The position numbers and the translations under genes were made by a program. This document shows positions 1 to 64,000 of a DNA stretch of 64,000 bases, in pieces. How positions within the stretch are numbered: the stretch's first letter is position 1; each line of letters starts with the position of its first letter. This DNA is from Acanthochlamys bracteata (lineage: Eukaryota > Streptophyta > Magnoliopsida > Pandanales > Velloziaceae). Below the pieces are notes generated by a model. The model was not told the origin of the DNA and did no database searches. It saw only the letters and a program-made list of their open reading frames with translations. Where the stretch lies: positions 3,698,461 through 3,762,460 of the forward strand of contig CM034139.1 in NCBI GenBank assembly GCA_019914995.1, read 5' to 3'.

Positions 1-205
1 ATCAACAACAGCAACAACAGAACTCAACTACCTTTCAGCAAGAGCAACAACAACAACAACAATACAAGGCAGAACAAAGAAATCACTCTGTTTCTTCTCT
101 GTTTTTCTATGAACACATTTTTCTTTCTCTCTTTCTCTTATCTCCTCTGCTCTCGATCTCTCTGAAATTTGGGCGAAGGTAGAACAAAGAAGAAAGGAGA
201 AAGAA
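1..205 (-). other. Probable 5' leader of a minus-strand gene running off the left edge
   Basis: Read on the minus strand this stretch is purine-rich (GA-type repeats) and then GTT-repeat-rich, as is common in plant 5' untranslated leaders. A TATA-like motif and promoter-type boxes lie just to the right, at the distance expected for transcription toward the left edge. No coding start can be fixed inside the window. On the plus strand the first 60 bases could instead read as a glutamine-rich tail ending at a stop near 180, so the opposite reading is possible. Confidence 0.35.
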
Positions 206-450
206 GACCAAGAGCGAGCGGTCGTTTCGTAGTCTTATATTTCTTTTCTTTTACCCTTTTTTGTGACAAAATGAATTAACTAATATAATATACTGCTTGA
301 TCGAATGGGGACGAGGATGACTCAGTCATGTCGTGGACGGTTCTGATCTCATCTCTTTAACCAGCCTCTCATGTACCGACGCGTGTACAGGGCTAGCCCA
401 CCACACGTGCGGCCATTGGCAGCACTGCTAAATCTTATTAACCAATGTTA
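206..450 (-). promoter_or_regulatory. Probable promoter with TATA-like, CCAAT, G-box and GCN4-type motifs
   Basis: Minus-strand AAATATAAG at 234-242 is a TATA-like box. TGACTCA (bZIP/GCN4-type site) lies at 318-324, a perfect G-box CACGTG at 404-409, and minus-strand CCAAT at 414-418. The block is much less AT-rich than its surroundings. The motifs are visible; promoter function is inferred. Confidence 0.4.
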
Positions 451-713
451 ACATGCCACGTTAGCAAAAAGAAACGTAGTGTTTTAAATCGTTGAATTGG
501 TGAACGTTGTTTCGCCTGAACAGTGTTGAGAATGAAATTGTTGGGCAATGTTGAGGAGCCGACTCGTTGGGATGAACGAGCAGTGACCGGTAATAGCCGG
601 TGTACGCGGCTGTTGTCTGCTACTGGTTTGTGATAGGTTGTAGCAGGTACGTGTGGACTGACTTGACTATTCGTGTTACGCCCGTAGATGATTGATTTCA
701 TCAGATCGGATCC

Positions 714-2589
714 AGATCAGAATGCTCTTTTGCATCGGGATCGAGCCCGAGGTTCGCAGGTGGAAGTAGAATGTTGCGAGAGAATGTCAACGAGGTCTTT
801 GATAGTTGTAAACAGTTTTTGTTTTTTAAATCATCATCAATTGATGAGATTTAAATGGTCTATGTGATTGTTCTATAAAATATAAGACATATTTGAAGTT
901 ACTTATCAATCTCAATAAAATTTGTTTCTAACTTCAAAAAATTTATGCATAATTTTTTAAAAATAATTTTTAAAATTTTAAAAAATTAGATAAAATAAAA
1001 AAAGTTATAAAATACTTATATTTTTTAAATATTTATAAAATAATATATTTAAAAATTTATTTTTAGAAAGGTTTTTTTTTCAATAAATGCTCCAAAATAT
1101 TTCCATAGTATTAGGATTTGGACAAAGTTAATTTGTTCTTGGCTTCCACATGATCGATCAGTGACGATTTTTCTACTTTTGAGTTTTGAAAAGAAATTTA
1201 TTCGTGTTTTGAATGAATGTAATTTGTCTCGCAAAAAATAAAAAATTAAAAATGATTTTTTAAAATTAAAATTAGAATTCAATTATATTTTAATTATTTA
1301 TTGAAATGGGTTGCAATCAAATTTTAATTTTTATTTTTGAATTAGATTGAAGTAAAATATAATAACTTTAAAATATAGTTCTGAATTCAATTTATAGTTA
1401 TCATACACTCTTATACGTGCAAATATATAGCGACAGTGCCATTGTTTCTATAATAATGAAAATCCCACTATATTTAGATAGAATGTAGCATAGGGATAGC
1501 CATCTCGTAGAAGACTTATTAATTTGACATCTTCCTAAAATCAATATGAAAATATTATAGAAAGGTTTGTGGAACAATAATAATACAACCGTGGTTGATG
1601 ATAGCCTCTACATGTAACACAAAATAAGCATAAACTTTTACAATTACAATCAATCAAAGACATATCACATATATTTAAAGCACTCGATATGTTCTTTTAT
1701 TATAAAATAAATTACTTAAAAATTAAAATAAATTATTATAAATAGCACTATTAAAAATAAGTTTAACTTTTATATTTTTAATTAAAAAATGTACTAAAAG
1801 TAGTTTTTTAGATTCTTTTTATAAAAAAGAATGAGTTATATAGATAAAAAAAACACATTCTAGTTGTGTATTCTACACATTTATTTATTAGCGATTTGAA
1901 TTGAAAATAGAAGTACAAAATCTGAACCAAATTAAATGGGTTAATCTGTGACTTAGCCAAACAGTTCAAAACTTGACCTGCTTAGCTAGTAAGGAGTAAT
2001 AGAACTGGGCAGATAAGCTCCGATCCATCAGAATGTATCAGGCTAATATTATCGACCCGTCGAGCAGCCTGTCCGCTCTACTATAAATGCATATTGATTG
2101 ATTAACGATGATTTTTAATAAAATCAATATTAATCATTGATCAAATCAACTTATAAATTAAAAAAATTAATATAAAAAATATTTATAATTTATTTTTATT
2201 TTAATAATAATTTTAAATTTATTTTTTATTTATATATTTTATATTATATAAAAAATAAATAAATAAATAAGAGCAGACAAAATGAAATAACTAAACCGGC
2301 CCGATCCAACCTGAAAACCAGCCCGGACGGGGCACAGACAGTTTCCTCGGCCAGCCCAGTCTGATCATATTTACATCTCGGAGTCTAACTGCAATAATAA
2401 TTTTCTCTCACTAAATACGTTTATATAATTACAAAATACGACAAAGTATCAAGATCGTGACATGGCCCAAAGAAAACAAAACAAAGCAAATCAAAATAAC
2501 ACCGGTAATTTTGGAATAACACAAAACGCACAAAACAACTCCGTTCACCTTGGGATCATGACACACAGTGTACGTGTACTTGCATCAGC
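714..2589. other. Intergenic, AT-rich, no gene seen
   Basis: Very AT-rich sequence with poly-A and poly-T runs and no family-like open frame on either strand. Short GC-richer islands occur near 1920-2090 and 2290-2390, with CCGG/CCCG-rich text like the subterminal parts of the hAT elements elsewhere in the window. No matching ends or target duplication could be assigned. Confidence 0.5.
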
Positions 2590-4005
2590 TCAAACGCCTT
2601 GTTTCAGCCGATCCACCACCTCTTCTAACGCCTTATGGGACGACCCACCTTGTCGGAGCGCCGCTAACGCCGCCTCCTTCGCCGCTGCTGCGTTTCTCTT
2701 CAGCTCCTTCCCTCCCTCTGACTCCATCAGCCATTTCACGCGTTCTTCAATCTCGCAGGCGTTCACCATTTCCTCATCGTACCCTTTCATCTCCACTGCA
2801 AGCTTCAACTCCTCCACCAGAAAAACCTTATTCATTCTCTGCTCTGCGTACAATGGCCAGGCTATCATGGGCACGCCGGCCATAACTGATTCCAACACCG
2901 AGTTCCAACCGCAATGCGTCACGAACCCTCCTGTTGCATCGTGTCCTAGAACTGCTGTCTGCGGCACCCATGGCTTCACCACCAACCCCCGCTCTCTCGT
3001 TCTCTCCAGAAAACCTTGCGGCAGTAGATCTTCCAAGTCTGATTCTGTCGGTTTCTCGAACAGCTTGGTTGGATCATTGGTAGAAGCGGTCCGTACAACC
3101 CACAGAAATCTCTTCCCGCTGTTTTCTAACCCAATAGCAATCTCCTTCACTTGCGCTGTGGTAAAGACTCCAATACTTCCAAAGCAGAGAAACACCACGC
3201 TGCCGCTTGGCTGATTATTAAGCCAGGACAGACAATCAACTCCGCCATCGCTGTTGTTTCCCTTCTCCTCTGCCTTGATTAACGGCCCGATGCTGTAAAT
3301 TGGAGCGGTACGCTTGCCTTCTGGCGTGCAGAGTCCGGCATTGAGAGCTTGCAGTGTTCTTGGTTCTAATGCATCGAACGTGTTGATAATGATTCCGGTG
3401 GCTTCTGGGAATCGTTTAGAAAAATAAATGAATCCTTTATATGCGTCGTCATCTCTGTCGAGCAACGGCAGCGGCATGTGGTTCGCCGGCAACGGTGGTA
3501 TGCCAGGAACATGTATGAAATCACTATCCAGATCTCTGAAGCTCTTTGTCATCTTCGAATGGAGCACGGGAAGATAATAAAAGAAAGAAAGAACACCGGC
3601 GCCGGAAGTAAAGAAAATGTAGCAAGGGAGCTTGAGCTCTGCTGCAACATCGAAACAATAGCAGCAGAAGGAATCAATAATCAAAGCTTGCGGCCGGCGA
3701 GGGCAAGCGTTCGCTAGGTAATCAAGAAGAAGAGGGTTAGCGAGACGGAGAAGATCCATGCCACGAGCTTCGTGGTGTGGTGAAGAAGTAGGCGGCAGCG
3801 CGACGGTAGGGAGCCAGTGGAAAGATATTGAGGGATTTGCAGCGGAGGCTCGGGCGATGAATGATGCTGTGCCACCTGTATTGTAAGTCGGCTCGACGAT
3901 GATGATCGTTACAGCGAAGCCGTGCTGAACTAGCAGCTTACCGAGCTCAAACATGGAAACCAGGTGTCCCATTCCCAGAGACGGGTAGAGCACTACAGTC
4001 TCCAT
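2590..4005 (-). CDS. UDP-glycosyltransferase, UGT88-like (family 1)
   Basis: Intact single-exon gene of 471 residues, the usual length for plant family 1 glycosyltransferases, which move glucose from UDP-glucose to small acceptors such as flavonoids or chalcones in the cytosol. The N-terminal acceptor half has the catalytic His in GMGHLV (His14) and the partner Asp at 111 in LIIDSF. The 44-residue PSPG donor box runs from Trp346 (WVPQ) through HCGWNS (364-369) to Gln389; the final Gln is typical of UDP-glucose users. The block [21 protein letters not shown] (about 165-185) is characteristic of UGT88, the group with phloretin 2'-O-glucosyltransferases and isoflavone 7-O-glucosyltransferases. 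The start is the first Met, directly before the [12 protein letters not shown] strand. The acceptor cannot be predicted from sequence alone. Confidence 0.93.
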
Positions 4006-4261
4006 CTCTTTCTAGCATCGCCGCCGGCCATGGCTATTACTTGTTGCGATTGCAATTGGTGCGGAAAGAACGTTATACAAGAACAAAGGTAGAAGGTAGA
4101 AGAGTCTGGACTCGATTACTTCGTAGTGGTGTGGTTCGTTTTTGAGTCGTTTACTCTTCTTGATTGATGATGATGATGTGTTGTCGTTTGTTTTTGTCTT
4201 CGATCGAAAGATGTCTTACTCGTTGAACACTTCAGCTGCGGCGGAGTTAGAGTTGTCTACA

Positions 4262-4991
4262 AAATTAATTAACAATAAAAAAATTAAATTAAATTTTATA
4301 ATTTTATTTTAAAATTTTTAATAAGTATGTGAAATTAAATTATTTATAATATCTATACTTTGGCTGAGTAATTTTTTTAAAAAACGATAGCAACTATATT
4401 TTCTATAATAAAAAATGACCAAATATCTTTAAATGGAATGAAATAAGATATTTGTTTTAAAATTAAATGATTATTCATTTTAAAATAAAGTAAAATATTA
4501 AAATAATACAATCGAAAAAATAAATAATAAATTAAATTTAGTCATATTTTATATTAGTTTAGTTCAATCTATTTTGATAATATAGGATAAGTTTAAAATT
4601 TTTAACAATTAATTGATAATAAGAAAAAGTTAAATCTATGACGTTTTCATAAGTAATATAGAGTTAATTTTATTAACAATACTATTTTGCCGCCTAATAC
4701 TTTATTAATTCTTAGCAGACTCGTAAGAAAAGACCGTAAGAGTAGAAAGTAATCGATGTGATTGTGATTTTGTGCGTTTGGAATCACGAAGCACACCGTA
4801 GAAGATTACATAATATGTAATATAATTTAACGCCGAATGCAAGGTTTTGCCTAATTCATAGATCTTTTGGATCTTTCAAACTTTTTTTTATTTTTTGGTG
4901 AATAACTTTTGCAATTTTTAGAACTCCAAAAGAAAGTGAACAAATTCTCAAGCAGCAGGGTAGATCAACAACTCCAACATGCAAGCAACAT
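4262..4991. other. Intergenic AT-rich stretch between the UGT promoter side and the ribokinase remnant
   Basis: The UGT upstream region is moderately GC-rich to about 4260 and then turns into AT-rich sequence with no recognisable gene. The stretch 4850-4991 may be the decayed start of the ribokinase gene, but I could not align it to that family. Confidence 0.4.
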
Positions 4992-5492
4992 GGAAACGCC
5001 GACCTATTCCTCGAGCTCGATCGTCTTCCTCTTTCAGGCGAGAAAATTTCCTCTGAAACCGGCTTCATAGCAAAGGTGCCAACCAAGCTTGTTGCGCCGC
5101 TCTCTCAACCCCGACTGCATTCGTCGGCCAGATAGGTGGTGGCGTCAACGGGAGTCTCATTGGTCACGCACTTGATGATGCTAGGTTTGGGATCAAGAGG
5201 CTTGTGAGGGTTAGTGGTGGAGTTCCTACTGGGAATGCTGTTGTTGTGCTGCAGCCGAATCGGCATAATTAGATCATGATTGTTGATGGTGCGAATGCTA
5301 GCGGATTGTCAGAATAATTGAGGAAGGAGCATGCGGAGGTTGCTGAGGAATGCTGGGGTTGTATTCTTTCAGATGGAGATACTCGATTGTGTTAATGTCC
5401 AAGTTCTGAGGTGAGTCACTGACAATTGAGTTCTTTTACATGGAAACTTTCTTGATTCTAAAAATTGACACTTGGGTTCTTTTACATGAAAT

Positions 5493-5629
5493 TGTAATAA
5501 TTGATGAAGAAAAATAATAATAGAATTGAGTATGATAAATAATGATTATTAGAGTTTACATCATATGATTATTTATAGAGTATATATAATAGGCTTGTCT
5601 TATGTATAGCCCAATAATATAGTCCAATA
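5493..5629 (-). repeat. 3' LTR of the Copia element (left side)
   Basis: 137 bp, starting TGTAATAATTGATG and ending CCAATA on the plus strand. It matches 10226-10363 apart from eight transitions and one extra A. The flanking GAAAT and the internal polypurine tract fix its borders. Confidence 0.93.
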
Positions 5630-5643
5630 TCCCCCCTCAAACT
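5630..5643 (-). other. Polypurine tract of the Copia element
   Basis: On the minus strand the bases directly before the 3' LTR read GAGTTTGAGGGGGGA, a typical plus-strand priming tract. It borders the stop of the RNase H frame. Confidence 0.75.
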
Positions 5644-7130
5644 CATGATGGGTCAACCAATATGAGTTTGTTCAATAATGTTCGAAATCTCGGTGTCGGA
5701 TGCGATTTTGTAAATAAATCTGCCAGTTGATCAGTAGAGGCAATATGTGGTAAAAAAATAATACCTGATAGAAAATGTTCACGAACGAAGTGATAATCAA
5801 TCTCAATATGTTTCGTTCGTTCATGAAAAATTGGATTGCTTGCAATCTGAATAGCTCTCCGATTATCACAGTAAAGAGGAGTAGCTTTTGCAAAAGTAAC
5901 TCCCATATCAGTAAGTAATCTTCGCACATGAATAATCTCCCTTGTGGTAGCAGCCATAGCTCGATACTCGGTTTCTGTTGAAGAACAAGCAACGACATCC
6001 TGTTTCTTACTGCGCCATGAAATCAATGAATCACCAATAAATAAGCAGAAGCCTGTAGTAGAACGTCTAGTGGTTGGATCACCAGCCCAATCTGCATCAG
6101 TAAAAGTTCGAAGCTCCAAAGTAGATGTGGAAGACATAAATAAAGAGCGAGTAATAGTGCCTTGAAGATATCTGAGAATTCTGAGTAAAGCACTATAATG
6201 TGATGATCGCGGTGCAGAAACAAATTGACTGAGGACACTTACTGCATGAGAAATGTCTGGCCGAGTCATACAAAGATATACAAGCTGACCGACAAGCCGT
6301 CTGTACCGAGTAGGATCTGTGAGAGGTTCACCATCTGTAGGACGAAGTTTTACATGAAGCTCTAAAGGAGTATCAACCGTCCGACTATCAGATAAGCCTG
6401 CAGATTTAATAATGTCAGAAGTATATTTTTGTTGAGAAATAAGAATTCCTCTAGTACGTTGCGCAATCTCCAATCCAAGAAAATAGCGTAGATATCCAAG
6501 ATCCTTCATCTGAAACTATTGATGTAGGTGCTTTTTCGTGGCTGCAATACCTGCAATGTCATCCCCTGTTAAAATCATATCATCTACATATAATAACAGG
6601 AGAACCCGCCCTTGCGGTGAAGACCGCACAAATAAAGAATGATATTGAGAACTCTGCTGAAATTCTGCCTCTGTAATAGCTCGACGAAAACACTCAAACC
6701 AAGCTCTAGGAGCCTGTTTGAGTCCATAAATAGCACGACGAAAACGACATACATGACCAGGAGGAGTAGAAAGACCTGGAGGTGGCTGCATATAAACAAC
6801 CTCCGATAATGTACCATGAAGAAAAGCATTCTTCACATCAATCTGATAAAAAGGCCACTGACGTATAGCAGCGACTGCTAATAGAGTGCGAACAGTAGTC
6901 ATCTTGGCAACAGGAGCAAATGTCTCATCATAATCAATCCCATGCTCCTGAGTAAAGCCTCTAACAACAAGACGAGCCTTATGCCTCTCAATGGAGCCAT
7001 CATGTCAGTATTTAACCTTAAAAACTCATTTACAACTGATAGGATGTACGCTCTTCGGTAATGGAACTACATCCCAAGTACCTGTCTGCTGAAATGCACG
7101 AAATTTCTCTGCCATTGCCTCTCGTCACTC
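5643..7130 (-). pseudogene. Copia reverse transcriptase and RNase H region, broken
   Basis: Second part of the Copia polyprotein in one minus frame. Visible are the RT start blocks (GSIERHKARLV, RGFTQEHGIDYDETFAPV), DVKNAFLHG, AIYGLKQAPRAW, the catalytic YVDD in LLLYVDDMILTGDD, then KDLGYLRYFLGLEI and the RNase H blocks TDADWAGD, CSSTETEYRAMA and HIEIDYHFVRE. Stop codons interrupt it at 7125-7127, 7026-7028, 7005-7007 and 6516-6518. Each fits a single C-to-T or G-to-A change of Trp, Arg or Gln codons at places where the family is conserved. Confidence 0.92.
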
Positions 7131-9799
7131 ATGGTACTGAATTGTCTCTTTGTAAGAATTAGGTTCAGAAGTAGTATGAATAGCAGTAAGAAATGAATGA
7201 AACTGTGGAGAGTAAGAAGTGAGGGTGGCAAAACCGAACCTATCAAGCGGGCCTGAACAATCTGGTGTAAAACGAGTAGGAGGACGATGAGGACGTTGTG
7301 ACTGACGAACAAGTGGTGGTGGAGATGTAGATAAACTGGATATTGGTGGAATTGGGAAAGAATGGAGAGATCTATAGACATGTGAGAAGAGTCAGATGAA
7401 TTGGATGAAAGAGAATATGATGGTGTTAGAAATTGAACATCAGGAAGTGAAGAAGAAAAATAAGGAGAGTCTTCAAGAAAAGTGACGTGACGAGAAATGC
7501 GAAGTCGGCGTGCTGTGGGATCATAACATCGATAACCCTTATGTTCTGAACTAATTCCAAGCAAGACACACTTGACTGATCGAGCAGTCAATTTTGTCTG
7601 CTCAGCCGGAGGAAGTAGAACAAAACAAGTGCACCCAAAAGTGCGGATCATACTATAGTCTGGAGGAGATAAAAATAAACTCTCATGAGGTGTCTTGCCA
7701 GACAAAGCAGATGACGGAGTAATATTGATAAGATTAACAGAGGTAAGAATAGCCTCTGCCCAAAAAGTTTGGGGAACTGAAGAGGAGAGCAAGAGAGAGC
7801 GAGCAGTTTCAAGAATATGACAATGCTTACGTTCCGCTACTCCATTCTGTTCAGGTGTATAAGGACAAGATTGTTGAAAAAGGGTTCCATGAGACTGTAA
7901 GATGGATCTCATAGTAGAAGATGTATATTCACGAGCACCATTAGAACGAAAAATCTTAATGCGAGTATTAAACTGAGTATGAACCATAGTGCTGAAAGTA
8001 TTATATATAGTAGAAACTTCAGAACGATGACGGATAAGATAAACCCAAGTGTAACGAGTATAGTCATCAATGAAACTCACATAGTAGACAAAACCAGTCA
8101 TAGATGGAATTGGAGCTGGTCCCCAAATATCAGAATGAACTAGATCAAAAGCATGAGAAGTTTTAGATAAACTTTGATGAAAAGGTAAAGCTGAATGTTT
8201 TGCCAACTTACAGCTAGTACATGAAGATAAAGGAGAAAAAGAAACTCGCCCAAGAGCTCCACTATCTATGAGACTCTTTAAACGAGATTCAGAAATATAA
8301 CCTAAACGTCTGTGCCACAAATCAGCAGCAGACACAACAACAGCAGCATAACTAAGATTTGAGATAGTCGAAAAAGAAAGATGGAGATACTCTAAGTGAT
8401 ACAGTCGCCCCTTTTTACGAGCACGACCAATCGTCTGGCCGGTACGAGGATCCTGCACAGAACAGGTAAGGGAATCAAAGACAACAATAAGCCCGCTTTC
8501 ACAAAGAGAACTGACGGAGATTAGGTGTAGGGTGAGATGAGGAACATGTAAAACAAAGGGTAGACTGAGAGAGTCAGAAATAACGGAGCCAGATTGAGTG
8601 ATGGTTAGTTGAGAGCCATCAGCAGTATGTAAAGATGGAAAGTTTGGTGGTAAGGATGTTGTGTCAGATAACAATGATAGATCGGAAGTCATATGATGAG
8701 ATGCACCAGAATCTAAAATCCAAGAGGAAGATATACCAGGAGCGGCGGAAGAAGCAGAGGCAGATGAACCAGCAAAAATGGATTGTCGCTGAAGCTGAAG
8801 TTCTATCTGAGCAAGACGATGGTGAATATCTGTTGAGTCATTGGTGATAGACGAAGAGATAGGAACAGCATCAACAGCAGTCGCCTGTGCAACTGGAGGG
8901 CGAGTAGTGGAAGAATCTTTCGCTTTCTTTCGCTCCCGATACTGAGTAAGTAAATGTGGGTGAAGCTGAAAACAACCATCCACAGTATGACCCGATTTCT
9001 TACAATGAGTACAGAATGATTGCTGACGAGAATGGGAAGAATTCTGGCGAGAATGAGCACCAGTGTCTCCCGAAGTGGAAGATGAAGTGCGTGAAGATGT
9101 AGCAAATACTGTAGCTGAACCAGGAGTCAAAGTGGGTACCATCATCGAAAGAGACCGTAAGCGAGTCTCCTTAGCAATGAGCTCAGAAATGGCAGCATCT
9201 AGACTGGTGTTATTTTGTATGATACGACCACTCACTACTTGAAATTCTGGACGCAAAGCCATAAAAAACTGATAAAGTTGACGTCGTTCACGACAGATAC
9301 GACATTCATGGCAGGCACAGCCATGACTTTCAAGCTTCAAGAGCTCGCACCAGTAACCTCGCATCAATGTAGCGAACTCCTGAACAGTGCGATCACCCTG
9401 TCTGGCGGCCCAAGCCTCGATGAGAATTTGATACTCTCTAGCACCACTTGATTGAACAAACTGAGTAGTCAAAGTTTCCCATAATGATGCAACAGTCGGG
9501 ATGTCTTCCAGATGTGGTCGAAGAGATCGATCAACAGATGCAATGATAAATGCAAGAATTCGTTCATCATGATCATCCCAAATATCCTGCGCAATATGAA
9601 TGTTATGCTTTACCTCAATAGAAGCATCATCAAGTGGTGAGAGAGGACGCTGAATAGAGCCATCAAGATGACCAAGAAGATGACGTCCACGAAGAATAGT
9701 TCTAACGGAAGCAGCCCATTCCGCCCAATCATCAGCAGTACTCAAAGAAAAATCTGTGGATGTCGGTAGAAAGTCCCGAAAAAACTCAGACGAAGGCAT
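7067..9799 (-). pseudogene. Copia gag, protease and integrase region
   Basis: Long open frame. The likely start is Met at 9799 (MPSSEFFRDF); the frame stays open a further 29 codons upstream through an A/T homopolymer run and GC-rich leader. Counting from 9886, gag spans about 30-290, the CCHC knuckle CTHCKKSGHTVDGC is at 292-305, the protease LDSGASHH is at 391-398 (Asp392), the integrase zinc block has HRRLGY (His525) and CTSC (556-559), and the core has Asp586 (HSDIWGP) and Glu685 (NGVAER). The middle integrase Asp, normally in a DNG motif, is missing: the text reads RSNGAREY. After about 7370 the frame shifts relative to the reverse transcriptase, so the last ~100 codons are out of frame. 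Confidence 0.9.
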
Positions 9800-9829
9800 C
9801 ACCAAAAAAAAAAAATTTTTTTTTTTTTG

Positions 9830-10225
9830 AAAACGGGCCGGGCTGGCCCGAAGCAAGCGAGCGGGTGTCTGGCGGGGCGCGATCACGGCGGCGCAAGCGG
9901 AACACGATCGCAGCGGGCGAGTAGGCGATCAAGCGGTGGCGTGATGAAGAAGAAGAAAGGGGCGCGGCGACGAATTCGGCGGAAAGAAATGACGAGAGCG
10001 GCGGCAGTGGTGAACGAAGACGACGATAGCGGCAACGGCTAAAGACGTCGGTGTAGGCGGCAGCAACGACGGCGGCGGCGGCAGCGACGACGAATCCGGC
10101 GGCGGTGGCGGCATTAGGGTTAGGGGTTTTTTTTTTTTTTTTGTTGATGTAGATGAAAGATTGAAAAGAAAAGAATCAATTACGTGTAGAAAAAAATTTT
10201 CAAAAATCAATTTGGCTCGATACCA
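9830..10225 (-). other. Copia untranslated leader with GC-rich repeats and primer-binding site
   Basis: Between the gag start and the 5' LTR lies a very GC-rich stretch (9830-10120) with GGC/GCG-type repeats, unlike anything nearby, flanked by homopolymer A/T runs. Next to the LTR, at about 10214-10225 on the minus strand, TGGTATCGAGCC resembles the initiator methionine tRNA site TGGTATCAGAGC with one base missing. Confidence 0.7.
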
Positions 10226-10363
10226 TGTAATAATTGATGAAGAAAAAATAATAATAGAATTGAGTATGATGAATAATGATTATTAGAATTTACATCATAC
10301 GATTATTTATAGAGTACATATAATGGGTTTGTCTCATGTATAGCCCAATAATACAGTCCAATA
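10226..10363 (-). repeat. 5' LTR of the Copia element (right side)
   Basis: 138 bp, TG at the start and ATA at the end on the plus strand, matching the left LTR, followed by the target duplication GAAAT. Confidence 0.93.
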
Positions 10364-11487
10364 GAAATCTTTCTTGATTCTAAAATTTTGAACTTGATTA
10401 GGAGTTAATCATTGAGGGGTCTGTAGTGGTATTTGTCCTACTGGTTCTTTATAGGAAGGTTTTACATGTGTATGAAGGTAATGCAATGATGAACTGAATA
10501 TCAGATCGATTATGTCTAAGATGAAGAACTTAAAGAAAGATTGGTTTAAGGATTTTATGATGAAATTAGATTAACGATATCGCTTCCAAGTGGAATTTAA
10601 GATTTTCCGTTTCCAAGTTACTATAGTGTTTCCTAAAAAATCCAAGTTAGCTATGACTGTTTCCTAAAAACTTTAACTTATAATCATAAGGCCGAGCTAG
10701 TTACAAGCTCTAACTTTTGTGTTGAGTATATCATGATTCGTGGAGAGAATCATAGATAAGAGCAACGAGATAGAAAGCAACTTGTCGCCTCAATTGCAGC
10801 CAAGACAAGCTTAAATGATTTATTAGTATATGACCTATTACAGGATGATTAGTTTGTTGAGCCCAAGGAAACACCCAGAAGTGGCCTTTGTCAAATTCCA
10901 TCACCTCTCCTATGATTGTGTATAACGTTTTTTTATCCACTTAGAACGTGCAAGAACTTAGGAAAGGGAACAGTCAGGCACTTTTGGCATTCATTTTGAC
11001 GAAGATGCTATTGACATGTACTATTGTTGCATACTGCATCAAATGCATGAATTATTGTTGCATCAAATGCATCAATGCTACTTTGCTATAATAAACCTTA
11101 AACAAGTCATATGAAATATTCTGCCTGAAAGTTTGTACAAAAGGGAGTCAACTGCTTTATTGTCAGATCTAGTAACTACAAAATTATGTGCATTATGACA
11201 TCTCTTCTCATATGGAAAGCTGCTTTACATTTTTTTTAATATACTGTTTATTGTACCGTTATGTGAAGTCAGTACATGAACCTGAAGCTCTCTTGTTGCA
11301 GGCTGCAAAAGGTGGAGGACTACCCGTAGATTTGGATACAGGTGCCGTGGAGGGTCCTGTCCCTCAGGATCTCCTAAATGTGGTAGATATTTTGAGTCCA
11401 AATGAAATATAAGTTGGCATGTTTGGCTGGAAGTCTACAGAGACCTTTTATCACATTGCTCAAGCTGTATTAAAATTGCAGGAAGTG

Positions 11488-12855
11488 GTGAGTCCCATTC
11501 TATTCTTGTGTTTGCAGTTCTTTCTAATATTAACTTTAGTGACTATCCGATTATGATTATTTAACTGGATGAGAATAAATTGCACTAGTATTAAAGGAGG
11601 ACTTGATCTTCTATAACCAGCAATGAATCCTATTAGATGGCATCACACAAAGAGAGCCGTCCATGAATGTTCGCTAAGGGGATTCAACTAATGTGTCTTT
11701 CAAGATTTTGGTGTCAAAAGTCCTGCATGTGAATTGATGCTGGTGAAATCCAGTCAATATGTAGAATCAGAACAATGATCTTCATATGAGGGATGATTAA
11801 ATTTTCTTTGTGCTGTTCAATGTTCAATGTTTCTTGTTAAAGTTCCTGCTGATTTCTCCTAATCCTGTAAGTTTGGGCATATCTCGTCAGATGGTATGAT
11901 ATTGCTCTTATATGTCATATAGATAGGTTAGAGACGTATGCTGCAAATTCGTTTCACAGGAATTATGTTATTTTTCCTCTCTATTGAAGAATAATTAATA
12001 TTCTTGCTTTTTGAGTATGCTGAAAGACAGATGCCTTATTATTTCCTTATGGTGGAAGTTGATAAGTATACATAGGCAATGGTCCTATGTTCACAACATT
12101 GGTGCTCATGCAGAGCCAAGAGAGACAGAAGGATGTCAAGCTCTATCTAGTGGTATGGGCATAGAAAGAAGGTAAGGAGAAAAGAGGATTTGTTTGGATG
12201 AATGTCAAGCTGAATGTTGTTCCCTGATGCTGCTGTCCTTATACCAGCTGTAGTAGCCAAGTTTTGGCTTATAAGACGTCAAGAAGATATTTGATTTTGT
12301 ATGTCATAGTTTCCTAGTACATAAATCTTGAGGTGTGCCTGACAAAAGTTTTGCAAGGATTCTATAAATTCTTATTTAGCATCTAGTTGCTTTGAGGCCC
12401 TGAATGGACTTGCTGAGATATTTTGATATACAATGTCTGCCATGTTTCTCCATGCATGTAGGATCCAATTAACAGAGCATGTATATGATTAAGGTACCTG
12501 CCTGATTACATGCAAAGGCATTGGCAATCTTCTTTGTTGTTTGGTGTGCATTTGATCATTTGGTATAATTTGATGACCTATCACAGAACCAAAATGCAGC
12601 AACAGGTTCTGCACAATTGAATAATCTATGTAGGGGTGTCCAGCTGTTTTGTGATGAGTGTTGCATTTTCACATTAAAAACAAACTTACAAACTATTGGC
12701 ATATACTAAAAGTTCTAGGTACAAGGATGTGCATTTTTGTACCTATTTAACATTGTCCTTTATGTTAAAAAGAACATGATCTAGCAATAGGAAAGGCAGC
12801 ATGGTTTGCGACTTTTAGTGCTCTAAATCATTTTTTAGTTTTTGACATGCAACGC
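11488..12855. other. Intron of the ribokinase pseudogene, nothing else seen
   Basis: AT-rich intron-like sequence between two recognisable exons, with no transposon ends or coding blocks that I could identify. Confidence 0.5.
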
Positions 12856-13233
12856 GTCAAACAGGTGCATTAACCTAGGGGATAAGAGATCTGCACTTTT
12901 CGTTCAAGGGAAGAAGCCACAAAGAGAATCAATTATCTCAGCTCCAAAAGTTCTCGATTTAACAGGAGTTGGTCATACTTATACCACTTCTTTTGCTGTG
13001 GAACTTGTTGAGGACAAACCAAAGAGGAGTGGTTGAGATTTGCTGGTATCTATATACTTCATTATTTGAATTTCAGGCATACCTCTTTGCTAACTGGACA
13101 TTAATAGTTTGTATTTTACGTTGTTGATATTGATGCTGCAGCTGCAGCAGCATCTCTTTGTTTCAAGTTAAGAGGAATCACAAGCATGCCTAGACGGGAT
13201 GCTGTCGTGCAACTTCTTCCGTCTGTCTGCTAG

Positions 13234-14194
13234 TTTCTTTTGTTTTGCTCTGTAAATAATGGCAAATTTAAGCACATTGTTTCCATGACATATTTATGTA
13301 TCTGATTATATGTAGCGATAGTTCTGGTCTGATGTTTAAATTATGTTTTTGTGGGAGCAGTGCAAGCAATATCTGCAGGACTAAAGCATCATATTGGGAA
13401 GTGTTCTTTGTAGATATGATGTGAAATCTTGCGATTTAAGAAAAGAACAGTGAGGAACTGGCAAATAAAGCTCAATTGAAGTAGAATACAGCTGTGCCCA
13501 GTAGCTGTTGTCATATGTCACTTCCGTAACTTTCAGGAGAGCTAGAATGGGGAACTTATATATCTATGCCAAACAAATACTTCAAGGACACTAATCTAGA
13601 TGTTGTACAGTTTTGAGGATATGGAGGTATGCTTTTTGTGTTTCACACGAGTCCTAATTGTTTCTGTAAGTGGGGCTGTAACACTTTTCGTTTCTACATA
13701 AATTTATATAAAGATATCGCCTTTCGTGCTGCTGGAATTATTACCTATTTTGGGTAAAGTTGCTTTTTCGCCCTTCAGGTGACGGTGCAATGCTTGTGTC
13801 ATCAGTCAGAAGCCTGCATGGATATAAATATTGCATAAATGCATCAAGAAAAAAATAAGATAGAATGATGAAAATGGCTGAAGTCTCTTTTTTTTTTTTT
13901 TTTGGTCGTAGAAATGATAATGTGCTACATAAACCATGAAAGGTTCATTTGCTAATCAGGTAACTTGTTTCCAGCCATAGAACAGCACACTGGCAGCAAT
14001 AAAACAAGGATGAAAAATTTTGACGACTTGTACAGAGAGCAAAAGGGTTTATGTATACCATGCTATGCTTGCATAAATCTCTATATATTAGCCATAACTA
14101 CTTTGAGAGTTCATTCAGCAACGAGTCCCTACTTCATTTCAGATTTTCATTTATAAAATCTCTTGAACATGCTTAACATCAGATCTTGCGTACT
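13234..14194. other. Short interval between two pseudogenes, no gene seen
   Basis: Downstream of the ribokinase remnant and downstream of the oppositely oriented P450 remnant, so it holds the 3' sides of both. No coding block is recognisable. A poly-T run lies near 13890. Confidence 0.45.
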
Positions 14195-17011
14195 TGATGC
14201 AAGCACCGTGCTGTGGTCGAAGTGTTATAACTGCATGTGGAGCATGAACATAGGCTGGAGATAGCTCAAAATGAACTTCTGTTAGTTATGTAGGATCATG
14301 CTCAAACACCATCTTAGCTTCAACCAATGCAAACTTCTGGCCGACGCAAATCCTAGGACCCCATTCGAAGGGAAAGAAGCTCACTGGATTCTTGGTTGCA
14401 TCTGAAACTCCTTCAGCAAATCTCTGTGGTTTGAACTCCAATGCGTCTTCACCCCCGAGTTCTAGGCTGTGATTGAATGTATTTGATAGATAGTGAGAGC
14501 AAGACCCCTGCAGGGTAAGACTCCTGCAGGAGTAAGTTAATCCTCTGAGTTCCATTTCTTTATACGTCTTGCGGGGCAGCACCCCGTTGGTGGATACAGC
14601 CTAATTAAGCACTTCGTACAGAACATGTAAAGAACTTCAAAAAATGTGTAGAGACTTTTGTGTCATGGGGCAATGCTTTTCACCGATTCTAGAGCTCTGA
14701 TAAAAAAAAAACAGTTTAGGCGGAAGTAATAGGAAGTTATAATTCTTTGAGGAGAGAAGCAATGGTAGAGTTAGATATCCTCACTATTTTCAAGCGGTTT
14801 AGTCCATCTCAATCAGGTTTCTTTTATCCCAAACACTTACACTTCCTCTCTTGCGCGACTCTGCTGCATGTATGCATGCCTAAAACCACTTTTCTCATAC
14901 CCAGCAAAGTAGAAAAGTTTCCACTCTTCTACCACATCATTGGTAGTCATGCAGGAACTTGCATTACCTGCTTCAGTCTTATGATTCAGATTACTACCTC
15001 CAGAACTTGCATTACCTTCTTTCGCAGTAATGACCCAACCTCGCGGTTAATCTCCTTTCTTCTAAAATTACTCGGTGTAGGAAGAAACCTGCAAAAGCTT
15101 TATTATTGGACTTTCAGAAGACATCTTGATTCTCCACATGACAGGATTCATATGAAAAATTATTAATTTGGATATTAGCCACAATTACATATGAATCAGT
15201 CCAATAAGATTTATGCAAAAAAAGTAAGCCGAGATCATACTGTAACCCCACTGGAATATAAGAGTGTGGAAAACGTTTGTGCAGCATGAACTGCTTGTTC
15301 TCTTTGGAGACGAAATGTTCGCCTCCCATCTACAAAAGCGCAACCAAAGACTGTCCTTGATTTCACATCTGCCATCGAGTCCTGTACTTCAGGTCAAATG
15401 GCTAACTCAAATGAACCTCAGTACCAACAGACGTCTCGCACCTGCTTATCATTTCATTGCAGCATATAAAAAATGCAGGTGTCATTCGCTGCAAGTAAGA
15501 AACACACATTTCATTCATAAAACACAAAAAAAGTGCAACTCATTAGGTTGTTAGCAAACAAATGTTGCAAAAGCATACCTTTCCAATTGGAATCCAAAAG
15601 AACTTGGCAACGGGCAAAGACGGCTTGCTTCGCTCCACGAATGAAAGCAATCAGAATACAGACAACTTCCTAATCTGGAAAGCTGGATTAATGATCCTTC
15701 TGTGTTTGGCCCAATTTTCGCCAGAATAATCTGAAAAACCTGCAGCTAAAACTCTCGCAAGAGGAGTCAGTCTAGGTTTTTCAAAACATGTCCAAACTTG
15801 TCTGATAGATCTCTTTGACAAACTCCGGCTCCATAATGGCTACTCTAGGAATGCAACCAAACAATGATATAGCTAGGCTGCTTGCCTGAAAATTCATTGC
15901 GACTTAGACGATCATGTTAGCAAAAACTTTTGAAAGTACATGCTGTATGACATTTGTTCTGATTGAATACTGATCTTAACAGTAGCTCATCCTTCTGCAT
16001 GCATCCAGTTTTATATAAGCAAGCAAGTCACTTCTGATATTTCATAGTCAGTATCATCGTGTTAGTGTATTTCACATAATTAGCATCCAACTCAATCTAA
16101 CAATATCATCGCATATATTAAAGTGGGTTTAGTCCCATGGCATTTTCTCGATCCATTTATATGAATTCGAGCAATTTTTTTATTTTTGCAATAAAGTTTT
16201 GGGTTGGAGAACCAAACTTTTAATATGACCTATGATCGACAATGCATTAACAATATTAGCTCCAAACCGAAACAACTCCCTATAATCTATAATGAAAGAA
16301 GTAACCCCTCAAAACTTTCTTTCTCAAAGTTATTTATGAAAAGAGTAAACCTATAGTGCACTCACTAAATAGTTTTTAGATAATATATCTAGTTCAACTT
16401 TAGAGAACACCTGATTCAATTTTTGAGTATGACATCTTTATGTATACCCTAAGTTGAAACAACCTACCCTAAATTTGAATTAGTGTTGAACCACTAAGCC
16501 TTGCCTAGGGATGTAAGCTAGCCAAATCCTTACGAAAATTAATCATCCCCAGTAATCAATCAGTTGCAATTATGTAATCTGAACTCTATATAAAATCACT
16601 AGAAAGATGCATCAATATAAGTACAGAGTAAGTCAACTTCATGCAATAAGAGTCTTTCTTTTAAATATTCAAACAAACAAATGAATAGATGAATCATGAC
16701 ACCAAAAAAACTTACAACTAATAAAAGAAAAGTTTGCAGATGAAGCAGAGATGCGAAGAAGAAGCTCTCACCGTAGTGTTTGATGAGATTGTAGAAGAAA
16801 GGAGAAACTCTTGGACCGATATCATTGGGAAAGGCCCAATGGGATTATACCTTGCTTCTTTGAACAACCCGACAGCTTCGGTTAGATCACCGTTGAAAGG
16901 CCGGCATTTGGTGCCTTGAAAACCTTCGGCCTGCAGAACACTGCCTAACCGCCGTGGCCGGAACTACCACCGGGCAGTCATTTTCCATGACATCAAGAAC
17001 AGTAGTGTCAT
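14195..17011 (-). pseudogene. Cytochrome P450 pseudogene, CYP72 clan
   Basis: CYP72-clan enzymes are ER-anchored monooxygenases acting on terpenoids, hormones and related compounds. All main exons can be followed on the minus strand: exon 1 (start 17011; MTLLFLMSW anchor, FRPRRL, GDLTEAVGLFKEARYNPIG); exon 2 about 15870-15660 (PRVAIMEPEFVKEIYQTS, then WAKHRRIINPAFQIRKLS); exon 3 about 15500-15243 (CCNEMIS, GRRTFRLQREQA); exon 4 from about 15085 (FLPTPSNFRRKEINREV); the I-helix block about 14935-14780 (LFYFAG, RAREEV); and the last exon about 14610-14195 (PRKTYKEMELRGLTY, EFKPQRFAEG, heme loop FEWGPRICVGQKFAL, FELSPAYVHAPHAVITL). Breaks include a stop in exon 1 where the family has Trp, frameshifts in exons 1, 2 and 3, loss of the I-helix AG(Q/x)(E/D)TT pattern, and a stop after the heme exon Pro-Thr. 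No gap was found that would suggest retroposition; introns are present. Confidence 0.88.
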
Positions 17012-17039
17012 CGCAAAGCCCACCACAGCCCATTTAAGG

Positions 17040-18312
17040 GTTGCTCTGGGTTGTTTAGCTCCACGGAAGAAAGGAGCAGAGAAGAAATAAAAGGAAGAGA
17101 AGTAGAGTGCGGAATTTGGAACATACAAGAAAGTTGTATGTGTATGACAACTTGGATTTATTTACTATTTCATAGTAACTAAGTGAGTCAAAATAATTTT
17201 ATATCAACATTTATTTAATATTTTAAAATATTTATATTTATAAATTTGTTTTTCAAATAATAATTTATTTCTTTAACTTACCTTTTAAAAATTTACTTAT
17301 TTAAAAATACACGCTCTTTGTCATGATTAAAAGATAGATTTTCGTTTTTGCGTGATAGGGCTGCCATTACGAGTTTTGCATGATTAGAACAAGTGTGCAG
17401 ATTAGCAATACATATATAAATCGCAAGACAAAATGCTTCTTATAAACAGAGTACGAGAAATTACAAAAAATTTATTCTTTTTTTCTCAAAAGCTATTATT
17501 AGGGAACCAAGAATTGAAGCATGAAATAAATAACTTATGTATTATTATTGCGATTGTGCTTTTTATTCTTAGAGCACCCTGATGAGCGATCTAGGAGTTG
17601 ATTCAAAGAAAACTCTTCATAAGGCTCCACTGGAAAAACATCATCCTTCATATAACAGAGTTCCTTAAAATGCATCAACTAGAGATTCTATAAGCATCAG
17701 GTTCCCGATTCTACCATGAAACAAAAGCCCTGATTCTTTGAATATGAAAAAGATAGTAGCAACTTACTACTGATGATTACCAGGTTGTCACGGGTAGCCC
17801 TTTGGTAGTTCCTCTAAGAGCATTTATAGTAATTGCGCCTTGAAGATTAAGATATGAAACCGTAGAGAATCTCAAAAACAAAGCTTCCTCTCCCTTTTTC
17901 CCACTCCTCAAAGCAATCTAACAATTATATACTTCAATTTTGCCGGCAGATTTTCAGGACTATTTTGGAAATGCTTGTGAAAAGAGATTTTCTAAAATAA
18001 AAGATACTATTGTCCTATTTCGATCAATAAATTATACTAGTTTGATTTCAAATAATAAAAAAATTTTATTACGTAAAATTTTTTATAATTTTTAAAATTT
18101 TAAATTTAAATTATTAAATTTTTTTATTAAAAAATGTAAAATAAAAAAATTAATAAATTATTTATTTAGAATTTAAAGCCAAGTAATATAGTCATTAATT
18201 GTTAGTGATGAAATTAATATAGTCATTAATTCATAATTACAGCATAGTAACGAGTAATAAAATATGTTCTACCGATAGTTTTACACCGTGGAGGAAATTT
18301 TAAAGCCACAGC
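17040..18312. other. Intergenic, no firm gene
   Basis: AT-rich. A short minus-strand open stretch at 17535-17651 has codon-like text (VEPYEEFSLNQLLD) but no exon context that I can support. The rest shows nothing. Confidence 0.4.
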
Positions 18313-18320
18313 CTTACAAC

Positions 18321-18887
18321 CATAGTTGTAAAACCCAACCCGATATATGACCAAAAAAATTACCTGATCACCGAATAATCGAACGGGTCAAATTAAATTT
18401 ATTAAATAAATATTAATATATAAATACATATAAATATATTATATAGTATATTTTATAGCAACTATTAAAAATATAAAAAAATAATTATATACGAAAAATA
18501 TTGAATATATTTTTGAAATTACTACAGTACTTAAGATAATAATAAAAAAACTCTAACGTATAGTAAAATCTCTATACTTTATGCATTAAAAAGAACAAAT
18601 TATCTACACTATATATTTTATTTATTTATTACTTTCTAATAAAATATAAAAAATAAGAAAATAAATTAGTAATAGAAGAATACCCGATAAAATGCATATT
18701 TTAAAATATTAATAAAAATACTTTTTTATTTTAAATAAATAAATATATATATATTTTTTTTAAATATTAAAACCGGATCAATCGGGTCACCGAGTTGATC
18801 CGGGACTCGGTCGGGTCGACTCTAATCTTACCGGGTCGTCAGTTTTCGGTCCGATCCGGCCGGTCCGAGCCGAGTTTTAAAACTATG
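18321..18887. mobile_element. Non-autonomous hAT element (family A), 567 bp
   Basis: The left end CATAGTTGTAAAACCCAACC and the right end (reverse strand CATAGTTTTAAAACTCGG) are imperfect terminal inverted repeats, and the 8-bp target duplication CTTACAAC flanks them at 18313-18320 and 18888-18895. Subterminal regions are rich in CCGG and GGGTC words and the middle is AT-rich with no coding potential. An 8-bp duplication with these short ends indicates the hAT superfamily. Confidence 0.9.
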
Positions 18888-18895
18888 CTTACAAC

Positions 18896-19700
18896 ATCTA
18901 TAAACGCCTATCTATTTTACTTAAAAGTAATACTTTTAAAAATTTTATTTTTGAATAAGTTTGTATGTTAACCTTTATATTTTTTTTTCAAAAGTTTATT
19001 TTTTAATATTTTATTTTAATTCATAGTAAAACAATTTAGTTTTAATATATTTGAAACATAAATTTGTCCATAGTTTATCAAAAGGATTACCTTAATGCGA
19101 TTACGAACCCCTAAGCCTAAGGTTATATGCTCTACCAACTGAGCTAAAACAGCTCCATAATTAAACTCAAATTAAATAATATTTAATGTTTCGGCGAAAA
19201 AGCTAATCTCAGTTGCTAAAGGAGTCAAAGGAATGATTATGAGATGCAACTTTCCAAAATAAAAGTATTTCAAATTTTTAATAAATAAATTTTAATTTTT
19301 GTGACTTTAAAATATAATAAAAATTATATTTATATTAAGATTTATATAACTGTTTGGCATTATTATATTTACTTTCCATTCTAATATTTATTTTAACTTT
19401 CTTTATAATTTTTTTATAATATTTTAAAAAAATTAAAAAGATTGTATATCGTAATATTTTATTATTCTTATTATTATATTTTTAAATAAAAATAAAATTA
19501 TTTTAAAATTTTTTAAAATATCATTTATTTTATAAAAACTTTTTTTAAAATATTTTTATATATTCTATAATTTATATTTTTAAAATTTTAAAAATTAATG
19601 ATAATATATAAAAAATAATTAAAAATATGAGAGACTTGGAAACACTCAGCCAAACGTGACCCTAAACTTCATGTTATACGAGCTGCTCCTTTATATGAGC
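18896..19700. other. Intergenic AT-rich stretch
   Basis: Mainly A/T-only text apart from the tRNA-like remnant near 19.1 kb. No gene seen. Confidence 0.4.
19090..19156 (-). tRNA. tRNA-like remnant (probable pseudo-tRNA)
   Basis: The minus strand has a good A-box and D-arm (TTAGCTCAGTTGGTAGAGC) and a weak B-box/T-arm (GGGGTTCGTAATC). The anticodon stem does not pair properly, the variable loop is missing and the acceptor ends do not match. It could be a decayed tRNA or the head of a tRNA-derived SINE. Confidence 0.45.
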
Positions 19701-20505
19701 TCAAATGAATTTAATTATAAAACACAAATAATGATTGAAAAGACAGAAAATAGAGAACCAGAGACAGAGGTGTGTGATTAGTTAACCCAACCCTAGAGTT
19801 AACTTCTTTTACTCTTCTTTATTTTTGTGTTCTTCCCACTACCACTGGTGAAGAAACAGAACAACAAACAACAACAAACAGTAGACCAGCGAGTGCTTCC
19901 GCTTTTCTCTCTCCACCTTCTTTCCTTCCAAGAAATTTTGTTTTCTTGCCATTTTCAACCCTACGAAGCTTCTCTGAAAAATCAAAATTTCAAAAAAACA
20001 CTTTCTTTCTCTGTTAAAGTTGGTATTTTATCTGTTTGCTTACGTCGGAATTATTTCTCCGAGTACTCTTTCTTCACGATCAACAGGTAATATACTGTTT
20101 ATTGGTTACTGTTTTGTTTGGTAAGTCTTAGATTTTGTTTTTATTTTTTATTTCGATTCTTTTCGAGCTAAGTTAGCAGGTCTAGTTCTGGATCTGGCGG
20201 CTTTTTTCAGGATCTCAAACACGGAGGTTGCCTTTGGGGGTTTGAATTCTGTGGATATTGTAATCTTGTTTGAATGATAAAGTTGGGATTTTTCTTACTT
20301 TTCATAGATTACGGTCTCTATTTTTGCTAATTCCTGCACAGAAAGCTGCGTTGTTTTTAATAAGATGTAAAAATTCAGTGATAATTTTATTTTGGTTAGT
20401 TGAAAATTTGATTTTATCATATTGATTCTTATAAATCTTGCTTAATCAGTTTTTGTTTTGTACTTCAGAGCATTGAGATTGAAGAAGTAGAAGAAGAATA
20501 ACAGC

Positions 20506-20607
20506 ATGCCGTGGGCCCCTTCTTTCTCCAACTATTACAGCAGCAGCAAAAAGTGTTTGGTTGTGTTCTTCCGTGTCATTCTGTACTTCTCCTCTCCCCT
20601 TTTCTAA
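20506..20607 (+). CDS. Upstream ORF 1 in the bHLH leader, 33 codons
   Basis: ATG at 20506 opens MPWAPSFSNYYSSS and ends at TAA 20605-20607. It lies just after a likely splice acceptor, so it would be in the mature leader if that exon is used. I do not recognise the peptide as conserved. As an upstream start it could lower the number of ribosomes reaching the main ORF. Confidence 0.35.
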   Translation: MPWAPSFSNYYSSSKKCLVVFFRVILYFSSPLF

Positions 20608-20827
20608 TTTCTTGAAATTTAGAAATTCTTGGAAGTTAAGCGCTCTACATGTTTCAGTTTTGAGGAAAAAAAGTTTATCTTGGTACTCATAATCTTTTTT
20701 GGGTAATCTGTTTGATGGGTTTTATGAACAGGTGAGTTGAGTTGGCTAGCAAGCGGTAAGAGGGAGTTGTTCTCTCTGTTTTCGAGTTCATTTGGGGGGG
20801 ATTTAAATTGGTTTTTAAAACGTGAGG

Positions 20828-21724
20828 ATGTACATTGCTCTCAACCTGGAGAGATATAGAACTGTGGAGCAAGCTGGGAAGATCATAATGAATGTTAGAA
20901 TCATCGCATACTACCAGTTGATGCAAGTTTGTCAGGTAAATTTCTCAAAAATAAACGCTATGCTTCTTGTCTTTGGTTTTATGTAAATTTATTTTTAGTT
21001 AATTGCAGCTAAATAGCATGTTAGATTCCTTACTTTTTTGTTTTAGTGAGCGAGTATTGTTGGAGGATAATGCTTCTGATCCTGCTGATAGATGAACTTT
21101 TTTCATGTGCTACTGTTAAAATCAAGCTTCCTGGCTATCTTTTATGTATCAATTATTTTTCAGTTTTATGATTTAGCTGGTGGTGCTTTCTTACCATGTC
21201 TGAATTGAGATAGCTTAATAGATTCCTAGCTATTGAATCCTTGTCACTGTATCCTTAAAAGGTTGATGTCAATATTCTGCTGATTATGCATTTTCAATTT
21301 GAATGGCTTCTCTTATTGGATGCTTTTATTCTTAGTGATGTTTTCCCCTCTTCTAATGATTTAAGGATGTCTGTGCTATTTGTTGTGAGACAATATAGTA
21401 CATACCAGAGCTTTCTGTTTTAGCTGATGGATGGTTATATAAAGAATAAAATTGACGAACCTTTATGTTTCTAGTAAATTTTCTGTAAATCTTCTCTTGA
21501 GAATTGATTGTGTTTTCCAGGTTGCAGGCTGTTGAAGGTTCTTTCTTGGTTGAGGATTTTATTTTTCCTACATAGTTATTGCATCTTTTAATAGTTTTTC
21601 CTCCTGATTTTTCTTTCAATGTCTCGTTTGTGTTTCTTAATTCCTTGTGTTACTAAGTTATTGGCATCCTGCTGTTGATTGACAGGCTGAGTACTTCCGC
21701 CAGTTGCTTAAGCCTGTTACGTAG
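20828..21724 (+). CDS. Conserved upstream ORF of SAC51-type bHLH mRNA (spliced, 48 codons)
   Basis: ATG at 20828 reads MYIALNLERYRTVEQAGK, then IIMNVRIIAYYQLMQVCQ, up to a donor GTAAAT after 20935. The frame resumes exactly at an acceptor (GACAG, exon from 21686) with AEYFRQLLKPVT and stop TAG at 21722-21724: 36 plus 12 codons. In Arabidopsis, the conserved upstream peptide of SAC51 and its relatives represses translation of the main ORF, and thermospermine relieves this, which links the gene to xylem development. The family hallmarks visible here are EQAGKIIMNVR, AYYQ and the AEYFRQLLKPVT tail. The regulatory role is inferred from that homology. Confidence 0.92.
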
Positions 21725-22009
21725 TTTGCATGTTTACAAAGCAGCACCATTCGTACGTGTCTTCGCAGTGTTGGTCCAATTATAAGCAAATTCTTATTAT
21801 ATGATAAAGATGGAATTTGGAGAATGGCCAGTGTAGGATAAGAGCAAATCCTTACCAGGTGGCAAGTTTTTGTTGCATTTGGTCAACTTACAGGATCAAG
21901 TTCACAGCAAGTTTATTCAACTTGTGAGATTAAAGCCCTTGTGGTGAAAGAAAGCAAACCGTACGTGCACAGGTTTGCTCGCATAGCATTGATCCTGCAC
22001 TGAGGACAC

Positions 22010-22762
22010 ATGCAGAGTAACTCGAGATACTTCACTGGTTACGGTTACACCCATGATGGGCATGATCCCCTTTTGGGTGGCCATGGTGCATACAGCAACC
22101 CAATTGCTCCTCCCTTGCCAGATGCTTTACAAGGTAGGAACCACGAGTTGCCTAGGCAACTGGCTGGGATAGAGTTTCAACCCACTGAAATCTGCCCCAA
22201 GAACTTCATAATCTTTGACCAGACCGAGAAGAAAAGCCGGGTTATGTACCATCCAACATGGGCCCACAATTTTGGTTCCCCTGGTTTTGATGTCCATGCA
22301 ACCCAAGTTCAAGATGGGTTTCATGGTTTTACTTCGTACAATGATAACCACGACGATTCTTCCACACCTCTTCAAGAGGACACTGAGGACATTGATGCAT
22401 TACTTAGTTCAGGAGATGAAGAAGGAAATGATGACGATGAAGAAGAAGAAGAAGAAGAGGATGATGATGTAGTCAGCACAGGACGTACGCCAGGCAGTTT
22501 GGCCCGCAACTCCTCCATCTCTTCATGTTCGACAGAGAGGTGCAAATATCGAAACTCTTCCGCAGCGAAATCATATTCCAGCACAGCTGGCAGCAGTGAA
22601 AGGAAGAAGGCCAGAATGAGAAAGATGGTTAGAGCTCTCAGAGGGATAATTCCTGGTAGTGATCAGATGGACACCTCTGCAGTGATAGATGAAGCTGTTA
22701 AATACCTGAAATCCCTCAAGGTGGAAGTAAAGAAGCTCGGGGTCGAGAATCTTGAGGATTGA
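22010..22762 (+). CDS. Atypical bHLH transcription factor, SAC51/bHLH143-145 type
   Basis: Main ORF of 250 residues, intact. The family block CPKNFIIFDQTEKKSRVMYH is at about 62-81, an acidic run (mostly Glu/Asp) at about 135-153, a Ser-rich linker at 165-197, and the HLH at about 198-244 with MRKMVRALRGIIPGSDQMDT and AVKYLKSLKVEVKKLG. The basic region lacks the usual His-Glu-Arg DNA-contact set, so E-box binding in the normal way is doubtful; such proteins act through dimers. Arabidopsis SAC51 suppresses the acl5 (thermospermine-deficient) dwarf. The start follows the conserved spliced upstream ORF, and the family motif order begins soon after it. Nuclear action is inferred. Confidence 0.92.
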   Translation: MQSNSRYFTGYGYTHDGHDPLLGGHGAYSNPIAPPLPDALQGRNHELPRQLAGIEFQPTEICPKNFIIFDQTEKKSRVMYHPTWAHNFGSPGFDVHATQVQDGFHGFTSYNDNHDDSSTPLQEDTEDIDALLSSGDEEGNDDDEEEEEEEDDDVVSTGRTPGSLARNSSISSCSTERCKYRNSSAAKSYSSTAGSSERKKARMRKMVRALRGIIPGSDQMDTSAVIDEAVKYLKSLKVEVKKLGVENLED

Positions 22763-23340
22763 AAATGTTCCTGACAGAGACAGAGGTACATGCTTCCTCT
22801 AAAGGAGAATAAAACTTATTTGGATAGTCGTGACTAGCTAGGGTTTTCTATTTGACAAGTAACATGTGTGCATTACCCTCCCAAGTATAGTTATTACAAC
22901 CCCCATGATTAGAGCATGCTGAAAAGCTATAATCTATTTCCATCAGATTGCTCGGAGTGGGTGCAGTGGAGTGACTGGTGAAGGCAAGCATATTACTTCG
23001 GCTTTACTGGTGGATCTTTGATGTTGTTTATGGATATCGATGTTTTAAGTGTGGGGTTTAAACTCTCGAAAGCAATCACTTTGTTCCCTCTCATATATGA
23101 GAGCGCTCAGTGGAATGTTATTCCTTGCTGAAGATGCCATTATTATGTCAAGACTCTTTGTAATGTTGGACATGTCATCACCACTTAAATTTGTAGCCCC
23201 ACCGATTCGGTACTTTAGTGGTGGATGTTGTAATATAAAGTTTCATTGTCTGTTATGTTTGTCTAGCTTTTTGGACGTCTTATGTCTAGTGATAATAATC
23301 ATCTGTATCGCATGTTGTACTTGTTTTACATAGAAGTGTC
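22763..23340 (+). other. 3' untranslated region of the bHLH gene (approximate)
   Basis: No conserved coding block follows the stop. An AATAAAA-like signal occurs at about 22808 and the text stays less AT-rich than intergenic DNA up to about 23340. The real end is not determinable here. Confidence 0.4.
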
Positions 23341-26300
23341 TCCTATAAAATATCAAATGCTAAGTGTTGTTCATCTTTTCCTTTTGGTTATAATGAATGC
23401 GTTTCTGGTAATGTGTTATGCTAGCAGAGTTCAATAAGAATCATCATTAGTGTTCTTTTCTTTTCGATTTCTACTAATTAAAGCTGTACAAAAGTGAGTG
23501 TGTATGATGAAGGTTCAGCTCTCTTTGAACTTTACTCTGTTTTGATACTACAGATTGAAGAGTTGCATAAAAGAGAAGGAAAGGAATATGAAGGAATGAT
23601 GTTTATGGGAAACTTTGTGATGGTGGACATTCTACGGCGTGCTCTTCTTTATGGAAAAAGAAGGTACGTCTTTAGATGCCTAGTTCAAAGGCAAAGGCAC
23701 AATCTTTGGTTCTGTTATGTTTGCTTTTTTTTTTTCTTTTTTCTTTTGGCTTCTACAAGGTTTGCATCAATACTCTCTCAATCATTAAGCAGGCATGCAC
23801 TGTACATCATTCACAGAATCAATTCATAGCCTCTTTGTTGTCCTCAATCGTTTCATCATTCACAGAATCAATTCGAAGTTCAGTAAAACAATGCAAAGTT
23901 CAAAATTTTTTTTTTTGTGCCGAAGAGTCAAGTTGTTGTTTTGGATAGATCATAGAACTTCACTATAGTAGGGAAAAAAAATGTTAGCGAGTGTGCGTGC
24001 TTGCGTGTAGTAGCTGAACTTCCAATTCAGCAGAACCTAATTAGGGCATCCTTTGATTGCTCAGTATGTAGAGCTCTGCCTAACCCTAGCTATCTTTTGC
24101 TGTAAAGTTGCAGACGTTAGCAAAGAGTTCTTCGTAAAAAGAGTGCCCCAATAATTACTACTGCTCCTTTCCCACCTTCCATTCGGGTGAATTGATATCT
24201 ATCTATTTAGATTAGAACGTGCATTAGTTCTCTCACAAACTCACTTTCTTTTTTAAGAATTTGTTTCTAAATTTATTTCAAAATAAAACAAAACACAAAA
24301 TTTACTCATTTTCTGATGCAATTAAATAAAAAATTTAGCTTACTTTTTAAATCCACTTTTAAAAAATTCACGTCAATGCAACCAAACATGCTCTTAATTC
24401 GGATATACGAAAGTTCAGAAATGAAATCCACTTGATAGAAAGATGGACTGAATTAATAGGTTATCGCTTTTACCTGCTCCACTAAAATAAAAAGAATGAT
24501 TAAAAAATATGGAGCTTTCAAGCATTGCATATCAAAGACATTACATAGTAATTAAGGTGCTAATGTCAGGAGTCCATTCACCTTTTGAGTCATTTTCATT
24601 AATTCAAAATGTGTATGCACTTGGAGTTGGTTTGCTCTAAAGACTGATTAGTGTAGTCTTCTCTCAAACAAAGTTTTGTTCTTGAAAGTAGTGAAATTTG
24701 TCTTTAGAAAGTTAACCACAAATTAAGATCCCATATTGTCAACATCTCCATAATTAATCTACTACAACATAGTGTAAATATATACAATTTCTTATCACCA
24801 TTGATTTCAAGCAACTTAATTCATGGACCATTTCTAATTTTGAAAATTTTCTAGTACCCATGATGAGGAATAATTCATTGGTTCGTTTCACTGCGCCCAG
24901 TAAACGAGAAAACATGCAAAATTTTGTTGCCAATTAGAAACGATAACCAAAGCAAGGAGGATTTGGATCATGCGGATGCACCCATTGACAGCATGGTTGG
25001 TCCTACCATACGTAGAGAACAAGCAACTAATTTTAATTACCAACATTTTTTCATGAATGAAGGATCTTGTAAAGTTTGTGCTGCTTTATATATCACCGTG
25101 ATCCTGTACCACTTCTTGTATTTTAGATAGACTCTCTTAAATGTGAGCCACTTTCAAGTTGGCATATAACTGTAGAAAGGGTCCTATTTGTCGGATGCGC
25201 GACTCAACTCAAAAAAACACAGTTATCGTATACATCCTTCAACTTTACTTTAGGGCACATTTCGGACTCCACTTTTTTGTTCTAAAGTATGAGTTCAACT
25301 CACTTTCGATTATTATTTCAATCTCTATTTTTATTTTTAAATTAAATTTTATTTTTATCAAAATTTTATTTTATATAATTCAGTTAACATCTTAAATTAT
25401 ACTTCATCGTAATTTTCTTTTCACAAATTTAAATTTTACAAAATCTTTTTTCTAATTAAAATAGCTCTTTAATATCAGATGGAAGCAGACTCTTGCAAAC
25501 TCTTTAGAACTCCTACATGCATTAATGCATATGCTTCACCAAAAAGAGCACTTTAACCTGAGCTTCCCATATGCTTTCTTTTATGAGAGATGGATGAGGA
25601 ATCATTAAGTTAGTACTAGAATCTATACATGATTGATCTCTCTCTATGTCTGTGTGATATATTTTATCCATGCTACGTGGTTGATTGCTTAGAAATTTGC
25701 AATGCTCTGCGTGCATGGAAATAGATATAGCATGCGCGGAATGATCAAATATTTTTTAACAATCATCCAAGAAAAAGTAGTTCACCTAAAAAAAATGGAG
25801 AGGAAGGAGATGATAGATGGCAGAAGTGCATGCCTAGCTAGGTATTGATTTGGATTTATTTGATTGAGAGCTTCCTCTTCTTCTTCTTCTTCATATCCCT
25901 TTGCCTTGGGATCATAAATAAATACAAAGATGAAGCCTAACTTTGGAATTAGCTATTTACTTTTATGAAAATAATTATTTTGAAAACTTTTTTATTCTAC
26001 AAAATGTTAAATGTTATGGATTCATTTTTTAGATTAAAAATGTATATATTATGATCTATTTTATATTTATGCTTTTTAAAATTTTTTTAAAAATTGTAAA
26101 ACAACTTCAAATTTTTATTTTTATCGGACAAAAAGAACGCGTTTGGGTACGTTCCCATATAACTCTTAAATATGTGGAAATCATTTGACTCTCTACTTTA
26201 AGTAATTTTTTATTTTAAAAATATTGTATAATATTTAGTTTTTCTAAAATTTAATATATATATATATATATTATTTTTATTTCGTTAAACTAAAATATGA

Positions 26301-26600
26301 ACTTATTTTAAAAATTTTACTAAATTTTTATTTTTCAAAAAAATATTTAATTAAAAATTTTCAACTTGACTTCTTAAAGCGATTTGACCTCTATTTGCTT
26401 TTGAAAAGAAAGCATTCAGTCTTCTATTATAAAAGTATTTCGTGTTGCCCATTTACCATTTAATAAATATCATTTGGCTCCTAATTTTAGAGTATTTTAT
26501 AAAAATTATTTTTGAAATAAAAAATATGTTATTTTATTTTAAAAAATAAGTTTTATTGTTTATTTTTTTTAAAAAAAATATGATAATATAAAATTTTTAA
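23341..26600. other. Intergenic, no gene supported
   Basis: Contains short open stretches (for example 23494-23829) with no family resemblance. A short direct repeat (CATTCACAGAATCAATTC) occurs twice around 23808 and 23855. A (TA)n tract lies near 26255. Confidence 0.4.
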
Positions 26601-26619
26601 ATTTTTAAATAAATTTATA

Positions 26620-27241
26620 CATAATTCATTAAAAACTATAAAATTGAAATGTTTTTTAAAAGCACATCCAAACGCATACTAATTCGGTTTTTATTTGTCA
26701 GTATGAATCGTTATACTATTGCTGCTCTTATTCCGTAAAGAGTTGGTCTACTTTCTTCAACCTGGAAAAATTACCAATAACATTGTCTATGACGCGTTTG
26801 TCTTTCCATTTCTTCAACAGAATTTTTTAATTTTTTAATTTATATTTTTTAATATATATTTTATAAATATTTAAAAAATTTATTTAAAAATTAAAAAAAT
26901 TTACGTAATAAAATTTTGTATTATATATTTTTATTATTTTTTAGAAGTAAAGAAAATAAAATTCGTTTTTTAAAAAAATAAAATTATTTTTCTTTTCAGA
27001 AAAACTCTATTACCTTATATTTTTTAAATTTTAAAATAGATTTTATATAATATTATAAATGATTTATTAAAAACTATAAAAATAAAAAATATTTTTAAAA
27101 ACGCACAGCCAAACGCATACTAATTCGGCTTCTATCCGTCAGTACGAATCGTTATAATACTATTGCTGCTCTTATTCGGTAAAGAGTTGGTCTAAAAAAA
27201 TTTCTTCAACCTGGATAAATTACCAACAATATTGTCTATTT
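26620..27241. repeat. Direct repeat of about 150 bp in two copies around a MITE-like insert
   Basis: Copy 1 (about 26620-26790) and copy 2 (about 27070-27241) share AACGCATACTAATTCGG, TTGCTGCTCTTATTC and GTAAAGAGTTGGTCTA, with scattered differences. Between them lies AT-rich DNA bordered by GCGTTTG and CAAACGC words, which look like transposon ends. A local duplication that includes a MITE is the simplest reading. Confidence 0.65.
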
Positions 27242-27593
27242 TTCTTGAACCAGATTTAACACTTTCATAACATATTTCGGAGTGCTTATAAAATAAAAAA
27301 TTAAAAAAATATTTGATTTTTTTATCTAAATATAATATATATATATATATATTAGAATAAACAATTTTTTTTAGTTTTTAAAATTATAAAAAAATTTTAA
27401 ATAGTACAAAAATGTTATTGAGATATATAAATTATTAATATAGAATGTTAAGGTAAAGAAAATTTCAAGCTCCGTCATTGATGAGGCGGAGATGTAGTGA
27501 ACGCAATGCGAGTCAAATGAGGAAAAGAAAAATAGACAAAAGTGTTACTTTCCAATAGTATAACGAGATCAACTGGCTTGGCGTCTACATTTA

Positions 27594-27830
27594 GGACGTG
27601 TTTATTATTAGATAAACTTATTTTTTCGAAAATAAGTTTAAAAATAAAATTAAAAATTAAAAATATTTAATAAAAAATAATATTTTATAATTATTTTATA
27701 TTATAAATAAATTTTAAAATTAAATTTTAATAAAATAATTTTTAAAGTATAATTTATTTTAATTTTTTAATTATTTTTATTAAAAATGAGTTTTAAAAAT
27801 TTGAATTTGGAGGGGTATGTAAACACGCTC
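27594..27830. mobile_element. Tourist-like MITE, 237 bp
   Basis: Ends GGACGTGTTTATTA and (reverse) GAGCGTGTTTACAT are imperfect inverted repeats. The flanks carry TTA at 27591-27593 and 27831-27833, the 3-bp duplication typical of PIF/Harbinger elements. The inside is almost only A and T. Confidence 0.65.
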
Positions 27831-28769
27831 TTAGTGCATATTCTTTTGAAATAAGAAGATAGCAGTAGTGGATAAAGTAAAATAATCTTAAAAAAAGAAC
27901 AACCATATATACGTACAGAGGATTGATGATCTACTATGACAATAATTGCAATTCGGATAGCTAGTGTCTTTGTTTTCTTTGTTTCATGTAATTCATGCAA
28001 GAGCTCTCTTTGGTGCAGTTTTGAATGTGCTTTTTTTAATTTTAATTTTTAATATTATACTTTTTAATAAAATTTTATAATTATTTTATTAAGATTTAGA
28101 AATAAAAAAAATTAATTACCGAAAACACTCTTAAATATATATATTTTTTAAATAGAAAGTAGGGAGGCCTCGGACATAGTTAGAGTGCTTATTAATGTTT
28201 TTAAAATTTTATTTTATATTTTAAAATAAAATTCATATTATTTTAAAGTTTTTAATATTTAAAATAAAAATTAATTATACTTTATAAAATATTTTACAAT
28301 ATGAATAAAAGAGCAGCTTGCTTGCACGCTCACGCGGAAGGCTCAACACGCGTACGTGCAAAACGCTCCTGCTTTCACATTTGTCCAAAAACCACCGGAC
28401 AAATTAAAACCATGTAAAACCCGACCCGATAATTGATCCGGATTTGTGTCCGGGTCGTCGGATTAACCTGCCGGATTGTAACTAAGAAATATTATTCAAA
28501 ACATAAGTCCATACAACAATTTATATAACAAATACCAATAATTTTAAACTAAAAATAATGTCATAGATAACCAACAACGTGCTCCAAATGAGGTCAATAC
28601 TCAACTGAAATTGTATTTAATACCAGCAGTCTACAATCACGTTCTCCACTCATTTTTTCATACAACTATTATACAGATTTTAATATTATGATCCTAAGAA
28701 AACTAACAACAACATTCTTTATGATAAAATGAGTCAAATCCTACAGACTAAGCAAATCCTCATTCCAAG

Positions 28770-29391
28770 TTAGAATGCAGTAAGAAGAGAAAGCCATGGC
28801 AAAGAAAAGATACCAACAGCCATGACAGAACTAATCACTGAAACGCTGCCTGAGACAATGTTACTTGAATTCGGCAATAGTGAAGGAGCAGCACCTGAAC
28901 CGAGAGGTATCGGCAAATTCATGACATCAATCAGCAGCCTCATTCCTTTCTCGCAGTAATTTTAATCACTGCTAACAAAATAGTAGAATCATGGCCTGTC
29001 TAACAATAGCAAAGTCCTTCCATCTGTGAACACCGTATCGCTTCCACTTTCATTGTAGTGATAGTAAACTGTTTTCTCAACTTTCACCACTGAATCATTC
29101 TTATATTCAAACACTGATTCAGAAAACTTAAAATGTAAGTGATTGGAACAAGTGTTTTCATGCATGCAAATTATGCAAACATGTTAAAAAGACAGAAAAA
29201 AATCACTGACTGATAGTCTCCAACAAAGAAATTGATCTTGCTAGCCCACTGTTGGTAGAAATCAACTTGGTCATTCTCAGAAATCTTCCAACCTTCTCTG
29301 TCATCGACATTGTAAACACTCCTGTTGTTCCTGCAGAATCAATGAACGGCAGCGAAGACGAAGAACAAACCAGCACGGATGAAGATGCTAT
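28770..29391 (-). pseudogene. Early nodulin-like phytocyanin pseudogene inside the hAT element
   Basis: Early nodulin-like proteins are GPI-anchored phytocyanins of the plant cell surface that lost copper binding. On the minus strand one sees the signal peptide core (IFIRAGLFFVFAAVH, then a stop), the plastocyanin-like start (DREGWKISENDQVDFYQQWA, FFVGDY), an intron of about 95 bases, then the second exon (ESVFEYKNDSVVKVEK, FTDGRTLLLLDRP), CEKGMRLLIDVM, a Pro/Ser-rich linker, and a hydrophobic C-tail of the GPI-signal kind ending at TAA 28770. Breaks are the start codon changed to ATA, an early frameshift, stops in the signal peptide and after DRP, and one before the CEKG block. It is close to full length, so capture took a whole gene body. 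Confidence 0.85.
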
Positions 29392-29614
29392 AAAGGAGCA
29401 GAAATTTTTTTCCTTTTTCTTGATTTCAAACAATGCAAACTCTGATCACATATAAAGAAAGAATTTGTTTGTAAATGGAAGTGTTGTAGTTCATGTATAT
29501 AGAACTACAAACGGATGTGTCGATTAATGGAACAATTATTTTGAAGGTTTAGTTTCGTCTCGAACAAAAAAAAACTGAGAGTGGAGAACTTGCCGGATAA
29601 AGTACTACAGAGAG

Positions 29615-29931
29615 TCATCTGGTCACCGGGTCCTTCTTCTTGCTTGGCATCTTCTCCTTCATCTTATCCTTCACTCTCTTCTTCCTCCTGCTTCCTTCTC
29701 CATCACTCTCCTGCATTATAGTCATTCATACACTAAAGTTCAGAAATTTGTTCTTTCCACTGATAGCAAAATTCTCAAAGAACGGAAATGATAAGAACTT
29801 ACAGAGCTGCTAGAGCTAGGGCCGCTGGATCAGTGAAGCTTCTCGCCTAGACCTTTCTTCTCGGGCTGATGATGAGCACCGTATGCTTCGGCCGGAGCAC
29901 CATAAGCTCCATTCTGTTGCTGCTTGTTACA
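29615..29931 (-). pseudogene. Dehydrin fragment (S- and K-segment region) inside the hAT element
   Basis: Two exon pieces on the minus strand. Exon piece 1 (29931-29803) reads NGAYGAPAEAYGAHHQPEKK, GLGEKLH, a stop, then SSGPSSSSS, ending at a donor GTAAGT. Exon piece 2 (29710-29615) follows an acceptor ATGCAG with ESDGEGSRRKKR and KDKMKEKMPSKKKD, ending in TGA. A poly-Ser S-segment split by an intron and followed by an acidic run, RRKK and a K-like segment is the dehydrin (LEA group 2) layout. The N-terminal part with Y-segments is missing. The stop just before the S-segment shows decay. It points the same way as the nodulin-like piece but comes from a different family. Confidence 0.78.
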
Positions 29932-30303
29932 TGGTTGTCGTACTCGAGTAGAGAGTGGTGTCTAGTCCGAGAAGAAATTTAGCCGTCAGGGGAGCTCGTC
30001 GGGAAACACGGGCCAGCTCGTCGGTGCACCGGAGAAGAGAAGTAGAACGAAATTGAAATAGAAATTTAGGATTCAATTGAGCTGGGTAAGTATAAGGTTA
30101 GGTTTTTATTATAAAAAAATTTCTATTGGAGCGGGTTGATCCGGACGGACGGATCGTCCGGATCAAAACGGGTTATAACGGATCACAACGGATTAATAGT
30201 ATGAATAGTTTATTTGCATATCCGAATCGATTTGTCGTTTGGATCGACGATTTTTGGGTTCATCCGTTCGGTCCGGTCCGGATTTAACAACTATGATTAA
30301 AAC

Positions 30304-32929
30304 AAGATCCCAACCAAAACTCAACACTCTCTTTCTTTGTCTCCCTGTGCTTCAAGAAAACATTGGCCTAATAATAGCCAGCAATCCAGTGGCCCATGGT
30401 TGAATGGGTTATAAGATACCCCGGTTTTGTTTGTGTGGATACCCTCCTATGAACCAGACAATTCAATAATTTCCTAGCTCACATTATAAGGAAATAGATT
30501 TATAAGGAACAAAAAACTGGCCAGTATTAGACAAAAGTGGCCGCTATTAATATTCGTGACGAAAAGGAAGGGTTTGCAAATGTGGTCCATAAGAGCGTAT
30601 TACAAATTTTCGTAATTTCATTTTTTTATCATATTTTAAGTTCTGAATAATTTATATATTTTAATTATACAAAAAATTTAAAATTTCACTTTTACATTTA
30701 GAATTCTAGTTTTAATTTTTTTATTTACACACTTTTCAATACAATTATATATTTTAATTTTTAATATATTTTTAAAAATTATTGAAACATAAATACTAAA
30801 ATTTACTTCTATTTTATTTTAAAAAAAATCTACTTTCTATATTTTATTTTTACGAAACTCAGTTACGAACATTTAAAACACGCCCTAAGCGTCGTCGCGG
30901 ATATCTACCGCAACCAAAAATGTGGTCACTGTTGTAAACTTTTTTGCAACCAAAATGCAACTGATCGCCAATAAATTAACAGAGTCGTTGTAAATCTTAG
31001 TAGCTTTTAGAAAAGTCTAAACCTAGACGATCAACAGCATCAGATGGATGTGGTTCTTAACCTACTCTATTGGTCGCTATTATGCATCAGAGACCAACTG
31101 CTGCTGGTTGTATATGTTAATAACGACCGATATATTTTGATAGCAAATATTGTTATTCATTGAATTAATTTTTTTTTGTTAAACTCTTATATATACAAAA
31201 AATATATATACAACCTACAAGTAATCAATTTGTAAGCAAATAATACAACTATATATTAATATTATAACTCACTAACATTAAATATAACAAAAAAAATATT
31301 TAATATTAGTTTTAATAAAAATTAATTTGTTCTAATACAAATTAATTAATATCTTGATACCGCAGGCAGAATCAACTCCTTCAGTCGATTGGGAAGCTTA
31401 TTGGGTTATAAAAGAAAGATTCATCAGGCGGTTAGCTCTTTTAATGGGATAAAGACCCTTAGAGATTTATTTATGCAAGGGAGTATGCTTGAATCCTTAT
31501 CTACCAACAAGAAAAACAAGTGCTATCCCATTTTGATGGCGATTTTCGATTTCTATTGCAATGTTAAAGGCACATTCATATGATTTTTCAATTATCACTT
31601 TGGACTCTATTTTTATTAAACTTCATTTCTCACTGAACTCAATTTTTATAAAATATATTTTCACAAAATTTACTTTCATACAATTCAAACATGTCCTTAA
31701 TTTCAAGTAACATTAACAGATTGTTAATGTACTTGCACAAAAAGTCATTCTATATATTTTTATTTAATTTATATATATATATATAATGTTCGAAAGATTG
31801 AATGCTCAGTAGCGAAATTTATTTAATGGACATCTGAAATTCTCATAAATGTTACCGTACAGTGCAGCTAGAAGAATTTGTCCAGAACCACAGAAGATCA
31901 AGTCCTGCTTCTTGGAGGTATTAATGGATTCAGAACTATCGCGGACAAGTTTATCAAAATTGAGATTTAAGTTAAAATCGTTTCGTTTGAGTAGAATTAT
32001 AAAATTAAACTTTTAAAATAAAATTATAAGATTTTACAAATAAATTAATTTTATAAATAATTTTGTTAAACTATTAGAATCTTTTATAAAAAAATTTCTA
32101 ATATTGTTTTGGTACATTTTCAAAAAAATCTTAAGATTCTTTTAGATTTTTTAAAAAATCACTCTATATTTTTAAAAAAGTTCTCAAAATTATAATTTTT
32201 CAGAAAATTTTTTAAAATTTTACAAAAAAACTCACTCAAATTTAGTCAATTACAAAGTTTTCTTCAAAGTAAAATAGTATAAAATCGTAAATATATCGTT
32301 ATCTTACCGATTTTAAAATTTAAATAGGGATCTATATGAGATTTTACTCAAAGAGGATTTCTTGAAATCGGAATCGTTTTGATGAAGTAAAATAGTAAAA
32401 TCATAGAATTTTAAGATTTAAATTAGAATTTTAATAAAATTGATCACAGATGCATATCGTTCAATTAATTGGAAACAAACAGACCAAAGAAAAATTCAAA
32501 AACTGACATCCCTGCCCTTCGACATTAACTTGGCAGTCATCATCAGGGTACAGAAATAGAAGCAAAGAGATATATGTTGATTCATGTCATATGTTGTTCT
32601 CAACTATATATATACGTTACTTAATTAAAATATTCTGAACTGAGAGTGAGGGAGTTCCCAGTAACATTAATGAACACGATATGAATATTCCCTCTTCGTC
32701 GAACAAGACTTCTATACAATTCTCGATCAATCCCAACATAAAAATTTAACAAGTACTTCATAATCGATTATTACTACGTACGTACCCATATTGATTACTT
32801 GAGTACATGCACAACTAAACAAAGATAGAGAGTGCTGATCGATTACCAGTTGCGAAATAAGTTTGATGTTAGCTAGACTCTCTAAGAAAATTGGCCATTA
32901 AGATAATTATAATGTGCGACACAAATTCC
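30304..32929. other. Intergenic, AT-rich, no gene supported
   Basis: The stretch 30880-31150 has repeated GGTCGC/GCGACC-like words seen in decayed DNA transposons, but no ends could be assigned. The stretch 31365-31560 has codon-like text that I cannot place in a family. A (TA)n tract occurs near 31780. The side next to 32930 is the WRKY 3' region. Confidence 0.4.
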
Positions 32930-35653
32930 TCATGGATGGTTGTTGTTGTTGTTGGGGATGAATGAATTAGGCACAATGTCATGCAGGAGACCGTGATCAC
33001 TAGGCAGCTGATGATGAAGCTGGAGAGATGGTATTGCTAGGTTTTGGAAGAACATGTTACTATTATTTGCATCCATCTGATGATGGCTAGCAATTGTAAC
33101 ACCTCCGCTGCTGCTTGACGGAATCCCAAAGAGATCATGGCGGAAGCTTGGTGCAGCAGATATCACCGAGTTAGACGCTAAGGAGTGAGTGCTGCCTCTT
33201 AGAATTGAAGGGCTGTGGTGAGAGTGCTGTCCTTCGTATGTCGTTATCACGACGGTTGGGTCTTGGTAAGATCTTTCCACTCTCTTCTTTACTGGGCATT
33301 TCTGTGTTGTGCATCTGTAGTAGCTCCTGCAATCCAAATTTAAGCATATGTTCAAATTCAGCAATCAAAGAGTATCAACCTAAAAGTCAAAAGTTGCAGC
33401 AGAGAAAAAAAAAAAGCTATAATCTGTCAATCAATATGATACGATAATAGATATATACTTCAGTCTATAGATTCTTGATTAATATTCACGAATTTTCATT
33501 TGCATGTTTGTTGCTATAAAATCCTCTTTCGTTATAATTCGCATATATATGTAGATGTGTGCTATCTTGAAAAAATTATTATCGCAAGACTAAATTGCAT
33601 ACATTCATTTGGATAGTTGCAAGTTCAAATTAACTAAATGAGACTATCTTGAAATAATCGATGACAGTTGAAATCGAGAAAATATCAAAAGGTCGCAAAA
33701 AATAAAACATTTTAATGAGACTGTATGTGTGATATATGCTTGTTATCTCTCAATTATTTGGAAAATAACTTTGTACCAAAAACAATAAAACTTATTCTGA
33801 AAAAAAAAACGAAACAATTAAAACATTTGATTAAATGGAAAACGAACGTGTTTGTTTTAAAAGAAAATTTTGAACAAATGTGTAATGATACACTCATTAT
33901 CTACCGATGTCAACTGAAATAAATTAACCCAACACATTTTCATTCTCCACAATATTAAAAAAACATGCTATGTAATAACAACTGATGACACAGGTTCTAC
34001 TAATATTGTGTGAAAACAACAATGTAGTAAGTATATATAGCTTAGCTACATGGTAAGGAAAAGATTTAAACATGAAAAGGAAGAAAATCCAATTGATTTA
34101 ACGATTATGTTTGATTATTAGTATATGGTCAGTGCATAGAAAAGTAATAGAGTATACCTTGGATAAGGGCTGTTCTTAACAGCCTTCTGTCCGTACTTCC
34201 TCCACCTGTATCCATCTTCAAGATGATCGACTTCGCTCTTCGTCATGAACGCGAATCGGGGATCTCTCTGCCGCTTCTCTCCCTTCTTTCTTGGTTTGTT
34301 CCTGAAAATTCGATCATGCATAAATAATCCAAAATGAACTCAACAAATGACAATATAGTCAGATTTAATTAAAAGGAAAAGAAAATTCGATATGAACTCA
34401 GATGGACTAAGAAACAGTTTGTCTGACTTCGATTGCTCATCGAGATTAATACTAATGAAAGGTCTACTCCTAGCAATCACATCGATTGCCTAACTATATT
34501 TATATATATACACTCAAATCTTTTTGTGAACATCTTGAAGAAAATGATTGATATGGTTGATTCAATCGCATCAAGAAAGATGAAGCTATAATCAATAAGC
34601 TACTAAGCTATAAAAGCTAAGCTACGTTTTCTGCTGATGGTTGAACAGGAACCCTAATAGACACTTGCCCTTTTAGATTCTTAGCTTAATACCATTACAA
34701 GCAAGAAATTCATGTAGATGATAGAAAGAGATGTTGAGAAGAAAACTCAAGAACATGATGAAGAAAGATCAATGACTAAATACAAAAACCCTAGAAATGT
34801 CATAAGGGGGAAAAAAAGAAAAGGTATTAGTGGTTTTGAAGACTTCAACTCATAAAATTAATTAACTAGTCTTTTGAAGTTTGAAACTCAGAGAAAGAAA
34901 TGACCAAATCAAAGATGAAATCTGTACTGAAAAACATGTTTTCAGGAAAGCAAAGATTTCTAACATTTCACACTTATTAATTACTGCACATATGCTTTAT
35001 CAGATCAATATTATATAATTAAGTTCTTACATTTTCTTTCCTTTTTGATCTGGTGATTCATCTTCTTCTTGATCTCCTTTTTCCTTCTCTTGTTGCTGCA
35101 GATCTTCTTGTGGATCTTTGTTGCTGCACCGTTCTGAATCTTCTTCACCTGCAGCTTCAGTCGATGAAGACGACACTGAAGATATCGGCGTTATAGGCGT
35201 AGTTCCTCCGCGTCCACCTCCAGTAACACCACCACCACTTCGTCCTCCTTGATTCAACACATGATTAACATTCGACGATAAATCGTTCTGCATAACTGGT
35301 TCACTCATAACTTTTTGGTCCTCATCGCGATTCGGCCCGAGCAAATCTGGCGAATACGAGAACGAGGAGTAATCAAAAGCCTTCCCCAAGCTTCCGTAAT
35401 CGTTGCTTGAAGCACTAAACAAATCACTGAAGCTTCCATCAAGTAATTGCGGGTGCTGCTGCTGTTGCTGATGATACTGGTCCTGATGACCTTGCAGTAC
35501 TGTGGTTGCTGCTGTCACGGTACTGCTCGGTCTCGGCGCAAAGAGGGATAACAGATCTTCGTTGCCGTAGTGGAAAAACCTGTTAGTCCGATCGGTTCCA
35601 AAGAAGAGCTGTTGATCTTTGTTATGGAAGAACTCCTTGTTCTCCCTTGACAT
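32930..35653 (-). CDS. WRKY transcription factor, group IIc (WRKY8/28/71 type)
   Basis: Three exons on the minus strand: 35653-35031, 34301-34158 and 33326-32930, all with GT/AG borders and matching phases, giving 387 residues. The N-terminal exon is Ser/Gln-rich and acidic near its end. The WRKY domain starts in exon 2 ([27 protein letters not shown]) and is split at PYPR/SYYRC, the usual intron place in most WRKY groups. The zinc ligands are Cys-X4-Cys (CTTQKC) and, 23 residues on, His-Ser-His, which is group IIc. CTTQKC with [19 protein letters not shown] and the following SILRG fits the WRKY8/28/71 branch, linked in Arabidopsis to stress, salicylate and branching control. The His/Asn-rich tail ends in an Asn run. 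The gene looks intact. It binds W-boxes in the nucleus. Confidence 0.93.
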
Positions 35654-36160
35654 GAATGCAATACAGAAGTTTTGATCTCTATGTGAAAAGATGGAGTAGA
35701 AAAGAAGCTATAAGAAAGAAAAAAGAGTGTTGAATGAGAACAAGAAGAAGTGAAGCCTGCTTTGCTTTTTGTTTTGGTACAAATATAGAGAACAAAATTT
35801 TCAATTTAATTTATTAATTAATTTTTGTGTTTTTATTTTGTGTGAACTGAGGAATTGTCAACAGGTTAATAGAGAGAGCATTGGATAATAGTAGACGAGG
35901 TGTTGAGTCAGCGGCCAACGAAGACCCACCGGTAATCACCGGTCGCGATGAGGCGCTACTACATCAGTGGGGACCACAAAACTCGAGGTTTGAATCGTGT
36001 AGCTAATAGGCACCGGCTTTTGACCGCTCCTCTAGCACGTGGGAAGCCGCAGTTTAATTACGTCACTTTCCGTCATGTTAGAACCTGCGTCCTGGTTCTA
36101 TGATGAATAAGAAACCGTTGGATAAAGATCGGACGGTCGATATCGGTCAAGTGTAGACGG
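35654..36160 (-). promoter_or_regulatory. WRKY gene promoter with W-boxes and a G-box
   Basis: Upstream of the WRKY start, full W-boxes (TTGACC) occur at 36020-36025 on the plus strand and at 36145-36150 on the minus strand, with a G-box CACGTG at 36036-36041 between them. The block 35880-36190 is less AT-rich than its flanks. W-boxes in a WRKY promoter suggest self- or cross-regulation, which is inferred. A weak TATA-like box lies near 35780-35790. Confidence 0.5.
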
Positions 36161-38630
36161 TTTCGTGTGAACGGTGATGAAGGAGCGTTGGCGGTGTTCT
36201 GGTTTCATCCGACCACACGGTTTCTATTTAATGAAGTGTAATTGTGTAATAGTTCTTCTACTGGCACTAAACTTTACAACTCATTAATCTGCTAAAATTT
36301 TCAATCAATAATTCGCATAGTTAATTTTAATTGATATTAATGTGTGTAATCGCAAAATCAGTCAATGTGTTTAAGTTTTCATAAGTCTTGAACACCTCTA
36401 TTTTTAATCTTAAAATTTTAGATTTCAGCCTTCAGCTTCGTTACATACTTGGTGTAAAAGTGAGTGTCAAGAAAATATTAGTCTTAATTAACTGCCGATA
36501 TTTTATCTAAATTTATAAATTATGAACAATCCTTCTAATTACTTTAAGGTTTTGAATGAAAATTTAGACTTCTAACAAAAGTAATTAAAGCTTTGAAAAA
36601 CATTTGACACCATTTAAAGATTGTAATCATGTACTTAAGAAAAACCGCTACAATAAAATTGTTATTAAACTTGCGTAATTAATTGCTATTGGAATACCTT
36701 AAGATCACAACTGAGCAATGATAAAATACTACTGAAAAAATTGCAGTTTATTGATAAATAAGTGAAGTGAATTTGGTAAGATATAATATGCATGGAATAA
36801 GTTCACGTAATTAGGAAAATTTTGAGTACCATACAGTCAAAGGTTTTAATATTATGTGTATATATATGAACAATTAACCTTAATTAGTGAAATTTAAATA
36901 CCAAAAAGGCTTTTGTTGTTTGGTTCTAGATATGGTTTGAAGATAATTTTAAACTGTTAATTTTTCTTGAGAATCCAAAGTAAAGGTTATGTTTGTTGGA
37001 TTCCATGTGATAATCTGTGAACCTGAAGTCAAATCAATACTTGGTTTTTCTTTTCCATGGAATTTTTGCAAAGAATTTGAGACTATTATATATATCTAGA
37101 ACATAAGACCAGAACTATTCTAACAACTAATGGTTAGAAAGTCTTATATGTTTGTTATATTTTAATAAATGGATTTTATTATTTTAATTTTAGTAAATAA
37201 TGAAAAAAAGTAGCAAGAAAATTTTACTATATAAAAATTTTAATTATTTTTAAATTTTAAATAACTTCTATATATTATTTAAAAAATTTATTAAAATATA
37301 TAAAATAAAAAATTAATAATTTTATTTTGTAGAATAGAACGTCAAACAATCCCTCATTCCTTTGATTATTAAAAACTTTCAAGTCCTTGTTAATTAATTT
37401 AATATATATGTTTATGTAGCCTAAATATTCTAATTATTCTATGTAAGAATTTGCTGATGAACAAGAAAATAATGTGAATACTTGTAACATTTCAAGTCCT
37501 TGTTAATTAATTTACCTTGTTAATATTTTTTTGATATAAAATTATAAAATTTGGAGGAAGCGTATCATAATGAACATAAAATATTAGTGTCAAATTATTA
37601 CCTTATGTAGTACGGTTTGTACTAGAAAAAGAATTAAATGCGGCTTCAACATATTTTAGAGATTAGATTTTTAATTGCCGATCGATATCGACATGAAGAT
37701 TAAATGTGAAAGAAGGAAGGAATACGTCAAGGAGTTAGGAAAGTTGTCCTTGTCCTGAAATATGTTGTTAGGTTTCATTAGTCATGCAATTGAAACATTT
37801 AGAAGTATTTGTGAGCATTTTCTGAAAAAGGTTTTCTTAATTAAAAATTTTAAAAAAATAAGTTCTTTTTTTAATTAAAAATAATAATAATAAAATTTTA
37901 TTGTATACAACTTGTTTATATTTTTAAAATTTTAGAAAATATTTGTGAGCATTTTTTAAAAAGGTTTTTTTAACAAAAATATTTTGAAATTAAAAAAAAT
38001 AAGTTTTATTTTTTTTACTTAAAAATATAATTTATCAAATTTAAATAAGTTAAATTATATATCTGATTAATTTAAGAAAACGTTTTAGAATGCGAGCTTC
38101 TTTAAAATAAGTTTGACTTTATTATTAAAAATTAATAAAAATTATATATAATAATTTATTATATATATTTTTATCAAATTTTAGATTTTTAAAGATAAAA
38201 ATTTATTAAAAATATTATTCCTTTAAGAAACATCAACACGATAACAAAACTGACACCTACGTACGTTTATAAATATGTCTGCATTATCTGCAGTATCTTC
38301 TTGTTTCAGTGTCGTGGTTGACTTTCATGAGATTTACTTGTTTAGAAGTCATTAGAAAATAAATTTATAAAAATAAATTGGAAGTGTTTAATAATCTAAA
38401 TTTTTTTAAATGAATGAAAAATAAATTGTTTAAAAAAAAATTTATAAAAGTAAGTATTCGATATCTCCGAAAATATTTAAAGCTGTATATATCACCAAGT
38501 GAACTAATCTTTCGTAAGAGAACATGAAACTAGTAGTCCTTCCTCCTTCTATCTGCGTAGTACACTTGCAAATTAGTAGCCTGATTCACTTTTTCTCAAA
38601 AAAAAAAATGAGTTCTGAATAATTTTAATA

Positions 38631-38752
38631 TTTATTTTTACAAATTCATTCTCATAAATTTATTTTTTAAAATTTGTTTTACAGAAATATATTTATTTTT
38701 ACAAATTCACTCTCATAAATTTATTTTTTAAAATTTGTTTTACAGAAACTTA
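38631..38752. repeat. Two-copy tandem repeat, unit about 61 bp
   Basis: The units beginning at 38631 and 38692 share TTATTTTTACAAATTCA and TTTTTAAAATTTGTTTTAC in the same order, with very few differences. The sequence is non-coding. Confidence 0.75.
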
Positions 38753-39193
38753 TTTTAGGATCGATTTCTAACAAATAAAATATTTGGTAGGTAGCAATAT
38801 TGGTATAGAGGTGATTCTGTTCTTCCCAGTCCACGTCACACAGAAGACAACGTACATCGATGTGTAGACAGTATAAAATGAGACATGTGATAAAATATAT
38901 AGAACACAAAGTACGTATAAGGCAAAGACTCACCATTGATTAGACATGGCTAAAAGAAATAGAGTAAGCATGAAATTGTTGACCGACCATTTGCAAGAGT
39001 AATTGGGTATGCAAAGTTGAAGAATATCATGGATTTCCTTTGGTTGCTTATTTGGTGCTGCATTTCATTCTGCTTGAATGATGGAAACTAACAAGCAGGT
39101 TAGGGAAAGGGTTGGCTGGCTGTTTTGGTTCCTAGCGAAGGAAGTCCTTGTCTTTGGTAAGGCAGGTTAGTCGTTAGTTCTCCGACTACTTAA

Positions 39194-39430
39194 GGGTGTA
39201 TTTAACTTCAAACAAATTTATTTTTTGTAAAATAAGTTTAAAAAATTAAATTTAAATTTAAAAATTTTATTAAAAATAAATTTATATATTAATTTTGTAT
39301 TAATAGTAAAATTTAAAGTTAAATTTTGAATAACATTTTTTATAAAAAAAATATTTTAAAATTTTTATTTATTTTATATTAAAAATTAGTTTGAAATAAA
39401 TAAATTTTACACGGTAAGTAAACACGCTCT
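39194..39430. mobile_element. Possible Tourist-like MITE
   Basis: Left AGGGTGTATTTAACTT and right (reverse) AGAGCGTGTTTACTTA are imperfect inverted ends like those of the 27.6 kb element. The flanks are TTA and CTA, so the duplication is imperfect. The inside is A/T-only. Confidence 0.45.
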
Positions 39431-42400
39431 CTAAAATACTAGGAGAACATTTTGGAAGTGTTAAATAAAAATTTTTATTAAACTTTTAGAAAATAGGTTT
39501 AATTTTTTATCCAAAACGAAAAAAATATACATTATAAAAATTTTATAGCATACAATTTATTATAAATCTTTCAAATTTAAAATAATTTAAATACTATAAA
39601 ACTTTTTGTTAAAAAATATAATGCGAAACGTATTGCAGAACATCCATTACCTATATAGACCAAGTAGCTAATAAATTACAACTTTTGTTGTTGCGCGTTA
39701 TACAGAAAGCTGTCTAACACATTGCAGCTCTTTTGATTTATTTTATGAAATTCACTGTGAAAGTCTATTAGTTCTTTCAGAATTCACTTTATTTATCAAC
39801 AATTATTATCATACTCAACTAAACATACAAATTGTTTCCACATAAACTTTCAAATACAATCAAATACAAAAGTTTAACTTATTTTGTAAATCTATTTTTT
39901 TTCTAAAAAATGGTACTTTTTGAAAATTCATATTATAAATTAACTTTGTTGAACTGCAATGGCAACGCGTAGTCAAATACATACGGGTATGATGATGTTA
40001 TACAAATTCTATAATGCACGTTTAGGGTTAGGCTACCCTACAATAACAAGAGTTAGGAAAATGTTAATGTCATAATCATCATTATCTATTTACATCAGCA
40101 AGTTAATTAAGTATTCATCAATCGAATAAATTAAAATATGTGAATATATATCTATAAGATCCATATCACCTACTTACCTAGCTACTTCTTGATGATCTCA
40201 ATATCAACCGAGTTTAAAAAAACAACAAAAATAAATTATAGATAGTACACTATGTTAGTTAATTTATCATATAGCTAATCAGCCGAGTGATTTTAGGCAG
40301 CAAGTCGATAAGGTCCAGATCTCACGAGAATCAGATGATGCATTTGAGAATATTTATAAAATAAACTTTTTTAAAATAAAAAATATTTTTATATATTTAA
40401 TAAATAAATTTATAATTTTAATAAATAATAAAAATATTTATTATGTAATTATTTAATTATTTATTAAATTTTTAAATAAATTAGTAGAATTTATAATTTT
40501 TATTCTAGAAAATAATAAAAATTATACATACAAAACTTTATAATATATATATTTTTATATTTTATAAAATTTTAATAAAACTTTATAATTATTGTAAAAA
40601 ATTATTTAAAATTTGAAGTATTATTTAGACTGATCACCTATCACCTCAAACTGCTTCCGTTCAGTTCAAGTTCAAAACAGATGTGGGTGGACTTAAATTG
40701 TATAGAAAAACTTAACATTACAAAATTTTATATATTTATTATAAGTAATGGGTCTAATTCGAATCCGGGCTCGGCTCATAAACTAATGGGTCTAAGAATT
40801 AGACTTATAGTTGATCCTAAATCTATATTTCGGATTTAGATTGGTATAAATAAAGTTGGATTTAGTTTAGATCCCAATTAACCCAAGCAAGTTGCAATAT
40901 TATAACTTGATTATTTTTTCTCATTCCGTCAACAATTGTTCCCCTACTAGTTGTTCCTCTCTTCAAGCAAATGATGTCAGTTTTCTAATCCTTCAAATAA
41001 AAAATTACATCCTAGTTTTATAATTGGAATTATTATTAACAGCAGTACTAATTAATTAAATTGAGAAAGTTGACTCAATCTCTTGATGCACATCTAACCG
41101 AAGTCAAGTCTGTTAGGACCCCTAGGCTTTTATATATCATCATGGTCTATGAATAAACAATTAAATAGAATTTAATTATTTAATCCTAGGCATATTTATA
41201 ATATATTAATTTGTAAGGTATAAGTTTGGTTTCTAGGAGAATATAGAGCTGGTAATTGAAGCATCGTGGCTTGACTTGGGTCATATTTTGACATGGTTTT
41301 ATTGGATAATTTTTTGAAGTCTTTAACCTTAAAAAGTTATGCATAATGTTATAAAAAAATTTAAGAAAATTATAAATTATAAATTATGCATAATGTTATT
41401 TCAGTGTGTAATGGTCATCGGTCTCTATCATATTATCGCTTTCATTCTCTTTGCATTTTCACTTCTTCAAAATTTACTTTTCTTTTTATTTTTTGTTCTT
41501 TTGGAGAAAAAGTATGTTCAAGATAATTAAGAAAATACAGAGCACATATTGAAGTTAATGGTTAATATGAAGCATAGTTCTAGCTTAAAAAGGCATAGTT
41601 TTATGGTCTATTTAAAATATTTTATTATAATAATTTATTTTATATTTTTAAATAAATATTATATATATTTATTTAAAATTTAATTTTTATTAGTTTATTA
41701 ATTTTTAAAATACTTATTTTGAAAATACTTTTATGTTATTTTTACTTTTTAAAAAAAATATTTATAACCACTTCGGAACCTCTCCACAATGTAATCTAGC
41801 CTACTTTTGCATTATAAACCGGAAGGGTGCATAAAGAATTAAAGATCAATTAAATATATATCATCTCTTTCAGCATTTTAGGATAATTAATTAGGACTAC
41901 ATAACAAACGCAATTATCAGTTGGACAACTAATTTAATTCTAACATTGGAGAAATCAACAATGAGAAATGTTTCATATTATAATTTAATTTTTTATAAAA
42001 TATAAAATTGTAGATATTTAATTATTTTGTAATTCTAAATTTTTAAAAAATTTACTAAAAAAGCTAGTGCATAATTTTGTGGGCAGTACTTGAGGTCATG
42101 GTTAAAGGATAATGATTCGTAATGCTTTTTGCGCACATTTTGAAGTCTCCAATTCGGACTTAATTACCACTCCACTAAATTCATTTTTTAAACTTATTTT
42201 TAATCTAAAATAAATAAAAATTTTAAAAAATTTTTATTAAAAATTTTTTAAAAATTAATTTTTAAATTTACTTTAATATAACAAATTTAGGTCGAAGTAA
42301 ATACACTCTTTATCAAACGTATATTATTCAATTTCAAACATATATCAACCAATGGCAAGAGTTAGCTTTTGATCTAGATAAGGCTACCTCCGCACTTAAT

Positions 42401-42899
42401 CACATCAACCATATATGTGACTTAATTATTTTCCTTTTAAGTATTGAGGCTAGTTGGTCTTTTGGGTGGGTAGTATTTGAATTTTTGCTAGACAAGAACA
42501 AGAAGCATGTCAAAGGTATATAATTATTGTCACCTAGTTAATTAATATATTATTATTGTTTAGAAGAAAAAACTAAAAAAGAGAGTCATGGTTAGTAATG
42601 TAAAATTTTCATAAAAATATATATCCAATATTGGCATGTAACATAAGAGTTTTATTTGAGCAAGGAAAAGTATGCCCTATATATTGTACAACCATGAACA
42701 GGCCACATATTTCATAAATGTGTCGGCAAGCACGAGTTACATGCACATCTCATGGTTCTTAAGTCTTGACCTAATTTTATCTTCCAAATTCTAATTGTAC
42801 CTTGACCTCTTCATCAAGTTCCCATAATGTTCAAAAGGAAAACGAAGATTTGAAAAGTACAACATGAATCCCATAGCATTCTTTAATAAACTTTCTTCG

Positions 42900-42962
42900 G
42901 TATTAATTTTTTATAATATAAATAAATAAATAAATAAATATATATATATATATATATATATA
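42900..42962. repeat. Compound microsatellite (AAAT)n then (TA)n
   Basis: AAAT/ATAA repeats run directly into about 12 TA units. The fold-back element begins a few bases later, consistent with insertion next to a TA tract. Confidence 0.85.
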
Positions 42963-42966
42963 TTAA

Positions 42967-43371
42967 AGGATAGGGACACTCTAATCTTTATGTACACTCC
43001 AACGCACTCCACTGTCGTTTATGATCGTGGAGACCTTCAAATCCAATCTCTACCGTTGGATATGAAGAACTACGAGTCGTTAACATATTGATAAAATTTT
43101 ATCTCAATCGGACTACGAATAGACCTTCATCCGGTCACTTGATAATGATGACACAAATAGTAAAAGTTAATAAAAAATATATATTTCTTTTTATAGTCAT
43201 CTTGATCAAGTGCCTGGATAGAGATCAATTTGTATTCCGATCAAGATGAAATTTTGTCGATATGTTAACGACTCGTAGTTCTTTATTTCCATGGTAGAAA
43301 TTAGATTTGAAGATCTCTACAGCCACAAACAACTGTGGAGTGTACATAAGAATTGGAGTATTCATATTCCT
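42967..43371. mobile_element. Fold-back MITE with arms of about 190 bp
   Basis: The left arm (about 42967-43150) and right arm (about 43190-43371) are reverse complements at roughly three quarters of positions, with only a short centre between them. Matching end words are TTATGTACACTCCA near both ends. One block of 24 bases is perfectly complementary (43065-43088 with 43260-43283). No coding frame. The flanks are TA repeats on both sides, so a TA-type target duplication cannot be read. A transcript would fold into a long hairpin. Confidence 0.8.
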
Positions 43372-43379
43372 TTTCTATA

Positions 43380-45850
43380 TATATATAATTTTTTTTTTGA
43401 GTTAAAAAAGACCAAATCATTTTAGTTAATGAAAAATGAGATTATTTTTAAAAAGCTCCAAAATAAATTTATTTTAACTTTTTTATTTTAAGTAATTCTA
43501 AAGAATCCTTTAGTTACTCTTATTTCATTTTATTAGGAGCCATTTGAGAGAGATTATAAAATATTTTTTTTAAAATAAAGAATATTTTGATTCTATTTCG
43601 ATACACAAATTTTATTATTTTGATATAAAAAAATAATAAAATAAATAATAAGAATATCTTTTATAGAAACTTTTATGCTTTTTAATTTTTATATAAATTC
43701 GATACATTATTATAATAAATTATTAAAAAATATAAAATATAAAATTAATTAAAATTTTTTTTAGAATTGAATATCAAACAGTTCCTAATGCTCAATATAG
43801 CGGTGTGCATTTGAATTAGGAACAAGTCAGAATAAGAGGGTGTAGTCATTTCATTGTGAAATTATTCAGGGTCCCTCATATGAAGAACCCTAAACTTAAA
43901 AAGTTGAAAGAAAAAGTTAGCATACCACATCAGATCAATCATTCATGGCCTAAAAGAGGGGGAGAAGGAAAATAAGTTTTGCCATGGAATAATAAGACTA
44001 GGACAAAAGCTTGAACAAGTCCTCTTATAGACTTGTTCTTAGCCGCAATTTTGATCTAGTGGATGCTTACCTCATCCCCACAATAGCTGTTTGCATTATG
44101 AATAATATACCTTGCGTCGCTCTCTATTGAGGTCCTTGAATTGAACATGTATTTACATACTAGGGTTAATAACTAGCTCACTGATTTTTTCCTGAATAAA
44201 TTGAGACTAGTAGGGAACTATGGATGCCAAAAAGTGGATCTAAGAGAAGCATGATATTATTGATACGTATTTCAATCACATTATAAAAAATATAATTCGA
44301 TAAAAATAGAGCTCGTTAAAAATACAGTTTGAAATATAATTAGAACACGTGAAATAGTATTTAAAATAAAATTTCAATAAAAATAAAATTGAGTGTAAAA
44401 ATATAAATAAAATTTGAAGTGATAATTAAAATACGTCAAATTTAAAATCTAAAATGAGACAAAAAGTAGAATTAGGTGTGAATTGAAACACACTCTTAAT
44501 AGAAACCGAAGCTGAAATGAACTCGCACGGTTTATTGAACTTCTAGTAATATAGAATCATGGCGGTCTCAAAATGTTCGGCTTGCAAAGATCAGTTTGAT
44601 GGGATAAGCCCCTAGCACGCCAGACCCACTGAATAGTTCAGTGAAAGCCCACAAATTTGTAGATCGACCAAATCCAATGCAGCTCAAGGATTTTTGTAAG
44701 GCCCAAATTTTTATTGATAAGTCTAGTACTCATGTTATACTGTTATTGTAAAAGAGAGCAAAGAGTTAGTTTGTTTTAGTTGCTCGAAAATGAGTTCTGA
44801 AACAGTAGAGTTCAGAAAAATGGAATTCAGAAATAAGTTAGTTAGAAGTGAGTTTCATTTTGGAGAATAGTTCCAAGTGTGAGTTTGGAAATTCAAAGTA
44901 GTATTTGGAGTGGAACTCAAATTTAAAAATAAAATTAGGAATGACAAGTGAGATGCTTTAGGAGACGTTTGAAAATAATTTTAAAATAGAAAATATTTTT
45001 ATTTTTTTAAAAAATAAATTTATAAATAATAAAAATATTATTATATAAAATTTTGTTATATTTTTTAAATTTTTAATAAATTCTTTAAATAATCATAAAA
45101 ACTATATTAAAAATATAAATAAAAAAGAAAAAATTATTTTTTGAGAAGTAATGCAAAACGCACCACAATTCAAACTTTTAATCTGGCTTAGAGTTTGGAG
45201 CGACTAAAGTCTAAAACACGTCCTAACTTAGGATGCAAATTTATAATTTGCCAAAACAAAAGAACAAATTACATTAACCCACTTTATTTTCTGCAAATTC
45301 CTTTAACTCTTTCATAGTTCTGCTTAACAAATCACTACCATACAGAAAATGCTAGTTCTATGAGCTACAAACTGATAAATAAGTTATATGCAGGAATTCT
45401 TTTGCTTCTATGTGATAGGCAATGCACTTCCTTGGGATAGATCTTCTATCACCAAGGTCTCCTTTAGATTTCTTGTTTTTGTTTTTTGTTTTTATTTTTT
45501 CGGGGTTGTTGAGAAAGAATAAAGGTCTCTTTTCTATTATGGAAATAGGTGTTTGTTGTGCTTTTCTAGATCGATAATTCTACGAAGCATAGTGTGCTCG
45601 GATAACTTGTAAAGTGTGCACTTAAATGGTTGGTTGGTTTTTAGCATATTAAAATTGAGTTAGAAGAGGAGGTGGTAGATAACTTAAGATCCAGGAAGTA
45701 CTCAAGCCCTACCCGCGTCTTTCACACAAATGAGGAAAGCACAAGAAAACAGCTTATCGTAAGTTGCAACTGAAGGCATGAGATTGATGTGAAGATTAAG
45801 AAACTGCGCAAGACGAAAGAAATTTTGCTAGTATAGAAACCAAGAGAAGC
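43380..45850. other. Intergenic, no gene seen
   Basis: AT-rich with some less biased text at 44520-44700 and 45180-45850; no family resemblance was found. The last part may be the old promoter side of the PPR remnant. Confidence 0.4.
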
Positions 45851-45852
45851 GG

Positions 45853-47335
45853 ATGGCTGGATTTGACAAAGTTAAGACTACCACATTCATGTTCAGAACT
45901 CGCCAGCGTGCTCTCAGGAGAATCCATGGTTCTTCTTCTTCTACTTCGCAACTTGTTGAGGTGGAAAATGTTGTCAAGGAACTGTGTTAAGAAGGAAGAA
46001 GCAGCAAAACTCTCACTGCCAAGGACGCGCAGCAGCTGTTCGACAGAATGCTCGAGTCAAGACCCAGGCCTTCCATCTGCTCCTTTTAGCACTCTACTTA
46101 GTGCCATTACAAGATTGGACAATATTTCATGGTGCTCTCTTGAGTCAGGTGCAGCAGCAAGTAATCAAGATGCTATAAATGTACATTAACGGTGAAAGTT
46201 AACAACTAAGACATGGCTTTCCATCTGCATAGAGAGATGTGGTAAGAACAATGCTTAGGAGCCTACATCTTGACATATAACAAGCTCGTTGATGGTCTGT
46301 GCAGGGAGGGTTGCCTAATAGATGCGCAGAATCTGCTTGAGGAGATGTCTCATAGGTTGCTGTGATGACCATGTCAATTACGATATTATTTTTATTGGCC
46401 TTTACAAAGAAGGCAAGGCAAGCATGGCTTTGCAGCTTCACAGGTTGATACAGAATAATGCCTATCAACCAGATATAGTTATAAATAACATGTTCATGGA
46501 TGGCGTTTGCAGGAGGGCTACATGAGCAATGCTATGCAACTATTAAGGGAAACGAGTGCTAGGAGCGTTAGTCCTGCTGTTATAACATACAATTGCATGA
46601 CTCATGCGCACTCCAGTTCAGACGGATTTGCGGAAGCTGTGACAGTCTTTAAGCTCATGGTGGACAAGGCGTTACACCAGATGACGTGACATTTGCAATA
46701 TTGATCAATTCTTTATGTAAAATAAAGCAGGACAGTTGGAAGAGTCTTGGAAGCTTTATGTGTCTTGATAAATGGAGGAAGGCCTAATGCTAACATTCAT
46801 TTTGCGTTCCTTCATGGATTATGTATTTCGGAATGCCTTGATAATGCGCTAAGGACATTCCATCAAATGACACTTAAATTGGTCGGAGGCCACGGTTGTT
46901 TGTTATAAGATCTTGATAGTTGGATTTTGCAAGTGCTGAAGAGTTAACGAGGCTTTTGATTTGTTTAAGAAAATGCTCGAGAAAAGTTTCAATGTGATAT
47001 TCAGACATACAACACTAAGATTGTCGGGTTTGGTCAAATTCATAGATTAGATGATGGTAAACTGTCCAACGAAATGCTTTCTCAAAGGAATTCTCCCATT
47101 TATGATAACTCTAATATGTGGCTCTTGTAACTTCGGCAAGTTGGGAAGAGGTTTGGAGTACTTCTATGAAATGCATGATCACAAGATTTCTCCAGATATT
47201 ACAACTTTTAATGCACAAGTGAATGGTATTAGTAGAAAAGGCACGGTCGATGAAGCACAGAAGCTGTTTAGCTTAAATAAGGCAACTACCAAATTATTGA
47301 AGGCAGAGACACTAGCAATGAAGTTAAATTCTTAA
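45853..47335 (+). pseudogene. Pentatricopeptide repeat (P-class PPR) pseudogene
   Basis: PPR proteins bind organelle RNA with rows of 35-residue helical repeats. The start ATG at 45853 opens a basic N-terminus (MFRTRQRALRRIHG) of the organelle-targeting kind, followed by VVKELC and, after a stop, LTAKDAQQLFDRMLESRPRP. Later repeat pieces are NKLVDGLCREGCLIDAQNLL (from about 46270), NAMQLLRETSARSVSPAVIT (46525 on), AEAVTVFKLMVDKAL, NEAFDLFKKMLEKS (about 46937) and DITTFNAQVNGISRKGTVDE (about 47205), with AQKLF next. Many frameshifts and stops separate them, so no intact protein is possible. Order and spacing of the repeats are kept, which points to decay in place. Confidence 0.85.
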
Positions 47336-49414
47336 AGAGTTGCAGTTATTTCACCTCTTTTATTAATAGAGTTTTTGAATGTTGCTTCAAAATGGGGAGA
47401 AACACCAGCAGCCAGCAGGACAACAGCAAATCATTGCGCTCATAATCAATCTTAACTTCGATTTCTGTGGACAGTTGTTCATAAGGTTTGAAGATCACTC
47501 AAGACAAAGACAACCAAGCAGAAGCTAGATAGAACAGAACAAGAATTTATTCCATCCAATGCATAGACAGCCATGAATTTCCCCCTGTCACTTTTGTTGA
47601 AGAAATCACAGCTCATTCCTTTTCATCACATTTATTTTGATATTAATCTGTTAAATCCCATGACTGCTTCATCAATGAATTTCTTTTTAAAGATGATCCC
47701 ACTGGAAATTTAAACCATCCGACTGTTGAGCGCTTGGCAAAGGAATCAATCTTGAGGAAAATAATTTCTTAGCCAATAATGTCGTATTATATTAAACCTG
47801 ATGTATTCGTGACGAATAATGTCCATGACAACGGCACTGCTCATATTTTACAACAATTTGAAGCGTTAAAAGGATACTAATCTTAGGGGGCTTTTGGGAT
47901 TACTTATGAAATGAAATTTTTGTGAAATAAAAAATATTTTTATCTTTTTTAAAAAACGAGCTCTATTTTTTTACTTAAAAATAAAAATAAAAATATGCAA
48001 TAAAAAAAATTTCACTCCGTAAAATTTTTCTACACTTTCTAAATTTTTAAATAAATTTTTTATATATTTATAAAATATATATTAAAAAACATAAAATAAA
48101 AAATTAAAAAGAAAAGTTGGAGATAAGTAATCCCAAACACCCCGATACGGCGATGAAAAAGAAACTTTAATTTCAGGCGAGTCTTATTTATTCTGAAATG
48201 ATCCGAAAAGTAAGTCTTTTCAAAAATTAATTTAAAATATAAATGCTTTATAAAAACAAATATATAAAATTATTTAAATAAATTATGATTAAAATAGTTT
48301 AGTTTAGAATTACTTCGTGGGAAGTAAACAAACTTTTATTATTTCTTCTTTTCCTTGGAAGCAAGGCCAAAGTGGATTCTGACACTCACTCTCATCCCGA
48401 CAAATTTTATTTTTTCCTTCGAAGCAAAGACAGAAAGTAGATTCCGACGCTCGAAATCTAATCGGGACACAGACGTGTTCTTTTGAATCATGACTGAATT
48501 ATTAAAAAATAAATTATTATACATAAATTTTTATAAATTATATTTTAAAAAATAATTTAATTTATGTATATTTAAAAAAATAAAATTGAAAATTTCTTTT
48601 AAAAAAATATTTTTAGCTAGAAGTAAACAAAATAACATTTTAATGAGAGATAAGTTATAAGAATAAAAAACATTTAAAATTGTCAGCTTCTTTTGGAATG
48701 CATGGTTGATGTGCTAGTAACGAAGGTCTCAATTTTGCTTGACAGGTAAATATTTCTTCATTGTGGTTTTGTGTCCACTACTTTTCAGCTGATGTTCGGC
48801 TTTTTATTAATCAACTAGTTCTTTACACAACTGAGACTATTAAGGTGTTATTTGACAATATTTATCACTACTTATTAAAAAAAATTTTATTTTTATTTTT
48901 AAATAAATATTTTATATTATTATTAAAAAATATAGATAATATTATACATCATAATTGTTTTGCATTTTTTTAAATAAAAAATCAAACATGTTTAAAAAAG
49001 TCTTTAAAAAGTTCATTTTTACAAAAAGTTCTTAAAAAAACCATCTCGCATATGGTTCTTGGGTTTTCAGTAAGGCATATGTAATTCCCAGAATGATTTA
49101 TATCTTTCAATTAAATTCTTCCGAATAATTTTTTATATTTATTTTTATAAATTTATTTTATAATTTTATCTTTCTATTTTGTTTTAAAATAATTTACTTC
49201 TAAAAATTCACTTTGTCGTACATTTAAACATGTCCTAAATTGCCTATCTCAACTAAGCCTGATATGTCAGAATCAAATTTCTGTGTTATGAATAACAATC
49301 TCTGAACCTTGATAATAATTTTGTTTGATGAACTGTTTTGTATAGCCACTCGACAACTTGCTTTTACCTGCATGAGCTCAATAATTAATAGACTTGTTGC
49401 GGGGATATTTTGGA
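47336..49414. other. Intergenic, AT-rich, one MITE
   Basis: After about 300 bases of PPR 3' side there is a MITE at 47887-48143 and then AT-rich DNA with nothing recognisable. The segment 48340-48480 is less AT-rich with a repeated ATTC(C/T)GAC(A/G)CTC word, of unknown meaning. Confidence 0.4.
47887..48143. mobile_element. MITE with GGGG-TTTGGGATTACTTAT ends, 257 bp
   Basis: The left end GGGGCTTTTGGGATTACTTA and right end (reverse) GGGGTGTTTGGGATTACTTA differ at two positions. The inside is A/T-rich with no coding frame. No target duplication could be read. Confidence 0.65.
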
Positions 49415-49905
49415 TAGGGGTGGCAAATTTCGACCTAATTCAAAAATCGGACCAAAAATTGATCCAAAAAAGTCAGATTCGGATCAAGTCTTATTTGAGT
49501 TCGGATCGACCCAAAAATGATTCGAAAAATTTAAACGGATTCGGATTGACTCGAAATTGATCCGTTTAATCCGTATAACTATTTATATAATATTTAATAA
49601 TTAGAAAAAAAATTTAAATTTAATGTGTATATATATATATATATATATATTTAATTTATCTTAATTTTAACTAATTTTTATTTAATTTATAAAATTTTAT
49701 CAAAATTAATATTTATAATTTTTATTTAATAATTTAATTATTAAATGGGTCGATCCGAGTTTGATCTAATTATAAATAGGTTAGGTTAGGGTTGACAATT
49801 TTGACCCATATAAATAAATGGGTCGAATTATGGTTGAATAATTTTGATCCGATTATTATATAGATCGATCCGGAATCGACTCATTAATCCATATTGCCAC
49901 CCTTA
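49415..49905. mobile_element. Non-autonomous hAT element (family B), 491 bp
   Basis: The ends TAGGGGTGGCAA and (reverse) TAAGGGTGGCAA are 11 of 12 identical, and the 8-bp target duplication ATTTTGGA lies at 49407-49414 and 49906-49913. Both subterminal parts are rich in GATCCG/GGATCG words. These ends resemble the Ac-like hAT consensus. A truncated second copy (50644-51061) exists only because of the tandem duplication described below. Confidence 0.88.
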
Positions 49906-50637
49906 ATTTTGGAGTTCTAAAGTAAAAACGTTTCTAAAAAATTAATATAAAGTTATTAAAAGAATAAGTTTAATGCTTATCTCAGGATGTAGTTAATAAA
50001 TAAATAAAAATATATATATATATATATATATATTTTATTATATATAGTTTAAATTTTAAAATATATTTACTTTTAAATAAAAAAAATACTCCTTCATATT
50101 TCCACAATCTTTATCAACGACTATTGACTTAATAGATGGTCTGAAAAGTATTTTTGTAAAGAACTTTTTTTAAATAAAAATATTTTTATTTTTTAAGTTA
50201 CTTCAAAAATTTTATAATATAAATTTTTTTATATTTTAAAATTTTAAAATAAATTTTATTGATAATTATAAAATAAAAAATTAAAATAAATTTTTAAAAA
50301 AAAGTAAAATTGAAACGTGCCACCGCACTCCAACAAGTTTAGACAGGGTGATAACTGATTGCACCGCATTCCACTCTCCATCCTCCATTGTTCTGGAATA
50401 CCAACTTATTTTCTTTCAATTTCTTCAGAACCAAGCTAACAAATACAAATAAAAAATATACATACATATATATATATATATATATTAATTGATTAAGTTA
50501 GCTGTGAAACGCCGTAATTTATGTATTATTATTATTAGTGTTTTGATAACAAGGTTTCAACCATACTGTTTCCACTTGTTCACTTATCTAGCTTTTGGGT
50601 TTGGTTTGATGGGTTGGTCAATTTTGATCAATTTATG
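49484..50637. repeat. Tandem duplication, copy A (1154 bp)
   Basis: Starts inside the family B hAT element (TCAAGTCTTATTTGAG) and runs to CAATTTATG. A 6-base filler GGTTGG separates it from copy B. The two copies are nearly identical apart from (TA)n and (AAAT)n lengths and a few single-base changes. Copy A keeps the uninterrupted site CTTAATAG near 50135. Confidence 0.93.
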
Positions 50638-50643
50638 GGTTGG

Positions 50644-52490
50644 TCAAGTCTTATTTGAGTTCGGATCGACCCAAAAATGATTCGAAAAATTTAAACGGAT
50701 TCGGATTGACTCGAAATTGATCCGTTTAATCCGTATAACTATTTATATAATATTTAATAATTAGAAAAAAAATTTAAATTTAATGTGTATATATATATAT
50801 ATATATTTAATTTATCTTAATTTTAACTAATTTTTATTTAATTTATAAAATTTTATCAAAATTAATATTTATAATTTTTATTTAATAATTTAATTATTAA
50901 ATGGGTCGATCCGAGTTTGATCTAATTATAAATAGGTTAGGTTAGGGTTGACAATTTTGACCCATATAAATAAATGGGTCGAATTATGGTTGAATAATTT
51001 TGATCCGATTATTATATAGATCGATCCGGAATCGACTCATTAATCCATATTGCCACCCTTAATTTTGGAGTTCTAAAGTAAAAACGTTTCTAAAAAATTA
51101 ATATAAAGTTATTAAAAGAATAAGTTTAATGCTTATCTCAGGATGTAGTTAATAAATAAATAAATAAATAAATAAATAAATATATATATATTTTATTATA
51201 TATAGTTTAAAATTTAAAATATATTTACTTTTAAATAAAAAAAATACTCCTTCATATTTCCACAATCTTTATCAACGACTATTGACTTAATAGCATAGTT
51301 GTAAGAACCGGACCGGATATCGAACCGGAAAATTATCTGGGTCACGGTTTTTGGGTCGAACCGTCGGGTCAATAATATTAAAATATTTTAATTAATAATA
51401 ATAATTATTATAGTAAAAAATTTATTGCCAATGATACTACCAATAATAATAGCAATAATAATCATAGCAAAAAATTAAAATATTTTTATTATAGCATTAC
51501 TATCAACAATAACAGTAATAATAATCACAGCAAAAATTGAAGTATTGTCACCACCAATAACAATAATAACAACTAAAATTTATAATAATAAATATTTAAA
51601 TAAATTAGGAGATTAGAAAAAAATAAAATCATAAATAGAGAAATCATAAAGAGATATAACAAAATTTTTTAGGTATACATATTTGATTCTAAATATTTTA
51701 CAATATAAAAATTTAAAAATCACTAATAATTGATATTTACAAATAAGATATAAGTAATTATATTTTTGCATTATCACATTCAAATACAAAATTTAAACTA
51801 CATATTATTTTTCAAGATAGGATTATTAATAATTATTTTTGTAATAAATATGTCATCAATTTAAAATTTTTTAATTAATTTTTAAATATTTTTTTAATTA
51901 ATTAAAAAAAACGGTTTTTTTGCAGACCCGGACCGGTTTACCGTCCGGGTCGACGGGTCGGTCCGGGTCTGACAACACTGCTTAATAGATCGTCTGAAAA
52001 GTATTTTTGTAAAGAACTTTTTTAAAATAAAAATATTTTTATTTTTTAAGTTACTTCAAAAATTTTATAATATAAATTTTTTTATATTTTAAAATTTTAA
52101 AATAAATTTTATTGATAATTATAAAATAAAAAATTAAAATAAATTTTTAAAAAAAAGTAAAATTGAAACGTGCCACCGCACTCCAACAAGTTTAGACAGG
52201 GTGATAACTGATTGCACCGCATTCCACTCTCCATCCTCCATTGTTCTGGAATACCAACTTATTTTCTTTCAATTTCTTCAGAACCAAGCTAACAAATACA
52301 AATAAAAAATATACATACATATATATATATATATATATTAATTGATTAAGTTAGCTGTGAAACGCCGTAATTTATGTATTATTATTATTAGTGTTTTGAT
52401 AACAAGGTTTCAACCATACTGTTTCCACTTGTTCACTTATCTAGCTTTTGGGTTTGGTTTGATGGGTTGGTCAATTTTGATCAATTTATG
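50644..52490. repeat. Tandem duplication, copy B (1847 bp, with a hAT insert)
   Basis: Same sequence as copy A plus a 687-bp hAT element and its 8-bp duplication; without these it is 1152 bp. Copy B ends at CAATTTATG and is followed by unique sequence (AACTTGACTATGG). Confidence 0.93.
51294..51980. mobile_element. Non-autonomous hAT element (family A), 687 bp, in copy B
   Basis: The left end CATAGTTGTAAGAACCGG and right end (reverse) CAGTGTTGTCAGACCCGG are flanked by the perfect 8-bp duplication CTTAATAG at 51286-51293 and 51981-51988. The subterminal parts are CCGG-rich; the centre has AATAAT/CAATAATAA-type simple text shared with the 56.1 kb element. The sister copy A has the same site without the insert. 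Confidence 0.93.
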
Positions 52491-52950
52491 AACTTGACTA
52501 TGGTCCAAGCAATATTAACCCGATTCAAACCTAAGCAATCATTCATCTTACTACCAATCTAAAGAATTTCTACAAACTATAAAATAAAAGAAATAAAATT
52601 TAAACAAGGAAAAAGTATTTTCTACTATTATTTGATGATTTTCTGTTTTCTCTGAGCCAGGAACTGTGCAGTTTCCTTTCTGGAAAAGTCCCCCTGATTC
52701 CATTTCCACACGGATTTTGACGGATTTCGTTTTTCTTGTTTTGCATGTAATTAGCAGAAGATTTATTAACTAACTAAAATACCCTTGCAATCTGGTGAGA
52801 CAAGGCCAGCTCATAGACTCGAATGAAAGAATCCCTGAACTATTATTTATTGATTTTGATTTTACTAATTCCGCGTAGTTGAAAATTGGATTGACAATCA
52901 AAAATTGTTCCATCGACCAAGTAACCGATCGCAGCCGCCCTCCCAACTTC
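52491..52950. other. Interval between the duplication and the small membrane protein gene
   Basis: No coding block seen. It becomes less AT-rich toward the promoter of the following gene. Confidence 0.4.
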
Positions 52951-52955
52951 TTCTC

Positions 52956-52965
52956 TATATAAAAA
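52956..52965 (+). promoter_or_regulatory. TATA box of the small membrane protein gene
   Basis: TATATAAAAA, about 120 bases before the ATG at 53077, followed by a CT-rich leader (CTCTCTCCCCCTTCC). Spacing and sequence fit a plant core promoter. Confidence 0.65.
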
Positions 52966-53076
52966 ACTAAGAATTCCAACACAGACGTGCTAACCATCTC
53001 TCTCCCCCTTCCTTCTTTGATCTTCGTCTGAATTTTGGTTCAGGATTCAATTTCTTGTGCGGTTGATTCTACAAAG

Positions 53077-53334
53077 ATGGGTGTGAAGGGAAACAGTAGC
53101 AGCACCGGCGGTAATGGTAATGGTGGTGGTAGTGGTTGGTTTAAGCGTGGTGTTTTCAGAAGCAGGAAATATGTATTGCCATGGTGGAAACCTGGAGCTT
53201 GGAGATGGCGCCGGTTAAACTTACGGTTTTCGGTCTTCGATGAGATTGCTTTCTGGCTTCTCTCTGTTGTTGAGGCTGTTGTTCTTGTTGGCACATTAGT
53301 TTTCTTCTTCCTCTGCTGCGGTTGCCATCTATAA
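53077..53334 (+). CDS. Small membrane protein, 85 residues, family not recognised
   Basis: ATG at 53077 gives 85 residues. Residues 1-23 are Ser/Gly/Asn-rich, and 24-50 are basic and Trp-rich (WFKRGVFRSRKYVLPWWKPG, then WRWRRLN). One hydrophobic segment at about 58-80 (FWLLSVVEAVVLVGTLVFFF) is followed by LCCGCHL at the very end. This suggests a tail-anchored or single-pass protein with the basic part in the cytosol; the Cys pair near the end could be lipid-modified. The upstream frame is open, but its first codon there is TTG, so the ATG is preferred. A TATA box and CT-rich leader support a real gene. I do not recognise the family. Confidence 0.65.
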   Translation: MGVKGNSSSTGGNGNGGGSGWFKRGVFRSRKYVLPWWKPGAWRWRRLNLRFSVFDEIAFWLLSVVEAVVLVGTLVFFFLCCGCHL

Positions 53335-53838
53335 TGCATTCATCATCAAGAAGAAAAATTGTTCTTTGTTTCTTGCTAGTAATTAACACAGACAGCTGCT
53401 TCCTTGCTCGCTTCACCTTTGATGAAGAAACTCGAAAAGATCTCTCTCATCTTGGAACGTATGTATGTAATGTATCTAAATCTTTTGAAAAGCTGTTTGG
53501 TTCTTCTTAGATCTCTGAACCTTCTGTGTTGTTGCTAACTTGTTATTATTGTTTCTCCATCCATGGGAACTTGTAGTAGAACAGAAAGATCTGATCTTTT
53601 GTGAGTCCTGTTTTTGGTACCTGTTCTTGGTTTCTCTGTTTGATTATCGTTCTGTTCAATGATGGTGATAGAGTTTTGGTACTTCAGGGAGAACTTTGTT
53701 TTCTTATGATCTGCTTAGGCACCGGGTCCATCTTCGAAGTAACGACCTTTCCGAGAACCAACTTTTATTCGTTTCCTTCACAGGATAAAATCTCATCTTC
53801 GGTTGAGTTTCTTCTTTCGAAAGATCTTCATCTGAATC

Positions 53839-54676
53839 ATGGAGACCGGCAACGGAAACCAAGCTGTTGTATCAATCCCAGATACCACCCGTTGCAGATC
53901 CATCCAGCTCAAACACGCGTGGAATGGATCGGCGCCGGAGTCTTGGACCCAGCTGTGACAACACGCGTCTACAAGCCGGCTACATGCTCACCGTCCACAT
54001 ACGCACTCCTTCCAAAGCAGCTCCTCCTACAAGGCCGACGCCATCATCGCCGACTCTCCCTCCGCAGTCGCTCGTTCCTCCCCCATCGTCTTCCTTACCA
54101 TAGATCACCTTTCAGAAGTCTCCGCAGTCGCATTCGTCGTTATCTCTTCCCTCCCTCCCAAGTCCGTCCTCGACGATTGCTCCTATGCTTCTCTTCCCTT
54201 GCCCGTAAAATCTCTGACTTCGCATAATCCGCAACTGCTTCGCCTTCGACAGTCTTGTTTCTGGTGGAGAAGCTGGAGATCGCTACGGAAATCTCGCTAA
54301 TCTCGCCGGCGGTGACCAAGAAATCGTTACATGGTTGAAATCCCTCTTTCAAATTCTTAGAAACGTAAAGTTCGTGGGAGGGCCAGGATCAGAGCAGAGT
54401 GCGAAGGTATCGAACCAGAAATCCTTTGTGAGCTCGAATTTGTTAGAGCTCAGCGAAGCTTCGCGTTCGTGAAGGCAGCATGCTCGAATGTGCTCGTGTT
54501 TCATGAAGGTGTTAAAGAAGATGAAGCACCAAAGGCGGTGGTTAGATTGTTCGGAGAGAAAGTTGTTAAAAGAGAGTTGGAGCCGGGGAGCTCATACAGA
54601 GTACATGGTGAATTATTTAGGGATGGCGAAGATGGACGGTGGAGATGGAGTGGAGATGAAAATGGACAGTTGAAAT
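53839..54676 (+). pseudogene. Broken gene of unknown family
   Basis: ATG at 53839 opens METGNGNQAVVSIPDTTRCR, then SIQLKHAWNGSAPESWTQL and a stop. Codon-like text continues with frame changes: LQAGYMLTVHIRTPSKAAP, then SYKADAIIADSPSAVARSS, IVFLTIDHLSEVSAVAFVVI, IVTWLKSLFQILRNVKFVGG and, in the last frame, VFHEGVKEDEAPKAVVRLFG and ELEPGSSYRVHGELFRDGED, ending at TGA 54676. GC-rich, codon-biased text over about 840 bases with at least three frame breaks indicates a decayed gene of about 280 residues. I do not recognise the family. A family B hAT element lies about 95 bases downstream. A shorter related fragment sits at 61.2 kb. Confidence 0.65.
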
Positions 54677-54770
54677 GAAGCGTAGAAGGTTGTGAGGAAG
54701 CGGCGTTGTGTCGACAGTTTTCTCAACGGATGATGGCGAACGTGAGATGGAAGAGGAACGCTTGTAGAAG

Positions 54771-55617
54771 TGGGGGTGACGATATGAATTAATCGATCGG
54801 TTTCCGATCGATTTATTTAATAATCAAATTAAATTTATTTAATTTTAATTTAATTTATAAATTTATATAAATTAAAATTGTCAATTCTAATCTAATTTAT
54901 TAATAACCGAATTAAATTCAGATCGACCTATTTTAATAATTAAAATTATTAATTATTAATTTTATATTTTTAAGCTTTTAATAAAATTATAAGATCAATT
55001 TGAATGAAAGTACACGATATTTTTATTGACGAGATATAATTATGTCTGACAAAATATGCATTTTTTAATATCTTAATCGGTTTTTAAAATATCCAAAAAA
55101 ATTATTAGTTTTATTTTTTAAAAATATATGATAACAACTGAAATTTATGATTATAAATATATATTAATAATTTTGATAAATATATTTATCTAACAAAATT
55201 TTTATAAAAATCGTTAAACGAAATCTAAATTCGTCATTAAAAATACCTACATAGTAATACTTTTGATAATATTATAATTTTTTAATCTTACACTATTTTA
55301 CTAAGGTATGAAAATAAATAATTAATTATAAATATAATATAATTTAATAGTTTGTAAATAACTATTATCGATTATTTTTATTATCAATATTTTATTATAT
55401 GGTAAGAAAAAATCAAGAATTGTTCTTTCAAAAAATGATATCTCGAATTGGTGGATCAATTTCGGGTTAATTCGGGTCGATCTATTTAATAACCGGGTCA
55501 AATTCAACTCTAACTCAACCAATATATTTATACGGATCAATTTTCCAATCCTAATCCTGATTAAATATGTCGGTTTCGGATTGAATTTTCGGATCGGATC
55601 ATATATTACCACCCCTA
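54771..55617. mobile_element. Non-autonomous hAT element (family B), 847 bp
   Basis: The left end TGGGGGTGACGATAT and right end (reverse) TAGGGGTGGTAATAT are imperfect inverted repeats. The 8-bp duplication TGTAGAAG is at 54763-54770 and 55618-55625. GATCGG/CGGATC words are frequent near both ends and the centre is AT-rich. It inserted just behind the unknown gene remnant. Confidence 0.85.
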
Positions 55618-55625
55618 TGTAGAAG

Positions 55626-56076
55626 TGATTACGATAAATTTTTTTTTAAAAGTTAAATTTGATTTTTTTATATTAAAAAATTATATATAAACTATTAAAT
55701 GATATATAATTATATTTTTTAAATTTCAAGTTTTATAAAATATTATCTAAATTTATGAATAAATTAAAAATATTGTTTTAAATAAAAAGTATGTGATAAA
55801 TTAAACTGAACATTCTGATGATGGGAAGACATAATGGGTTGGTTAGTGCGATTGAGAGAGTTGGTGCAAGGAAGATTGGTTTAATATTCTCTCGGTTTCC
55901 TGATTCATTCGTTCAAATTAATTTGTTTGTAAAGCATTTTTATAATACTCAAACAAATGCATTCTTCTGTATTTTTATATTAAAGTCAAAGGTTTATAAA
56001 TTTGCATGATGTACAAGTGATAAATTAGGGCCTAGGGAAGAAGCTAGGGAGAAATATCACCTTGCTCGTCTGCTCT
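55626..56076. other. Short interval, no gene
   Basis: AT-rich DNA between two hAT elements; nothing recognised. Confidence 0.4.
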
Positions 56077-56084
56077 ATCAAAAG

Positions 56085-56855
56085 TATGATTTTGTCAGGG
56101 ACCGGATAACGAACCGTTTTCGGGTCACGATTCATAAATTAATCCGCCAGATTAGTTAATAATATTAAAGTATTTTTAATTAATAATAATAATAATAGTT
56201 ACAGTAAAAAATATACTGTTATTATGATACTAGCAATAATAATAGTAGCAACAATCACAGCAAAAAATTAGAGTATTTTTTTCTATAGTATTTACTATCA
56301 ACGATAACAATAATAACAATCACAGTAAAAATTAAAGTATTGTCACTATGGCATTACCATCACCAATAACAATAATAACAATAAAATTTTATATTAAAAA
56401 ATACTTAAATAAATTAGGAGATTAGAAGAAAATAAATCATAAAATATATAAATCATAAAAAAGATATAACCAATTTTTTTAAATATACATATTTAAGTCT
56501 AAAATATTTTACAATATAAAATTTTTTTAAATCACTAATAAATATTATTTACAAATAAGATATAATCAATTATATTTTTGCATTATCACATCCAAATACA
56601 AAATCTAAACTATATATTATTTTTCAATATAGAGCTTTTAATAATTATTTTGTATTAAATATATTATTAATTTAAAATTTTTTAATTAATTTTTAAAAAT
56701 TTTATTCAATCCGGTTTGATTCAGGCGGGCAGATCCACCTGGTTGAAGCGGGTCAATTGTACAGATAGTTTTGTTGCAAATTCTGATAGATTTAACGTCC
56801 GGATCAACGGTTTTCGGATCGATCCGAACGGTTCGGTTCGAGTCTGACAATAATG
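56085..56855. mobile_element. Non-autonomous hAT element (family A), 771 bp
   Basis: The left end TATGATTTTGTCAGGGACCGG and right end (reverse) CATTATTGTCAGACTCGAAC are diverged family A ends. The flanks ATCAAAAG and GTCAAAAC match at six of eight bases. The interior is clearly homologous to the 51.3 kb element (AATAATAATAATAATAG, CAATCACAG, AATTAGGAGATTAGA), so this is an older copy. Confidence 0.78.
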
Positions 56856-56863
56856 GTCAAAAC

Positions 56864-58329
56864 CAATTGAACTCGTACATATGATTTAATAGGCTTCAAA
56901 GTTAATCTTTCTTCCAAATAAAAACTAAGGAGAATTGCCGGAAACATATGTTTAGTTAGTCAAATTTGCTTGAAACGGAGTTAATCTTCCATACTCCCTC
57001 ACAATCGAGCTAAAAGAAAAAAATCAAAGTTGAGGATCTAGTGAAGGGGCCATTTGGGAGTGCCTTTCGATCCATTCTAACGGCTCATTTTATTTCATAT
57101 TTTTTGATAAATTTTTTATAATATTTTATAAAATTTATTTAAAAATTTAAAAAATATAAAAAAATTCTATATAAAAAATAATATTATTATTTATTATTAG
57201 TATTATTTTTTAAGATAAAAAATAAATTTATTTTTTAAAATAAAAAAATACTTTTTGTTTTCGACCATTCCAGTAAAGTTTTATTTTGGAAATACTCACA
57301 AACGCTTCCGAAGTGAATCTTTCTTAAATTATACAAGAACTAAATAAGACTTGAACTCGACATAACCCAATAATCTTTACTACAGGATTCCAACTTAATA
57401 CATAACTGAATTTCTAACAATTTCGAGAGAGCGCCAATTTTTGAAAACTTAAAAAAAAAAGCTATGCAGTTATAATAAACTCCTGAATCACAATAGTTCC
57501 AATGAAGAGATTATAATTATTAATTAAACTAGCCACTAGTTGCTAATCACATCTACTACAGACTACAAAACGAATAATATACTTAAGAAAAATTATAGAC
57601 CACATATACAACACAAGTTCTAAGCATAGTACAAATCTCTGGAAGCAACCTAGCAAATTACATGCAATATATATAATTTGTTAAGAGCGAATGAGTTCCG
57701 TTAGTGCGCGATCTGGTTGATGATGCTATGTCGATCGGCTCCTCTTCTACTCGCCTCGACTTAATCTTGCAGCGTCAAAAGAGAGAAAAAGAGTGACCGA
57801 TATATTATCTGATTGTGTCATTCTTATCTTTCTACATTCAACACAAATGCAACAATATAGCGATTTTATTATACTGCATAACATTTGATATTTAGAGTAG
57901 TATAAAATAGAATTATTTGTTTTAAACTTATTGATTGTATACATGAAAAAAAATTCTGAATGCATTATATGTATAGTATAAGATTTTGACATAAACAATT
58001 ACATCATTTCCGTCACAAAAATAATGAATTATAAAAGGTTTTTTTAATACTACCATATTATTAACTGGTATTTTACTATTTCATTTTTTCATTAGTTTAC
58101 GTTCAACTAATAACAAACTTGTTGCGTTCCTATATAACAAAAACATTACTTGGACCAAAAAGTTAAAACAATTATAAAGAAATTCGTAAAATAAACTTGC
58201 AAGATCAACTTAAGAGGGAAGGGATGAATTAGACTAATAGTTAAAATTTTTCACAAACACAACTTCCTACAGGTAACATATATGTAAACAGGATATGATT
58301 AGGATAATTCCAGCTGAGGTAAAACGTCA
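56864..58329. other. Intergenic, one MITE-like piece
   Basis: At 57049-57310 a palindromic-ended AT-rich piece (CATTTGGGAGTG near the left end, reverse GCGTTTGTGAGTATTT at the right) looks like a MITE of the GTTTGGGAGTATTTTT type also present near 63 kb. The remainder has no recognisable feature. Confidence 0.45.
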
Positions 58330-58650
58330 GAAATAAAAATCACCAAGTAAGCAATTTTATTTTAAATAAGAACAACACAAAAAAATTTATGTGGTTCAGC
58401 AAACTTTTTTGTCTACGTCTATGGCTGTTCAAGAGCTCAAAATTCACTATATTTTAAACAAACTACACTCACCAAAGGCAACATGCTTCACCAAGCACAT
58501 TTGCCCATAAACGTTTTCTTGTTCAAGACAAACCCACACAGCCGCCTAGACACACATCCTCCTTATTAGACAGCTATAATTTTATTACAAAGTTAGTGAA
58601 CATCCACCGGTCTCATACCGAGCCTTCTCTACAGGTGCTTTAAACTTAGC
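58330..58650 (-). mobile_element. Probable solo or truncated Copia-type LTR
   Basis: On the minus strand CTGAACCACATAAATTTTTT is followed by TGTGTTGTTC, the pattern many plant Copia LTRs show downstream of their TATA box. No second LTR or internal region is nearby. Borders are not defined. Confidence 0.4.
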
Positions 58651-61140
58651 CCCTATATTTATTTAATAACAAATTAGGCACATGATCTATCTCAAATTCA
58701 AGTATGAACTAAAAATAACCAGAATGAGATGATCTAAAAAATACTGCTACGAGAAGATGTTTTCAAAAGTTGATCAATAGTGGTGTGTTTTGTTGTTTTC
58801 TCTTGTAAGCTTGCTCTTTAGTTTATCTCAGTATGTCGCTATCTGTAGTTGTGCAATTCTTTTTTGTCTATAATTTTTGCTTGCAGGCATGAACTTCTTG
58901 AGGTCTTTCCGTTGGAGATCTTTACGTTAGAATTTTCTTATTCGTAGCAGATCTTGAGGCTGCTTTAGTTGGGGTAATTTTCGCTGGAGCTTTTAAGGCT
59001 GTGATGGCTGTTGTTCATGAATCCAGTGGTCCTAAGTAAATGCATCATTTGATTTCACTTAGCTTGACTGTAGTAATCCTTTCCATTAGCATTAAATGCG
59101 TAGGTGAGAGAATTCAAAATTTTCTCTTAATAGCTGCCGTAGTTGCTTTAGATGAAATGGCTTCTTAATGTGATGTGGACAACTTATTTCTCATTTTTTA
59201 GCTTTAAGCCGAGTCGCATTTCGAATCAGTATCGTGAAATCATAGATCAAGGCGATGTTATTCTTTTTGCGGGTTGATGAAGCTGTCGAACTTGTTTGGG
59301 TTCTTGATCTTACCGTTCAGCATCACGAATGATTGTGTTCTTTAGTGACTTGATTTGAAGGTTGAATTGTTGTAAATCTTCTTGCTGTATTGAAATGATC
59401 GTCTCTTGATCTTACCGTTCAGCATCACGAATGATTGTGTTCTTTAGTGACTTGATTTGAAGGTTGAATTGTTGTAAATCTTCTTACTGTATTGAAATGA
59501 TCGTCTCTATCTCTGTAGCTTGATTTATATATTCTTATGCTATATTTATGAAATTCTAAATTTTGAGCTAATAGATGAAAGTCCTTTGTGTGTGTGTGTG
59601 AGTTGCCTCATCAACTCCATTGTTTATGAACTTAATCTTTTATTTGTTGTATATTTGTCTTATTTCTGATATGGATGTGTTTCTCCTATATTAAACTAGC
59701 TTTGATGCAGTAGGCATATTTGAATGAAGTCTTTAGCTTGCTAGATCTCTAGTCTGAGCGTCGGTGAAACCAATGATCGTTTGTGTTTGATTTCTTGCTT
59801 AACAGCAAGGATATAGCATCTGTGTAGCCGATTGTTCCTCTATTTGTATATGTTTTATTTTCCTGCTAGGTCACTTCTTCTATGATATTATACTCTATAT
59901 TTTTCATTCTCGTCTCATGAAGGATGTTGAACATAAGTAACAATTAGTGTATGATCTTGCAGAACTCACATTAAATAATTCTTCACCTTCTATATTATCG
60001 ACTGCTCCTCTACTTGTTTTAACCTTGGTGTTTTAAGTAGAATCTTTCATGACTCAGTTGAGTAAGTTAGATATTGATGATATTTTTGTATCAACTTGTG
60101 AGGAGTGTTGGTTTGAATCCACATATATTTAGTATTAGAGTAATATTAGAATATCCTTTTTAGAATTTTATATATATATAGGACTCTCATAAAATTAGAT
60201 ATCTTTTTTTTGGAATTATACTTATTCAGTAAAATATGTATATACTATACTGAATAATTGAAAAATAAGATAGAACTAATTTTTCATCGAAAATGTCCTC
60301 TTAGTAGAGCTGTAATTTCGGCTCAAATGGCACAGAAAAAAGCAATAACAATGTGAGGTATTGATTTCAGACTTCAGAAGTGATCGGATTGCTGGCAGAT
60401 AGGTTCGGTGGAAACTCTAGTTTTCTCAATTGTGGTTACGATTGGCGAGCAACGATAGTAACTAAAGAAATTAAGGTGAATGATGGAGGACGGAGAACAG
60501 ATGCTTAATGCAGGAGAGGATGGTCGCGTTCTGGAAAGATCACTACACCTCTGCTAGCGTGTTTATGTTCCATCAGAGCTCACTTTCTCTCACCAAAATG
60601 TGAGTTTGAGAAAATTTTTGGTATTTATTTTGTAAAAAAAATTACTTCTAATACTTATTATTTTTCACAAATTATATTCTAATAATTTATATCATTTACT
60701 TCAAACAAACACTTTGCAGTAAATTATATTCTAATAATTTATTTTCTGAAAGTCATTTTCAAAAAAAAAAAGAAAAGTTAAAGGTGCCTTAAGTCGACCG
60801 GAGAGAAAAAAAAATCAAAGCGGAGAGAAAAGAAGGAATAGAGAAAGAGAAAAGGAAATTATGTGTTCGGATTGTTAACTTATATGCAACAAGATGGATT
60901 ATGCGGTCTTGGGTGGTTTGAACTCTGTACAAACAGTTGGATTAATCGATACGCAAGTCAAAATTGACTTAACTTAATCCTAGGTGCAATACTACTCATT
61001 AATTCAACAAATCTTACTATAAACTAATTCATAGTTTAGTTGGTCATTTAAGAACAAAATTTGTATTTAGCATCATTACCTTTACATAAAGTTCAGGTAT
61101 TATATACTCATAGCCAATCAATCAAAGCTCAAACAAAACC
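58651..61140. other. Intergenic, transcribed-looking but no coding frame
   Basis: The stretch 58750-60120 is less AT-rich than normal intergenic DNA and T/G-rich on the plus strand, like introns or untranslated regions, but no protein block was recognised. It contains the 102-bp tandem repeat. Confidence 0.4.
59303..59506. repeat. Two-copy tandem repeat, unit 102 bp
   Basis: The units 59303-59404 and 59405-59506 both begin CTTGATCTTACCGTTCAGC and differ at one visible base (TTGCTG versus TTACTG). No open frame uses the 102-base period. Confidence 0.92.
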
Positions 61141-61149
61141 TGCGATAGA

Positions 61150-61346
61150 TCGGCGCCAGACGTAGCTAATGCAACACACATTCTACAAGCCGGCTACATG
61201 CACTCTGTCCACACACGCACTCCTTCCAAAGCAGCTCCTCTCCATAACGCCGGTGCCATCATCGCCTGACTCTCCCTCCAGAATCACTCATTCCTTCCCC
61301 GTCGTCTTCCATAGCGTCGGTCACCCTTCCGAACAAGTCTTGTACT
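61150..61346 (+). pseudogene. Second fragment of the unknown gene at 53.9 kb
   Basis: It shares with 53.9-54.1 kb the text TCTACAAGCCGGCTACATG, CGCACTCCTTCCAAAGCAG and GCCATCATCGCC in the same order and orientation. It reads LQAGYMHSVHTRTPSKAAP and then stops. The N-terminal and C-terminal parts are missing, so it is a short broken duplicate. Confidence 0.7.
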
Positions 61347-61369
61347 TTTCTTCCTATGGATAGGCATCG

Positions 61370-61740
61370 TTTTTCTTCTTATAATTTGGACATGTTGTAG
61401 GTTTTGAGCTTCTCGTTTATAATCGTTTTATGGTTGCATTCAGAACGGGGTGCATGCGGAAGGGAACCCTCACTCACTCCCTTATAGGGTGATTTTCTCT
61501 TTCAACCAAAACACACACTGACACGCACCCACGAGACATGCACGTATTTTGTAGTACCGTTCACTTCACATGATCCATGCCGTATCTCAAAACTTATAAC
61601 ATAACTAAAATAAAATGGTACAAGAATAAATAATATATGTGATTCAAATCTTTTTTAAAAATTTGTTTACTTTATTCAATTTTAAATAAAATTGCGGAAG
61701 TCATCCACAACTATTATATACCCAACATAACTAAAACAAG
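61370..61740. other. Interval before the S-protein homolog
   Basis: No gene seen; this is the 3' side of the minus-strand S-protein homolog. Confidence 0.4.
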
Positions 61741-62151
61741 TTATGCCCAATTAACCTTCTTCACTGTACTCATGTCGTTGGCATCAAACCCATAAATTGC
61801 ATCATCACGCACTTTCCATAAGCACGTATCGTGACAGCGCATTACGTCACGAACTGCCCTAAATGCATCAAATACAACCCTTCTTCTTGCTCCTCCAAGC
61901 TCTGTAACCCGACAAAAGAACAACGTTGTATACAAGATATTCACTTTAAATTTGAAGTCATATGTTGAACCAACTGGGACTAGTTGATTCCCGAGGTCAT
62001 CGTCGCCGGATTTGCAGTGGATGTTGACACTAACTCCTTTGCTAAGCTGATTAACAAAATGGACATGATAATCTGCCAGTGCCATATTGAAACTCATCAA
62101 AATAAATAAGAATCTACCTAGCAAACCTATTGATCCTGTAGTCTTTGCCAT
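61741..62151 (-). CDS. S-protein homolog (plant self-incompatibility S1 family)
   Basis: Single-exon gene of 136 residues, usual for this family of small secreted plant proteins. In poppy the founding member is the female self-incompatibility signal; most other members have unknown roles. Residues 1-26 form a signal peptide (LLGRFLFILMSFNMALA). The mature part starts DYHVHFVNQLSKG and has the family blocks NIHCKSGDDDLGNQLVPVG (Cys46), TTLFFC (Cys80) and CHDTCLWKVRDDAIYGF (Cys106, Cys110), the four conserved cysteines that form two disulfides. The frame is intact from ATG to stop. A TATA box (TATAAAT) lies at 62204-62210, about 55 bases before the start codon. Confidence 0.92.
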   Translation of the reverse strand: MAKTTGSIGLLGRFLFILMSFNMALADYHVHFVNQLSKGVSVNIHCKSGDDDLGNQLVPVGSTYDFKFKVNILYTTLFFCRVTELGGARRRVVFDAFRAVRDVMRCHDTCLWKVRDDAIYGFDANDMSTVKKVNWA

Positions 62152-62203
62152 GGTTGTTATATTTTTGCTTTTTTACGCCGAAAATGCTTTACCACTGTGG
62201 CAA

Positions 62204-62210
62204 ATTTATA
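62204..62210 (-). promoter_or_regulatory. TATA box of the S-protein homolog gene
   Basis: Minus-strand TATAAAT in CCTATAAATTTG, placed 53 bases upstream of the ATG, which leaves room for a very short leader. Confidence 0.6.
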
Positions 62211-62360
62211 GGAGTGAAAAAATGTGACTAGGGTTTCAATATTGATGACTACTTTATGAATTCATCTATCTCATTCTATCAAAAATAATAAATTTGGATT
62301 ATATGAGTGTAATAAATTTGATATTACTTAGGCCTAGGAAAAGAGATGATTGCTTAATTA

Positions 62361-62481
62361 GGAGGTGTTCTTTTGCATCCCAAAAAAATTATTTTCAAAT
62401 ATTTTTTAGAATATAATTTAATATTTAATTTTTAAAAAAAATTATTTTACAGGAAATAACTTATTTTGAAAGAACACATCC
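62361..62481. mobile_element. Tourist-like MITE, 121 bp
   Basis: The ends GGAGGTGTTCTTT and (reverse) GGATGTGTTCTTT differ at one base. The target duplication TTA is at 62358-62360 and 62482-62484. The size, TTA site and AT-rich core indicate a PIF/Harbinger-derived MITE. Confidence 0.82.
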
Positions 62482-62484
62482 TTA

Positions 62485-64000
62485 TTTGAACACATTTATA
62501 CTTTTTTATAATGTTGCTGCATGAGTTTTTCCTTAAAAAATCTAATGCCAAATAAATATGTTATAATAATTTATTGAAAATAAATTCGCATAAATGCAAA
62601 TTCCCATATATTTTGAGATTAAGTAATTCTTATTTTTTATTCTTATTAGCATTAGTGATTCTCTTAAAATTCAATTCCATCTCAAAGTATATGCGAATAT
62701 GTTTTAACTGTACTGATTTCAATAGATTATGATGCTTCAAATGCTTGACAAGTGTTAGCTTTTTTTCAATTTAGAAGAGTGAAAGAGGGTATCTCTAATA
62801 ATGTCTTAATTACAATGTTCATTAGTCAGAAGGTAACAAATTGGAGTGATTCAAGCCTACAAAACTAAAGGGTGGTTATCTTCTACACCATATATTTCAG
62901 TCTAACATACCATATGCAAAACCTTGACATGTATTAATAACAATGCATTTAAAAATAATTATTTACCTAATAAAGTTTGATATGGTAATAAAATGATGAA
63001 GAATATTCGGAACCCTCCTTTAGTATCCTTTATTCTGGATTCAACCATTCTTGGAAAGATGAAGACCAAACCAATTCCGATTCAGAGGCGTTTGGCATTG
63101 CTTTTACAGAAAGTAACTTTTTTAATTTTTAATTTTATATTTTTCAATACATCTTTTATAAGTATCTAGAGAATTTATTTAAAAATTTAGAAAGTAAAAA
63201 AAAAATTTACATAATAAGATCTTTTTATTGCTTATTTTTATTATTTTTTTGAGATAAAAAAATATATCTCGTTTCTAAAAAAAATAAAAGTACAGAAAAG
63301 TTCTATTTCAAAAATACTCCCAAACGCTTTCGAATTACATGCGGATGGTCGTAGGATATGGTGCTCTTTATGGAACCTTCGTGTTGGAAGCCGACAAAAG
63401 TTTGTCATCCTGGTATGATAAGTTTGGAGCGTTTGGCATCACGTTCTCAAAAACACTCTTCAAATTTTTTCAGTTCATATTTTAAAATCATTTTTATGAT
63501 ATTATACAGAATTTATTTAAAAATACAAAAAAAGTTTACGTTGTAAAATATTATTATTATTTATTATTATTATTTAGATAAAAAATAGAGCTTATATTTT
63601 TAAAATATGATAAAAATATTTTTTGTTTTAAAAAAATACTCCCAAACGTCTGTTTTGTCACTATTGGACTATTTCATGCTATTTATACTTTACTCTGTCT
63701 TGGAGTATTAGTTAATATCATGTTCTATAGTTTTAGTTAGAAATTTGAATGGTATCTGGTATAGTAATTTTTGTAGGTAGTTGATCTCATATTTGTTTTT
63801 ATGATCACCTTTGCTCTGCTTATCTAGGTAGGTATAGGCTCAATATCCTATTGATTTTGCACTTGTTGCCAGGGTATGTATGAATTCGTTTTACATCATA
63901 GTAACCACCATGTGTTCTTGTTAATTGCATCTTTTTGTTATGCATTATGTACATAAATATAATTTGAGAAAGATAATTAATATTCCTCATTTAGATGATT
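62485..64000. other. Intergenic to the right edge, two MITE-like pieces
   Basis: At about 63090-63322 (GCGTTTGGCATTGCTTTT to TACTCCCAAACGC) and 63431-63650 (GCGTTTGGCATCACG to TACTCCCAAACG) lie two AT-rich pieces with GCGTTTGG(C/G)A inverted ends of one family. No gene was recognised up to the edge. Confidence 0.5.

Follow-up and report, generated by a model that had tools for sequence, protein, structure and literature searches.

Host-gene capture by hAT transposons has precedents. As described in the available parts of the sources, maize Ds elements have captured intron-bearing gene fragments (PMC3260210), gene-fragment capture is reported for the grapevine family Hatvine-6 (PMC2528002), and gene capture by hAT appears again as Pack-hAT (PMC8903248), in a study that also documents stepwise stacking of pieces from two genes in Pack-PIF cluster 18. 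The first-pass annotation of the locus considered here, which presented gene capture by a hAT element as unusual, was thus too strong: hAT gene capture and two-gene stacking (in Pack-PIF) are already known, and the composite described below is a further case.

The locus lies in the Acanthochlamys bracteata genome (195.5 Mb), in a window of 64,000 nucleotides (C14:3698461-3762460), by which we mean the whole stretch of DNA analysed. Positions 28411-30295 of this window almost certainly form a non-autonomous hAT-type composite element of the Pack kind (Pack-hAT), the parts of which are collected in Table 1. An 8-bp target-site duplication (TSD) had been claimed for a single hAT element at this place, and it is present at both ends. 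The ATTAAAAC 8-mer by itself is no evidence, because it occurs 8 times in the window against a mean of 12 in shuffles; the evidence is its placement exactly at both ends of the element. Sister copies have CATAGTTGTAAAATCCG or a near match at the left end, where the window copy is 4 bp short, and the copy on C9 has CATAGTTGTNAAATCCG at both ends as short terminal inverted repeats (TIRs). Genome-wide, the 22-base end pattern (one mismatch at most) was found at 131 places, versus none for the reversed control. The longest listed open reading frame inside the element has 76 aa, and the element is without a transposase.

Table 1. Features of the composite element and its immediate borders (window positions)
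Feature	Position	Strand	Remarks
Left TSD copy	28403-28410		8 bp, ATTAAAAC
Left carrier end (TIR and subterminal sequence)	28411-28550	+	
Receptor-like-kinase remnant	28551-28608	-	58 bp, 79% to C5 gene
Inverted arm, copied from upstream of the nodulin-like parent	28633-28651	+	18/19 bp in window
Early nodulin-like (plastocyanin-like) gene, nearly whole	28654-29592	-	87% to C3 gene; ~200 bp upstream of start, exon 1, intron 29114-29210, exon 2, 3' flank
Strip between nodulin-like and dehydrin pieces	29593-29617		contains AAAGTACTACA
Dehydrin piece (exon 1-intron-exon 2 core)	29618-29946	-	82% to C7 gene
Right carrier part and TIR	29961-30295		
Right TSD copy	30296-30303		8 bp, ATTAAAAC

Around the element, the window holds on one side a frame at 22004-22762 that we take from its translation to be bHLH-like, and on the other side minus-strand frames at 32930-33364 and 35027-35707, presumably WRKY-like on the same basis. 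It also contains a small hAT-type element at 18321-18887, whose ends (CATAGTTGTAAAACCC) are similar and whose 8-bp TSD (CTTACAAC) is perfect, and another hAT-type element of 687 bp at 51294-51980, with the TSD CTTAATAG.

Inside the element, two minus-strand pieces with visible intron borders had been read, a nearly complete early nodulin-like gene and part of a dehydrin gene, and both were recovered. The two introns have GT..AG borders and stand at the same places as in the parents. As introns are retained in both pieces, DNA and not mRNA was copied, in agreement with the DNA-level capture proposed earlier. A search of the element's own genome matched the nodulin-like piece (element 244-1182) to C3:5148359 at 87% and C5:6130204 at 76%, and the dehydrin piece (element 1208-1536) to C7:4719547 at 82% and C12:4817270 at 74%. 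The best match of each, on C3 and C7, is a gene with an intact frame, so that the parents anticipated by the first-pass annotation exist in parent-like form. When spliced, the C3 gene (L012) encodes 178 aa with the Pfam domain Cu_bind_like (6.3e-20) and matches mavicyanin and stellacyanin chains, while the C7 gene encodes 132 aa with the Pfam domain Dehydrin (3.5e-36). The captured dehydrin piece runs from coding position 39 in exon 1, via the intron at 29711-29802, into exon 2.

The nodulin-like gene is a dead passenger, as had been thought: in the window copy the start is lost (ATA at 29389-29391), and the frame has frameshifts and two in-register stops. One of its exons, taken alone from the window, falls short of Pfam's cut-off (E 0.03). 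A stretch of 17-18 bp of coding sequence, absent from today's C3 gene, is present in all six copies described below and in the C5 paralog; the capture therefore predates the loss on C3, or the source was a close relative of the C3 gene that retained the stretch. Of the exact 21-mers in the window copy, 61 are shared with the region of the C3 nodulin-like gene and 23 with that of the C7 dehydrin gene, through which small RNAs may target the parent-like genes. A hairpin source of small RNAs in the nodulin-like part was considered and set aside, its folding being only slightly better than that of shuffles (z -1.70, with 1 of 20 shuffles as good).

The composite is present at six places: C14 (the window), C6, C9, C2, C13, and C15. 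The count is a lower bound, as the own-genome search scored 40 of 168 candidates; a search with the left end, in which all nine candidates were scored, recovered the same six places. The TSDs match at 8 of 8 positions in C14, C9 (ATCATCAT), and C13 (GTTTTAAC), at 7 of 8 in C6 (CATCCCAC/TATCCCAC), and weakly, at 6 of 8, in C2 (CTCTAGTG/TTTTAGTG); the C15 copy has lost its right end. Since five of the six copies have a TSD of their own, the composite moved as a unit, cargo included. The three copies on C14, C6, and C9 are closest to each other (K2P of 0.05-0.06), with all other pairs at 0.16-0.18. A gap over element 978-1209 is common to C13 and C15 and represents a later deletion, because the C3 gene is continuous across that stretch. 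In the nodulin-like frame, all six copies have lost 2 bp and have a stop at codon 111, and from these common disabling changes it follows that the gene had been disrupted before the family spread. The copies also bear on whether two elements, nested or side by side and with a single gene apiece, have been mistaken for one, an idea to which the other elements with similar ends in the window (those at 18321-18887 and 51294-51980) lend some color. However, the same order is found in six copies and the outer-end duplication in five, and the other copies keep both ends together. The copies thus contradict a two-element reading, which we regard as very nearly negligible; both ends belong to one element, as first annotated.

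A third host gene has left a trace in the element, which adds to the two pieces annotated at first. Element 141-198, on the left-hand side of the nodulin-like piece, matches a receptor-like-kinase gene on C5, with an identity that rises from the window's value to 83% in C9. The remnant is detected in four of the six copies at E<=0.01 (42-51 bits), with 1,000 shuffles of the C9 left part giving at most 35.4 bits; at this threshold it was not detected in C2 and C13. A stretch of the C5 gene matches the BAK1 and BRI1 kinase chains, and the C5 gene itself has stops in its frames. A sister element, L025, holds ~585 bp of the same gene at 85% between related left and right parts and is likely an earlier state of the carrier; it matches element 73-204 at 80%, a span that includes the kinase remnant. 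The kinase-fragment element in L025 spans 1381 to about 2560 (C9:449280 onward). Bases 409-588 of the 687-bp element in the window are 83% like L025 798-980, which lie inside a second small element adjoining the kinase carrier.

The borders of the nodulin-like piece are informative about how it was taken up. Between the kinase remnant and the nodulin-like piece, five of the six copies carry an inverted arm of 19-27 bp, with an identity of 25/26 in C2 and C15, 26/27 in C13, and 18/19 in C14 and C6, and with no arm in C9. Its longest exact match in C2 is 22 bp, the best of 500 shuffles being 12. The arm can be read as a template-switch junction. At the right border, the nodulin-like piece adjoins GAGAGTGGAGA, a run of 11 bases that was also noted by eye in the right part of L025. 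The 25-bp strip that follows contains AAAGTACTACA, which recurs in L025's right part in a match of only 11 bp that 2 of 1,000 shuffles equalled; the strip may be read as leftover carrier. L079 was tried as further support for the strip and rejected, since the two have no exact match as long as 8 bp.

These borders can be set against the Pack-TYPE model (Gisby and Catoni 2022), in which DNA trapped between two neighboring related insertions is mobilized as one. The available text of PMC8903248 proposes it for all DNA superfamilies tested, hAT included, which speaks in its favor. Here, however, the parent-like genes sit apart, on C3, C7, and C5, inspection of the six-copy alignment by eye showed no inner TIR, and an inverted arm derived from the captured gene's own upstream sequence is not expected from trapping. 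We consider trapping rather improbable and, because of the inverted arm, favor copying during break repair.

Elements with other cargo on the same right part are instructive as to order. Parts of the right carrier are common to L018-L021, L022-L024, and L025. In L018-L021 the right part is followed by dehydrin exon 1 and part of the intron and then, inside the intron, by other sequence, with no nodulin-like piece found in any of the four. Their dehydrin match starts at coding position 39 in L018, 43 in L020 and L021, and 65 in L019, which is bounded by a perfect TSD (CTCAAAAC). L019, L020, and L021 are found in a stretch of about 95 kb of C1, with flanks in common, so that the four probably represent two insertions. 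In L019 (1513-3450) the dehydrin part is joined to ~1.4 kb of other sequence, likewise in L018, L020, and L021, and similar stretches occur at C3:7453989 and C4:8043903. In a dehydrin tree with weak support, L018-L021 did not group with the window family, and the group might have lost a nodulin-like piece rather than never having held one.

Whether the two pieces were taken in one step or two had been left to an alignment of copies and parents, and the outcome points to several steps as more likely. A single complex repair event, which jumped from the dehydrin locus to the nodulin-like one and left filler in the middle, would explain why only a short strip separates the two pieces, and one repair with several switches would also fit the inverted arm and the short right-border homology. 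Such an event is nonetheless unlikely, if worth serious thought, as L018-L021 have the dehydrin piece and right part without the nodulin-like piece and with nearly the same dehydrin start, and as the strip between the pieces resembles L025. Serial capture is probable on the combined grounds of the kinase remnant, the inverted arm, the dehydrin piece without the nodulin-like piece, and the other cargo on the right part. K2P to the parent is 0.19-0.38 for the dehydrin intron, over 74-77 bp, versus 0.11-0.155 for the nodulin-like intron and flanks; an older dehydrin capture would fit these values, but the stretch is too short to rely on, and we do not use it as a date.

Further cargo is found in L022, L023, and L024, where the shared right part comes with ~325 bp matching C1:9428728 at 92% identity. 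We take this cargo to resemble the start of a PEAPOD (TIFY4) gene; a Pfam search of the L022 cargo matched no PEAPOD model. L035 and L036, which match element 3-51 at 90% and 86%, respectively, have left ends like that of the window copy, followed by an interior 72-74% like L022-L024. Counting the kinase, dehydrin, nodulin-like, and PEAPOD-like cargo, fragments from at least four host genes have thus been carried by elements of this group. All four identified pieces read away from the right end, for which the two-sided chance is 0.125, and no orientation bias is claimed. More speculatively, the carrier could be a serial cargo-swapping platform. Its right module would have repeatedly gained kinase, dehydrin, nodulin-like, and PEAPOD-like genes close to one inner border, each of them reading away from it; the module may then act as a promoter or first exon and give rise to fused transcripts, and a break point that recurs may guide capture. 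To this extended proposal we assign a low probability.

The source of the transposase was sought among 150 hAT-domain loci. At none of the 30 of these loci searched was an element end (two substitutions at most) found within about 1.5 kb, and 1 of 100 ends (of the 131) lay within 6 kb of any of the 150, with about one expected. Two pairs of facing ends, C1:8513628-8518749 and C9:1008255-1015614, were considered as autonomous partners and rejected, none of the 112 matches to PF14372, a second hAT domain, falling inside either. As no transposase-bearing element with these ends was found in these searches, the hAT assignment rests on the length of the TSD and on the ends.

Taken together, we regard the following course, in which kinase uptake was followed by uptake of the dehydrin and nodulin-like pieces through break repair and then by transposition in trans, as reasonably probable. 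A carrier with CATAGTTGT ends would first have held the receptor-kinase piece. The dehydrin piece would then have been taken up near the right end of the carrier, and the nearly whole early nodulin-like gene would have replaced most of the kinase piece. Each uptake would most likely have taken place during repair of a break inside the element, in which genomic DNA was copied and the template changed at short homologies. Finally, a transposase supplied in trans would have mobilized the composite as a unit.

The main merit of the case is that capture order is readable. Sister elements with other cargo and parent-like genes occur together in one genome, so that the junctions can be read and a likely sequence of captures worked out. 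An inverted arm that derives from upstream of the captured gene itself is a mark expected of template switching and speaks to the problem of how genes are acquired by cut-and-paste elements. Among the titles listed in the literature search, none concerned a hAT element with nodulin-like and dehydrin pieces, and the available parts of a 2026 review of gene capture (PMC13317346) do not mention hAT under the terms tried.

Among known systems, as far as the available texts describe them, the animal Pack-TIRs (PMC8277862) resemble the present junctions in short homology and filler from elsewhere and are explained by gap filling and template switching, whereas here a six-copy plant family is concerned, with borders examined by alignment only. 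Hatvine-6 (PMC2528002) is likewise a hAT family with TIRs in common and variable inserts from introns and exons, but it keeps transposase coding sequence, none of which is seen in the A. bracteata element. Maize Ds2 and Ds-l4 (PMC3260210) belong to hAT and, as here, carry gene fragments that include introns and were copied from other chromosomes; simple Ds elements carry one gene each, and the compound Ds-l4 has several pieces between two elements. Pack-hAT (PMC8903248) shares with the present element its non-autonomous nature, 8-bp TSD, captured host coding DNA, and several copies, whereas the A. bracteata composite has, in addition, a gene that is nearly whole and keeps its intron, a second piece, a third trace, and an inverted junction arm.
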